In this document: positions 1 through 43,229 of the stretch, piece by piece
Position numbering within the stretch: the stretch's first letter is position 1
Layout of the letters: each line of letters starts with the position of its first letter
Source of the DNA: Lachnospiraceae bacterium
Lineage (GTDB): Bacteria; Bacillota; Clostridia; Lachnospirales; Lachnospiraceae
DNA: 43,229 bases
NCBI GenBank assembly: GCA_017617005.1
Contig: JAFZWW010000072.1
Location: 1 to 43,229 of the forward strand
Direction of reading: 5' to 3'
The notes under the pieces: model-generated
The model's input: the letters and a program-made list of their open reading frames with translations, nothing else
Database searches by the model: none
Told to the model about the DNA's origin: nothing
Translations under genes and position numbers: made by a program

Positions 1-16
1 AGAAACGGAGAAGAAT

Positions 17-1000
17 ATGGTATACGACAGAAGACCGGACGACATGGTAAGAATCACCACACCCGAGCTTGCCGATGCTTTCATCGAAGAGCAGCTTCAG
101 GCACTCAGGGAGCAGATCGGAGACAAGAAGGTGCTGCTTGCACTTTCCGGAGGAGTTGACTCATCCGTAGTTGCCGCAATGCTCATCAAGGCTATCGGCG
201 ACAATCTTGTCTGCGTACACGTTAATCACGGATTGCTCCGCAAGGGTGAGCCCGAGCAGGTTATCGAGGTATTCCGTAATCAGATGAAAGCTAATCTGAT
301 CTATGTGGATGCTACAGACAGATTCCTGGATAAGCTTGCGGGAGTTACGGATCCCGAGACCAAGCGTAAGATAATAGGCGGTGAATTCATCGAGGTATTT
401 GCTGAGGAAGCCAGAAAACTCGACGGAATCGAATTCCTCGCACAGGGAACCATCTGGCCCGATATTCTGGAGAGTGAAGCAGGCATCAAGGCTCATCACA
501 ATGCAGGCGGTCTTCCCGAAGATATGAAGTTTGAACTTGTAGAGCCCGTTAAGATTCTTTTCAAGGATGAGGTTCGTATCGTAGGCGAGCGACTCGGACT
601 TCCCGCAGGCATGGTTTACCGTCAGCCGTTCCCCGGTCCCGGACTCGGCGTCCGCTGCCCCGGTGCGATCACCAGGGACAGACTTGAGGCAGTGAGGGAA
701 TCCGATGCCATCCTTCGCGAAGAGTTTGCCAAGAACGGTCTCGAGGGAAAAGTATGGCAGTACTTCACCGTAGTTCCCGATTTCAAGTCCACAGGTGTAA
801 AGGACGGAAAGAGAACATTCGACTGGCCCTGCATCATCCGTGCGATCAACACCACCGATGTTATGGAAGTAACCGTAGAGCATCTTTCCGATGAACTCAT
901 TGATCACCTTGTTCAGAGGATCATCTCAGAGGTTCCCGGGATCAACAGAGTGCTTTTCGATTACACACCGAAGCCTCCCGCAACAGTAGAATACGAGTGA
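17..1000 (+). CDS. guaA: GMP synthase, ATP-pyrophosphatase (PPase) subunit
   Basis: Catalyses the last step of GMP synthesis: XMP is adenylylated with ATP and aminated with ammonia to give GMP in the cytoplasm. The protein has the PP-loop SGGVDSS at residues 44-50, the XMP-site stretch RQPFPGPGLGVR near 204-215 and the family's C-terminal PPATVEYE. At 327 residues it lacks the glutamine amidotransferase half (about 190 residues) found in most bacterial GuaA. GGAG at 7-10 lies 6 nt before this ATG, which supports a real start and a stand-alone subunit as in archaea. However, the frame stays open to the window edge, so a fused N-terminal domain upstream cannot be excluded. The loop after the WPDILES motif is shorter than in full-length enzymes. 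A strong terminator follows, so it ends its transcription unit. Identity is secure; the domain boundary is less so. Confidence 0.9.
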   Translation: MVYDRRPDDMVRITTPELADAFIEEQLQALREQIGDKKVLLALSGGVDSSVVAAMLIKAIGDNLVCVHVNHGLLRKGEPEQVIEVFRNQMKANLIYVDATDRFLDKLAGVTDPETKRKIIGGEFIEVFAEEARKLDGIEFLAQGTIWPDILESEAGIKAHHNAGGLPEDMKFELVEPVKILFKDEVRIVGERLGLPAGMVYRQPFPGPGLGVRCPGAITRDRLEAVRESDAILREEFAKNGLEGKVWQYFTVVPDFKSTGVKDGKRTFDWPCIIRAINTTDVMEVTVEHLSDELIDHLVQRIISEVPGINRVLFDYTPKPPATVEYE

Positions 1001-1006
1001 TATATT

Positions 1007-1039
1007 AAAGCCTCCGGTAACGGAGGCTTTGATTATTTT
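1007..1039 (+). terminator. Rho-independent terminator after guaA
   Basis: A perfect 10-bp stem (AAAGCCTCCG at 1007-1016, CGGAGGCTTT at 1021-1030) closes a GTAA tetraloop and is followed by a T-rich stretch. It starts 6 nt after the guaA stop codon. Confidence 0.9.
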
Positions 1040-1051
1040 GATCCTATCCGG

Positions 1052-1080
1052 TTGAGTGATCATTCCGTATAAGATACAAT
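1052..1080 (+). promoter_or_regulatory. Sigma-A-type promoter for the SseB-domain gene
   Basis: TTGAGT at 1052-1057 and TACAAT at 1075-1080 are separated by 17 nt. Transcription would start near 1087, upstream of the ribosome site at 1104-1110. This also shows that an in-frame ATG at 1056 is inside the promoter and is not the start of the next gene. Confidence 0.6.
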
Positions 1081-1118
1081 GTGAAGTGAACACTGCTCTT
1101 GCCAAAGGAGAAGAACAT

Positions 1119-2519
1119 ATGGGACTGAAAGATAAGATTTTCGGAAAAAAGAACAACGAAACCGCATCCGCTCCAAATTCCGTAGGAGCGGCCGAGGGTG
1201 CTGCCGGGGCCGGATTCTGTTTTGCGGTCGCAGATGTTTTTAAGCTGAATGATTCCGCCGACAGAGTTGTGGCAGGCTATGTGTTCGGACGAATCAATAA
1301 AGGAGATGCGATCTATATATCAAATCCCGGCGAAGACGATGCGGAAGTTGCTATCGGTATCGCTTCGGAACTTATGGTCTATAAAACTCCAGTGGAGACA
1401 GCCGAGAATACCAATGTTTCCATAGTTATCGAAAACGGAAGCAAATGCCTGCTCAAGACCGGCACAGTGATCCATTCGAGGGAAGCAAGTCTTAAGAGTG
1501 TTCATGATGCATATGTCAATGCACTCGGCGATGGGTTTATATCCTTCAGAAAACTGGAACTGGGACAGGCTGAGTACGACAGGATGTCAGTGACGGATAT
1601 TGTGGAATTATTCCAGCTTTATCTGAATTACTGCAAGACAAACGGAAACGATCCTTCCGATAAGCTTGTATCCCGCAGGAATGAAATCTCTGCTGCTTTT
1701 GCAAAACAGATCTGCAGCAAGGTGCTCTCATCAAAAGAGATATATGTTCTGATGAGCAGACGGACCGGTGAGCCCGCAATGATGTCATATACCTACAAAG
1801 CGGAGAATGGGAGCTATGTAACTACTCCGCCGAATCTGCTTATCGTAACGCAGGCTTATTCGGGCATATGGAAAAAGAATTACGATCCGTCGAAATATGA
1901 TTTTCTGAAGGTTGAAAACGGACCCGACGGGAATGGAATCTATAATTTCCTGGGAAGTGCTTTCTATCTTAACGGTGCGTGCGGAGTGGGAATCATTTAT
2001 GAGAGGCTGGTCATAGATGCGGCCATGTTTGTGCCAAAGCCTGAATACAAGGATGTACCGGAGGTGCAGATTCCCGTGACCAACCCCGATCTGGAAAGAT
2101 GGCTTCTTATGATCGGTCAGCTGAATCCTCCCGCAAATGATGAAGAAAAAAATGTGCTGTCGATCCTTTACACACATCTGTTCCGTGAACTTGGGAATGC
2201 TAAATTTCTTGTTCCCATGAAGCTTAACGGTGACATCGGAAAACCCGACGAATCCGGAAATGTAACATTAAAACAGGGAACTACGATCTCATTTGCCACG
2301 CAGGCAGGAAAGGGAGACAGGTCTGCGGTAAACCTGTACACCGACTGGAAGAGACTGCGTGAGAAATTCAAGGAATCCGAAGGGTGGGACGGTATGATAC
2401 AGCCCCTTGAGGGAATGATCGAAACCTTTGACTGTGTCATCAATGTTACCGATCATCCCGAAGCGGGAGTGTATATCGATAAAGAGACCTTCGTAACAAA
2501 TATCAGGAAAAAGGAATGA
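1119..2519 (+). CDS. SseB-domain protein with EF-Tu-domain-2-like N-terminus
   Basis: A 466-residue soluble protein of unknown role. The start is ATG 1119 because AAAGGAG at 1104-1110 sits 8 nt upstream and the promoter overlaps the earlier ATG. After a low-complexity Ala/Gly linker (about residues 17-32), residues 33-125 resemble the beta-barrel domain 2 of translation GTPases (VVAGYVFGRINKGDAIYI, then a VIEN segment and a TGTVI end). The middle is unassigned. Residues about 360-460 resemble the SseB N-terminal domain (FLVPMKLNG, ISFATQAG, then DWKRLREKF and a final hydrophobic strand with VYIDKETF). SseB domains are known from type III secretion and ESAT-6-type contexts but are widespread in Clostridia without a defined function. 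The next gene, also membrane- and zinc-related, lies 67 nt downstream. The domain assignment is by eye; the C-terminal one is the firmer. Confidence 0.75.
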   Translation: MGLKDKIFGKKNNETASAPNSVGAAEGAAGAGFCFAVADVFKLNDSADRVVAGYVFGRINKGDAIYISNPGEDDAEVAIGIASELMVYKTPVETAENTNVSIVIENGSKCLLKTGTVIHSREASLKSVHDAYVNALGDGFISFRKLELGQAEYDRMSVTDIVELFQLYLNYCKTNGNDPSDKLVSRRNEISAAFAKQICSKVLSSKEIYVLMSRRTGEPAMMSYTYKAENGSYVTTPPNLLIVTQAYSGIWKKNYDPSKYDFLKVENGPDGNGIYNFLGSAFYLNGACGVGIIYERLVIDAAMFVPKPEYKDVPEVQIPVTNPDLERWLLMIGQLNPPANDEEKNVLSILYTHLFRELGNAKFLVPMKLNGDIGKPDESGNVTLKQGTTISFATQAGKGDRSAVNLYTDWKRLREKFKESEGWDGMIQPLEGMIETFDCVINVTDHPEAGVYIDKETFVTNIRKKE

Positions 2520-2586
2520 TATTTTGACCTGAATATGTATTGCCATGTGTTTGCTCATAAATGCTGATCCATGATCGGAGGGTGTT

Positions 2587-3951
2587 ATGACTGATAACAG
2601 AGAAAAAGTTGCGGCCGATTTCCGTATGGAGATAAGCCATGCCTTTGAACCCGGCGCCAGGGTGATGTCAGCGGACAGGGAACTTCGCTACTGCCTTGAA
2701 CTCCAGAGAAACCGCCTCGAAAAAAGAAATCTCAGGTATACGGAAGAAATGATCCACAGAGGACCTTTTCCGAACGGTCTTAACAGAGTGAGATCATGGA
2801 AAGACGGTCATTACGACACTTCCTGGACCGTGGATTTTATCACTCATAACAGGACGATACAAAGAGACGGTATGAAAACATACCGGAAGAGCGTACCGCA
2901 ATCAATCTATGAAACCGTGGTGGGTGTGCGTGACGGAGAGGATGTCAGCGGTGACATATACAGTTGTCCAAACTGCGGTTCCGTATCCACCATTGCAGAG
3001 CTTCAGGACGGATGCGCTCACTGCGGAACACATTTTGAGATGTCCGAACTGTATCCGAAAGTCAAGAATTACTATTTTGTATTTGATATGAGCGGCAAGG
3101 CAGAGAAAATGTTTAAGACTGTGCTGGAGTACGGACTTTATCTTTTGCCGGTCAATCTGATTATGTGTCTGGCCATGTTTGCAAAAAATTACGGTGGACT
3201 GAGAGCACTTGCTTCGCCACGTTATCTTTTTGCCATGCTTGTTACCATGGTTATCATGATACCTGTCATAGGATATTTCGGATGGTTCCTCGACTGTTTC
3301 CGAAGGGCATTTGCGGTTATGCCGTCGCTGTTTGAGGTGATCGGTTCCAGAGCCAGATTTGAATCACATATGTCGGTCATATCTCCGGAGTTTACACTGG
3401 AGTACTTCGCCGCAAAAATGATGTCCCTTTTCAAAATATTTGTTTTCTCGGATAAACGCACGGAGCTTCCGTTTTACCGCGGATTCGGAAATGGAGAAGA
3501 ATTCGATAATATCGTGGATGTGGCATCCAAGGGTTATATAGCCTGTAAAAGTGTCCGGACTACAGGCAATATGGTAAATGTCACCGCCGATCTGTATTTT
3601 GAAATTTCAAGGGATCTGGGAAATAAGATAAAAACCCGTGATGAGGTCTACAGGATCAAGGCCGGAAGAAGGACGGACATTCCGTACGGGAACAATTTCT
3701 CCATAACAAATATACAGTGTTCCTCATGCGGAGGAAGCTTCGATGCATTCAAGTCGAAAACCTGTCCCTATTGCGGTGCGGAATATGATCAGGAAAAGAA
3801 TGACTGGGTGATATATGAAATGCGGAACGTGGGAACACTTATCAGACTCAGAAGGTTACTTACGGGACTGATAATCGTGGCTGTACTGGTATCATCCTGC
3901 CTGGTCACATTGAACGAAGCCGGAGTGTTCGATAAGATATCTCTTTTCTGA
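2587..3951 (+). CDS. Zinc-ribbon membrane protein of unknown function
   Basis: A 454-residue protein that I do not recognise as a named family. Two zinc ribbons are visible: CPNCG...CAHCG around residues 127-146 and CSSCG...CPYCG around 378-397. Two hydrophobic segments at about 178-197 and 213-237, and a third near the C-terminus (about 423-443), predict a membrane protein. Between them lies a soluble domain of about 150 residues that could be Tim44-like; this is a guess from the layout (membrane helices, then a mixed alpha/beta domain, then a zinc ribbon). The start has GGAGGG at 2578-2583, 3-5 nt before the ATG, which is close but usable. It follows the SseB-domain gene by 67 nt on the same strand and may be co-transcribed. 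The minus-strand MerR gene converges on it with only 14 nt between stops, and I see no hairpin there. Confidence 0.7.
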   Translation: MTDNREKVAADFRMEISHAFEPGARVMSADRELRYCLELQRNRLEKRNLRYTEEMIHRGPFPNGLNRVRSWKDGHYDTSWTVDFITHNRTIQRDGMKTYRKSVPQSIYETVVGVRDGEDVSGDIYSCPNCGSVSTIAELQDGCAHCGTHFEMSELYPKVKNYYFVFDMSGKAEKMFKTVLEYGLYLLPVNLIMCLAMFAKNYGGLRALASPRYLFAMLVTMVIMIPVIGYFGWFLDCFRRAFAVMPSLFEVIGSRARFESHMSVISPEFTLEYFAAKMMSLFKIFVFSDKRTELPFYRGFGNGEEFDNIVDVASKGYIACKSVRTTGNMVNVTADLYFEISRDLGNKIKTRDEVYRIKAGRRTDIPYGNNFSITNIQCSSCGGSFDAFKSKTCPYCGAEYDQEKNDWVIYEMRNVGTLIRLRRLLTGLIIVAVLVSSCLVTLNEAGVFDKISLF

Positions 3952-3965
3952 GACGCAGCTCGATT

Positions 3966-4811
3966 TTATTCGACGCATATGAAGAGATATTTGAAATATG
4001 TGTGGTTTTTATTGTCGTCATATAGATTGATAAGGCTTATCGAGAAGAGGTCGGAACACGGTGTGAGGTTCGACCTCTTTATCATTGAGAGCATCTTCCG
4101 GTACGTCTTCTCAATGTCCGGTGAATTGTTATCATGGTAACAGAGCACCGCCCTGCTTCCGGGTACGGGAAATGTTCCGATATTGTCCGCAGGCAAAAAG
4201 GAAAGACTGATTATGTTGTTGTAAACATAGTTGCCTTTTACGAGATCGTCATAATCGATGGTCACACCTGCGGGGAAAACCGGAAGTGAATCGTCCCCCG
4301 TTGTCTTGGCGAGATGCCATGAGATCTCCCGTGCAATATCTGCCGTATGAAAAGAAGAATCCTTTTCTGCGATCGGACTCTTACAGACACTCATGGGAGG
4401 CAGTATGTCTACGAACGGAGCTCCGGGCTTGTGCGAGGTGTATTTTCCGAGGATCCACATTCCGAGCTGGAGTGCCGAGATCTTCTTTGTGATCAGAAAT
4501 GCTTCACGCTGCATCTGGCGTATCTTGGAATTTGCCAGATCCTCTATTCCGCTTCTCGAAAGATTATGGATTATCTTGCCGATCTCCGCGATCGAACATC
4601 CCGACTGTCGCATTGTCGTGATGAAAAAGAAAGAGCTTATCTGTGCAGCGGAATAATAATGGTATCCGTTCTTCGGATTTTTCCATGGGATGAGAATGTC
4701 CTGTTCATAATAGTACCTGAGAGTATCCCTTGTCGTATTGCACAGAGCGGCAAATTCGGATACCTGAAGTGTATATTCCTGACTTGAAGTATTAATCTGA
4801 TTTTTATTCAT
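3966..4811 (-). CDS. MerR-family transcriptional regulator divergent from fab operon
   Basis: A 281-residue DNA-binding protein. Residues 15-85 form a MerR winged helix (VSEFAALCNTTRDTLRYYYEQDILIP, then NGYHYYSAAQ and a GCSIAEIGKII segment), followed by a coiled-coil helix and a C-terminal domain of about 150 residues resembling GyrI-type effector-binding domains. ATG 4811 is chosen over the ATG 15 nt upstream because GGAG lies about 6 nt before it. The gene is transcribed away from the fatty-acid operon, and a perfect 9-bp dyad overlaps its own promoter, which fits autoregulation. The fab promoter has the 19-bp spacer typical of MerR targets. Control of the fab genes is therefore my inference; the effector (perhaps an acyl compound) is not deducible from the sequence. 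Confidence 0.85.
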   Translation of the reverse strand: MNKNQINTSSQEYTLQVSEFAALCNTTRDTLRYYYEQDILIPWKNPKNGYHYYSAAQISSFFFITTMRQSGCSIAEIGKIIHNLSRSGIEDLANSKIRQMQREAFLITKKISALQLGMWILGKYTSHKPGAPFVDILPPMSVCKSPIAEKDSSFHTADIAREISWHLAKTTGDDSLPVFPAGVTIDYDDLVKGNYVYNNIISLSFLPADNIGTFPVPGSRAVLCYHDNNSPDIEKTYRKMLSMIKRSNLTPCSDLFSISLINLYDDNKNHTYFKYLFICVE

Positions 4812-4878
4812 TTTTTCTCCGATCATCTCAGATCACATTTTCAATACAATAAGCGGCAGACGGCTGTCTGTGAAAATG

Positions 4879-4910
4879 ATTGTAGCATACCTTGGGGTCA
4901 GCCCCAAGGT
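4879..4910 (-). promoter_or_regulatory. Operator dyad and promoter of the MerR gene
   Basis: A perfect inverted repeat with arms ACCTTGGGG (4889-4897) and CCCCAAGGT (4902-4910) flanks a 4-nt centre. Reading on the minus strand, TTGGGG (4902-4907) and TACAAT (4879-4884) are 17 nt apart, so the dyad lies across the -35 and spacer of the MerR gene. The -10 is good and the -35 is weak, as expected for a regulated promoter. Confidence 0.6.
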
Positions 4911-4996
4911 TTTTCTTATCATTTTACTTAAATCAAATCTTTCAAAAATCCGCAAATAGGCACAAAAGCTCGAAATATCCGGAGAAAAATTTATTG

Positions 4997-5027
4997 TTGA
5001 CCCGGGGGTAACACCCGGGGATATTCT
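4997..5027 (+). promoter_or_regulatory. MerR-type promoter of the fatty-acid operon
   Basis: TTGACC at 4997-5002 and TATTCT at 5022-5027 are separated by 19 nt instead of 17. The spacer carries an imperfect dyad, CCCGGGGGT AAC ACCCGGGG. A 19-20-bp spacer with a centred dyad is the hallmark of promoters that MerR proteins activate by DNA distortion. The ribosome site AAGGAG of acpP lies downstream at 5061-5066. The rest of the 4812-5074 gap holds only AT-rich sequence and the MerR promoter. Confidence 0.65.
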
Positions 5028-5074
5028 TTACGCGAGAATCAATGTACCCGTAAAGGGATTAAGGAGAAAAGAGA

Positions 5075-5296
5075 ATGAAAAATGTTACCGAAACCATTAT
5101 CCGTGTTATCGCAGGCTACCTTGATAAGGATGAGTCGGAATTTAAAGCAACCGATACCTTCGCGGAGATCGGACTTGATTCGCTCGACATCATGGAGCTT
5201 GTAATGCAGCTTCAGGAAGAACTTGATTGCAAGATCGAGCTTTCACAAGACATCACCTCTATCGAAAAGCTCGCAGAGTACATAGAGAAGCAGTGA
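5075..5296 (+). CDS. acpP: Acyl carrier protein
   Basis: A 73-residue acidic protein that carries growing acyl chains on phosphopantetheine during fatty-acid synthesis. The attachment motif GLDSLD is intact with Ser36 as the modified residue, and the four-helix ACP pattern ending LAEYIEKQ has normal length. AAGGAG about 8-9 nt upstream supports the ATG. It is the first gene of an eleven-gene operon, 19 nt before fabK, in the same position as in many streptococcal and clostridial fab clusters. Expression should follow the MerR-type promoter just upstream. Confidence 0.95.
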   Translation: MKNVTETIIRVIAGYLDKDESEFKATDTFAEIGLDSLDIMELVMQLQEELDCKIELSQDITSIEKLAEYIEKQ

Positions 5297-5315
5297 TCTT
5301 ACATAAGGAGAAGAG

Positions 5316-6248
5316 ATGGAAAAGAATCCGGTATGTGAAATGCTTGGAATCAAATATCCGGTATTTCAGGGCGGAATGGCATGGATAGCGGATGCACGTC
5401 TTGCGTCCGCGGTATCGGAAGCGGGAGGTCTCGGTCTTATCGCGGCCATGAACTCAAACGGAGAACAGCTCCGAACCCAGATAAAGGAAGCAAGGAAGCT
5501 TACGGACAAAGTGTTCGGAGTAAATCTGATGCTGATGAGTCCGTACATTGACGAAGCGGTCGATGTCGTATGCGAAGAAAAGATCTCCGTTGTCACGACG
5601 GGTGCGGGAAATCCGGCTAAGTATATGGAGAAGCTTAAGGCTGCGGGTGTGAAGGTCATCTGCGTTGTTGCAAGCGTCGCACTGGCAAGAATGGTCGAGG
5701 ATATGGGTGCGTCGGCCGTTATCGCGGAAGGATGCGAATCCGGAGGACATGTCGGGGAGACTACAACAATGGCACTTGTTCCCCAGGTAGTCGATGCGGT
5801 AAATATTCCTGTCATTGCTGCAGGCGGAATTGCGGACGGACGCGGAATGGCAGCGGCATTCATGCTCGGAGCTTCGGCTGTGCAGATGGGAACGAGATTT
5901 CTTACCGCAAAGGAATGCAGCGTTCACGAAAACTATAAAGAGAAAGTTCTCTCGGCAAAGGATCGGGACACGATAGTCACCGGTAAAACACTCGGGCATC
6001 CCGTACGTGCTCTCAAGAACCGTATGAGCAGGGAGTTCGACAAGCTGGAGAGGGATCCGAACACCAAACCGGAGGATCTGGAAAAACTCGGAGCAGGCGC
6101 ACTCAGAAGAGCTGCGATAGAAGGCGATGTCAGGAACGGATCCTGTATGTGCGGACAGATCGCCGGACTTGTGAACAGTGAAGGAACCTGTGAAGAGATA
6201 ATCACAGGCATCTGCAGAGAAGCATACAAACTGATGGGAAAAGAATGA
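5316..6248 (+). CDS. fabK: Enoyl-ACP reductase II (FMN-dependent FabK)
   Basis: Reduces trans-2-enoyl-ACP in the last step of each elongation cycle, with FMN and NAD(P)H. The 310-residue TIM-barrel protein begins with the family pattern LGIKYPVFQGGMAW and AGGLGLIAA, has the ESGGHVG motif near residue 143 with the conserved His, and the phosphate-binding AAGGIADGRGMAAAFMLGA followed by VQMGTRFL. Nitronate monooxygenases share this fold, but the position between acpP and fabD decides for FabK. No FabI homologue is in the window. FabK-type reductases are known to be insensitive to triclosan. AAGGAG is placed about 6 nt before the start. Confidence 0.95.
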   Translation: MEKNPVCEMLGIKYPVFQGGMAWIADARLASAVSEAGGLGLIAAMNSNGEQLRTQIKEARKLTDKVFGVNLMLMSPYIDEAVDVVCEEKISVVTTGAGNPAKYMEKLKAAGVKVICVVASVALARMVEDMGASAVIAEGCESGGHVGETTTMALVPQVVDAVNIPVIAAGGIADGRGMAAAFMLGASAVQMGTRFLTAKECSVHENYKEKVLSAKDRDTIVTGKTLGHPVRALKNRMSREFDKLERDPNTKPEDLEKLGAGALRRAAIEGDVRNGSCMCGQIAGLVNSEGTCEEIITGICREAYKLMGKE

Positions 6249-6270
6249 CCCGGAGATAGGAAAGACATAA

Positions 6271-7200
6271 ATGGGAAAGACAGCATTTTTGCTTGCCGGA
6301 CAGGGAAGCCAGTATCCCGGTATGGGAAAAGAATTATATGAAAGCATCAAAGCGGTAAGGGATGTGTTCGATGAAGCCGAAAAGATACGTCCCGGAACTC
6401 TCAGACAGATGTTTGAAGGAAGCGATGAGGAATTAAAACACACATCCAATACACAGCCCTGTCTGTTCCTTGCGGATATAGCCGCAGCGATCTCTCTTAA
6501 GGAAAACGGCGTGGCTCCCGATATGATCGCAGGTTTTTCTCTCGGGGAGGTTGCGGGACTTGCACTCAGCGGGATCATGGATGAGATGTCCGCATTCAGA
6601 CTGGTCGTCAAAAGAGGACTTCTGATGGCTGAAGCCGCAAAGAGAATAGATGGCGGTATGCTCGCGGTTCTGAGGATGGACCGGGAAGAACTTGAAGAGA
6701 TATGTGAAGAGATAGGTGTGTATCCTGTCAATTACAACTGTCCCGGACAGATCGTTGTATCGGGAACTGCGGAGAAAATCTCGGAACTTCAGCTTGCACT
6801 GTCGATCAAAAAAGTAAGATGCATCTCGCTCGCGGTAAGCGGACCCTTCCATACTCCGTACATGAAGTCCGCATCTAACAGTCTGAGGGACGAACTTTTA
6901 ACCGGCGGATATTTCATAAAAAAGTCCGATACCGATATCTATTCGAACCGTTTGGCATGCACTTATCCCGAAGAAAAAGGAAAGATCATCGACCTCATCT
7001 CCGCCCAGATCTCAAACAGCGTAAGGTGGGAAGATACTCTCCGGAATATGCTGAAAGCCGGAGCGGATACTTTTATAGAATGCGGACCCGGAAATGTACT
7101 GTCGGGATTTGTAAAGAGAACCTGTCCCGATGTGAAGATACTGAATGTAAGCGACAGGGTAAGTCTGGGAAATGCATTGGAGGCGCTTAAATATGCTTGA
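6271..7200 (+). CDS. fabD: Malonyl-CoA:ACP transacylase
   Basis: Moves malonyl groups from CoA to ACP, supplying the extender for chain elongation. The 309-residue protein has the N-terminal FLLAGQGSQYPGMG motif, the nucleophile elbow GFSLGE with Ser90, and the catalytic His194 in GPFHTPYM. The usual GHSLGE elbow has Phe in place of the first His, a tolerated position. The C-terminal FIECGPGNVLSGF motif is also present. The stop overlaps the fabG start by 8 nt, which implies translational coupling. GGAGATAGGAAAG precedes the start. Confidence 0.95.
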   Translation: MGKTAFLLAGQGSQYPGMGKELYESIKAVRDVFDEAEKIRPGTLRQMFEGSDEELKHTSNTQPCLFLADIAAAISLKENGVAPDMIAGFSLGEVAGLALSGIMDEMSAFRLVVKRGLLMAEAAKRIDGGMLAVLRMDREELEEICEEIGVYPVNYNCPGQIVVSGTAEKISELQLALSIKKVRCISLAVSGPFHTPYMKSASNSLRDELLTGGYFIKKSDTDIYSNRLACTYPEEKGKIIDLISAQISNSVRWEDTLRNMLKAGADTFIECGPGNVLSGFVKRTCPDVKILNVSDRVSLGNALEALKYA

Positions 7201-7933
7201 TGGAAAGGTCGCCGTGATAACCGGCGGAACAAGAGGAATAGGAAGAGCCATTGCGGAAAGGTTTGCGGAAGACGGGGCGGATATCGCGCTCATCGCAACA
7301 AGTGATTCCGATGCGGCGAAGGAAACAATCGGCAGACTGGAAAAGACGGGGAGAAATGTCAGGTTCTATATCTGCGATATAAGCAATGCTAAGGATGTAA
7401 GTGATGTGTCGGAAGAAATACTCGCAGATTTCGGTCATGCGGACATCCTTGTGAATAACGCCGGTATCACCAGGGATAACCTTCTTCCCGCGTTAAAGGA
7501 TTCGGATATTGATGATGTCATTGATGTGAACCTTAAGGGAACCATCTTTATGACAAAAGCATTTATAAGAAGTTTTATAAAGCAGCGCAGCGGAAACATC
7601 ATCAACATCAGTTCGGTTGTCGGACTTATGGGTAATAAGGGACAGGCCAATTATGCCGCATCGAAGGCAGGCATCATCGGCTTTACCAAGACCGTCGCAA
7701 AGGAATACGGAAGCAGAAAGATAAGATGCAACGCCATAGCTCCCGGTTATATCGAAACCGATATGACAGGAGCACTCGGTGAGGAATATACGAAGATGAT
7801 CACAGGGACAATACCTCTCGGCAGCTTAGGAAAGCCCGAGGATGTTGCAGAGCTTGCACTTTTCCTTGCAAGCGAAAGTTCGAGGTATATAACCGGTGAA
7901 GTCATAAAGGTTGACGGAGGAATGTATGTGTAG
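7193..7933 (+). CDS. fabG: 3-oxoacyl-ACP reductase
   Basis: NADPH-dependent reductase of the beta-ketoacyl-ACP intermediate. This 246-residue short-chain dehydrogenase has the cofactor motif TGGTRGIG at residues 10-17, NNAG at 88-91 and the catalytic Ser140/141, Tyr154 and Lys158 (YAASK). It ends with the family's ITGEVIKVDGGMYV. ATG 7193 is chosen over the ATG at 7172 because GGAGG at 7179-7183 is 9 nt before it and the protein then begins exactly at the Rossmann strand (MLDGKVAVITGG). It overlaps both neighbours by 8 nt, so fabD, fabG and fabF are translationally coupled. Confidence 0.95.
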   Translation: MLDGKVAVITGGTRGIGRAIAERFAEDGADIALIATSDSDAAKETIGRLEKTGRNVRFYICDISNAKDVSDVSEEILADFGHADILVNNAGITRDNLLPALKDSDIDDVIDVNLKGTIFMTKAFIRSFIKQRSGNIINISSVVGLMGNKGQANYAASKAGIIGFTKTVAKEYGSRKIRCNAIAPGYIETDMTGALGEEYTKMITGTIPLGSLGKPEDVAELALFLASESSRYITGEVIKVDGGMYV

Positions 7934-9158
7934 AGTTGTCATCACCGGAATGGGAGTCGTATCTCCCGTCGGAAACGATATCGAAACATTTTGGAAAAAT
8001 ATATGCGAAGGCATATGCGGGATCGACAGGATAAAGAGATTCGATGCGTCCGGACTTAAAGTAAATCTCGATGCCGAGGTTAAGGATTTTGATCCGAAGA
8101 AGGTATATGACACCGTTCAGGAAATAAGAAAGTCCGACCTGTATATGCAGTACGCGATGGCTGCATCAAAGCAGGCGGTGGAACAGAGCGGTATTCTAGA
8201 AAGTGACCTTGATAAAAACCGCTTCGGTGTCTACATCGGTTCCGGTATCGGAGGAATATCCTCCACACTCAGGGAAACAAGAAAACTGGATGAAAAGGGT
8301 CCTGAGATGGTCTCACCCTTCTTCGTTCCGATGATGATCTCAAACATGGCTTCGGGCTCGGTATCGATCAGGTTCGGAGCTAAGGGTCCCACTCTTCCGA
8401 TCGTTACCGCGTGTGCGACATCAACGCATTGTATCGGCGAGGCATACAGGACGATCAAACACGGATATGCGGATGCGATACTTGCAGGCGGAAGCGAGGC
8501 ATCTATAAATGAACTGGCGATGGCCGGCTTCATCAACTGCCAGGCATTGAATCTTTCCGATGAACCGAGTGAAGGAAGTCTTCCTTTTGACAAGAGAAGG
8601 GCGGGCTTTGTAATGGGCGAGGGTGCCGGAGTTCTGATGCTTGAAGAGTATGAGCATGCAAAGGCACGCGGCGCAGAGATCATCGCAGAGGTTGTAGGAT
8701 ATGCGAACACATCGGATGCATACCACATAACCGCACCCGATCCCGAGGGCGACGGAGCGGTCAGGGCGATAAAGGCGGTTTGCGGGGAAGCCGGCATGGA
8801 GGCTGACAGTGAGATCTATGTAAATGCGCACGGAACCGGAACTCATCTGAATGACGCAATGGAAACAAAAGCGCTCAAAAAAGTGTTCGGGGAAAGAGCA
8901 TATTCCCTCCACATCAGTTCCACCAAATCCATGACGGGACATATGATGGGAGCAACCGGTGCGGTTGAAGCAATAGCTTCCGCACTCGCACTGAAGGACG
9001 GCATAATTCCTCCCACGATAAATTACAGAGAAAAAGACGAAGAATGCGATCTCGATTACACTCCCAATCATGCGGTTAAGACGATCGTTGATTACGCTGT
9101 CAGTTCCTCACTCGGATTCGGCGGACATAATGCCGTGATCGCACTTAAGAGGATCTGA
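7926..9158 (+). CDS. fabF: 3-oxoacyl-ACP synthase II
   Basis: Condenses malonyl-ACP with acyl-ACP to extend the chain by two carbons. The 410-residue thiolase-fold protein has the complete Cys-His-His triad: Cys163 in VTACATSTHC, His302 in NAHGTGTHLND and His339 in STKSMTGHMMGATG. The glycine-rich end SSSLGFGGHNA is intact. ATG 7926 is chosen because GGAGG at 7916-7920 lies 5 nt upstream and the protein then starts at the conserved RVVITGMGVVSPVG. FabF is the only condensing enzyme in the operon; no fabH is present, so initiation must be encoded elsewhere or done differently. Confidence 0.95.
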   Translation: MCRVVITGMGVVSPVGNDIETFWKNICEGICGIDRIKRFDASGLKVNLDAEVKDFDPKKVYDTVQEIRKSDLYMQYAMAASKQAVEQSGILESDLDKNRFGVYIGSGIGGISSTLRETRKLDEKGPEMVSPFFVPMMISNMASGSVSIRFGAKGPTLPIVTACATSTHCIGEAYRTIKHGYADAILAGGSEASINELAMAGFINCQALNLSDEPSEGSLPFDKRRAGFVMGEGAGVLMLEEYEHAKARGAEIIAEVVGYANTSDAYHITAPDPEGDGAVRAIKAVCGEAGMEADSEIYVNAHGTGTHLNDAMETKALKKVFGERAYSLHISSTKSMTGHMMGATGAVEAIASALALKDGIIPPTINYREKDEECDLDYTPNHAVKTIVDYAVSSSLGFGGHNAVIALKRI

Positions 9159-9172
9159 AAGGAAGACGGAAA

Positions 9173-9613
9173 ATGGGTTTATTGAAAGAATACGCAGATC
9201 TTTTCGAAAGGCTCGGACTGACTGAGCTTTCGGTCGAAGAAAAAGATATAAAGCTCACATTGAAAAAAGAGATAAAGCAGACTGCGGGTGACTACTCCTT
9301 CTGTATGGACGGAGCTAAGTCAGCGTCCGGCGGGAATGCAAAGACAGACGCACGCAGTGATGCGGAACATCAGGAAGATTCCGCAGCGGTAAGCGGAACC
9401 GAAGTGAAGGCTCCGATACTCGGTGTGTTCTACGCGAACGAAACTCCGGTAAAAGAAGGAGACACTGTTGAGAAGGGTGATGTACTCTGCACGATCGAAG
9501 CGATGAAGATGATGAATGAAGTAAAGTCACCGGCATCCGGAAAAGTGGTCAAAGCATTTGCCGAGAACGGAGCTCTCGTTGAATATCACCAGACATTATT
9601 TGTGATCGGATAA
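9173..9613 (+). CDS. accB: Acetyl-CoA carboxylase biotin carboxyl carrier protein
   Basis: Carries the biotin that shuttles CO2 between the carboxylase and transferase halves of acetyl-CoA carboxylase. The 146-residue protein has an N-terminal helical region, a linker (about residues 45-75) rich in Ala, Ser and Asp in place of the usual Pro/Ala linker, and a C-terminal biotinyl domain with EAMKMMNE, where Lys112 is the biotinylated residue. The domain ends with the normal VEYHQTLFVIG. Lies between fabF and fabZ with short gaps (14 and 5 nt). GGAAGACGGAAA before the start serves as ribosome site. Confidence 0.93.
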   Translation: MGLLKEYADLFERLGLTELSVEEKDIKLTLKKEIKQTAGDYSFCMDGAKSASGGNAKTDARSDAEHQEDSAAVSGTEVKAPILGVFYANETPVKEGDTVEKGDVLCTIEAMKMMNEVKSPASGKVVKAFAENGALVEYHQTLFVIG

Positions 9614-9618
9614 TAAAA

Positions 9619-10044
9619 ATGGACAGAGAAGAAATAAAACAGATACTTCCCCATCGTGAGCCCATGTTGCTCGTCGACGAAGCAGATGTTAATGAGGACG
9701 GAAGTGCAACGGCATATTACAGGGTGCGCGGAGATGAATTTTTCCTGCAGGGTCATTTTCCGGATAATCCTATAGTTCCGGGCGTGATCCAGTGCGAGAT
9801 GATGGCGCAGTCGGCATGTGTTCTTTTCAAGGACAGGATGAAAGAAGGCATCACACCCGTATACACCGGACTGGACAAAATCAGGTTTAGGAACATGGTA
9901 AAGCCCGGTGACCTTGTGAAGATAGATACGAAGATCTTAAACGGATGTCACCCTCTGTACCTGCTGCACGGTGAAGTGAGCGTAGACGGCAAGAGATGTA
10001 TGAGCGGTGATTTCTCATTTGCTCTTATGGGCGGAAAGGAATGA
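9619..10044 (+). CDS. fabZ: 3-hydroxyacyl-ACP dehydratase
   Basis: Removes water from 3-hydroxyacyl-ACP to give the enoyl-ACP reduced by FabK. The 141-residue hot-dog protein starts with the typical IKQILPHREPMLLVD and has the active-site helix GHFPDNPIVPGVIQCEMMAQ with His46 and Glu60. The Asp-Asn in GHFPDNP replaces the common Gly-x. The ribosome site is poor (GGAT about 9 nt upstream), so translation probably depends on coupling to accB, whose stop is only 5 nt away. No FabA or FabM is visible; how unsaturated fatty acids are made is not shown here. Confidence 0.93.
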   Translation: MDREEIKQILPHREPMLLVDEADVNEDGSATAYYRVRGDEFFLQGHFPDNPIVPGVIQCEMMAQSACVLFKDRMKEGITPVYTGLDKIRFRNMVKPGDLVKIDTKILNGCHPLYLLHGEVSVDGKRCMSGDFSFALMGGKE

Positions 10045-10048
10045 CGGT

Positions 10049-11377
10049 ATGTTTTCCAGGATCCTCATAGCAAACCGCGGAGAAGTTGCGGTGCGTGTTA
10101 TCAGGGCATGCAAGGAAATGGGCATAGAGACGGTTGCGGTTTATTCCGAAGCGGATAAAGATGCACTGCATGTCGGCATGGCGGATGAAAGCTATTGCAT
10201 AGGCGGACCACTTGCCAGGGACAGTTACCTGAACATTGATGCCCTTATCACGATAGCTAAGAACACGGGATCCGAAGCGGTGCATCCGGGATACGGAATG
10301 CTTTCGGAGAATGCTTCTTTTGCGAGAGCTTGTGAGGTTGAAGGCATAGTATTTGTCGGACCGTCATCTTCCGTTATGGAAAAGATGGGCCGGAAGGAGA
10401 CCGCAAGGACCATTGCCTCGGAAAACGGAGTTCCGGTGATTCCCGGAAGTGAAATCTTAAGCTCGATCGGGGAGGCTTCCGAAAATGCAGAGAGGATAGG
10501 GTATCCCGTGATACTCAAGGCCAGAGCCGGAGGCGGAGGCAAGGGCATCCGTATAGTAAGGGAAAAGGAAGAACTTGAAAGAGCCTTTTCCGAAGTAAAG
10601 AAAGAAGCGGAATGCTCGTTCGGAGATGACGGGATCTTTATGGAAAAGTATCTCGAACATGTAAAGCATGTAGAGGTGCAGATCCTTGCGGATAAAGCCG
10701 GGCATGTGATAATCCTCGGGGACAGGGACTGCTCCGTACAGAGAAGAAACCAGAAGCTCATTGAAGAATGTCCCGCACCCGTACTGAGTGATTCGGTAAG
10801 AGAGAGGATGTATGAATCCGCGAAGAAGCTTACCTCGGGCGTAGGCTATGTGACCGTGGGAACAGTGGAGTTTCTCGTTAAGGGTGAAGATTACTATTTT
10901 CTGGAGATGAACACAAGACTTCAGGTTGAACATTCCGTAACCGAGATGGTATGCGGTGTGGATATCGTGGAGTGGCAGATAAGGACCGCCGCCGGTATAT
11001 CCGTTCCTTTCACGCAGGAGGATATAAACACAGGACGACATGCCATAGAATGCAGGATCTGTGCCGAGCATCCGGATGATATGTCTCCTGCCGTCGGAAA
11101 GGTGGAGCTGCTCCATATTCCCGGCGGAGTGGATGTGAGATTCGATTCCGCACTTTACCAGAATTTTGAGATCACTCCCTTCTATGATTCGATGCTCGGA
11201 AAGCTTGTTGTGTGTGCGGATACAAGAGACGGTGCGATACGAAAGATGAAGAGCGCATTGTCGGAATTTGTTCTGGTCGGTGTGGACAATAACAGGGAGA
11301 TGCATATGAGATTTCTTGAAGATGTAAGGTTCACACTCGGAACATATGATGCCGGCATATGCGAAAAGGTTCTTTGA
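10049..11377 (+). CDS. accC: Acetyl-CoA carboxylase, biotin carboxylase subunit
   Basis: ATP-dependent carboxylation of the biotin on AccB with bicarbonate. The 442-residue ATP-grasp protein has the N-terminal ILIANRGEVAVRVIRACKEMG, the glycine-rich loop RAGGGGKGIRIV, the DRDCSVQRRNQKLIEE segment and EMNTRLQVEH carrying the metal and biotin-site residues. ATG 10049 is chosen over an in-frame ATG at 10007 inside fabZ because GGAAAGGA at 10033-10040 is well spaced and the conserved N-terminus begins there. The gap to fabZ is 4 nt. Full length for the family. Confidence 0.95.
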   Translation: MFSRILIANRGEVAVRVIRACKEMGIETVAVYSEADKDALHVGMADESYCIGGPLARDSYLNIDALITIAKNTGSEAVHPGYGMLSENASFARACEVEGIVFVGPSSSVMEKMGRKETARTIASENGVPVIPGSEILSSIGEASENAERIGYPVILKARAGGGGKGIRIVREKEELERAFSEVKKEAECSFGDDGIFMEKYLEHVKHVEVQILADKAGHVIILGDRDCSVQRRNQKLIEECPAPVLSDSVRERMYESAKKLTSGVGYVTVGTVEFLVKGEDYYFLEMNTRLQVEHSVTEMVCGVDIVEWQIRTAAGISVPFTQEDINTGRHAIECRICAEHPDDMSPAVGKVELLHIPGGVDVRFDSALYQNFEITPFYDSMLGKLVVCADTRDGAIRKMKSALSEFVLVGVDNNREMHMRFLEDVRFTLGTYDAGICEKVL

Positions 11378-11381
11378 ATAA

Positions 11382-12215
11382 ATGGATCTGAAAAGACTAT
11401 TCCTAAAAGCAAATAACGATCTTGAGTCCACGGACGGTAAAGGCAGCACGAGAAAGATCATATGCAAGAAATGCAAAAAGCGTATTGCGGTGTCGAGGAT
11501 CAGGAACAATCATTTTGTCTGTCCCGAATGCGGCCACTATTTCCAGGTCAGGGCGAGAAGAAGGATCCTGATGCTTACCGACAGAAGAAGCTTTATCGAA
11601 ACGGACAGGGAGCTTTCATCAAAAAATATCCTCGGCTTTCCTGAGTATGATGACAAGCTCAGAGCCGCTATGGAAAAGAGCAGGGAGACGGAAGGTGTCA
11701 TCTGTGGCGAAGGAGAGATAGAAGGGCACAGGGTATGTCTTTTTTCCATGGATTCCAATTTCATGATGGGTTCCATGGGTGCCGTGGTAGGCGAGAAGAT
11801 AACGAGGCTCTTTGAATACGCAACGGTAAGACATCTTCCGGTACTCGGGATAACGGTGTCTGGAGGAGCAAGGATGCAGGAGGGAATGATATCTCTCATG
11901 CAGATGTCCAAGGTGTCCGCTGCGGTGAAACGTCACTCCAAGGATGGCAATTTATATATAGTTCTTCTTACGAATCCGACAACCGGAGGCGTGGATGCAA
12001 GCTTTGCGATGCTCGGTGACATCACGCTTGCGGAGCCCGGAGCAAGGATAGGATTCGCGGGACCGAGGGTCATCGAAAAAAGTCTCGGCAAAACTCTTCC
12101 CAAGGATTTCCAGAGAGCGGAGAGGGTTCTGGAATGCGGCTTTATCGATGCGATCGTTCCGAGATGCGAACAGAAAAAATACATAGCAAAACTTTTGAAG
12201 ATACACGGAATGTGA
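11382..12215 (+). CDS. accD: Acetyl-CoA carboxylase, carboxyltransferase beta subunit
   Basis: With AccA transfers CO2 from biotin to acetyl-CoA to make malonyl-CoA. The 277-residue protein has the N-terminal four-cysteine zinc ribbon (Cys28, Cys31, Cys47, Cys50 in CKKC and CPEC) and the crotonase-fold core with VSGGARMQEGMISLMQM and TTGGVDASFAMLGD, ending at GFAGPRVIE and the C-terminal helices. Four nt separate it from accC, and no strong ribosome site is seen, so coupling to accC is likely. It is 21 nt ahead of accA. Confidence 0.94.
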   Translation: MDLKRLFLKANNDLESTDGKGSTRKIICKKCKKRIAVSRIRNNHFVCPECGHYFQVRARRRILMLTDRRSFIETDRELSSKNILGFPEYDDKLRAAMEKSRETEGVICGEGEIEGHRVCLFSMDSNFMMGSMGAVVGEKITRLFEYATVRHLPVLGITVSGGARMQEGMISLMQMSKVSAAVKRHSKDGNLYIVLLTNPTTGGVDASFAMLGDITLAEPGARIGFAGPRVIEKSLGKTLPKDFQRAERVLECGFIDAIVPRCEQKKYIAKLLKIHGM

Positions 12216-12236
12216 TCTGCATTCCGGAGAAGATAC

Positions 12237-13019
12237 ATGGGCAAGAACGTTGTCAGGACAAATGAAGAATACTCCACAGTGCTCGGTGCGAGAAGCGAAA
12301 ACAGGCTTACCGCAACAGATTATATAAATGCACTGATAGATGACTTTATCGAGTTGCACGGTGACAGGCTTTTCGGAGATGACAGAGCTGTCATCGCAGG
12401 GATAGGTTTTCTCGGAGATATTCCCGTTACCGTGATCGGAATCGAAAAAGGGAAAAACACCGAGGACAGGATATTCAGGAATTTCGGAAGTGCTCATCCC
12501 GAAGGTTACCGTAAGGCATTAAGGCTTATGAAGCAGGCTGAAAAATTCGGAAGGCCGGTGTTGTGCATTGTGGATACCGCCGGCGCATTTTGCGGTATAG
12601 ATGCGGAGGAGCGCGGACAGGGAAGAGCGATAGCCGATAACCTGGCCGGGATGTCGGACCTTAAGACTCCGGTAATATCCGTAGTCATCGGAGAAGGCGG
12701 AAGCGGAGGCGCACTCGCACTCTGTCATTCGGACAGGATATGGATGACGGAGGATGCGTATTTCAGCGTTGTCTCTCCCGAAAGCTGCGCAAATATCCTC
12801 TGGAAGGATACGGCAAGAGCGGATGAAGCCGCAAAGGCACTCTGCCTTACCGCGGACAAACTTATGAAGCTTGGTCTGATCGACCGTATCTGCAGAAAAG
12901 GAAAACTCAAAGAGCTGTCGGATAATCTTAAGGATGAATTCAAAAAGCTCATGCAGATGAAAACGGAAGATCTCATCGAAGCAAGATACCAACGATTCAG
13001 AAAGGTCGGCTACAGATAA
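12237..13019 (+). CDS. accA: Acetyl-CoA carboxylase, carboxyltransferase alpha subunit
   Basis: Partner of AccD in malonyl-CoA formation. The 260-residue crotonase-fold protein shows ELHGDRLFGDDRAVIAG, the AHPEGYRKALRLMKQAEKF segment, DTAGAFCGIDAEERGQG and GEGGSGGALAL, and the SPESCANILWKD motif. The length matches the short form found in low-GC Gram-positives, without the long N-terminal extension of the E. coli subunit. CGGAGAAG about 6 nt upstream is a good ribosome site. With accB, accC and accD it completes the four-subunit enzyme within one operon. Confidence 0.95.
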   Translation: MGKNVVRTNEEYSTVLGARSENRLTATDYINALIDDFIELHGDRLFGDDRAVIAGIGFLGDIPVTVIGIEKGKNTEDRIFRNFGSAHPEGYRKALRLMKQAEKFGRPVLCIVDTAGAFCGIDAEERGQGRAIADNLAGMSDLKTPVISVVIGEGGSGGALALCHSDRIWMTEDAYFSVVSPESCANILWKDTARADEAAKALCLTADKLMKLGLIDRICRKGKLKELSDNLKDEFKKLMQMKTEDLIEARYQRFRKVGYR

Positions 13020-13032
13020 AGCCGGTATATAT

Positions 13033-14682
13033 ATGTCTGATATTATCGACAGATACTATAAAGAGATAAAAGACGGATCCGGACGCATCGTGAAGATAGA
13101 AACATCATTCGGAGACGATTTCAATTTTGCGTATGATGTTGTGGATGAATATTCACGCATTTTTCCGGAAAAGACGGCACTTATCCACAGAAGTTCCGGC
13201 GGAATAAGAACGGTATTCACATTCGGTGAATTAAAGGAGCTCAGCAACAGGGCCGCAAATGCTTTCCGCCTGCTCGGTATCGGTAAGGGAGATCCGGTGA
13301 TGCTCCTTATGAAGAGAAGATACCAGTTCTGGATATCGATACTTGCGCTTCATAAACTGGGTGCCGTTGCGGTGCCCACCTCCCATATGGTATCCGCAGA
13401 GGATATCAGGGAAAGGTGTGAAGCCGCAAAAGTCAGAGCGGTCATCTGCGTCAATTCGGAGAATATCTGCGAGAAGGTAAAAGAAGCCATCGAAGGCAGG
13501 GAGATACTTCAGATAGTCACCGGAGACAGATTTGAAGATGCATACGATCTTGACGAACTTATCCGTAACGCTCCGGCAGATCTCGAAAGAGTTAAGACAA
13601 AAACCTTTGACGATATGCTCTACTATTTTACATCGGGCACGAGCGGATCTCCGAAGGCTGTCATTCACGATCATTCCTACCCGATAGCACATATCTACAC
13701 TGCCAAAAAATGGCACGGGGTATCGGCCGGAGATATTCATCTTACCGTTGCGGATTCCGGATGGGCCAAGTCTGCGTGGGGCAAGCTTTACGGACAATGG
13801 TTTGCAGGTGCTGCGATCATGGTCTATGACTATGACAATTTCTATGCATCGGATATGCTCAGGCTGATACAGGATGAGAAAGTAAATACATTCTGTGCTC
13901 CCCCGACGATATATAAATATTTCCTTCACGAGGATCTGGGAGCCTATGATCTCAGCAGCCTGAAATCGGTCACAACCGCAGGTGAGCCGATGCCACCGTC
14001 CGTGTCGGAAAAGTTCACTGCGGCGACAGGACTTGTCATAAGGGAAGGATTCGGACAGACAGAGACTGCACTTCAGATCTGCACTCCGGTGAAAGCTCAT
14101 CCTGTAAAGGGTTCCATAGGAAAGGCTTCTCCTCTTTATCATATAGAGCTTGTTGATGAAGACGGAAAAAAGGTTAAAGACGGAGAAGAAGGAGAGATAG
14201 TTCTGATCCCCGAAGGAGGCAGAAGTCCTCTCGGAGTATTCAAAGGTTATCTGGGTGACGGGAAGCTTTATTCCGATGCCTGGGAAGGCGGAGTATATCA
14301 CACGAAGGACAAAGCATACAGAGATAAGGAAGGTAACTATTTCTTCATCGGAAGAAATGATGATGTCATAAAATCAAGCGGTTACCGTATAGGCCCCTCC
14401 GAGGTGGAGGATATCCTGATGCAGCACCCGGCCGTTTCTGCGTGTGCGGTCACCGGATATCCTTCACAGAAACGAGGAGAGATCGTTAAGGCAAGCATAG
14501 TCCTGAAGGATGGATTTACCGGTGATAGTGCACTTAAGACCGAGATACAGGATTTTGTAAAAGAAAGAGCAGCCATATATAAATATCCCAGAATGATAGT
14601 GTTTACGGAAGCCCTCCCCCTGACTTCCAACGGCAAGATATCAAGAGCCGCGATACGCAGAGCAGATCATTCTGTGATATAA
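13033..14682 (+). CDS. AMP-forming acyl-CoA synthetase, medium-chain type
   Basis: Activates a carboxylic acid to its CoA (or ACP) thioester through an acyl-AMP. The 549-residue protein has the P-loop YYFTSGTSGSPKAVIHDH from residue 197, the adenylate-binding GFGQTET, the hinge YFFIGRNDDVIKSSGYRIGP and the catalytic Lys535 in TSNGKIS. VADSGWAKSAWGKLYGQW is typical of the ACSM/acetoacetate-like subgroup, which suggests a short- or medium-chain acid; the exact substrate cannot be read. It is the last gene of the fab operon, 13 nt after accA and before a terminator. In a cluster without fabH, it could supply primer thioesters or recycle free fatty acids; this is inference. The ribosome site is weak, so coupling is likely. 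Confidence 0.88.
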   Translation: MSDIIDRYYKEIKDGSGRIVKIETSFGDDFNFAYDVVDEYSRIFPEKTALIHRSSGGIRTVFTFGELKELSNRAANAFRLLGIGKGDPVMLLMKRRYQFWISILALHKLGAVAVPTSHMVSAEDIRERCEAAKVRAVICVNSENICEKVKEAIEGREILQIVTGDRFEDAYDLDELIRNAPADLERVKTKTFDDMLYYFTSGTSGSPKAVIHDHSYPIAHIYTAKKWHGVSAGDIHLTVADSGWAKSAWGKLYGQWFAGAAIMVYDYDNFYASDMLRLIQDEKVNTFCAPPTIYKYFLHEDLGAYDLSSLKSVTTAGEPMPPSVSEKFTAATGLVIREGFGQTETALQICTPVKAHPVKGSIGKASPLYHIELVDEDGKKVKDGEEGEIVLIPEGGRSPLGVFKGYLGDGKLYSDAWEGGVYHTKDKAYRDKEGNYFFIGRNDDVIKSSGYRIGPSEVEDILMQHPAVSACAVTGYPSQKRGEIVKASIVLKDGFTGDSALKTEIQDFVKERAAIYKYPRMIVFTEALPLTSNGKISRAAIRRADHSVI

Positions 14683-14686
14683 TCAA

Positions 14687-14730
14687 ACCCTGCAGAGCCG
14701 AAGGCCACGGCGATGCAGGGTCTGTTTTTT
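14687..14730 (+). terminator. Rho-independent terminator of the fab-acc operon
   Basis: An 8-bp outer stem ACCCTGCA (14687-14694) with TGCAGGGT (14714-14721), with an inner GCCG/CGGC stem, is followed by CTGTTTTTT. It begins 5 nt after the synthetase stop and closes the eleven-gene operon. Confidence 0.85.
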
Positions 14731-14769
14731 CATGGCCGGAGCAGCAAAAAAAATTTTTCAAAATACGTG

Positions 14770-14800
14770 TTGACTCTTCCCTTGGGGCACCCCTTAAGAT
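14770..14800 (+). promoter_or_regulatory. 19-bp-spacer promoter of the MerR-methyltransferase gene
   Basis: TTGACT at 14770-14775 and TAAGAT at 14795-14800 are separated by 19 nt. The spacer contains CTTGGGG and CCCC halves of an imperfect dyad that shares CTTGGGG with the operator of the other MerR gene at 4889-4910. The layout implies activation by a MerR protein, probably the encoded one. Confidence 0.6.
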
Positions 14801-14828
14801 GGTCTTATCAAGGAAAGGAGGTTCCTGT

Positions 14829-16010
14829 ATGGAAAAGAAAATGACATCCGGTGAGATCGCTAAAAAGGCGGGCGTATCACAAAAAGCTGTAAGACTTTAT
14901 GATGAAAAAGGTCTGCTCAAGCCTGCGGATTACTCGGAAGGAAACTACAGACTCTACGACAAAGAATCACTCGAGATCCTCGAGAAGATCGTCGCACTCA
15001 AGACAATAGGCTTTTCACTTGAAGAGATAAGAGATAATCTTGTTGCGGGTGATGCCGTGGATATCGAGGATGCTTTACGCATTCAGCTTAAGCAGATGGA
15101 GGACAGAAAGTATCAGACCCAGAAGGTTATCGATGCCATAAACAGAACCCTCAGCAGAAAAGAAGGAAAACTCGACTGGGATGATGTCGCGGATATGGTC
15201 CGTAACATCAGTCTCGACCAGAAAGCCGATGAGCATCACTGGGATGCGCTGAAGCACACTTCACAGGAAAAGGACTGGTACGAAAAGATATTCGAATCGC
15301 TCGATATCGGGAAGAAGGAAAGAATCCTCGATCTCGGATTCGGATATGCAAAGCTCTGGAGAAACAACTGGTCCCGTATTCCGGAAGGTAGCGATATAAC
15401 AGGCTATGACATCCACGGAAGCTGGGCGGATGAATTTGCATGGTACGTCAATGAGAACAAAGGCACCCTTCCCAAGGGAGTATCCATCGATCTCGAGTTC
15501 GAGGATCTTGAAAGCGACAAGGCCTGGAAGAAGATCGACAAGGAAAAGAAATTCTCACTTGTCATCGCACACTACATCAACTTTGAGCTTAAAGATCCCG
15601 CCAAGTTTGTTGAAAGAGCAAGCAGGACCGTTGCGAAGGGCGGAATGTTTTCCTTTAACGGTGCGGCGGTAAACAGATGGAGAAAGTATTTCAGGGATGT
15701 TCTTGATGAGATCGGAGTAAATACATCCGGAATCGATGCAATCCTCGACGAAGAGATAACGGCTCAGGAAGAATGCAGGAAGATGCTCGAGAAGCATTTC
15801 GACCGCGTCGAAAAAACCGAGATCACAAATAACTGGCACTTTGAAGATGCGGATGATCTCATCCGGAAGATGAAGAGTTCTTTCGAGGGAAATGAAAAAT
15901 ACATTTCCGACAATGAAAAGAAGATCAGATCATATTTTGAAAAGAAGATCAAGGCTGACGGCGAAGTCGTAATAACGGTCGGCTCGCTCTTCTGGCACTG
16001 TTACAAGTGA
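14829..16010 (+). CDS. MerR regulator fused to SAM-dependent methyltransferase
   Basis: A 393-residue two-domain protein. Residues 5-75 are a MerR helix-turn-helix (TSGEIAKKAGVSQKAVRLYDEKGLLKP, NYRLYD, GFSLEEIRDNL), followed by a dimerisation coiled coil to about 120. Residues about 145-390 form a class I methyltransferase fold: the SAM motif is ILDLGFGYAKLW, with an acidic end of strand 2 at TGYDIHGS and a post-I strand at LVIAHYINFEL. Fusions of this kind occur in Clostridia, but substrates are unknown to me. ATG 14829 is used because AAGGAGG at 14815-14821 is ideally spaced and the earlier in-frame ATG at 14799 lies in the -10 box. The last 100 residues (FEDADDLIRKMKSSFEGNEKYI) match no family I can name. 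It is monocistronic between two terminators. Confidence 0.85.
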   Translation: MEKKMTSGEIAKKAGVSQKAVRLYDEKGLLKPADYSEGNYRLYDKESLEILEKIVALKTIGFSLEEIRDNLVAGDAVDIEDALRIQLKQMEDRKYQTQKVIDAINRTLSRKEGKLDWDDVADMVRNISLDQKADEHHWDALKHTSQEKDWYEKIFESLDIGKKERILDLGFGYAKLWRNNWSRIPEGSDITGYDIHGSWADEFAWYVNENKGTLPKGVSIDLEFEDLESDKAWKKIDKEKKFSLVIAHYINFELKDPAKFVERASRTVAKGGMFSFNGAAVNRWRKYFRDVLDEIGVNTSGIDAILDEEITAQEECRKMLEKHFDRVEKTEITNNWHFEDADDLIRKMKSSFEGNEKYISDNEKKIRSYFEKKIKADGEVVITVGSLFWHCYK

Positions 16011-16064
16011 TGTATCTGTCTGTGCGCGGATCCTCTTCTTAATTATCCTTAAATCCTTTATAAT

Positions 16065-16100
16065 GAGCCTTCCCGTCACAGCCGGGAGGGTTCATTTTGT
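16065..16100 (+). terminator. Rho-independent terminator after the MerR-methyltransferase gene
   Basis: An 11-bp stem (GAGCCTTCCCG with CGGGAGGGTTC, two G-U pairs) closes a short loop and is followed by ATTTTGT. It lies 54 nt after the stop codon. Confidence 0.7.
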
Positions 16101-16123
16101 ATTGGGATATTTACCGTTTTCAG

Positions 16124-16132
16124 TGATATAAT
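16124..16132 (+). promoter_or_regulatory. Extended -10 promoter for the PfkB kinase gene
   Basis: TGATATAAT gives a consensus TATAAT with the extended TG one base upstream. No good -35 is found at 17 nt (TTGGGA lies 19 nt upstream), which is common for extended -10 promoters. The start codon is about 50 nt downstream. Confidence 0.5.
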
Positions 16133-16182
16133 AAATAAATGGGGCGAAATGTTATGTCCGCTCCGGAGGGGATGGAAAATCT

Positions 16183-17076
16183 ATGGCACATGATGCTTAT
16201 CTGTTCGGTCAGATACTCGGAACACATTCATTTCTTTTAAAAGACGGTTTTTTGAAGCCGGACGAATATTCGGAGATAAAGGAGCACTACTTCCTGCCCG
16301 GCGGTGAGACCGGAACGGCAGCCACGGTGCTCGATTCTCTCGGTGTGTCCGTCAAGATGGACGGAACATGGATCGGAACAGAGGTTGCTCCGATGCTGAG
16401 ATCATTTTATAAGAATAAGAATGTCGACCTGTCATCCATGACTTTTGTGACTGATGATGACGGCGTTATGGATTATGTTGTTATCGCGGGGCTTGTGCGT
16501 TCACCCATGGGACGCTTTCAGACTCTCTTTTCCACAGGAAAGAGATGGTGGAGCATTCCACAGGAGGAAGATATCCTGTCAAGTAAGGTTGTTGCCATCG
16601 ATCCGTTCTTCGGCGAAGAGACGCAGAGAGCGGCAGAGATCTGCATCAAAGCCGGCATTCCCTATGTGACGATCGATTCAAAGCATGATTCCTTCCTTCA
16701 TAAGAATGCGGCGATAAATGTGGTTTCAAAGGAATGCACGGAAACCTATGAGGGAATGAGCGCCGAAGATATAATGAAGCTAATGCAGGAAGAGAGCAGC
16801 GGGCTTACGATCATAACACAGGGCGGCGGTGATATGCTCTATGCGAGAAACGGTGAAGAGATCCACTGTATGAAGCCGCATCCCGTAGAGGTAAGGAGCA
16901 CGCTCGGAGCCGGTGATACATTTAAGGCCGGATGCGTATATGCTCTTTTACACGGAATGAATGATGAGGAGACGGTAAGGTTTGCGAGTGCCTGTTCCGG
17001 AGTAGCGATCTCGAGATTTCCGCTTCCGCTCAATCCGCCAAAACTTAATGAAGTAAACGAACTTATGAACAGATAA
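16183..17076 (+). CDS. PfkB-family carbohydrate kinase
   Basis: A 297-residue ribokinase-like enzyme that should phosphorylate a sugar or nucleoside with ATP. The C-terminal signature STLGAGDTFKAG is intact with the catalytic base Asp245, and the N-terminal glycine pair region FLPGGETGTAATVLDSLG matches the substrate-binding end. The sequence does not decide the substrate. GGAGGGG at 16165-16171 is 11 nt before the ATG, rather distant; the ATG at 16172 is out of frame. The hybrid kinase gene starts 41 nt downstream on the same strand, so they may share a transcript, but no functional link is evident. Confidence 0.85.
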   Translation: MAHDAYLFGQILGTHSFLLKDGFLKPDEYSEIKEHYFLPGGETGTAATVLDSLGVSVKMDGTWIGTEVAPMLRSFYKNKNVDLSSMTFVTDDDGVMDYVVIAGLVRSPMGRFQTLFSTGKRWWSIPQEEDILSSKVVAIDPFFGEETQRAAEICIKAGIPYVTIDSKHDSFLHKNAAINVVSKECTETYEGMSAEDIMKLMQEESSGLTIITQGGGDMLYARNGEEIHCMKPHPVEVRSTLGAGDTFKAGCVYALLHGMNDEETVRFASACSGVAISRFPLPLNPPKLNEVNELMNR

Positions 17077-17117
17077 GGCCGCCGGGATTATCCGGCCGGT
17101 TTACACGGGGGAGAAAA

Positions 17118-19952
17118 ATGTATCATGTAGTTCTTACGATCCAGCTTATCACGATGATAATGCTTCTTATCGAAAGCTGGGTGGTTTTCAAAAACATGAA
17201 GTCGGCGCTTCACAGCTGGCTGTTTCTGGTGTGCATATCCACTCTGGTAAACAGTCTCGGGTATTATCTCGAACTCATGAGCACCACCGAGGAAGCATAT
17301 TTCACCGCACTCAGACTGTCGTATTTCGGAAGAGTGTGGACCCCGTTCGCACTTCTTTTCTTCAACGTGGAATTCCTGAAACTGAAGGTTTCCAAGGTTC
17401 TGAAGATACTTCTCGGATTATCCAATCTGGTCATATATCTCTGCGTATTCACGACAAAAGAAACACAGCTGTATTATAAGGATATGTCGTTCTCGCTCAG
17501 AGGCGATTTCCCCATATTTGTCCATAAGGACGCCATTGTCCATGGCCTGTGGACCGTGGCTATGCTGCTCTATGCCGTCGTCATTATCTCATTTCTTATC
17601 AGAGAGATCAGCAGAAAATCCGGGGGAATCGAAAAAAAGAGGATCATCATGGTCATGCTGTCCATGGTGGTGCAGAGCATATGCGCGGTCGTCGAGATGC
17701 TGGATCTTCTTCCCGTGACAGAAGTATATGATGTGACCATGATCGGATTCCCCATTGGCACAATGTTCATGCTGATCGCCATCTTCCGTTACAAGCTCCT
17801 CGATGCCGAAAGTCTGGCTAAGGATTTCGTAAATGACGAACTTGCCGAGGGCGTTATAGCAATAGATGAAAAAGGAAAACTCGTTTTTTCCAACAAGACG
17901 GCAAGAAAGCTTTTCCCCGATCTCGATTCGAGACCCGATGAAGTTCTTGCCATGATGACATCGGCGATCGCATCCGGTGATACTCTTACGATCGGTGACA
18001 GGGTATTTACTCCCAAGGAAAACAACCTGGTGCAGAACGGTGTGGATGCGGGAAAACTGTATTCACTCGTTGATGATACGGACTATATCCGTTATACGGA
18101 AGAGCTTGAGGAAGCCAAACAGGCCGCAGACAATGCCAACAAGGCCAAGTCATCATTCCTTGCGAATATGAGCCATGAGATCCGCACACCCATCAATGCC
18201 GTTCTCGGTATGGATGAGATGATCCTCAGGGAATCCGATGAACAGGATACGCTTAATTACGCGGAGGATATCCGCGTTGCGGGAAGAACTCTTTTGTCAC
18301 TGATAAATGACATACTGGATTTCTCCAAGATAGAAGAAGGAAGGATGGAGATTCTTCCCGTACAGTACGAGCTTTCGAGTGTTGTGGTCGATCTCGTCAA
18401 TATGGTAAGGGAACGAGCAACAAAAAAAGGACTCAAGCTGGTCCTGAAGGTGAATTCCGATATACCCAATCTCCTGTACGGCGATGAGATCCGCATAAAG
18501 CAGATCGCATTGAACCTTCTTACAAATGCCGTGAAATACACGGAAAAGGGAGAGGTGCGTTTTTCCGTCGATTACAGAAGAACCGCAGACGATGAGATAT
18601 ATGTTTCCTTCAGGGTTTCAGATACCGGCATCGGAATGAAGGAAGAGGATATGAATAAGCTCTTTTCTCCTTTTGAAAGGATCGAGGAGAGCAGGAACCG
18701 TTCCATCGAGGGCACGGGTCTCGGAATGAGCATTGTCAAACAGCTCCTTGCGCTTATGGATTCAAAACTTGACGTCAAGAGCGTTTACGGAGAGGGCTCG
18801 GAATTCTCGTTTGAAGTAAGGCAGAAGGTCATCGGCAAGGAACCCATGGGTAATATATCCGAAAGGTTCAAGAGGACCAATGTACAGAGAAAAGCCTACA
18901 AAGAGTTGTTCCACGCTCCCAAGGCCGATATCCTTGTTGTAGATGATACCGAGATGAACCTGCTCGTCATAAAGAATCTTCTCAAGAAGACGCAGGTCAG
19001 GATAGATACCGCCGCATCGGGACAGGAAGCACTGGCAAGCGCCGGACGCAAATCATATGATATAATATTCATCGATCATATGATGCCCGATATGGACGGA
19101 ATAGAAACGCTTCACAGGATCAGGGAAAATGAAAATGCCGAAGCGGGAAAGACCGTCTACGTGGCACTTACGGCAAATGCCGTTTCGGGTGCGAGGGAGA
19201 TGTATCTGTCAGAAGGCTTCGAGGATTACCTGTCCAAGCCCGTCGACGGAAACGAACTCGAAGAAATGGTAATGAAGTATCTTCCGGATGACAAGATCGA
19301 AAAGCTGGATACGGAAGATGATGCCGGACCCGCGGACAATACTTTGAATATGGCGGATGAAGATCCGCTTGCAGGCCTTGATATGATCCCCGAGATCAAC
19401 AGAAAGAGCGGCATCATAAACTGCGGATCCAAGGACGGATATGTGTCCGTTCTTGAAACCTTCCACAGGAGCGCGGAGGAAAAGGCAGAAGAGATCGAAA
19501 AATATCTTGAAGCCGGAGATATCAAAAATCTGACGGTAAAGGTACATGCGCTTAAGAGTTCCGCAAGGATCATAGGAGCTTCACAGCTTTCCGAAAAAGC
19601 GGCGGCTCTTGAAGAAGCGGGAAAAGCGGAAGACCTTGAGACCATCCACCGTGATATTCCGGTGCTTTTAAGTGGATTCAGGGAGCTTAACGGTAAGCTT
19701 TCATTTCTGGATAAGAATTCCGGTACCGGAAAAGAAATAACTCCGGAGATGATAAAGGAAGCATTCGCGACCGTTTGCGAGATTGCTGAGAGCATGGATT
19801 TCGGAATGATGGAGGATCTTATCAGGGACCTCAGGGAATATTCCTTCCCGCAGGAAGAGAAAGAAGTTCTGGATGATATCGCAAAAAAACTGAACGAACT
19901 CGACTGGGACGGAATCGGAAAATGTGCGAAATCTGTTTTGGATAAAAACTGA
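17118..19952 (+). CDS. Hybrid sensor histidine kinase (7TM-PAS-HisKA-HATPase-REC-Hpt)
   Basis: A 944-residue membrane signal kinase. Residues 1-230 contain seven hydrophobic segments like the 7TM N-terminal region of histidine kinases. A degenerate PAS-like segment (about 240-330, VIAIDEKGKLVFSN) follows. The H-box is FLANMSHEIRTPINAVLGM with phospho-His353, then the N, G1 and G2 boxes (LLTNAVKYTEKGEV, DTGIGM, GTGLGMSIVKQ). A receiver follows with Asp653 in FIDHMMPDMDG, and a C-terminal Hpt domain with His810 in VHALKSSARIIGA. All relay residues are present, so a His-Asp-His phosphorelay is likely, with the output Asp on the next gene's protein. GGGGGAG before the ATG is a good ribosome site. 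The stimulus is unknown. The 12-nt gap to the response regulator implies one operon. Confidence 0.92.
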   Translation: MYHVVLTIQLITMIMLLIESWVVFKNMKSALHSWLFLVCISTLVNSLGYYLELMSTTEEAYFTALRLSYFGRVWTPFALLFFNVEFLKLKVSKVLKILLGLSNLVIYLCVFTTKETQLYYKDMSFSLRGDFPIFVHKDAIVHGLWTVAMLLYAVVIISFLIREISRKSGGIEKKRIIMVMLSMVVQSICAVVEMLDLLPVTEVYDVTMIGFPIGTMFMLIAIFRYKLLDAESLAKDFVNDELAEGVIAIDEKGKLVFSNKTARKLFPDLDSRPDEVLAMMTSAIASGDTLTIGDRVFTPKENNLVQNGVDAGKLYSLVDDTDYIRYTEELEEAKQAADNANKAKSSFLANMSHEIRTPINAVLGMDEMILRESDEQDTLNYAEDIRVAGRTLLSLINDILDFSKIEEGRMEILPVQYELSSVVVDLVNMVRERATKKGLKLVLKVNSDIPNLLYGDEIRIKQIALNLLTNAVKYTEKGEVRFSVDYRRTADDEIYVSFRVSDTGIGMKEEDMNKLFSPFERIEESRNRSIEGTGLGMSIVKQLLALMDSKLDVKSVYGEGSEFSFEVRQKVIGKEPMGNISERFKRTNVQRKAYKELFHAPKADILVVDDTEMNLLVIKNLLKKTQVRIDTAASGQEALASAGRKSYDIIFIDHMMPDMDGIETLHRIRENENAEAGKTVYVALTANAVSGAREMYLSEGFEDYLSKPVDGNELEEMVMKYLPDDKIEKLDTEDDAGPADNTLNMADEDPLAGLDMIPEINRKSGIINCGSKDGYVSVLETFHRSAEEKAEEIEKYLEAGDIKNLTVKVHALKSSARIIGASQLSEKAAALEEAGKAEDLETIHRDIPVLLSGFRELNGKLSFLDKNSGTGKEITPEMIKEAFATVCEIAESMDFGMMEDLIRDLREYSFPQEEKEVLDDIAKKLNELDWDGIGKCAKSVLDKN

Positions 19953-19964
19953 TCGGAGGATATG

Positions 19965-20738
19965 ATGGATAGCTTATATGTTCAGCCCGGACAGGTTCTG
20001 GTCATAAGTTCCACGGAAAGCTTTCTGGCCAAGAGTCTTGTTTCCAAGATGCAGACAGGCAGAATGAACTGTGTTCTGTCAAACGGAAGCATCAAGGAGA
20101 TAGAAAGACTCCGTGACAAGATAGAGCTTGTGATCCTGTTCACCAATGAAGAGATCGAAGAGATGACCGAGATGCTGGTCTATCTTAAGGATATGGTTAA
20201 CGATCTGGACAGGAAGATCATCATCATCGGAGATATTGCGGAAGCGGAGACTGTAAAAAGATTCATCCCCGCCAATCATATACTGGAGGTGTTCAAGAGA
20301 CCCCTCGTCATGGACGATCTGCTTAAATGCATCGGCAGGTATATGGAAGAAAATACCGGAGAGAACCGTAAAAAGACTGTGCTTGTCGTGGATGATGACA
20401 TCACATATATGAGAACCGTGTATGAATGGCTGAAGGATAATTATCATGTGGGCATGGCGGCCAACGGCGTCCAGGCGATCAGTTTCCTTGCAAGGAACAA
20501 AGCCGATCTTGTGCTTCTCGATTATGAAATGCCCATCGCAAACGGCCCCCAGGTACTCGAGATGCTGAAGAATGATTCGGAAACCGGACAGATTCCCGTA
20601 ATGTTTCTCACGGGACACAGTGATACCGACAGCATCATATCGGTAATGGGTCTTTCCCCTGCGGACTATCTGCTCAAGACGATCGATAAGGACGGACTGC
20701 TCAAAAAGCTGAAGGATTTTTTCAGCAACAATCCCTGA
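19965..20738 (+). CDS. Response regulator with degenerate plus intact receiver
   Basis: A 257-residue protein with no DNA-binding output domain. Residues about 138-255 form a complete receiver: VLVVDDDITYM, phospho-acceptor Asp186 in LVLLDYEMP and the conserved Thr and Lys (FLTGHS, LLKTID). Residues 1-125 look like a second receiver that lost its acidic pocket and Asp (VLVISSTES, LVILFTNEE) but kept the KRP near 112-115 region. It is therefore probably a phosphate-insensitive docking domain. ATG 19965 is preferred to the ATG 3 nt earlier because GGAGG at 19955-19959 is then 5 nt away. It is the natural acceptor for the Hpt of the hybrid kinase just upstream. The output is presumably a protein-protein interaction. 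Confidence 0.85.
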   Translation: MDSLYVQPGQVLVISSTESFLAKSLVSKMQTGRMNCVLSNGSIKEIERLRDKIELVILFTNEEIEEMTEMLVYLKDMVNDLDRKIIIIGDIAEAETVKRFIPANHILEVFKRPLVMDDLLKCIGRYMEENTGENRKKTVLVVDDDITYMRTVYEWLKDNYHVGMAANGVQAISFLARNKADLVLLDYEMPIANGPQVLEMLKNDSETGQIPVMFLTGHSDTDSIISVMGLSPADYLLKTIDKDGLLKKLKDFFSNNP

Positions 20739-20827
20739 AGCCGGAAGAGATCACAAAATTAGAGCATGGATTTCGATCACATTATTTTTGAGGATAAGTT
20801 TCCATCTCAGAACAGAACAATTAGAAT

Positions 20828-23053
20828 TCATATTATAAACAGGTAGTATCCGATAAGGGATAATCTTCCCCTGAGTCCCGTCTTCTTTATATGATCGATA
20901 AGGTTTCTGTTATTGTCATTTACCACAATAACATCCTTATCGGTGATCTTATCTCCTCTGTAAGCATAGGTTTCATAGATCTGCGTGAAATCCAGCAGCT
21001 TACGGGGGATTTCTTTTTCTGCCCTCAATCTGAATTCTTCAAAGGTTTCTTCATCGGGCTTGGATAATCCGCAGATCTTCAGAAGCCTCATATTTCTCAC
21101 AAGGAGGATGTTATATTTCTTTTCATCGTCGCTGAGCATGTATCTGATACGCCCGATCAGTTTTACGATGATGAGCAGGACAAGAGCGGCCGCAAGCGAT
21201 GCCGCGGCGATAAGCACGGGATATTTCCAGTCTATGGAATTTGTTTCTTCATGTTCTTCAATCTCGATATCGGGAAGCTCTACATCGGGCTCATATACAT
21301 AATCCCAATCGACAGTGGATACTCTTTCCTTTTCTTCGGCAAGCTCTGCCGAGGTCTTCCATCTGTTTGCCATTCTGAAGCCGGGAGTCGGCTCATAAGT
21401 GATCCATCCGATTCCCTCGATATAACATTCGGGCCATGCGTGCGCACAGTTTTCGGTCACCACAGCACCGCCCTTGTTATGAAGTTCTACTCGGTAGCCT
21501 TGTACGAATCTGGAAGGAATACCGATGTATCTGGATATCAGGACAAATGCCGAGGCATAATAAACGCAGTAGCCTTCCTGCTTTTCGAAAATGAGATAAT
21601 CAAGAAATTCCTCCGATGTATCCACATCTTCGGGCACGGCACCGACTCTCAGATTGTATCTCATTGAATTGAACAGCTTCTCAAGCTTCTTCAGTTTTTC
21701 CGCATCGGTGGTGCAGTCAGCAAATAATTCATCCAGATATTCCTTAAGCTCGGGAGATATATCGGGCTCACTTAAGTAGACGGTGTTCATTCTCTCCCTG
21801 TATGATCCGAGTTCTTCAAGAGAGATATAAGGAATGATCTTTATATAGAATGAATCCTGTGTGCGACGCCATTCATCCTCATCGTCAGGGAGCCTGCTTT
21901 CAAGGAAGTCTTCGAATTCCGGACTGTCAGTGTTGAGCCTGAAATATTCCGTGGAATAAACATCACCGTATGTCATGCGGTTTTCCGAGAACGGATCGCC
22001 ACCCACGGAAGTATACGGGATGTTATCGTTCATGTACATGAAGTTGTAGTATTTATGAGGTGTGAAATAGTGCGTGGTGTACATGTTTAGAACGGTTATA
22101 TCCAGCTGGCCGTGTCTTACATAATCGGTATAAAGGTCACCTGAATAAAGTCTCGCACTGTAGAGTGTTTCAAGACAGTCCATAAGGGAATCCGTATCGG
22201 TCTCTTCGTAAGTTTTCTTCCACTCAAGGTCTTCAAAGGTATCGAAGGTCTTACCGGCAAGATAAGCATATGCGGAATTTCCGGTTATCTGTGTTACTTC
22301 CATAACCTTCTTTTCATTTTCCCCGGAGCCGTCCCCGATCGCAGCGAATTCAGAAAAGCCGAGGAAGGAATCCGCGCTGTCGCTCCGCCCGAGGCTCTGC
22401 AGATATTCTTTGATCCTGTAATAGTTGTCGTAAGCCGTCTGTGCGATCCGCTTTGCAAGAGCCCAGTCATAAGGTTCTTCTTTTGCGGGGAACACAAGCA
22501 TAAGTATCAGGAACAGTGCAAGGAATGGCGAAAGGAAGACAAGGTGTTTTTTGTTGTCGGCCTTGCCCGATTTCTTCCACTCTATCTGTATCTCGTCCGC
22601 AAATGTGCAGAGCACGAAAAAGAAAGCGAATGCAACGACCGCTTTGGGAATATCGATCCCGTTGAACATTACATAGGCGAGAACCGCTGTAAGGATGAGT
22701 GATATGACGGGACGCACGAATCTGAACGAACAGAGGACTTTTCCGATGACGGTAATGACTGCGGGAATGATGAGCGCCATGAAAAACCACGGATGATCCG
22801 TTAAGAGTGAGGTTTTGATATTCTCGGGAAGAAGGAAGACCGAAGCTGCAGCTAAGGTTATCAGTACTCCCCCGAGTATTATTTTTCCGGTTGTCTTAAG
22901 GTGAATGAAGATCAGTATGAGCGAGGATACGGTAAAGGAGATCAGAAAAACGGGAAGAACACGCACATCCTCATATGCATGACAAACAGCCCACAGTGTG
23001 GGGATGAGTGAAAGAGATATGAGATATATGATGTCATACACAAATGAGATCAT
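20828..23053 (-). CDS. Transglutaminase-like membrane protein (TgpA type)
   Basis: A 741-residue membrane protein. The N-terminal 200 residues hold several hydrophobic helices, followed by an extracytoplasmic region with a transglutaminase core: Cys496 in EGYCVYYASAF, His in ENCAHAWPECYI and the acidic third residue in WITYEPTPG, where Glu stands in for the common Asp. A further TM (VLIAAASLAAALVLLIIVKLI) and a cytoplasmic DUF4129-like tail end the protein. ATG 23053 is used (a GTG at 23056 is possible); its start overlaps the upstream gene's stop as TGATG. MoxR, DUF58 and transglutaminase genes are a well known conserved triplet, thought to act in cell-envelope or stress functions; the substrate is unknown. 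The stop region at 20739-20827 shows no clear hairpin. Confidence 0.88.
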   Translation of the reverse strand: MISFVYDIIYLISLSLIPTLWAVCHAYEDVRVLPVFLISFTVSSLILIFIHLKTTGKIILGGVLITLAAASVFLLPENIKTSLLTDHPWFFMALIIPAVITVIGKVLCSFRFVRPVISLILTAVLAYVMFNGIDIPKAVVAFAFFFVLCTFADEIQIEWKKSGKADNKKHLVFLSPFLALFLILMLVFPAKEEPYDWALAKRIAQTAYDNYYRIKEYLQSLGRSDSADSFLGFSEFAAIGDGSGENEKKVMEVTQITGNSAYAYLAGKTFDTFEDLEWKKTYEETDTDSLMDCLETLYSARLYSGDLYTDYVRHGQLDITVLNMYTTHYFTPHKYYNFMYMNDNIPYTSVGGDPFSENRMTYGDVYSTEYFRLNTDSPEFEDFLESRLPDDEDEWRRTQDSFYIKIIPYISLEELGSYRERMNTVYLSEPDISPELKEYLDELFADCTTDAEKLKKLEKLFNSMRYNLRVGAVPEDVDTSEEFLDYLIFEKQEGYCVYYASAFVLISRYIGIPSRFVQGYRVELHNKGGAVVTENCAHAWPECYIEGIGWITYEPTPGFRMANRWKTSAELAEEKERVSTVDWDYVYEPDVELPDIEIEEHEETNSIDWKYPVLIAAASLAAALVLLIIVKLIGRIRYMLSDDEKKYNILLVRNMRLLKICGLSKPDEETFEEFRLRAEKEIPRKLLDFTQIYETYAYRGDKITDKDVIVVNDNNRNLIDHIKKTGLRGRLSLIGYYLFII

Positions 23054-24216
23054 CACAGCACCTCTTTCAGATCCTCTTCCGTTCCGATACGGAAGAATTT
23101 ACCGTGAAGCATGGTCCTTGCGTTTTCGGTCTCATGCTCATCATCGGTTATCAGGTATACGATCACGGTCACACCGTTCAGCTCGGTAAGACGGATCGTT
23201 TCGATCGCTTCGGCACTTAAGGTGTGGAGAACCGCAATGACTATTTTGCGTGAGAAAAGAGTTCCTTCGGAAACAAGCTGTGAGAACATGGCCTTTGCCG
23301 GAGTGTCTTTTTCGAATCTGTAGCCGGAAAGGAAGGTGTAGAACTCCTTGAATGCATCTTCATCCTTGATAAGATCGGATCTTAAGAAGGTCTGATAAGT
23401 GTATGCTGATACCGGGGTGTTGCCGGCAAGGAAAAATCGGAGAAGTGCTATGACCGTCTCCGTGATCTTGTTTTCAAGGGGAAGATAATCCGCGGGATCC
23501 TGCGAGTATCTCTCCGGATCCATGATGATGCCGATGCCCTGCTTTTCTTCTCCCGTGGTGTTTCTTACAAGAAGCTTTCCGTTTGCTGCGGTAAGCTTCC
23601 AGTGGATCTTTCTTATATCGTCTCCCGGAACGTAATCCCTGACGGTCACATCGGGTTCCGTATTTCCTCCGAGTGAATCGACCGAAGCGGAATCAATATT
23701 TTCGAGTGTTTTGAGTACGGCGGGGGTGTAAACGGCGGGAAGAACATTTACGCGGAAAGGTTCCCTGTTCTTAAAGGTGAGTCTGAATATTCCGAGATAA
23801 TCCCTTATGATTATCTTCTTAACACCCACCTCGTATTCACCGCGGTATCTGCAGAAAAGTGATGTTTCTTTTTTGATGCCGGAATGCGGAGGAAGCTCGT
23901 ATTCGGCGTTCTCATCCATTCCGCTTATAGTGGAAAAGGGACTGTAGAAGGTTATCCGTATCCCGGAATAAGTGAAGATATCTTCATTCTGGAGAGTGAT
24001 GTAGAAATCGGAGATGCTTCCCGCAACAACATTCTTCCTGTTCACATCCTGGTATATCTTGAAACGGATGAGAACGATGAGCGTGTAGAGAAGCGATATG
24101 AAGGGAACAAGTGTAACGGCGGCAAAAAAGCCGTAACTGACAGGGCCGCCGTAATATGTTATGCCGACCAGGGATAGGATCCATAATAGTATTAAGACGA
24201 TCCTGCGAACTGCCAT
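23053..24216 (-). CDS. DUF58-domain protein
   Basis: A 387-residue protein with two N-terminal hydrophobic segments (about residues 6-50) and the DUF58 signature VRDYVPGDDIRKIHWKLTAANGKLLVRN around 185-212, followed by a von Willebrand-A-like segment (GIGIIMDPE, KIVIAVL). The biochemical role of DUF58 proteins is not established; they nearly always accompany a MoxR ATPase, which may act on them as a chaperone-like partner. The stop overlaps the start of the transglutaminase gene, and the start is 1 nt from the MoxR stop, so the three are translationally coupled. Confidence 0.9.
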   Translation of the reverse strand: MAVRRIVLILLWILSLVGITYYGGPVSYGFFAAVTLVPFISLLYTLIVLIRFKIYQDVNRKNVVAGSISDFYITLQNEDIFTYSGIRITFYSPFSTISGMDENAEYELPPHSGIKKETSLFCRYRGEYEVGVKKIIIRDYLGIFRLTFKNREPFRVNVLPAVYTPAVLKTLENIDSASVDSLGGNTEPDVTVRDYVPGDDIRKIHWKLTAANGKLLVRNTTGEEKQGIGIIMDPERYSQDPADYLPLENKITETVIALLRFFLAGNTPVSAYTYQTFLRSDLIKDEDAFKEFYTFLSGYRFEKDTPAKAMFSQLVSEGTLFSRKIVIAVLHTLSAEAIETIRLTELNGVTVIVYLITDDEHETENARTMLHGKFFRIGTEEDLKEVL

Positions 24217-24217
24217 A

Positions 24218-25141
24218 TTATTCTTTCGTGGGGACTTTTACCTTGAGGATGATGCTCTTGATGATGGCATCCTTTTTCTCGCCTGCGATGCGGCTTTCGG
24301 GCGTGAGCACGAGCCTGTGGTTAAGTACGTTCACGGCAACGGCTTTGATGTCGTCGGGTTTTACAAAATCCCTTCCCGATAAGAAAGCCCTGGCCTGTGA
24401 TGCGCTGATGAGTGAAAGAAGTGCTCTTGGTGATGCACCCAGTATGAAACGTGATTCGGATCTGGTAAGTTCGATGATCTCCCTCGCATATGCCAGACAG
24501 TTGTCTGCGATCGTAACCTCGCGTACCCTTTTCTTCATGGCGATCACATCATCCGCGGAGCATACGGGCTTTACCGTATCTGCGGTCTTGCCTTCGATGT
24601 GGTTGCGGGCGAGCTTTATCTCCTCATCCTTCCCGGGATAACCGATACTGAGCCTCATCATGAATCTGTCGACCGATGCTTCGGGAAGAGGATAGGTTCC
24701 GATGAATTCTGTGGGATTCTGCGTGGCGATGACCATGAACGGATCGGGAAGATCGTATCTTATACCGTCAACGGTAACACTGCCCTCGGCCATTGCTTCC
24801 AGAAGGGCCGACTGTGTCTTGGGGGATGTCCTGTTGATCTCGTCCGCAAGGATCATATGGCGCATGATGGCGCCTTCCCTGTATTCGAACTCGCCGGTCT
24901 TCATATTGTAAACGGAAAGGCCGGTGACATCGCCGGGAAGAGTATCGGGTGTGAACTGTATGCGTCCGAATGACATATCGACGGAGCCTGCAAGAACCCT
25001 GGCAAGGGTTGTCTTTCCCACTCCGGGCACATCCTCTATAAGAACATGGCCCCCTGCAAGAAGGCATATGAGGACGTTTTCCGTAATGTCTTCTTTTCCG
25101 ACGAAATATTCGTTTATCTGATTGCGTAATTTCTCGATCAT
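24218..25141 (-). CDS. MoxR-family AAA+ ATPase
   Basis: A 307-residue AAA+ ATPase. Walker A DVPGVGKTT is at residues 37-45, Walker B is ILADEINR and the sensor segment is VIATQNPTE. The C-terminal lid carries the GASPRALLSLISASQARAFLSGRDFVKPDD stretch typical of the family. Full length. GAGG about 7 nt before ATG is a fair ribosome site. MoxR proteins are thought to remodel or mature partner proteins, here probably the DUF58 and transglutaminase products encoded next. A TATAAT (minus strand, 25179-25184) about 40 nt upstream is a likely -10, without a good -35. Confidence 0.93.
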   Translation of the reverse strand: MIEKLRNQINEYFVGKEDITENVLICLLAGGHVLIEDVPGVGKTTLARVLAGSVDMSFGRIQFTPDTLPGDVTGLSVYNMKTGEFEYREGAIMRHMILADEINRTSPKTQSALLEAMAEGSVTVDGIRYDLPDPFMVIATQNPTEFIGTYPLPEASVDRFMMRLSIGYPGKDEEIKLARNHIEGKTADTVKPVCSADDVIAMKKRVREVTIADNCLAYAREIIELTRSESRFILGASPRALLSLISASQARAFLSGRDFVKPDDIKAVAVNVLNHRLVLTPESRIAGEKKDAIIKSIILKVKVPTKE

Positions 25142-25178
25142 AACCTACCTCTTCGTACCAAAAACGGTGTTTTACGAT

Positions 25179-25184
25179 ATTATA
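25179..25184 (-). promoter_or_regulatory. Possible -10 element of the moxR operon
   Basis: TATAAT on the minus strand, about 38 nt before the MoxR start. The region 17 nt upstream is only TATATA-like, so the promoter is incomplete. Confidence 0.35.
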
Positions 25185-25244
25185 CCCTTTTTTACATCAA
25201 ATATATATAAACCGTGGGTTGTGCTTCTACACGGATGCGAAAAT

Positions 25245-25273
25245 TTGACTGAAAAGGCTGTATTCTTTAAAAT
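25245..25273 (+). promoter_or_regulatory. Promoter of the antiporter-trkA operon
   Basis: TTGACT at 25245-25250 and TAAAAT at 25268-25273 are separated by exactly 17 nt, close to the sigma-A consensus. The transcript would have a leader of about 58 nt before the antiporter ATG. Confidence 0.7.
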
Positions 25274-25338
25274 ATAAGGGATTTATTAAACTATGGGCTG
25301 GCGGGTCAAACCGTCCCGGAAAACCCGAAAGGATCCGC

Positions 25339-26631
25339 ATGAGTGTTTTATATTTTCTGATCATCATTTTAATGATGATAGTGATGATCGGGATATTGAA
25401 TGAGAAATATTTCCACATACAGAGCGATATCGCCCTGATCCTGTTTTCACTGATACTGTCGCTTATACTTCTGGCAGTCGGAAAGCTGCTCGGGCTTGAT
25501 TCCGTCAATGAATTCGTGACCGAGCTCGGTGATTTCGGCTTTGAAGAATATCTCATGGACGGCGTTCTGTGCTTCATGCTCTTTTCCGGGGCAAGCAAGG
25601 TCAATATGCGCAAGTTCAGGCAAAACGTGAGAGCCATAAGCCTTTTGGCGCTTCTTACCACGATGCTCTCGTCGGTCATCTACGGTTGTCTGTTCTATCT
25701 GGTGTCATTCATCTTCGGTCTCGAAATGGACATCCTCACCTGCATTCTTCTGGGATGCGTGGTGTCTCCCACGGACCCCATCGCTGCTACGGGAATCCTC
25801 AACAAGATCGGTCTTTCCAAGAATGTCTGCTCGGTCATTGAGAACGAATCACTCTTCAATGACGGAACGGGCGTCACTCTTTTCATATTTGTAAGAAGCC
25901 TTGTCGTCCACAGCGGTGACAGCAATTTCCTCGTGCTGATGTTAAAGGAGATCGTCGGGGCCGTTGCGGTCGCACTCATCGTTTCTTTCCTTCTTTTCAA
26001 ACTCATGGAGATCACAAGGGATCCCATAAAGTACATCCTTATCTCGCTTCTCGATGTTTCGCTCGTTTATATAATCTGTGAGCATCTGGGATTTTCCGGT
26101 GTCATCGCATCCGTTGTCTGCGGAATGTATTTTTCCTCTGCGTATGCGAAGATCGAAAGAAGGGCAATGGTCATCGACAGGAGAGAACTTTACAAGGATT
26201 TCTGGGAGATAGTCGAGAGCCTTCTCAATTCCATTCTCTTCATCATGATCGGACTTCTTGTTCTTAATATCGATGTCAGCAAGTACATCCTGATAATCGC
26301 TCCTGCGGCGATCCTGATCAATGTATTCGCGAGGGGCTTAGGAGTTTCAATCAGCAGTCTCCTTACCGGAAAAAGAAATATCCCCGGCAATTACAGCATA
26401 GGTGAATACGTGGTGCTGATGACCTGGTCCGCACTTAAGGGAGGTCTTTCACTGGCACTTGCATTCGGAACGAAGGAATTCCTTCCGCCGGATATTTATG
26501 ACATATTTATCAATGTTACTTACATAACGATATTCTTCACGGTTCTGGTTCAGGGCCTCAGCGTAAAGAATGTCTACTTTGCTCTTGAAAAACACAAAAC
26601 GAAGAGAATGACTGCGGACAGGAATCAGTAG
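25339..26631 (+). CDS. CPA1-family cation:proton antiporter
   Basis: A 430-residue polytopic membrane protein with about twelve hydrophobic segments. The ion-binding motifs of the family are clear: CVVSPTDPIAATGIL near residue 140 and ENESLFNDGTGVTLF near 173, carrying the unwound-helix and Asp/Asn positions of Na+/H+ exchangers. It ends without a large C-terminal regulatory domain. AAAGGA about 7 nt before ATG is the ribosome site. The trkA-like gene follows 35 nt downstream, so the two are likely co-transcribed. The link suggests that the cytosolic RCK protein gates or regulates this exchanger, which is inference. Na+ versus K+ as substrate is not decidable. Confidence 0.9.
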   Translation: MSVLYFLIIILMMIVMIGILNEKYFHIQSDIALILFSLILSLILLAVGKLLGLDSVNEFVTELGDFGFEEYLMDGVLCFMLFSGASKVNMRKFRQNVRAISLLALLTTMLSSVIYGCLFYLVSFIFGLEMDILTCILLGCVVSPTDPIAATGILNKIGLSKNVCSVIENESLFNDGTGVTLFIFVRSLVVHSGDSNFLVLMLKEIVGAVAVALIVSFLLFKLMEITRDPIKYILISLLDVSLVYIICEHLGFSGVIASVVCGMYFSSAYAKIERRAMVIDRRELYKDFWEIVESLLNSILFIMIGLLVLNIDVSKYILIIAPAAILINVFARGLGVSISSLLTGKRNIPGNYSIGEYVVLMTWSALKGGLSLALAFGTKEFLPPDIYDIFINVTYITIFFTVLVQGLSVKNVYFALEKHKTKRMTADRNQ

Positions 26632-26666
26632 GATCACAGGTCATCCCGATCGGAAAGGATCATTAT

Positions 26667-28034
26667 ATGAAGATCATCATCGTAGGCGCCGGACGTACCG
26701 GCTGCTCGCTCATCGGAGCACTCGCAAAAAAGAATTATGACATCACCATCATCGACAAGCAGAAAAGTCTCGTCGATGAAGTGACGGATAAATACAATGT
26801 AAGCGGAGTCGTCGGAAGCGGTGCATCCAAGGAGACGCTCTACAAGGCAGGCGCGGATACCGCCGATATCCTCATCGCACTCACTCCGGTTGATGAGATC
26901 AATCTGCTCAGCTGCGTCCAGGCCAAGGCCGTCGGAACACTGCGTACCGTTGCAAGGGTATTCCAGCCCGATTTTGCGGCAGAGCGAAAGACTCTCGAAA
27001 AAGAACAGAACATCGATTATATCTTCAATCCGAAATATGACATGGCCGAGGCATCTGACCTAAGCATAGGACTTCCCGGCATCGTAAAACCCGAGGGACT
27101 GTTCGGGGATATGATGCAGATGGCGACCGTAAAGATGCTGGATGATTCTCCTCTTAACGGAATGTCTCTGTATGAGATAAGAAAGAAGCTCGATGACGAG
27201 ATACTTATCGCAACCGTTCTCAGGGGAGGCAAGCTCTATGTTCCCGACGGACAGTTCGTTATCGAAGCGGGAGACAGCATAGGTATTGCGGCAAGGAAGG
27301 ACCGCATGATGAAGATCCTTCAGAAGATAGGCATCGTTAAGCGTGCGGCAAAGAAGGTCATGATCGTGGGCGGAGGAATCACCGCCGAGTACCTTATCGA
27401 AATGCTCCTCAGGGAAAAGAAAGACATCACGGTCCTCGAAGCGGATCTCGAGAGATGCTCGGATCTGATGGCACGTTATCCCGATGTAAAGGTATCCTTC
27501 TGGAAGGGAGAGACCGGAGAGGTTCTCGAGGATGAAGGCATCGGTTCGATGGATGCGCTTGTTTCCCTTACGGATAATGATGAGACCAATCTTGTAACGA
27601 GTATGTATGCGTGGTCGAGAAATATTCCTTCCGTCCTTACCAGGATCGAAGCACCCGGACATCTCACGCTCCTCCATCGCATCAACCTTGATATAACCCT
27701 TTCTCCTTCCGAGATATCGGTCAACAAGCTCATCCGTTTCGTGCACAATCAGGAAGCGGGCGATGCACCGAACGATATCGAAAAGTACGCATCTGTTGCG
27801 GAGAACAAGGCGGAGGTCCTTCAGTTTACCGCGAATGAAAGCTTTGCAAAGAGCGGAGTGCAGTTCAAGGAGCCTTCCTTTAAGCTCAAGAAGAATATCA
27901 TAGTTGCTTCGATAATCCGTGACGGTGAAGCAATCATTCCCGACGGAAGCACAAGCATCAATCCCGGTGACAAGGTCATCATCGTTTCGGAAAAGAAGAA
28001 CCGTATCGAAAATCTGAACAGCATCTTCGCGTAA
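26667..28034 (+). CDS. trkA: Two-domain Trk/Ktr-type regulatory protein
   Basis: A 455-residue cytosolic regulator of cation transport built of two RCK units. The first nucleotide-binding fold is IIIVGAGRTG at residues 3-12 and the second is VMIVGGGITAEYL from about 231; each is followed by a C-terminal TrkA_C domain (PDGQFVIEAGDSIGI and PDGSTSINPGDKVIIV). Such proteins bind NAD(H) or ATP and gate Trk/Ktr K+ channels. No trkH/ktrB is in the window; the upstream neighbour is a CPA1 antiporter. GGAAAGGA before ATG is a good ribosome site. The next gene begins 7 nt after the stop. Confidence 0.92.
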   Translation: MKIIIVGAGRTGCSLIGALAKKNYDITIIDKQKSLVDEVTDKYNVSGVVGSGASKETLYKAGADTADILIALTPVDEINLLSCVQAKAVGTLRTVARVFQPDFAAERKTLEKEQNIDYIFNPKYDMAEASDLSIGLPGIVKPEGLFGDMMQMATVKMLDDSPLNGMSLYEIRKKLDDEILIATVLRGGKLYVPDGQFVIEAGDSIGIAARKDRMMKILQKIGIVKRAAKKVMIVGGGITAEYLIEMLLREKKDITVLEADLERCSDLMARYPDVKVSFWKGETGEVLEDEGIGSMDALVSLTDNDETNLVTSMYAWSRNIPSVLTRIEAPGHLTLLHRINLDITLSPSEISVNKLIRFVHNQEAGDAPNDIEKYASVAENKAEVLQFTANESFAKSGVQFKEPSFKLKKNIIVASIIRDGEAIIPDGSTSINPGDKVIIVSEKKNRIENLNSIFA

Positions 28035-28041
28035 TACATAT

Positions 28042-28737
28042 ATGGAAAAGATAAAAGTAAAAGAGATAAGGGAAAAGCTCCTCGCACTGCAGGACAAAGA
28101 ATACAGGGATTTTCAGGCTAAGCTGATCCCGACCGTGGATCCGAAGCGCATCATCGGAACAAGGACTCCGCAGCTCCGTGACCTTGCGAAGGAACTTCTG
28201 AAAAATTATGACTGCAGCCTGTTTCTTGACGATCTTCCCCATAAGTACTTTGACGAGGACCAGCTTCATGCATTCATACTTTCCGGAATGAAGGATTACG
28301 ATGAGTGTATGGAAAGGCTTGAGCTCTTTCTTCCATTTGTAGATAACTGGGCAACCTGTGACCAGATGTCTCCCAAGATCTTCAAAAAGCATAAGGGAGA
28401 ACTCCTCGAAAAGGTAAAGGCCTGGATCACATCGGATGATACATACACCGTAAGATTCGGTATCGGAATGCTGATGGAGCATTTCCTTGATGACGATTTC
28501 GACAAGGCATATCCTAAGATGGTAGCCGGTGTAAAATCTGAAGAATATTACATCAATATGATGGTCGCGTGGTATTTTGCGACCGCACTCGCCAAGCAGT
28601 ATGATGCGGTCATTCCGTACATTGAAAAGAAAAAACTTTCCGCATGGAACCACAATAAGGCTATACAGAAATCCGTTGAGAGCAACAGAGTCACGCCCGA
28701 TCACAAGGAATACCTGAAGTCACTCAAGGTTAAATGA
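28042..28737 (+). CDS. DNA alkylation repair protein, AlkD-like
   Basis: A 231-residue all-helical HEAT-repeat protein related to AlkD, a glycosylase that removes bulky or cationic N3/N7-alkylpurines without flipping the base. Trp103 and Asp107 in VDNWATCDQ and a later Trp in MVAWYFATALAKQ fit the DNA-binding/catalytic positions of AlkD. Length is normal. It has no clear ribosome site and starts 7 nt after the trkA stop, so it may be translated by coupling. Its place between an ion-transport regulator and a dehydratase-like gene gives no functional clue. The enzymatic class is good; specific substrate unknown. Confidence 0.85.
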   Translation: MEKIKVKEIREKLLALQDKEYRDFQAKLIPTVDPKRIIGTRTPQLRDLAKELLKNYDCSLFLDDLPHKYFDEDQLHAFILSGMKDYDECMERLELFLPFVDNWATCDQMSPKIFKKHKGELLEKVKAWITSDDTYTVRFGIGMLMEHFLDDDFDKAYPKMVAGVKSEEYYINMMVAWYFATALAKQYDAVIPYIEKKKLSAWNHNKAIQKSVESNRVTPDHKEYLKSLKVK

Positions 28738-28740
28738 TCC

Positions 28741-29937
28741 ATGTACAAGATACTGAGCGACAATGAGGAAAACACGATCCTGCTGCCCGCGACGCTGGAC
28801 AGCCATTTTCCTTTGCTTAAATATATGTTCTGGAGCAAGGGCTTCAGATGCATTCCTCTTGATGAAAAGGATGAGTTTGCTGTCAGACAGGAAGGCATGA
28901 AATATGCCAACCACGATATCTGTTATCCCTTCATACTGATGGCGGGACAGGTTGTCAGGGCGCTGAGAACCGGAAAATACGATCCGAAGAAGACATTCAT
29001 TCTGATGCCCACCGCGGGTGATGCCTGCAGAGGAGCATGCTATATAGGACTCATGACCAGAGCCCTGAAAAAATCCGGCTTTGACGATGTCAGGGTAATG
29101 ACGATAAATGTACGTCACGTTCGTGACGATATCTCCCTTAAGATAAATCTTGATACCGCGATACGCGGACTGTTCGGAATGTTCTACGGCGATATTCTTA
29201 TGATGCTCGCTAATCAGGTGAGGCCCTATGAAGTGAACAAGGGTGAAACGAATGCCCTGCTGGATCACTGGACCGGAGTACTTTCCGAAGACCTCAGGCT
29301 CGGCAAAAATCTCACCCTCGGAAAAATGAAGAAGAATTTTGCCAAGATCGCCGAATCCTTCGCCGCGATCGAAAAGGACGGAAAGAAACGTCAGGTTATA
29401 GGCGTGGTCGGTGAATTCTACGTCAAGTATTGTTCGCTGGGCAACTGGGATCTGATAGATTATCTTGAAGAGAATAATTGCGAAGCATACGTGAACGGTC
29501 TTTCCTGGTATATCCTGTATTATATCGATTCCCACAAACCGGCGAAGATGAATCTTGAAAGACTCGGTTTCGAATTCGTCAAAAAGATGATGATCGATCT
29601 TCAGGATTCTATGAGGGAGACTATGACGAAGTACGGCTTCAAGGCTCTCAGCTCATACAATAAGCTCGATGAGAATTCGAGGGAGGTAGTATCACATAAT
29701 CTTCTGATAGGCGACGGATGGCTGATGGGAGCCGAGGTCATAGATTATATTGATAATGACATCAAAAAGGTTGTCTGTATCGCTCCTTTCGGCTGCATGC
29801 CGAATGTATGCGAGGGAAGGGGGCTTTATCCTTACCTCAAGAGACAATATCCCGAAGCTTCGATCTCCGTGGTCGAGCCCGATATGAGCGGATCGAAGAT
29901 GAATTATTTCAACAGGGTCAGGATGCTGATCGATTAA
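28741..29937 (+). CDS. 2-hydroxyacyl-CoA dehydratase/activase-related protein
   Basis: A 398-residue protein resembling the module found at the C-terminal end of large CoA-substrate dehydratase activase-like proteins (2-hydroxyacyl-CoA dehydratase D-component family). Conserved cysteines that could bind an iron-sulfur cluster are seen in HDICYPF, GDACRGACY, VKYCSLG and APFGCMPNVCEG. It lacks the N-terminal BadF-type ATPase domain of the large forms, and no such ATPase is elsewhere in the window. Its start is 3 nt after the AlkD-like stop, and a bidirectional terminator follows. It may be an electron-transfer or cluster-assembly protein; the reaction is unknown. Confidence 0.75.
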   Translation: MYKILSDNEENTILLPATLDSHFPLLKYMFWSKGFRCIPLDEKDEFAVRQEGMKYANHDICYPFILMAGQVVRALRTGKYDPKKTFILMPTAGDACRGACYIGLMTRALKKSGFDDVRVMTINVRHVRDDISLKINLDTAIRGLFGMFYGDILMMLANQVRPYEVNKGETNALLDHWTGVLSEDLRLGKNLTLGKMKKNFAKIAESFAAIEKDGKKRQVIGVVGEFYVKYCSLGNWDLIDYLEENNCEAYVNGLSWYILYYIDSHKPAKMNLERLGFEFVKKMMIDLQDSMRETMTKYGFKALSSYNKLDENSREVVSHNLLIGDGWLMGAEVIDYIDNDIKKVVCIAPFGCMPNVCEGRGLYPYLKRQYPEASISVVEPDMSGSKMNYFNRVRMLID

Positions 29938-29939
29938 AA

Positions 29940-29970
29940 AAGGGAAGCCTTCCGGCTTCCCTTCTTTATT
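29940..29970. terminator. Bidirectional terminator
   Basis: A 10-bp stem AAGGGAAGCC / GGCTTCCCTT with a TTCC loop (29940-29963) has T-runs on both strands. It serves the dehydratase-like gene on the plus strand and the DAGN-repeat gene on the minus strand, which converge here. Confidence 0.88.
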
Positions 29971-29980
29971 ATCTATATCA

Positions 29981-30742
29981 TCAGTGCACCTCAACATTAC
30001 CGAGGTCTGCATCTGTCTTTACATCTCCGATGTTACCGGAAAGATAGATGTTTCCGAGGCTTGCGTTGCACTCGCCGTCGTTGATCGTGCAGTTTCTTGC
30101 TTCGAAGTTGCCTGCATCGACATCGGCATCAATGGTATCTATCTCACAATCGGTAATATCGGCATTGCCTGCGTCAAGATCGATCACGAAGCGGTCTGCG
30201 GTGCAACCCCTGACATCAACATTTCCGGCATCACAGTCTATCTGGATCTTATCTGCTTCGAGGTTCCTGAGATCGATGTTTCCGGCATCCATATCAAGAA
30301 TGAATGCACCTGCTTTGAGGTCCTTTATATCGAGATTTCCCGCATCGATGTCGACTTTTACATTTTCAAGCTCGGTTCCCTCGGGGATCGTGATGCGGAT
30401 ATAGAGATCTTCGGTCACGCTCATGGGGATGGTGGTTCTGCCGCTTCCGGTTCTTACGGTGAGGGTTCCGTCCTTGAAGCTGACGGTGGGCTCGAGAGCG
30501 TCGGGCATTGAATATTCCACGGAGAATTTGTCTCCGTATACGATGGCCGCATCGGTGAAGGATGCGTCAAAGACTATCTCGGAAGGAACTCCGTCAAGCT
30601 CCTTGCAATTATCAACGAGCTTGTAGCTTCCGCTGAAGTTAAATACCAGACTTCTGAATCCCCTGAAGATCAGGGCAAAGAATATTATAAGTACGGTTAC
30701 AATGGAAAGTATTGTTATTATAATCTTGGATGCTGTAGTCAT
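29981..30742 (-). CDS. Membrane-anchored DAGN-repeat solenoid protein (DUF4097-like)
   Basis: A 253-residue protein with one N-terminal TM helix (about residues 4-28) and an extracytoplasmic beta-solenoid. From about residue 125 on, units of 18-20 residues repeat a DxDAGN motif (DIDAGNLDIKDL, DMDAGNIDLRNL, DCDAGNVDVRGC, DLDAGNADITDC, DVDAGNFEARNC), ending in two SLGN/DLGN variants. This pattern is typical of DUF4097 adhesin-like proteins. ATG 30742 is used since GGAG lies 6 nt upstream. It is the third gene of a PadR-HAAS-DUF4097 operon, 13 nt after the HAAS gene. Related operons respond to envelope stress or antibiotics; the function here is inferred only by this association. Confidence 0.82.
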   Translation of the reverse strand: MTTASKIIITILSIVTVLIIFFALIFRGFRSLVFNFSGSYKLVDNCKELDGVPSEIVFDASFTDAAIVYGDKFSVEYSMPDALEPTVSFKDGTLTVRTGSGRTTIPMSVTEDLYIRITIPEGTELENVKVDIDAGNLDIKDLKAGAFILDMDAGNIDLRNLEADKIQIDCDAGNVDVRGCTADRFVIDLDAGNADITDCEIDTIDADVDAGNFEARNCTINDGECNASLGNIYLSGNIGDVKTDADLGNVEVH

Positions 30743-30755
30743 GATGATCTCCTTA

Positions 30756-31724
30756 TCATATTTCGTCTGCGCGGCAGTTGATGACAACCGCTCTGTGTAA
30801 GATTCCCGCTACCAGCCAGATGATCCAGGTCAGATCCCATCTGAAGGTGGTAAAGCTGAGTATCAGGTACATGCATGTGACAACGGGCCAGTAGACTTCA
30901 ACGATCGTCTGTGCGGTCTTGCTCTTGTATCTGACGGGCTTTAAAGACTGATTGACATATGTTCCGCTTATGGTTGTTACGTCATTGAGCTGAAGAAGGA
31001 ACTCAAATCCGCTGAGGATCTTTGATGAGTATACGATCAGGAGTACGCCGAAACCGATGAATACGAACATGAGTGCCGGTGCAATGTATGAGGATCCCCT
31101 GAGAATGAAAATGTTGGGTACCCAGCAGATGATGAAGAGGATGACTCCGATGGTAACGCAGAGTGCTCTTACCGGTTCAAAGCTGCGGAGTTTTTCTTTT
31201 ACATAATTGGCGGTTGCCATATCGATCCTGCAGAGTTCCGTTTTGAAGTATTTGTAAGCGGAATCAACGTAACTGCTGTAAACAATGAATCCGACTCCGA
31301 TAGCGATACATCCGAACATCATAAGAACCGATAATCCTTCAAGGGATACTCCGAAAAGGATGGGGCAGGCTACGGAAATGATGCAGAAGAAAATACCGAC
31401 TGCAAGGAACAGGGCTTTCTTTCTTCTGTTCTCGATGAAGCCCTTTGCTTCATCCATTCCGATGTTCCTGCGGGGAACTTCGCTTTCCCTTGTACGTGTT
31501 TCTTCGACTACTTTTTCAAGTCCTAAGCTTTCGGCAATTTCGTCGAGATTTCCGAACTCCGATATAACGGTTCCGACTGCGGTGTTTTCGCTCTGTCCGC
31601 CGGCGATCAGCTCGTTATATTTATCTTCCATCATCTGGAGCAGTTCGGCCTTTGCCTTTCTTACCTCTGCGGTATTGGGCATTGCTGCAAACATAGCCTC
31701 GAGATAACTCTTTATTGTTTCCAT
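30756..31724 (-). CDS. HAAS-domain membrane protein
   Basis: A 322-residue protein. Residues 1-70 form the helical HAAS/DUF1700-type prefix (METIKSYLEAMFAAMPNTAEV, then LLQMMEDKYNELIAGGQSE and a VISEFGNLDEIAESLGL end). About six hydrophobic segments follow in residues 105-320. HAAS proteins are regularly encoded beside PadR regulators and are thought to transmit or take part in envelope responses. The start is ATG 31724, with AAGGAG 6 nt upstream; an in-frame upstream ATG lies inside the padR gene. It is placed 10 nt after the PadR stop and 13 nt before the DAGN-repeat gene. Confidence 0.8.
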   Translation of the reverse strand: METIKSYLEAMFAAMPNTAEVRKAKAELLQMMEDKYNELIAGGQSENTAVGTVISEFGNLDEIAESLGLEKVVEETRTRESEVPRRNIGMDEAKGFIENRRKKALFLAVGIFFCIISVACPILFGVSLEGLSVLMMFGCIAIGVGFIVYSSYVDSAYKYFKTELCRIDMATANYVKEKLRSFEPVRALCVTIGVILFIICWVPNIFILRGSSYIAPALMFVFIGFGVLLIVYSSKILSGFEFLLQLNDVTTISGTYVNQSLKPVRYKSKTAQTIVEVYWPVVTCMYLILSFTTFRWDLTWIIWLVAGILHRAVVINCRADEI

Positions 31725-31734
31725 ATTTTTCTCC

Positions 31735-32073
31735 TTAATGCCTGATGAACTTGGCAACGACTTCCTGGGTTATGTCCCATTCTTCGCATTTAGCTCTGTA
31801 GTATTGCATTCCTAAGTCTGTGATGCGGTAATAGGTTCTCTTTTTACCGTTTCCGCTTCCGTCCTGATCAGCGGTGAATGATTCGATGTGTCCGTTCTTT
31901 TCCATTCTCGTAAAGGCCGAGTAGAGCGTTGTTTCCTTGATGACGTATTTCTCATCCGTGATGCTCTTGATCTGCTTTGAGATCTCGTAGCCGTATGAGG
32001 GCCCGTTTAAGAGTATGAAAAGGATCATCGTGTCGTTATAACCGCGGATCACATCCGAGCTTATTTCAACCAT
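31735..32073 (-). CDS. PadR-family transcriptional repressor
   Basis: A 112-residue winged-helix DNA-binding protein. The PadR pattern is clear: ILFILLNGPSYGYEISKQI, TTLYSAFTRMEKNGHIES and KKRTYYRITDLGMQYY. It has a short C-terminal helix for dimerisation and would repress its own operon until an inducer binds. CGGAGG about 7 nt before ATG is a strong ribosome site. Its promoter region carries palindromic TACGAC-GTCGTA elements that fit operators. It heads the PadR-HAAS-DUF4097 operon. Confidence 0.9.
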   Translation of the reverse strand: MVEISSDVIRGYNDTMILFILLNGPSYGYEISKQIKSITDEKYVIKETTLYSAFTRMEKNGHIESFTADQDGSGNGKKRTYYRITDLGMQYYRAKCEEWDITQEVVAKFIRH

Positions 32074-32134
32074 ATGTGTCCTCCGTTTCTTTTTTGTCTT
32101 CCGGTCCTTGCGCTTCGGATCGGATGTACTGTAT

Positions 32135-32179
32135 CAGTCGTACTATGTCTGCCGTACTACGACAGTCGTACTATGTCTG
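32135..32179. repeat. 17-nt direct repeats upstream of padR
   Basis: CAGTCGTACTATGTCTG occurs at 32135-32151 and exactly again at 32163-32179 (28 nt apart). A partial third copy (CAGTCGTAGGATGTC) is at 32200-32214. Within the second copy lies TACGAC-A-GTCGTA (32158-32170). These look like repeated operators, most likely for the PadR protein. All lie between the promoter and the padR start or on the promoter. Confidence 0.7.
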
Positions 32180-32187
32180 ATGTGGTA

Positions 32188-32216
32188 AATATACTACGAC
32201 AGTCGTAGGATGTCAA
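32188..32216 (-). promoter_or_regulatory. Promoter of padR operon with perfect dyad in the spacer
   Basis: On the minus strand, TTGACA (32211-32216, consensus) and TATATT (32188-32193) are 17 nt apart. The spacer contains the perfect 7-bp-arm palindrome CTACGAC-T-GTCGTAG (32194-32208). A repressor bound there would block RNA polymerase. The leader to the padR start is about 110 nt and contains further copies of the motif. Confidence 0.75.
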
Positions 32217-32267
32217 CACGAAATTCAAAAAAATTTTCAAAAGTCCCAAAAACCGCGTAAATACAGC

Positions 32268-32301
32268 AAAAAACAAGCCTGCGGAAGATCCCGCAGGCTT
32301 T
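32268..32301 (-). terminator. Terminator of the hydrolase-ligase gene
   Basis: On the minus strand, AAGCCTGCGG (32291-32300) pairs with CCGCAGGCTT (32275-32284) around a 6-nt loop and is followed by GTTTTTTG. It lies 31 nt after the stop codon and separates this operon from the padR promoter. Confidence 0.85.
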
Positions 32302-32331
32302 GTTGAACTAATGTCACTTTGGTTTTTGGGG

Positions 32332-34812
32332 TCATTTTGACTTGCCGATCAGGCTGATCTCCATGATCTTGTCGCAGAGGTCTCCGAAGCTTCTTCCCGC
32401 AGCTTTTGCGGAAATGACAAGGTCGGAATCGGGATAGAGCTGGGGCAGGGAGTCGCACTCGAGGCAGACGAAGGATTTTCCGTCCTGTCCTACGATGAAG
32501 TCGAACTTCGCATATGCGTTTACGCCGAGTGCAAATGCGGCATCCTCCGCGGTCTTACGGAGCGCCTGCGCAAGCTCTTCGGGAATATCGGCGGGACATT
32601 TGTTGATCGTCTTTCCGGACAGGGTAAGGCCTTTTTCCCTGTCGCTTGTCTCCATGGGAAGCTTTTCGAGAATGGGAAGAGACTTTCCTTCGATGGTGCA
32701 TACCGCAAATTCGCGTCCGGGGAAATATTCCTCGACAAGGATCTCGGTATCCCATCTGAATGCGGCTTTGACTGCTTTTTCATATGCGGTCAGGTCGGTC
32801 GCAACGGAGATACCGACGCCGATTCCTCCGTTGTTGGGCTTGACGATAACGGGAAGCTTGAGTCCCATGGTCTCGGGATCGGGTATGTCGGATGCCTTCT
32901 TGATGGTGTATCCGGCAGGTACGGGAACTCCGAGTGTCTGCATGAGCTGCTTGGCGGCAGCTTTGTTGGATGAGATGGCGGATGAGAAATAATCGCATCC
33001 GGTGTAATCGAGTCCGAGGAGATCGAATGCCGCCTGAACCTTGCCGTTCTCACCGTTTGCTCCGTGGAGCGCGATGAAGATAAGGTCGGACTGTCTGCAT
33101 ATCTGGAGAACATTGGGCCCGAAGTATGCACCGGACTGGTCGGGACGGCGCTTTCTGGTCGCCCACAGATCGGGTATCTCATCGGGAATGTCACCGGGTG
33201 AGAGGGAATATTTGAAGGGTGCTTCGAATACGTTGCCTTCAAGTATCTCTTCAGAGTCTCCGTAACCCATGAATGCATCGAGCAGTATTACGCTGTTTCC
33301 CCTGCTCCTGAGGATATCGGCAACGGTGACACCGGTCTTGAGGGAAAGGTTTCTTTCGTTGGACAGACCGCCCGCAAGCACTACGATGTTGAGATTTCCG
33401 GGAAGTACGAATTCCCTGAGCTCATCCTCGGAAAGACGGACCTCTTCAACGACAAGATCGGATCCGTCCATATTGAGCTCGAGCGTCGAAACCATCTGCC
33501 TTGTGAGTGAGGCGATGCGGAGTATGCTGGTCACCTGATCGGGCTTGAGGTCGACATCGTATTTCTTTTTCACGAAGGACCTGATGCTCTTGTTGATAGG
33601 ACGGTTTACGTGTACTACGAGAAAATCAGTTACACCGAGAAGGGCGTTGAGCTTTCTTGAGGTCACAAGGTCGTCGACCATATCGATGATCTTGAGAACA
33701 TCATCGGCCCTGAATGCGGTCATTATGCTCCTCATAGATTTGAGGAGGTCGGGATTCTTACGTGAATAGAGTATGCAGTACGCGAGAACGTATGCGACAT
33801 TGTCGGAGTACTTGGGGTCTCCTATCATATCGCAGAGGAATGTTATGAATTCTGATATGTCACAGCCGTTTGAAAGTGAGAATGCTTTTTCGACCAGCAT
33901 TCCGATGAGGTGGTTTGTTTCGGCACTTTCTTTTTCGCTGACGGCGGAGCGGATCATGCTGTTGATGAACTGGTCGATGATCTGCATCTCAGGGCGCTGT
34001 CCGCCGGGATTGACGCGGATATTGTAATCGCCGTTTTCACCGAAATCGAAGAAGGTGTTCGGAGCGTGCGATTCGGTGAATCCGAACTTACCGTAATCGT
34101 ATCCGATGTAATATGTCTTTTCGCCTATGTCATTCATAAGAATGTTCACATAGTCGAAATCGATGTTGTGGTTTTCGATGATGCCCTGGCGCGCGATGAT
34201 GCGCTTGCGGTAGTGGTCGATGAACTTGTCCGAAAATCCCTGTCCGTCAAAGGAAACACAGCGGAAAGGAGTGTCGTTCAGTATGGTGATGTATTTTGCT
34301 TTGTTGCCGCCCTTGGAGTGTCCGATGACGGTGACGTTGTAATTATCGAGATCGTATTTTTCGTAGACCTGCTTGTACCATTCGAGTGCGTTGATCTGCT
34401 GGAGTGAATCGACCTGTCCCGCGCCTTCGAAATCGTCGGTCCATTCATTCTCTGCGGTTCCCCTGAATGCTACGACCGCTTCGTGCTTGCCGTTTTCTCC
34501 GGGTTCGTCCGAGTCGTTCAGTACCACTATGGATATTCCGCCACCCGCACCGAATGCGTTGTCGAGATGAGCTTCGGCGATCCTGGCATTCGTGATCGAT
34601 GGATTCTTTTTCATCGCAAGGAAGATATTGCGGAAGTCGGTGCCGTTCATCTGGGTGGTGTATGTGACCTCCTCATCGAGGCCGTTCATATCGGTCTTTG
34701 CGATAAACTCGCCGACTGTCATTCCTTCACCCTTGAGGATTGAATAGAAGGGAGGAATGTCGGGGATATAGGTAAGATGTTCGATCAAAAGCAGTTCGTC
34801 GGTTCTGTACAT
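32332..34812 (-). CDS. Serine alpha/beta-hydrolase fused to D-Ala-D-Ala-ligase-like ATP-grasp domain
   Basis: An 826-residue fusion with no signal peptide or TM seen, so probably cytoplasmic. Residues 1-300 form an alpha/beta hydrolase of lipase (Mbeg1/DUF2974-like) type: AFRGTAENEWTDDFEG, and a nucleophile elbow GHSKGG with Ser166. Residues about 300-465 are a helical linker of unknown kind. Residues 474-820 are an ATP-grasp ligase with the Ddl pattern: LAGGLSNERNLSLKTG (481-498), LHGANGENGKVQAAFDLLGL, YTGCDYFSSAISSNKAAAKQ, IVKPNNGGIGVGISV and VEEYFPGREFAV. Metal ligands would be Asp771, Glu785 and Asp787 (ECD), where Ddl has Asn at the last. The omega-loop YxAKYxxxxT region is replaced by SDREKGLTLSGKT. 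The substrate is likely not simply D-Ala-D-Ala. AGGAG 9 nt upstream supports ATG. It is 27 nt after the cNMP-binding gene. Confidence 0.82.
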   Translation of the reverse strand: MYRTDELLLIEHLTYIPDIPPFYSILKGEGMTVGEFIAKTDMNGLDEEVTYTTQMNGTDFRNIFLAMKKNPSITNARIAEAHLDNAFGAGGGISIVVLNDSDEPGENGKHEAVVAFRGTAENEWTDDFEGAGQVDSLQQINALEWYKQVYEKYDLDNYNVTVIGHSKGGNKAKYITILNDTPFRCVSFDGQGFSDKFIDHYRKRIIARQGIIENHNIDFDYVNILMNDIGEKTYYIGYDYGKFGFTESHAPNTFFDFGENGDYNIRVNPGGQRPEMQIIDQFINSMIRSAVSEKESAETNHLIGMLVEKAFSLSNGCDISEFITFLCDMIGDPKYSDNVAYVLAYCILYSRKNPDLLKSMRSIMTAFRADDVLKIIDMVDDLVTSRKLNALLGVTDFLVVHVNRPINKSIRSFVKKKYDVDLKPDQVTSILRIASLTRQMVSTLELNMDGSDLVVEEVRLSEDELREFVLPGNLNIVVLAGGLSNERNLSLKTGVTVADILRSRGNSVILLDAFMGYGDSEEILEGNVFEAPFKYSLSPGDIPDEIPDLWATRKRRPDQSGAYFGPNVLQICRQSDLIFIALHGANGENGKVQAAFDLLGLDYTGCDYFSSAISSNKAAAKQLMQTLGVPVPAGYTIKKASDIPDPETMGLKLPVIVKPNNGGIGVGISVATDLTAYEKAVKAAFRWDTEILVEEYFPGREFAVCTIEGKSLPILEKLPMETSDREKGLTLSGKTINKCPADIPEELAQALRKTAEDAAFALGVNAYAKFDFIVGQDGKSFVCLECDSLPQLYPDSDLVISAKAAGRSFGDLCDKIMEISLIGKSK

Positions 34813-34839
34813 AGTTTGGTACTCCTGTAAGAATAATGA

Positions 34840-35322
34840 TCAGTTTGATTCAATCTCTTCTATAAGTGCCTGGTAGACCAGGTTGAGGTTCTCGTTCTCT
34901 TTTCTGATATTGCGGACAAGATTGATACCGATGAAACGCAGAAGCGATACTCCCGCCGAAGGATGCGAATCAGCAAACGCATCGAAATCCTTCTTGGAGA
35001 TGCTTAAGGATACGCAGTCGGTTCTTGCCTTGACCGTGGCGGATCTGGTGTCGCTGTCGATCAGAGCCATTTCGCCGAATACGCAGTGCATTGCACTGTC
35101 GAGGCTCGCACATACGAATTTGTCACCGAAGACGGTTGTCTTGATGATATCCACGCTGCCGTCGATCAGGAAATACATATCGTTTCCGGTGGCACCTTCG
35201 GTTATGATGTTTTCTCCCGCGGATGCTTTCGATACCTTCAAAAGCGCCGCGAAATCTTCAAGGTCCTTTTCCGACAATGAATTGAAAAGAGGGAATTGCT
35301 TCAGTTTATCCGTGTATTCCAT
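34840..35322 (-). CDS. Stand-alone cyclic-nucleotide-binding domain protein
   Basis: A 160-residue soluble protein consisting essentially of one cNMP-binding beta-barrel. The phosphate-binding cassette is FGEMALIDSDTRSATV at residues 82-97, with the key Glu84 and Arg93; VSLSISKKDFDAF follows. There is no helix-turn-helix, so it is not a CRP/FNR transcription factor. The C-terminal helices (NLVRNIRKENENLNLVYQALIEE) may mediate dimerisation. Its ATG overlaps the channel stop by one base (TGATG), which implies coupling and tight stoichiometry with the channel. It may act as a detached ligand-sensing subunit for the channel or the hydrolase-ligase. No nucleotide cyclase is present in the window. 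Confidence 0.85.
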   Translation of the reverse strand: MEYTDKLKQFPLFNSLSEKDLEDFAALLKVSKASAGENIITEGATGNDMYFLIDGSVDIIKTTVFGDKFVCASLDSAMHCVFGEMALIDSDTRSATVKARTDCVSLSISKKDFDAFADSHPSAGVSLLRFIGINLVRNIRKENENLNLVYQALIEEIESN

Positions 35323-36506
35323 CAGACCTCCACTCCCAGTATTATCGCTCCGGAATTGGCGGGGATCACATAATCATCGCCGGGATTGAGGAGCGGTTTA
35401 TTTGTTTCCATTGTTTTGACAGTCTTGAGACGCTGGATGATCTCACCGTAATTGGTGGATTTTTGTGCCTCGGAAAGAATGCTGTGCTTGATCTCTTTTT
35501 CGACACCCATGTTCTCGAGGATGCCGAGGAGAAGTATGTTCTTCTCCTTCTTGTAATTGTCGAAGAGCTCGGAGTATTTCCTGCCGATCCACTTTTCGGG
35601 AACGGGCTCGATCTGGACGGAGATACCGTCGCCGTTATCGAGGAGCGAGCTCATGACCTTGCTCATTCCGCTGTAGTTGGTGGATGTTGTGAGAATGTGT
35701 CTTGTGTATTCTTCGGTGTAGATTATCTCGGCACAGCCCTGTGCTTCGAGATAGTTGCGGTAGCGCTCGGTTCTTATCTGTGCGCATATATGACATTTGG
35801 AATTGAGATTTCTTGCAAGGAGTGCGGTGACGAATACTCTCGAGTCGATCAGCTCATCGTCGAGGTTATCCCCGCTCTCGCCGACGATAAGAACCTTGGC
35901 TGCGGAACCTATGGCCGCATTCTTCAGAGTCTGTTCCTCGGTGAAATCTCCCTTGAGGATATTGAGGCCCTTCAGAACGGGATCGTCCCTGAGTGCCTGG
36001 ATCTTGACGTCATCGGCCCCGGTGATGAGGATGATATCGGATACGGAGAGATTCCTGTTTTTGCGGAGGATTCCCGTGATGAGATTCTTTATGTCGTTTT
36101 TCCAGCCGCATACAATGATGTGATCTTTCATGTTCTGCATTTTCCTGATTCCTCTTTCCGCATTCAGTTTGCTGGCCACAAGGGCGGATGATATATATCC
36201 TGTTATGGTGGAAAGCCCGAGTACTCCCAGGGAGAGTACTATCAGTCCGAGTATCCTGCCTCCGGGGGTTCCGGTAAATTCATAATCGTTACCGGCAAGA
36301 GCGAGGAGGTTGTAGATCAGCACATCCAGGAAGGTCAGTCCCTCTTCCCTGGCTCCGCCGAATATATAGCATGCATAACATACCAAAAGAACCAGCATCA
36401 GGATCATTGTTATCTTCGCAATGTGCGAATCCCGGATCCTCAGACTCAGGCTCTTTTTTACTCTGGTTTCGGGTATGTGGTTTTGGTCTTCCTTATAACT
36501 GCCCAT
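35322..36506 (-). CDS. Two-TM ion channel with RCK-type cytosolic domain (CASTOR/POLLUX-like)
   Basis: A 394-residue membrane protein. TM1 is about residues 32-51, TM2 about 85-111, with a pore loop between (FLDVLIYNLLALAGNDYEFTGTPGGR). The canonical K+ filter TVGYGD is absent; its place is held by LAGNDYE. From about 125 follows a Rossmann-type RCK fold (HIIVCGWKNDIKNLI, LKGDFTEEQTLKNAAI, AAKVLIVGES) and a C-terminal TrkA_C-like domain. This arrangement resembles the CASTOR/POLLUX/DMI1 channels more than MthK. Selectivity is uncertain. No ribosome site precedes the ATG. A promoter whose -10 ends 9 nt before it suggests a leaderless message. First gene of a three-gene operon with the cNMP protein and the hydrolase-ligase. 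Confidence 0.8.
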   Translation of the reverse strand: MGSYKEDQNHIPETRVKKSLSLRIRDSHIAKITMILMLVLLVCYACYIFGGAREEGLTFLDVLIYNLLALAGNDYEFTGTPGGRILGLIVLSLGVLGLSTITGYISSALVASKLNAERGIRKMQNMKDHIIVCGWKNDIKNLITGILRKNRNLSVSDIILITGADDVKIQALRDDPVLKGLNILKGDFTEEQTLKNAAIGSAAKVLIVGESGDNLDDELIDSRVFVTALLARNLNSKCHICAQIRTERYRNYLEAQGCAEIIYTEEYTRHILTTSTNYSGMSKVMSSLLDNGDGISVQIEPVPEKWIGRKYSELFDNYKKEKNILLLGILENMGVEKEIKHSILSEAQKSTNYGEIIQRLKTVKTMETNKPLLNPGDDYVIPANSGAIILGVEV

Positions 36507-36515
36507 ACATAGATT

Positions 36516-36544
36516 ATTTTACTGTATTTCGGGCATTTTATCCA
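36516..36544 (-). promoter_or_regulatory. Promoter placed directly before the channel ATG (leaderless)
   Basis: On the minus strand, TGGATA (36539-36544) and TAAAAT (36516-36521) are 17 nt apart. The -10 ends 9 nt before the ATG at 36506, so transcription would begin about at the start codon. No GGAG-like site lies in that leader. Confidence 0.4.
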
Positions 36545-36641
36545 TATTTTTGTGCCTCCCGGCCTGTTTGGGCGGATGACTTTCGAAAATGCCACGATAT
36601 ATGATAAAATCTAATTAAATAAGTGTTTTGGGGAGAGGCTT

Positions 36642-37379
36642 ATGTACAGGGTGTATCTGGTCGATGACGATCGTTTCATACTGGAAGAACTCACGGAGAT
36701 CATTCCCTGGATGGAGAATGGCTTTGAAGTTATCGGAAGCAACACGGATCCCGAAAAAGCGGTGGGGGAGATTCTTGAGCTCGGAGCGGATGCGGTCTTC
36801 TGCGATATGAAGATGCCCAAGATGAACGGTAACGAGCTGATCTCAAGACTGAAGGACAACGGCTGCTGTGCGGAGTTCGTTGTCATCTCCGCATACGATG
36901 ATTTTGAAAATGTACGTACTTTCTACCGTCAGAACGGTTTTGATTATATCCTCAAGCCCGTCGATATAGATGACGTCAGGATCGTGCTCGAAAAGCTCAA
37001 TGCGAAGCTTTCCGAGAACAGGCCCGTCGAAAGCGGCAGCGTAACGGACAATCCCGGATTCAACAGCCTCGTAAAATATGTGGATGACAATTTCACCGAG
37101 AAGATAACACTCTCATCACTTGCCGAGAAATTCGGCTTCAGCAGGAATTATATCTGTGCCCTTTTTCAGAAATATTACAATCAGTCGCTGAGTATCTACC
37201 TTACGGAAAAAAGAATGAAATATGCGGGAGAACTCATAGGCGATAAGACCCTTCTGATAAAACAGGTTGGCGTCATGTGCGGCTACACGGATTATTATCA
37301 TTTTTTCAAAGTGTTCAAGAATTATTACGGAGTTTCTCCGAAGGAGATGAGGAATCCCGGTGAACAGGAAGATCTGTAA
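36642..37379 (+). CDS. YesN-type response regulator with AraC output
   Basis: A 245-residue transcription factor. The N-terminal receiver (VYLVDDDRF) has phospho-acceptor Asp55 in FCDMKMPKMNG and the KP motif (YILKPVD). The C-terminal part, from about residue 140, is an AraC/XylS double helix-turn-helix (SSLAEKFGFSRNYICALFQKYYNQSLSIYL, VGVMCGYTDYYHFFKVFKNYYGVSPKEMR). It is shorter than typical YesN proteins because the linker between domains is minimal. The ribosome site GGGGAGAGG is about 5 nt before ATG. TATGAT/TAAAAT at 36600-36610 is a likely -10. It heads a four-gene overlapping operon whose kinase is the last gene. Confidence 0.9.
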   Translation: MYRVYLVDDDRFILEELTEIIPWMENGFEVIGSNTDPEKAVGEILELGADAVFCDMKMPKMNGNELISRLKDNGCCAEFVVISAYDDFENVRTFYRQNGFDYILKPVDIDDVRIVLEKLNAKLSENRPVESGSVTDNPGFNSLVKYVDDNFTEKITLSSLAEKFGFSRNYICALFQKYYNQSLSIYLTEKRMKYAGELIGDKTLLIKQVGVMCGYTDYYHFFKVFKNYYGVSPKEMRNPGEQEDL

Positions 37380-38766
37380 ACTTCTTACAATCGTTCTCGT
37401 TATATCACTTATGTATGTGCCGGGCTGCGGTATGAAACCGCAGCCCGATATCTTGCATGTCGCAATTCCGTTTTCGGAAAAAATCCAGGATATCGATACG
37501 AATTATTACATCAACTATCTTGAAGAAAAGACGGGGCTCGATATCGTGGTCTCCTTCGTCAAGATCGAAAGCTGCGATGAATACCTTGAGGTGCTCCTGG
37601 ATTCCAGGTCCGAGATCGATATTGTGCTTTTCGGAGGAAGCTTTGTCCCGAGTGACGGAGTGCTCGAGGAATACGTAGCACGCGGGGATATTTATCTCCC
37701 GGACGGAGAATTTAAATACGTGTCGGAAGGCTGGGATACTCCGGCCGGTGCGGGTACGGTGCTGTGGATAAGCAAGGAATGGCTCGTAAAGCTCGGAATG
37801 CCGATCCCGGAAACTACGGAGGAATTCGAAGCCGTGCTGGAAGCATTCAAAACCGGCGATCCGAACGGAAACGGAATTCATGACGAGATACCGCTCGCAG
37901 GCTCTTTGGACGAATATGATCTTGACCCCGTTGAATTCCTTTTGGGTTCTTTTGCGGTAAATGATCCATATCATTCGAGGATGACCGTAGACGGGAAGTG
38001 TATGGCGACATGTAACGCATACCGCGAAGGAATCGAGTACTGCAATGAACTATTCGATAAGGGCCTTATATATGACGGGCTTTCCGAATGCTCTTACGCA
38101 CAGCTCTGTGAAATGGTGAACAGACCGGTCCCTGTCGTCGGCGCGTTTACTTCTTCATCGATAGGCAAAGTGATATACGGCGGAAACCCCGAAGTGATGG
38201 CAAGATATGTGCATGTTCCTCCTTTAAAGGGTCCTGACGGAACTGCTGCAGCAATGCTTCCCGAAAACAAAACGAAGATAGGAGCGGTGATCCTTTCGAG
38301 AAGTGAAAAGAAAGAAGAGGCACAGCTTCTGCTTGATACGATGATGACCGAAGAAGCCTCTCTCATCGCAAGATTCGGAGAGCCGGGCGTTGACTGGGAT
38401 TATTCGGACGGAAAGGACATAAGCATTTATATGATCCCTTCAACCATCATCACAAGGAATTACATCCGCGACGTTGTACAGAATAAGAATCTGAACGGTG
38501 TCGGCCCGATGGCGGTTCCCGAAAAATATATCTTCGGAGTTACATGGAACGGAGTTAATTCGGATTCGGAATATGTCGATGCGAGAGCGCAGATGGCATA
38601 TCTGGACTTTTTTGTGCAGGCCGGAGATGGCCTGCCCGAAAGAAACGAAGAACTCTCGGAATATCTGGATGGATACATGATCATGTTTGTGACGGGAGAA
38701 AAAGATATCACCGATGACGGCGTATGGAAGAAATATGTTTCAGATGCGGAGAGGATCATAAAATGA
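37360..38766 (+). CDS. LplA/YtcQ-type solute-binding lipoprotein
   Basis: A 468-residue secreted lipoprotein. A signal peptide (MNRKICKLLTIVLVISLMYVPGC) ends in a lipobox-like VPGC with Cys23. The family-1 solute-binding fold carries the Ca2+-binding-like stretch GDPNGNGIHDEIPLAG typical of LplA-like sugar-binding lipoproteins. GTG 37360 is the start: it gives a full signal peptide, overlaps the regulator gene by 20 nt, and GAGG lies about 8 nt upstream. No ABC permease or ATPase is nearby, so it may act as a sensor partner of the YesM kinase or serve a distant transporter. The ligand is unknown; carbohydrates are the usual ligands of the family. Confidence 0.85.
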   Translation: MNRKICKLLTIVLVISLMYVPGCGMKPQPDILHVAIPFSEKIQDIDTNYYINYLEEKTGLDIVVSFVKIESCDEYLEVLLDSRSEIDIVLFGGSFVPSDGVLEEYVARGDIYLPDGEFKYVSEGWDTPAGAGTVLWISKEWLVKLGMPIPETTEEFEAVLEAFKTGDPNGNGIHDEIPLAGSLDEYDLDPVEFLLGSFAVNDPYHSRMTVDGKCMATCNAYREGIEYCNELFDKGLIYDGLSECSYAQLCEMVNRPVPVVGAFTSSSIGKVIYGGNPEVMARYVHVPPLKGPDGTAAAMLPENKTKIGAVILSRSEKKEEAQLLLDTMMTEEASLIARFGEPGVDWDYSDGKDISIYMIPSTIITRNYIRDVVQNKNLNGVGPMAVPEKYIFGVTWNGVNSDSEYVDARAQMAYLDFFVQAGDGLPERNEELSEYLDGYMIMFVTGEKDITDDGVWKKYVSDAERIIK

Positions 38767-39914
38767 AAAGAATGATCACAAAATTCATATCCGTTTCCCT
38801 GGCTGCCGCGATGATGCTTGTTCCCGCCGCATGCGGAAGGACCACGGAGGAAGATGTCTGGCTTGAAAAAGCCGGACTGGATAAGGAAGAGACCGCAGAG
38901 GAACTCTATGAAAAAGCATTGCAGGAAAATGTTCTTGTGGTATACACGGTTTCAACCAGGGCAACGCAGACCAAGGAAGCGTTTGAGGCCGTTTATCCCG
39001 GCTTGTGCGTGGAGATAAAGGATCTGAGAAGCCCGGATCTTGTCGATGCGTTGGAAGAAAATTACCGGAGCGGACATTCCGACTGCGATGTCGTGATCTG
39101 CAATGACAACAGCGGAGAGTTTAAGGAACGCATAGCCGATACCGGTATTGCGGTGCCCTATCTGCCTTCTGACATAGCTGCCAAAATGAAGGATCCGGAA
39201 AGCAATACCATGGGGTCTTTCACTTATGAAGCGGAGATGCTTTTTTACAATTCCGAGAAATATGCTGAGTGTCCCATCGAAAACATATGGGAACTTACGG
39301 ATGAAAAATATAAGGACAGGATATATATGCCGAATCCCTTGCATTCTTTTTCGACATATGCATTCTGCGGAGGACTTCTCGGCGAGGAGGACAAACTTGC
39401 CGAAGCATACAGGGATCTCTACGGATGTGCGCCCGAGACGGGGGATGCAAGCGTATCGGCCTTTTTCTGGAAGAGCGTATCCGAAAATATCATCTTTACC
39501 AACAGTTCCGATGAGGTGCTTGAAGCTCTGGGATCGGGCAGTGCGGATTTCGGTTTCATGGTATCGAGCAAACTGAGATTCATCAATCTCGGATATGACA
39601 TAGCTCCCGTGTACAGACTGAAGCCCTTCAGCGGATGCAGAACATCGTATTCCGCAATGATCGTAAGGAATTCCGAGAACATCAATTCTGCCAAACTTTT
39701 CATCAGGTTTCTCTACGGGGAGAGCGACGGAAGCGGAGAAGGATACAAACCTTTTTCCACAGGCGGAACATGGTCGGCCAGAACAGATATCCCTGACGGA
39801 AACGATGTGCCTCTTGATGATATTGATCTGTTTGTTCCGGATCAGGATGTGCTGATAAAAAACAGGGAGTACCTTGAAAATTTTTGGACGGGCGTACTGG
39901 AATCTAAAGCGTGA
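38763..39914 (+). CDS. AfuA-type solute-binding lipoprotein
   Basis: A 383-residue secreted lipoprotein with a signal peptide and lipobox LVPAAC (Cys24). The mature part has the family-1 bacterial binding-protein fold of the ferric/polyamine/sugar-phosphate type (VLVVYTVSTRATQTKEAFEAVYPG, DVVICND, YMPNPLHSFSTYAF and SYSAMIVRNSENINSAKLFIRFLYG). ATG 38763 is used: it overlaps the preceding TGA as ATGA, and GAGAGG lies about 8-10 nt upstream; an earlier in-frame ATG would destroy the signal peptide. It is the second, distinct binding protein in this operon and is followed by the kinase at a 4-nt overlap. In other Firmicutes, AfuA-like proteins serve as extracellular sensors for YesM-type kinases (e.g. 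HptA in HptARS). Confidence 0.85.
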   Translation: MKRMITKFISVSLAAAMMLVPAACGRTTEEDVWLEKAGLDKEETAEELYEKALQENVLVVYTVSTRATQTKEAFEAVYPGLCVEIKDLRSPDLVDALEENYRSGHSDCDVVICNDNSGEFKERIADTGIAVPYLPSDIAAKMKDPESNTMGSFTYEAEMLFYNSEKYAECPIENIWELTDEKYKDRIYMPNPLHSFSTYAFCGGLLGEEDKLAEAYRDLYGCAPETGDASVSAFFWKSVSENIIFTNSSDEVLEALGSGSADFGFMVSSKLRFINLGYDIAPVYRLKPFSGCRTSYSAMIVRNSENINSAKLFIRFLYGESDGSGEGYKPFSTGGTWSARTDIPDGNDVPLDDIDLFVPDQDVLIKNREYLENFWTGVLESKA

Positions 39915-41416
39915 ATAAGAATACCGGCAAAAACAGAACGATAGTACTGATGTTGTTCGGAGCTGTGATCGTGCTGCTCTGGGTGGTATTCTATCTGATC
40001 ACGGTCAGGATCATCAGGCAGAATATGGAGCGCCATGCGATGAGCGCTGTGGGCACCATCATAAACGACGTCGGCAACGAACTTCTTCTGATGGAAGAAT
40101 CTTCTTCGATCCTTTCCGGTGAGGAGAGTGTGAAGAATATCGCAGGTGCCGGATACGGTGAAGATTTCTATGCTATGGGAAGGGTTGCACAGGAGACACT
40201 TGAGCCTGCGCTGAAGAGAATAATAAACGCCGATAATGTCATCATATATAATCCCGACGGTGAATTCTACAGACTTAAGGGAACCGCTCCCAACACAATC
40301 GCTGTCAGGTCGTTCTGGATCATCAGCGAAGGAAAGAGCGACAGAATGGTATCCGTATCTTCGGGTTCGGATAATTATGTCGGCATATACCAGAAGATCG
40401 AAGATAACGGAAAGTGCATCGGTTATGTTCTTCTTTTGATGGATCACAGAAAGGTTGAAAAACTTCTTTCGACTTATAACGATCCCGACTATATAGGTTC
40501 GGCGCTTTATTACGGTGACAAGCTTATATGCACGGGCGGAGGCATCGGCAGGGAGGATTTGGAAAGCCGGCTTGAGAAGGCCATTTATGTCAGCGAAAGA
40601 TCCGTAGGATTTACCGGTTACAGGATCGTTGTATATTGCGTCGATTCCGTTTCACTGGATGTAGCAAGATTTTTCAGGATCGCACTTCCCGTTACGATCC
40701 TGATACTGGTGATCGTCGGTTTTATCTTTGAAAGGTTCATGAGAAGGTTTGTAAAGACGAGCATAGACCTCGAGCTTGAAAGGACGAATCTTTCTCTTTT
40801 GAAAAAGCAGATAAGCGCGCACTTTACAGTAAACACCCTGAACATAGTAAGGGCACTTATCGGAAAGGGCGATAAGGAAACGGCGGCGAGGATCTGTACC
40901 GAGCTTTCGGTTCTCCTGAGATATGCCAACGCTTCGGATGAGTATATATCGCTTCTTGAAGAATTGTATGTGCTCAAACAGTATACCGAGATAATGCAGG
41001 CGAGATATCCCGATAAGATAAATGTCCGTTTCGGCGAAGATGATTCGTTCAGTGATATCCTTGTTCCCAGAATGCTGATCCAGCCCATTGTCGAAAATGC
41101 GATAATGCACGGTCTTTCGGGAGAGGGAGGAAATCTTGAGATCGATGCACGCAGTGAAAAAGAAGACCTGTTCATAACCGTTTCGGATGACGGAAAGGGA
41201 ATGGATGCCGGGGAGCTGGAAAAGGCAAGAGGAACTGCGGAAAGCCCGGATACGGACGGTCACGGAAGTCTCGATCATATAGCGCTTGCAAATGTAAGAA
41301 AAAGGATCGAGGTACTGTTCGGGGGTGAATACGGACTGGATATCGAATCCGATGTCAGCAGGGGAACCTGTGTGACGGTTCATCTTCCTCTGATAACGTC
41401 CGATAAGAAAAAATAA
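39911..41416 (+). CDS. YesM-type sensor histidine kinase
   Basis: A 501-residue membrane kinase. TM1 is about residues 12-34, an extracytoplasmic sensory region of about 220 residues follows, TM2 is near 257-277. The His_kinase/HATPase module has an H-box variant LKKQISAHFTVNTLNIVRALI with His304 (canonical QINPHFLYNTLN) and the ATP-binding boxes LIQPIVENAIMHGL, DDGKGMD and ALANVRKRI. GTG 39911 overlaps the preceding TGA (GTGA), so a coupled start is likely. It pairs with the AraC-type regulator at the head of the operon. The genes between encode two binding proteins, so it may sense them in their ligand-bound state. Confidence 0.9.
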   Translation: MNKNTGKNRTIVLMLFGAVIVLLWVVFYLITVRIIRQNMERHAMSAVGTIINDVGNELLLMEESSSILSGEESVKNIAGAGYGEDFYAMGRVAQETLEPALKRIINADNVIIYNPDGEFYRLKGTAPNTIAVRSFWIISEGKSDRMVSVSSGSDNYVGIYQKIEDNGKCIGYVLLLMDHRKVEKLLSTYNDPDYIGSALYYGDKLICTGGGIGREDLESRLEKAIYVSERSVGFTGYRIVVYCVDSVSLDVARFFRIALPVTILILVIVGFIFERFMRRFVKTSIDLELERTNLSLLKKQISAHFTVNTLNIVRALIGKGDKETAARICTELSVLLRYANASDEYISLLEELYVLKQYTEIMQARYPDKINVRFGEDDSFSDILVPRMLIQPIVENAIMHGLSGEGGNLEIDARSEKEDLFITVSDDGKGMDAGELEKARGTAESPDTDGHGSLDHIALANVRKRIEVLFGGEYGLDIESDVSRGTCVTVHLPLITSDKKK

Positions 41417-41488
41417 TTTCAGATTTAGGCGCTGATGTATTATCATCAGATATGAAGCAAAAAATAAACGATCCGGAGAAACAGTCAG

Positions 41489-42145
41489 ATGATCTTTGAT
41501 ACGATCTGTCCTCTTATGAAAGAGGATGCATTAAAGCTTCCGAATGACACCAACGTAAAGGTTTATATGAGGCATTCGATCAGGTTTGATAATCCCGTGG
41601 ACGGTGATTATTCGAATCTGCTCCTTACTCCTGAAGGCATAGAGATCGCAAACCGAATAGGCAGAAATCTCGATGTGCCTGTCGGAAGGTTCTTTGCAAG
41701 CCCCGTTAAAAGGTGCGTCCAGACCGCTACGGAGATTGCAAGGGGAATGGGAATAGAAGAGCCGGAGATTGAAAAGGTACAGCCCTTCGCACATATTGAA
41801 GGACTCGGCCCCGCACTTGAAAGCGGCATAGGCTGGTATAAATTCTATTACGGACTCCAGAACGGCATTCCAGAATATACCGCGGGCTACACACTTGATC
41901 AGGCCGCACTTCCGATACTTAACGCGATATTCGAAATCCCTTCATCAGACGGAAAGCTCGACTTTATCTGCTCACACGACGGTCATGTGGTCATCCTCGC
42001 AAGTGCGCTCTTCGATCTGAAGACCGGACTCGAGGGAGAGAACTGGTGCGGATTTACGGAAGGGATCTTCTTTACCGGAACAAGGGATGATTTCACCGCA
42101 TACTGGAGAGGTGAAAAGAAGACATTTAAAAACTGGAAGATATAA
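41489..42145 (+). CDS. Histidine phosphatase family protein
   Basis: A 218-residue phosphoglycerate-mutase-like protein. The N-terminal catalytic motif is MRHSIRF (Arg28, His29) with Ser in place of the usual Gly of RHG, ASPVKRCVQTATEIA carries the second Arg, and SHDGHV carries the second His. An acid phosphatase or mutase-type phosphatase activity is likely; substrate unknown. CCGGAG about 10 nt before ATG. It is 72 nt after the kinase gene; the gap contains a CTGATG-TATTAT-CATCAG dyad (41432-41449) but no obvious terminator, so it may be read from the upstream operon or its own promoter. A bidirectional terminator follows. Confidence 0.85.
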   Translation: MIFDTICPLMKEDALKLPNDTNVKVYMRHSIRFDNPVDGDYSNLLLTPEGIEIANRIGRNLDVPVGRFFASPVKRCVQTATEIARGMGIEEPEIEKVQPFAHIEGLGPALESGIGWYKFYYGLQNGIPEYTAGYTLDQAALPILNAIFEIPSSDGKLDFICSHDGHVVILASALFDLKTGLEGENWCGFTEGIFFTGTRDDFTAYWRGEKKTFKNWKI

Positions 42146-42153
42146 GCATAGAA

Positions 42154-42180
42154 AAAGTCCCGGCGATAAGCCGGGACTTT
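42154..42180. terminator. Bidirectional terminator between the phosphatase and fba genes
   Basis: A perfect 10-bp stem AAAGTCCCGG / CCGGGACTTT closes a 7-nt loop. The minus strand shows TTTTTC after the stem and the plus strand a GTTGTTGG tail, so it is stronger for fba. Confidence 0.88.
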
Positions 42181-42193
42181 GTTGTTGGTATTA

Positions 42194-43162
42194 TCAGATC
42201 TTGTGATCGGATCCGAGAACGTTGAGGATCTTGTGAGAAACCATATCCTTAACAGCCTGACGAGCGGGCTTGAGATACTGGCGGGGATCGAAGTGATCGG
42301 GATGCTCAACGAAGTACTTGCGGATGTTAGCGGTCATTGCAAGACGGATATCGGAGTCGATATTGATCTTACATACTGCAAGGGTAGCTGCCTTGCGGAG
42401 CTGCTCCTCAGGGATACCTACAGCGTCGGGCATGTTTCCGCCGTACTCATTTACCATCTTGACGAATTCCTGGGGAACCGAAGATGATCCGTGAAGAACG
42501 ATGGGGAATCCGGGAAGTCTCTTGATGCACTCCTCGAGAACGTCGAAACGTAAGGGGGGCGGAACAAGGATGCCGTCTGCATTTCTGGTGCACTGCTCAG
42601 CAGTGAACTTGTAAGCGCCGTGGCTGGTTCCGATAGCGATCGCAAGGGAGTCGCATCCGGTTCTGTCTACGAACTCTTCAACTTCTTCGGGTCTGGTGTA
42701 AGCTTCCTTACCTGCCTCAACCTGAACCTCATCCTCGATACCTGCGAGAGTTCCGAGCTCAGCCTCAACAACTACGCCGTGATCGTGAGCATACTCAACT
42801 ACCTGCTTGGTAAGAGCGATGTTGTCCTCGAAGGACTTGGAAGAAGCGTCGATCATAACGGAAGTGAATCCGCCGTCGATACAGGACTTGCAGAGCTCGA
42901 AGGTGTCACCGTGATCAAGGTGAAGAGCGATGGGAATCTGGGGATTCTCCTGAACTGCAGCCTCTACCATCTTTACAAGATAGGTGTGGTTGGCGTAAGC
43001 ACGCGCACCCTTGGAAACCTGAAGGATAACAGGGCTCTCAAGCTCTCCTGCAGCTTCGGTGATACCCTGAACGATCTCCATGTTGTTGACGTTGAAAGCA
43101 CCTACAGCGTATCCGCCGTCGTAAGCTTTCTTAAACATCTCTTTGGTTGTTACCAATGCCAT
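42194..43162 (-). CDS. fba: Class II fructose-bisphosphate aldolase
   Basis: Zinc-dependent cleavage of fructose 1,6-bisphosphate to dihydroxyacetone phosphate and glyceraldehyde 3-phosphate in glycolysis. The 322-residue protein has the metal-site HLDHGDT with Asp83 and His84, the MIDASSKSFEDNI segment, VEAELGTLAGIEDEV, the second metal His in GTSHGAYKF and HGSSSVP. The protein is full length. AAGGAGG about 8 nt before ATG is a strong ribosome site, in keeping with high expression. It is monocistronic, convergent with the phosphatase gene. Confidence 0.96.
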   Translation of the reverse strand: MALVTTKEMFKKAYDGGYAVGAFNVNNMEIVQGITEAAGELESPVILQVSKGARAYANHTYLVKMVEAAVQENPQIPIALHLDHGDTFELCKSCIDGGFTSVMIDASSKSFEDNIALTKQVVEYAHDHGVVVEAELGTLAGIEDEVQVEAGKEAYTRPEEVEEFVDRTGCDSLAIAIGTSHGAYKFTAEQCTRNADGILVPPPLRFDVLEECIKRLPGFPIVLHGSSSVPQEFVKMVNEYGGNMPDAVGIPEEQLRKAATLAVCKINIDSDIRLAMTANIRKYFVEHPDHFDPRQYLKPARQAVKDMVSHKILNVLGSDHKI

Positions 43163-43189
43163 AACGAAAAACCTCCTTAAAAGTGAATG

Positions 43190-43217
43190 TTTTTACGAAA
43201 AGACTCGTATGTATCAA
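43190..43217 (-). promoter_or_regulatory. Possible promoter of fba
   Basis: On the minus strand, TTGATA (43212-43217) and TAAAAA (43190-43195) are 16 nt apart, just upstream of the AAGGAGG ribosome site. Both boxes are imperfect and the window ends close by. Confidence 0.3.
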
Positions 43218-43229
43218 TAATAATTTGTG

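What the first reader, a model, noticed from the sequence alone, without database searches (positions are those of the whole stretch)
32332..36506. Channel / cNMP-binding domain / hydrolase-ligase fusion operon of unknown function
Three minus-strand genes are tightly linked (1-nt overlap, then 27 nt): a two-TM channel with an RCK domain, a stand-alone cyclic-nucleotide-binding domain, and an 826-residue lipase-like hydrolase joined to a Ddl-like ATP-grasp domain. The operon is closed by its own terminator and begins with its own promoter. I know no described system with this composition. The logic (small ligand sensor, membrane conductance, hydrolase plus peptide-bond-type ligase) could fit a stress, envelope or defence module, but that is conjecture.
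Basis: partly seen in the sequence, partly recalled or inferred. Interest (0 to 1): 0.78.

Follow-up and report, generated by a model that had tools for sequence, protein, structure and literature searches.

The report
Channel, cyclic-nucleotide sensor, lipase-ligase operon
Three genes that travel together in gut and rumen bacteria appear to form one module: a membrane channel, a cyclic-nucleotide sensor, and a lipase resembling a secreted bacterial toxin whose export tail has been replaced by an altered D-alanine-ligase-like domain; what the module does has not been tested.

Summary
The operon is real and conserved. Of 29 loci found with the 826-aa fusion, 22 Lachnospiraceae loci show the upstream side: all 22 have the sensor gene directly upstream and the channel before it (one channel is a remnant). 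In 31 genomes of the genus, channel, sensor and fusion occur in the same 15. In two Anaeroplasma genomes channel and sensor form a separate operon while the fusion lies elsewhere.

The fusion's first ~456 residues resemble 'reverse-domain' type VII lipases; where those carry a secretion tail, it has a Ddl-like domain that keeps ATP-site residues but has lost the D-Ala pocket (canonical in 10 of 10 stand-alone Ddl). All 15 operon genomes of the genus have another Ddl, and mollicutes with 0-1 Mur-ligase hits carry the fusion, so a cell-wall D-Ala role is unlikely.

Best model (mechanism inferred): cyclic nucleotide on the sensor gates the channel, whose GNDY filter is not TVGYG and shares Gly-Asn with plant CASTOR Ca2+ channels; ion entry switches on the cytosolic lipase. 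In one Anaeroplasma locus a Ca2+-type pump gene follows the fusion. Defence is not supported by what was tested.

The parts
35322..36506 (-). CHN: 394-aa channel subunit, two membrane segments and RCK-type domain
   Evidence: ORF; Pfam Slo-like_RCK, TrkA_N; hydropathy; profile match to MthK 4.3e-5
36282..36296 (-). Pore filter AGNDY (residues 71-75); GNDY invariant
   Evidence: 19 of 19 in alignment A1; also in both Anaeroplasma channels
34840..35322 (-). CNB: 160-aa stand-alone cyclic-nucleotide-binding protein
   Evidence: ORF; Pfam cNMP_binding 3.1e-17; PDB matches
35032..35079 (-). Phosphate-binding cassette of CNB (residues 82-97, E84 and R93)
   Evidence: E84 and R93 in 20 of 20
34849..34923 (-). 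Conserved C-terminal tail of CNB (residues 134-158), proposed docking surface
   Evidence: conservation in alignment A2 and in Anaeroplasma; docking is inference
32332..34812 (-). FUS: 826-aa lipase / Ddl-like fusion
   Evidence: ORF; Pfam; 25-sequence alignment A3
33445..34812 (-). Hydrolase half of FUS (residues 1-456); Ser166, Asp220, His249 probable triad
   Evidence: invariant in 25 of 25 fusions and 11 of 11 of mixed alignment A5; triad assignment is inference
32335..33396 (-). Ddl-like ATP-grasp half of FUS (residues 473-826)
   Evidence: Pfam, PDB alignments, residue counts
32275..32300 (-). Intrinsic terminator
   Evidence: 11-pair stem with T run
36516..36544 (-). Weak promoter-like site TGGATA-17-TAAAAT
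   Evidence: 9 of 12 matches; not clearly above chance

Best explanation
A three-protein signalling module. (1) CHN and CNB form a cyclic-nucleotide-gated channel split into two polypeptides: CNB binds a cyclic nucleotide, probably cAMP or cGMP made by the cell's class III cyclase, and gates the RCK channel in trans, perhaps through its conserved tail. (2) FUS is a cytosolic derivative of a type VII reverse-domain lipase (TslA-like) in which the helical secretion tail has been replaced by a Ddl-derived ATP-grasp domain that probably still binds ATP-Mg but not D-Ala, so a regulatory or re-targeted ligase domain. (3) Ion entry through the channel, perhaps Ca2+, switches on the lipase, which acts on the inner face of the cell's own membrane. 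Shown: anatomy, co-inheritance, conservation, homology, domain replacement. Inferred: ligand, gating in trans, ion, lipase activity and the coupling.
For: Linkage: CNB and CHN upstream in 22 of 22 evaluable Lachnospiraceae loci. The same 15 of 31 genus genomes hold all three, adjacent in 15 of 15 by coordinates. Both Anaeroplasma genomes have CHN-CNB as a separate two-gene operon. Distance matrices of the three proteins agree over 21 loci sets (r 0.957, 0.899, 0.926; 0 of 999 permutations as high). dN/dS 0.013-0.104 in 15 of 16 comparisons. Sensor E84 and R93 in 20 of 20; own genome has a CHASE2-class III cyclase. Lipase half aligns with proteins of type VII loci to about residue 456, where their helical tail begins; Ser/Asp/His invariant. 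TslA is reported as a phospholipase A toxic only when exported, and its authors speculate that cytosolic Ca2+ is too low for it (PMC10730906, passages and Discussion). In Anaeroplasma L028 the gene 17 nt after FUS encodes a P-type ATPase, best NCBIfam model PMR1-type Ca2+ transporter (4e-194, 647 bits, below its cut-off of 798). CASTOR, a Ca2+ channel with predicted filter AD(S/A)GNHA, also lacks TVGYG (PMC6697748, passages).
Against: No ligand, ion or enzyme activity was tested. CASTOR's filter Asp265, which its authors suspect is essential, has no equivalent (Leu/Val/Ile/Met here), and the sequence match to CASTOR is only E 0.2. Channel and FUS can part: G265/L005 keeps CNB and FUS with a channel remnant, and G280 and G281 have FUS with no channel hit (completeness not given). 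The cyclase is genus-wide (13 of 15 with, 11 of 16 without the operon), so not tied to the module. TslA itself was not compared by sequence. The Ca2+-pump link is one locus. In L034 no type VII marker was seen (one large ORF tested).
Confidence: 0.4

Rival explanations
1. Channel and sensor are an ion or osmotic homeostasis unit, and the fusion is a metabolic enzyme: the hydrolase cleaves a lipid or ester and the Ddl-derived domain ligates a new substrate. No ion-triggered lipase.
For: ATP-site residues kept in 24-25 of 25 fusions while the acceptor pocket changes in a conserved way; purifying selection on the Ddl-like half, dN/dS 0.04-0.10; CHN-CNB and FUS are separate loci in Anaeroplasma.
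Against: Position 255 Arg and 276 Gly, recalled as catalytic in Ddl, are changed in 25 of 25; does not explain why CHN, CNB and FUS are co-inherited when unlinked.
Confidence: 0.28
2. Anti-phage or abortive-infection module: a cyclic nucleotide made on infection opens the channel and activates the lipase, killing the cell (Pycsar-like logic).
For: Patchy presence, 15 of 31 genus genomes; sensor matches Pycsar TIR-effector models through its CNBD (4.2e-19); toxin-like lipase ancestry.
Against: No cyclase beside it; the one PF00211 match of the genome is on another contig. No channel relative in phages or plasmids; viral-contig scans confirmed none. Of 8 large neighbour proteins tested in 5 loci, 5 had no PADLOC match, 2 had weak ones to PDC-M43B, and 1 matched a DinG helicase model. 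dN/dS is low.
Confidence: 0.13
3. Envelope module in which the fusion makes D-Ala-D-Ala or a similar wall dipeptide.
For: Ddl homology.
Against: D-Ala pocket changed in 25 fusions against 10 of 10 canonical stand-alone Ddl; 15 of 15 operon genomes of the genus have another Ddl; Anaeroplasma and Acholeplasmatales genomes with 1, 1 and 0 Mur_ligase_M hits carry the fusion.
Confidence: 0.04
4. The lipase half is still a toxin kept in the cell, held by the Ddl-like half or by a partner, and released in competition or cell death; the channel is incidental.
For: Homologues in type VII loci with a partner gene directly upstream (17 of 17 proteins of 480 aa or more); signal-less partner homologues beside the fusion in L014, L015, L027, L028, L023.
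Against: No partner in the window operon and no match in 31 genus genomes (without positive control); co-inheritance with CHN-CNB; no secretion tail and no membrane segment.
Confidence: 0.12

Closest known systems
TslA / TilA reverse-domain type VII lipase and immunity lipoprotein (PMC10730906); reverse lipases also noted at other T7SS types (PMC11217815)
   Same: N-terminal lipase with Ser-Asp-His; homologues of the FUS half lie in WXG100 / FtsK-SpoIIIE loci behind a lipoprotein-type gene
   Different: FUS has a Ddl-like domain instead of the secretion tail and no WXG100 partner in its operon; a partner gene is absent from the window and signal-less where present. TslA was not compared by sequence
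[quoted passage not shown]
   Same: Both Ddl Pfam domains and most ATP/Mg-site residues
   Different: D-Ala pocket, omega-loop motif, Arg255, Asn272 and Gly276 equivalents changed; fused to a lipase
CASTOR / POLLUX / DMI1 Ca2+ channels (PMC6697748)
   Same: RCK channel with a non-TVGYG filter containing Gly-Asn
   Different: Two membrane segments, filter GNDY, no Asp265 equivalent; phmmer E 0.2; Castor_Poll_mid not listed at E 0.1
MthK-type RCK potassium channels
   Same: 2TM-RCK layout; profile match E 4.3e-5
   Different: No TVGYG filter; a separate cyclic-nucleotide protein accompanies it
SthK / MloK1 cyclic-nucleotide-gated channels
   Same: CNB resembles their sensor domain (SthK 1e-10 to 1e-11, MloK1 about 5e-9)
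   Different: Sensor is a separate protein; channel has an RCK domain and another filter
Pycsar defence
   Same: Cyclic-nucleotide sensor plus membrane-acting effector, as a type of logic (recalled)
   Different: No cyclase gene in the operon; sensor not fused to an effector

Membership tests
Ddl (D-Ala-D-Ala ligase) | ATP/Mg-site residues (Lys97, Lys144, Glu180, Asp257, Glu270; roles recalled) | tested here: met
   kept in 24 or 25 of 25 fusions
Ddl (D-Ala-D-Ala ligase) | D-Ala site residues (Ser150, Tyr216, Arg255, Gly276) and Mg ligand Asn272 (roles recalled) | tested here: not met
   each changed in 25 of 25 fusions; canonical in 10 of 10 stand-alone Ddl; the omega loop around 216 is poorly aligned, but its YDYxxKY motif is absent. 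Ser281 is kept in 15 of 25
Type VII reverse-domain lipase (TslA type) | N-terminal lipase with Ser/Asp/His | tested here: met
   Ser166, Asp220, His249 in 25 of 25 fusions and 11 of 11 of A5; activity not tested
Type VII reverse-domain lipase (TslA type) | C-terminal helical secretion tail | tested here: not met
   Ddl-like domain follows residue about 456 instead
Type VII reverse-domain lipase (TslA type) | immunity partner directly upstream | tested here: inconclusive
   not in the window operon and no match in 31 genus genomes (no positive control); signal-less homologue beside the fusion in L014, L015, L027, L028, L023
K+ channel (MthK type) | TVGYG-type filter | tested here: not met
   GNDY in 19 of 19
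CASTOR/POLLUX | filter AD(S/A)GNHA with Asp265 | tested here: not met
   Gly-Asn shared; Asp265 position is Leu, Val, Ile or Met
CASTOR/POLLUX | Ca2+ selectivity | not testable with these tools
   needs electrophysiology
Cyclic-nucleotide-binding domain | phosphate-binding cassette with conserved Glu and Arg | tested here: met
   E84 and R93 in 20 of 20
Cyclic-nucleotide-gated channel (SthK/MloK1) | sensor covalently attached to the pore protein | tested here: not met
   separate genes in the 22 evaluable Lachnospiraceae loci and both Anaeroplasma loci
Pycsar | dedicated cyclase in the same operon | tested here: not met
   only PF00211 match of the genome is on contig C138, window is C140

The most novel reading that the evidence does not exclude
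A bacterial 'signal to Ca2+ to phospholipase' circuit: a cyclic nucleotide opens a split, CASTOR-like cation channel through the separate sensor CNB, and the Ca2+ that enters activates a cytosolic lipase evolved from a secreted type VII toxin, whose export tail was exchanged for an ATP-binding Ddl domain that no longer uses D-Ala. It would be a bacterial counterpart of Ca2+-activated cytosolic phospholipase signalling and a toxin domesticated by tail exchange, shared by walled Lachnospiraceae and mollicutes.
Probability: 0.18. Interest if true: 0.88.

Novelty: new variant of a known kind. Interest (0 to 1): 0.62.

Why it matters
If right, it is an undescribed bacterial signalling module in which a cyclic-nucleotide sensor, a non-potassium-type RCK channel and a toxin-derived lipase act together, and it shows a route by which a secreted toxin becomes an internal enzyme. 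It makes three questions testable: whether a separate CNBD protein can gate an RCK channel, whether bacteria use ion entry to switch on a phospholipase, and what a Ddl fold does after losing its D-Ala site. Searches of the open-access library showed no paper on this combination in their listings; several listings were capped (10 of 148, 10 of 147, 6 of 189 papers) and most subscription papers are not held.

Tried and rejected
Peptidoglycan role: rejected. Defence/Pycsar: not supported. Phage or plasmid carriage: the channel had no match in phages or plasmids; the fusion was searched in plasmids only (558 records, none covering 80% of the query; 9 of the 10 listed match residues 472-822, one 361-820); two viral-contig scans matched 62 and 15 pattern stretches, none encoding a relative. 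The sensor was not searched in these collections. Cyclase as dedicated partner: not supported, genus-wide. Fusion as the only Ddl: rejected for the genus. Immunity-type partner elsewhere in the genus: no match, without positive control. Rfam (gathering threshold) and tRNA scans of the window: nothing. Literature on DUF2974, Mbeg1-like, bacterial CASTOR, Anaeroplasma wall: listings only, nothing on the module; the lipocone paper was opened for passages and does not bear on it. The wall-less state of mollicutes is recalled; one search gave no paper that I opened.
Full report
WHAT IS THERE. Pfam confirms an RCK-type domain, a cyclic-nucleotide-binding domain, and a protein with an Mbeg1-like hydrolase followed by both Ddl domains. 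The channel has two hydrophobic segments, the other two proteins none. The terminator at 32300-32275 is convincing; the promoter match at 36544-36516 is weak.

IT IS A MODULE. A genome-contig scan with the fusion returned 29 loci. Three are cut so that the upstream side is not in view (L020, L026, L029) and four are from other groups by record title (L023, L024, L025, L028). In the remaining 22, the sensor gene is directly upstream of the fusion (or of a fourth gene, see below) in 22 of 22 and the channel before it in 22 of 22; in L005 only a 62-aa channel remnant is left. Gaps measured in 21 of the 22 run from -4 to 61 nt, except 199 nt between channel and sensor in L016 as called, and 774-775 nt between sensor and fusion in L014, L015 and L027, where a fourth gene sits. 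ORF patterns around the operon differ between groups of loci (only some neighbours were annotated). In 31 genomes of the window's genus the channel is in 15, the fusion in 15 (in G261 on two contigs) and the sensor in the same 15, plus one 8e-11 hit in G267 inside a 311-aa frame. Coordinates show them adjacent in all 15. G264 has an extra channel fragment, G265 only a remnant, and G271 the channel in two pieces. In an even sample of 250 family genomes the channel was found in 2 (E <= 1e-20) and the full-length fusion in the same 2. Many of these genomes are incomplete drafts, so absences are soft.

UNLINKED CO-OCCURRENCE. Anaeroplasma bactoclasticum (L028) and an uncultured Anaeroplasma (L023) carry the fusion without the channel in the part read. 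A search of the genomes of seven loci found the channel elsewhere in both (7.5e-185 and 6.9e-181), followed directly by the sensor as a two-gene operon. The same search found no channel in G280 (Acholeplasmatales, L024) or G281 (Ca. Minthosoma, Bacteroidota, L025; taxonomy). Pairwise distances of the three proteins over 21 sets, both Anaeroplasma included, correlate at 0.957 (channel-fusion), 0.899 (channel-sensor) and 0.926 (sensor-fusion), with 0 of 999 permutations as high; some sets are near-identical, and most are linked, so part of this is expected. dN/dS of the window against L002, L004, L011 and L007 is 0.013-0.104 in 15 of 16 comparisons (one undefined; several dS above 1), against 0.031 and 0.038 for a neighbouring TrkA gene.

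THE HYDROLASE HALF. Four of the 250 family genomes have a protein matching only the first part of the fusion (G006, G166, G147, G142). The proteins read there (L031, L033 with two copies, L034, L035) are 538-559 aa. WXG100 genes lie near those of L031, L033 and L035, and an FtsK/SpoIIIE ATPase with FHA domain near those of L033 and L035; around L034 one large ORF was tested and is not of that kind. The alignment of four of these runs to fusion residue about 456; after it they have a tail of about 90 residues where the fusion has the Ddl-like domain. In a class-wide sample of 391 genomes, 23 (the window's own included) had a match to the hydrolase half. Among the loci read, 17 of 17 such proteins of 480 aa or more have a 219-294-aa gene directly upstream, and by eye 13 of the 17 show a lipobox-like Cys; several come from the same genome. 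Proteins of 431 aa or less mostly lack such a gene. Weak WXG100 or LXG matches in the tails of L055 and L067 are below cut-off. This is the arrangement of TslA and TilA, a phospholipase A with a C-terminal secretion tail and an immunity lipoprotein (PMC10730906: abstract, passages and Discussion); such reverse lipases were also noted at other T7SS types (PMC11217815, passages). TslA's sequence was not compared, and TilA is a DUF576 protein whereas the partner genes tested here had no Pfam match. The fourth gene in L014, L015, L027 and the gene before the fusion in L028 and L023 are homologous to these partner genes (L014 vs L028 41% over 228 aa; L014 vs L031 28%, E 2e-16 in a 12-sequence database without composition correction). 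In L014, L015, L027 and L028 they show no signal peptide by eye; L023 is called from an internal start. No relative was found in the 31 genus genomes, without a positive control.

THE DDL-LIKE HALF. Its best stand-alone relatives in the family sample are 35-46% identical; beside three of three tested lies a Mur ligase gene, and in L048 the two are fused. Positions were taken from the alignment with E. coli DdlB and counted in 25 fusions and 10 stand-alone Ddl (residue roles recalled). Kept: Lys144 and Glu180 25 of 25; Lys97, Asp257, Glu270 24 of 25; Glu15, His63, Glu187 22 of 25. Changed: Ser150 (Ile 24, Phe 1), Ser151 (Gly 25), Lys215 and Tyr216 (25 of 25, loop poorly aligned), Arg255 (Lys 22, Met 2, Asn 1), Asn272 (Asp 25), Gly276 (Gln 21, Glu 3, Asn 1), Leu282 (25 of 25). 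Ser281 is Ser in 15 and Ala in 10. All 17 positions were canonical in 10 of 10 stand-alone Ddl. L024 also lost several ATP-side residues. All 15 operon genomes of the genus have another PF07478 protein (E at most 4.2e-46). Mur ligase middle domains: 1 hit in G279 (9.0e-16), 0 in G280, 1 in G282 (4.3e-12), 6 in G281.

SENSOR AND CHANNEL. The sensor matches cyclic-nucleotide domains of kinases and channels, and its cassette FGEMALIDSDTRSATV keeps Glu84 and Arg93 in 20 of 20. Its tail ending VYQALIEEIE is nearly invariant, also in Anaeroplasma, which suggests a docking surface. The own genome has a CHASE2-class III cyclase, found in 24 of 31 genus genomes (13 of 15 with, 11 of 16 without the operon). 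The channel profile matches MthK at 4.3e-5, the single sequence CASTOR only at 0.2. The filter GNDY is invariant in 19 of 19 and present in both Anaeroplasma channels; it shares Gly-Asn with CASTOR's AD(S/A)GNHA but not Asp265 (PMC6697748, passages).

MECHANISM. The simplest model that uses all parts is that cyclic nucleotide on CNB gates CHN, and ion entry activates FUS. TslA's authors note that the lipase is toxic only outside the cell and speculate that cytosolic Ca2+ is too low for it. In L028 the gene 17 nt after the fusion encodes a P-type ATPase whose best NCBIfam model is the PMR1-type Ca2+ transporter (4e-194, 647 bits, cut-off 798). This is a single locus. Everything after anatomy and co-inheritance is inference.

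AGAINST. G265 keeps sensor and fusion with a channel remnant, and G271 has the channel frame in two pieces, perhaps an assembly matter. Two genomes have the fusion without a detected channel. PADLOC lists Pycsar TIR-effector models for the sensor (4.2e-19, through the CNBD), and among 8 neighbour proteins of other loci one DinG-type helicase (3e-114) and two weak PDC-M43B matches, which keeps the defence rival alive at low odds.

VERDICT. A real, conserved module that I found described in no listing I searched; its parts are variants of known kinds, and each family tested fails at least one defining feature for the whole.

Noticed in passing
window 32140-32216: The PadR-type regulator gene (31735-32073, -) has a strong promoter match TTGACA-17-TATATT overlapped by repeated palindromes around TACGACTGTCGTA, a likely operator; a membrane protein gene and a DUF4097 toastrack gene follow.
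   Followed up: partly
L028 10469-13234: P-type ATPase gene 17 nt after the fusion in Anaeroplasma; best NCBIfam model is the PMR1-type Ca2+ transporter, below its cut-off.
   Followed up: yes
L052 1177-2625: Relative of the hydrolase half, 482 aa, ending in a hydrophobic membrane-anchor-like segment instead of a secretion tail, beside a signal-less partner (221 aa): another internal variant of the lipase family.
   Followed up: partly
L055, L062-L065, L067, L069, L070, L073-L075: Lipoprotein-type gene directly before a long Mbeg1-like lipase gene, recurring in the class-wide sample.
   Followed up: partly
L048 8102-10543: Natural fusion of a Ddl and a Mur ligase, 813 aa.
   Followed up: no
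L081 (G265) and L082 (G271): Channel gene reduced to a remnant or lying in two pieces while sensor and fusion genes are intact.
   Followed up: partly
window 36642-41416: Divergent neighbour cluster: AraC-type response regulator, two solute-binding proteins and a histidine kinase.
   Followed up: no
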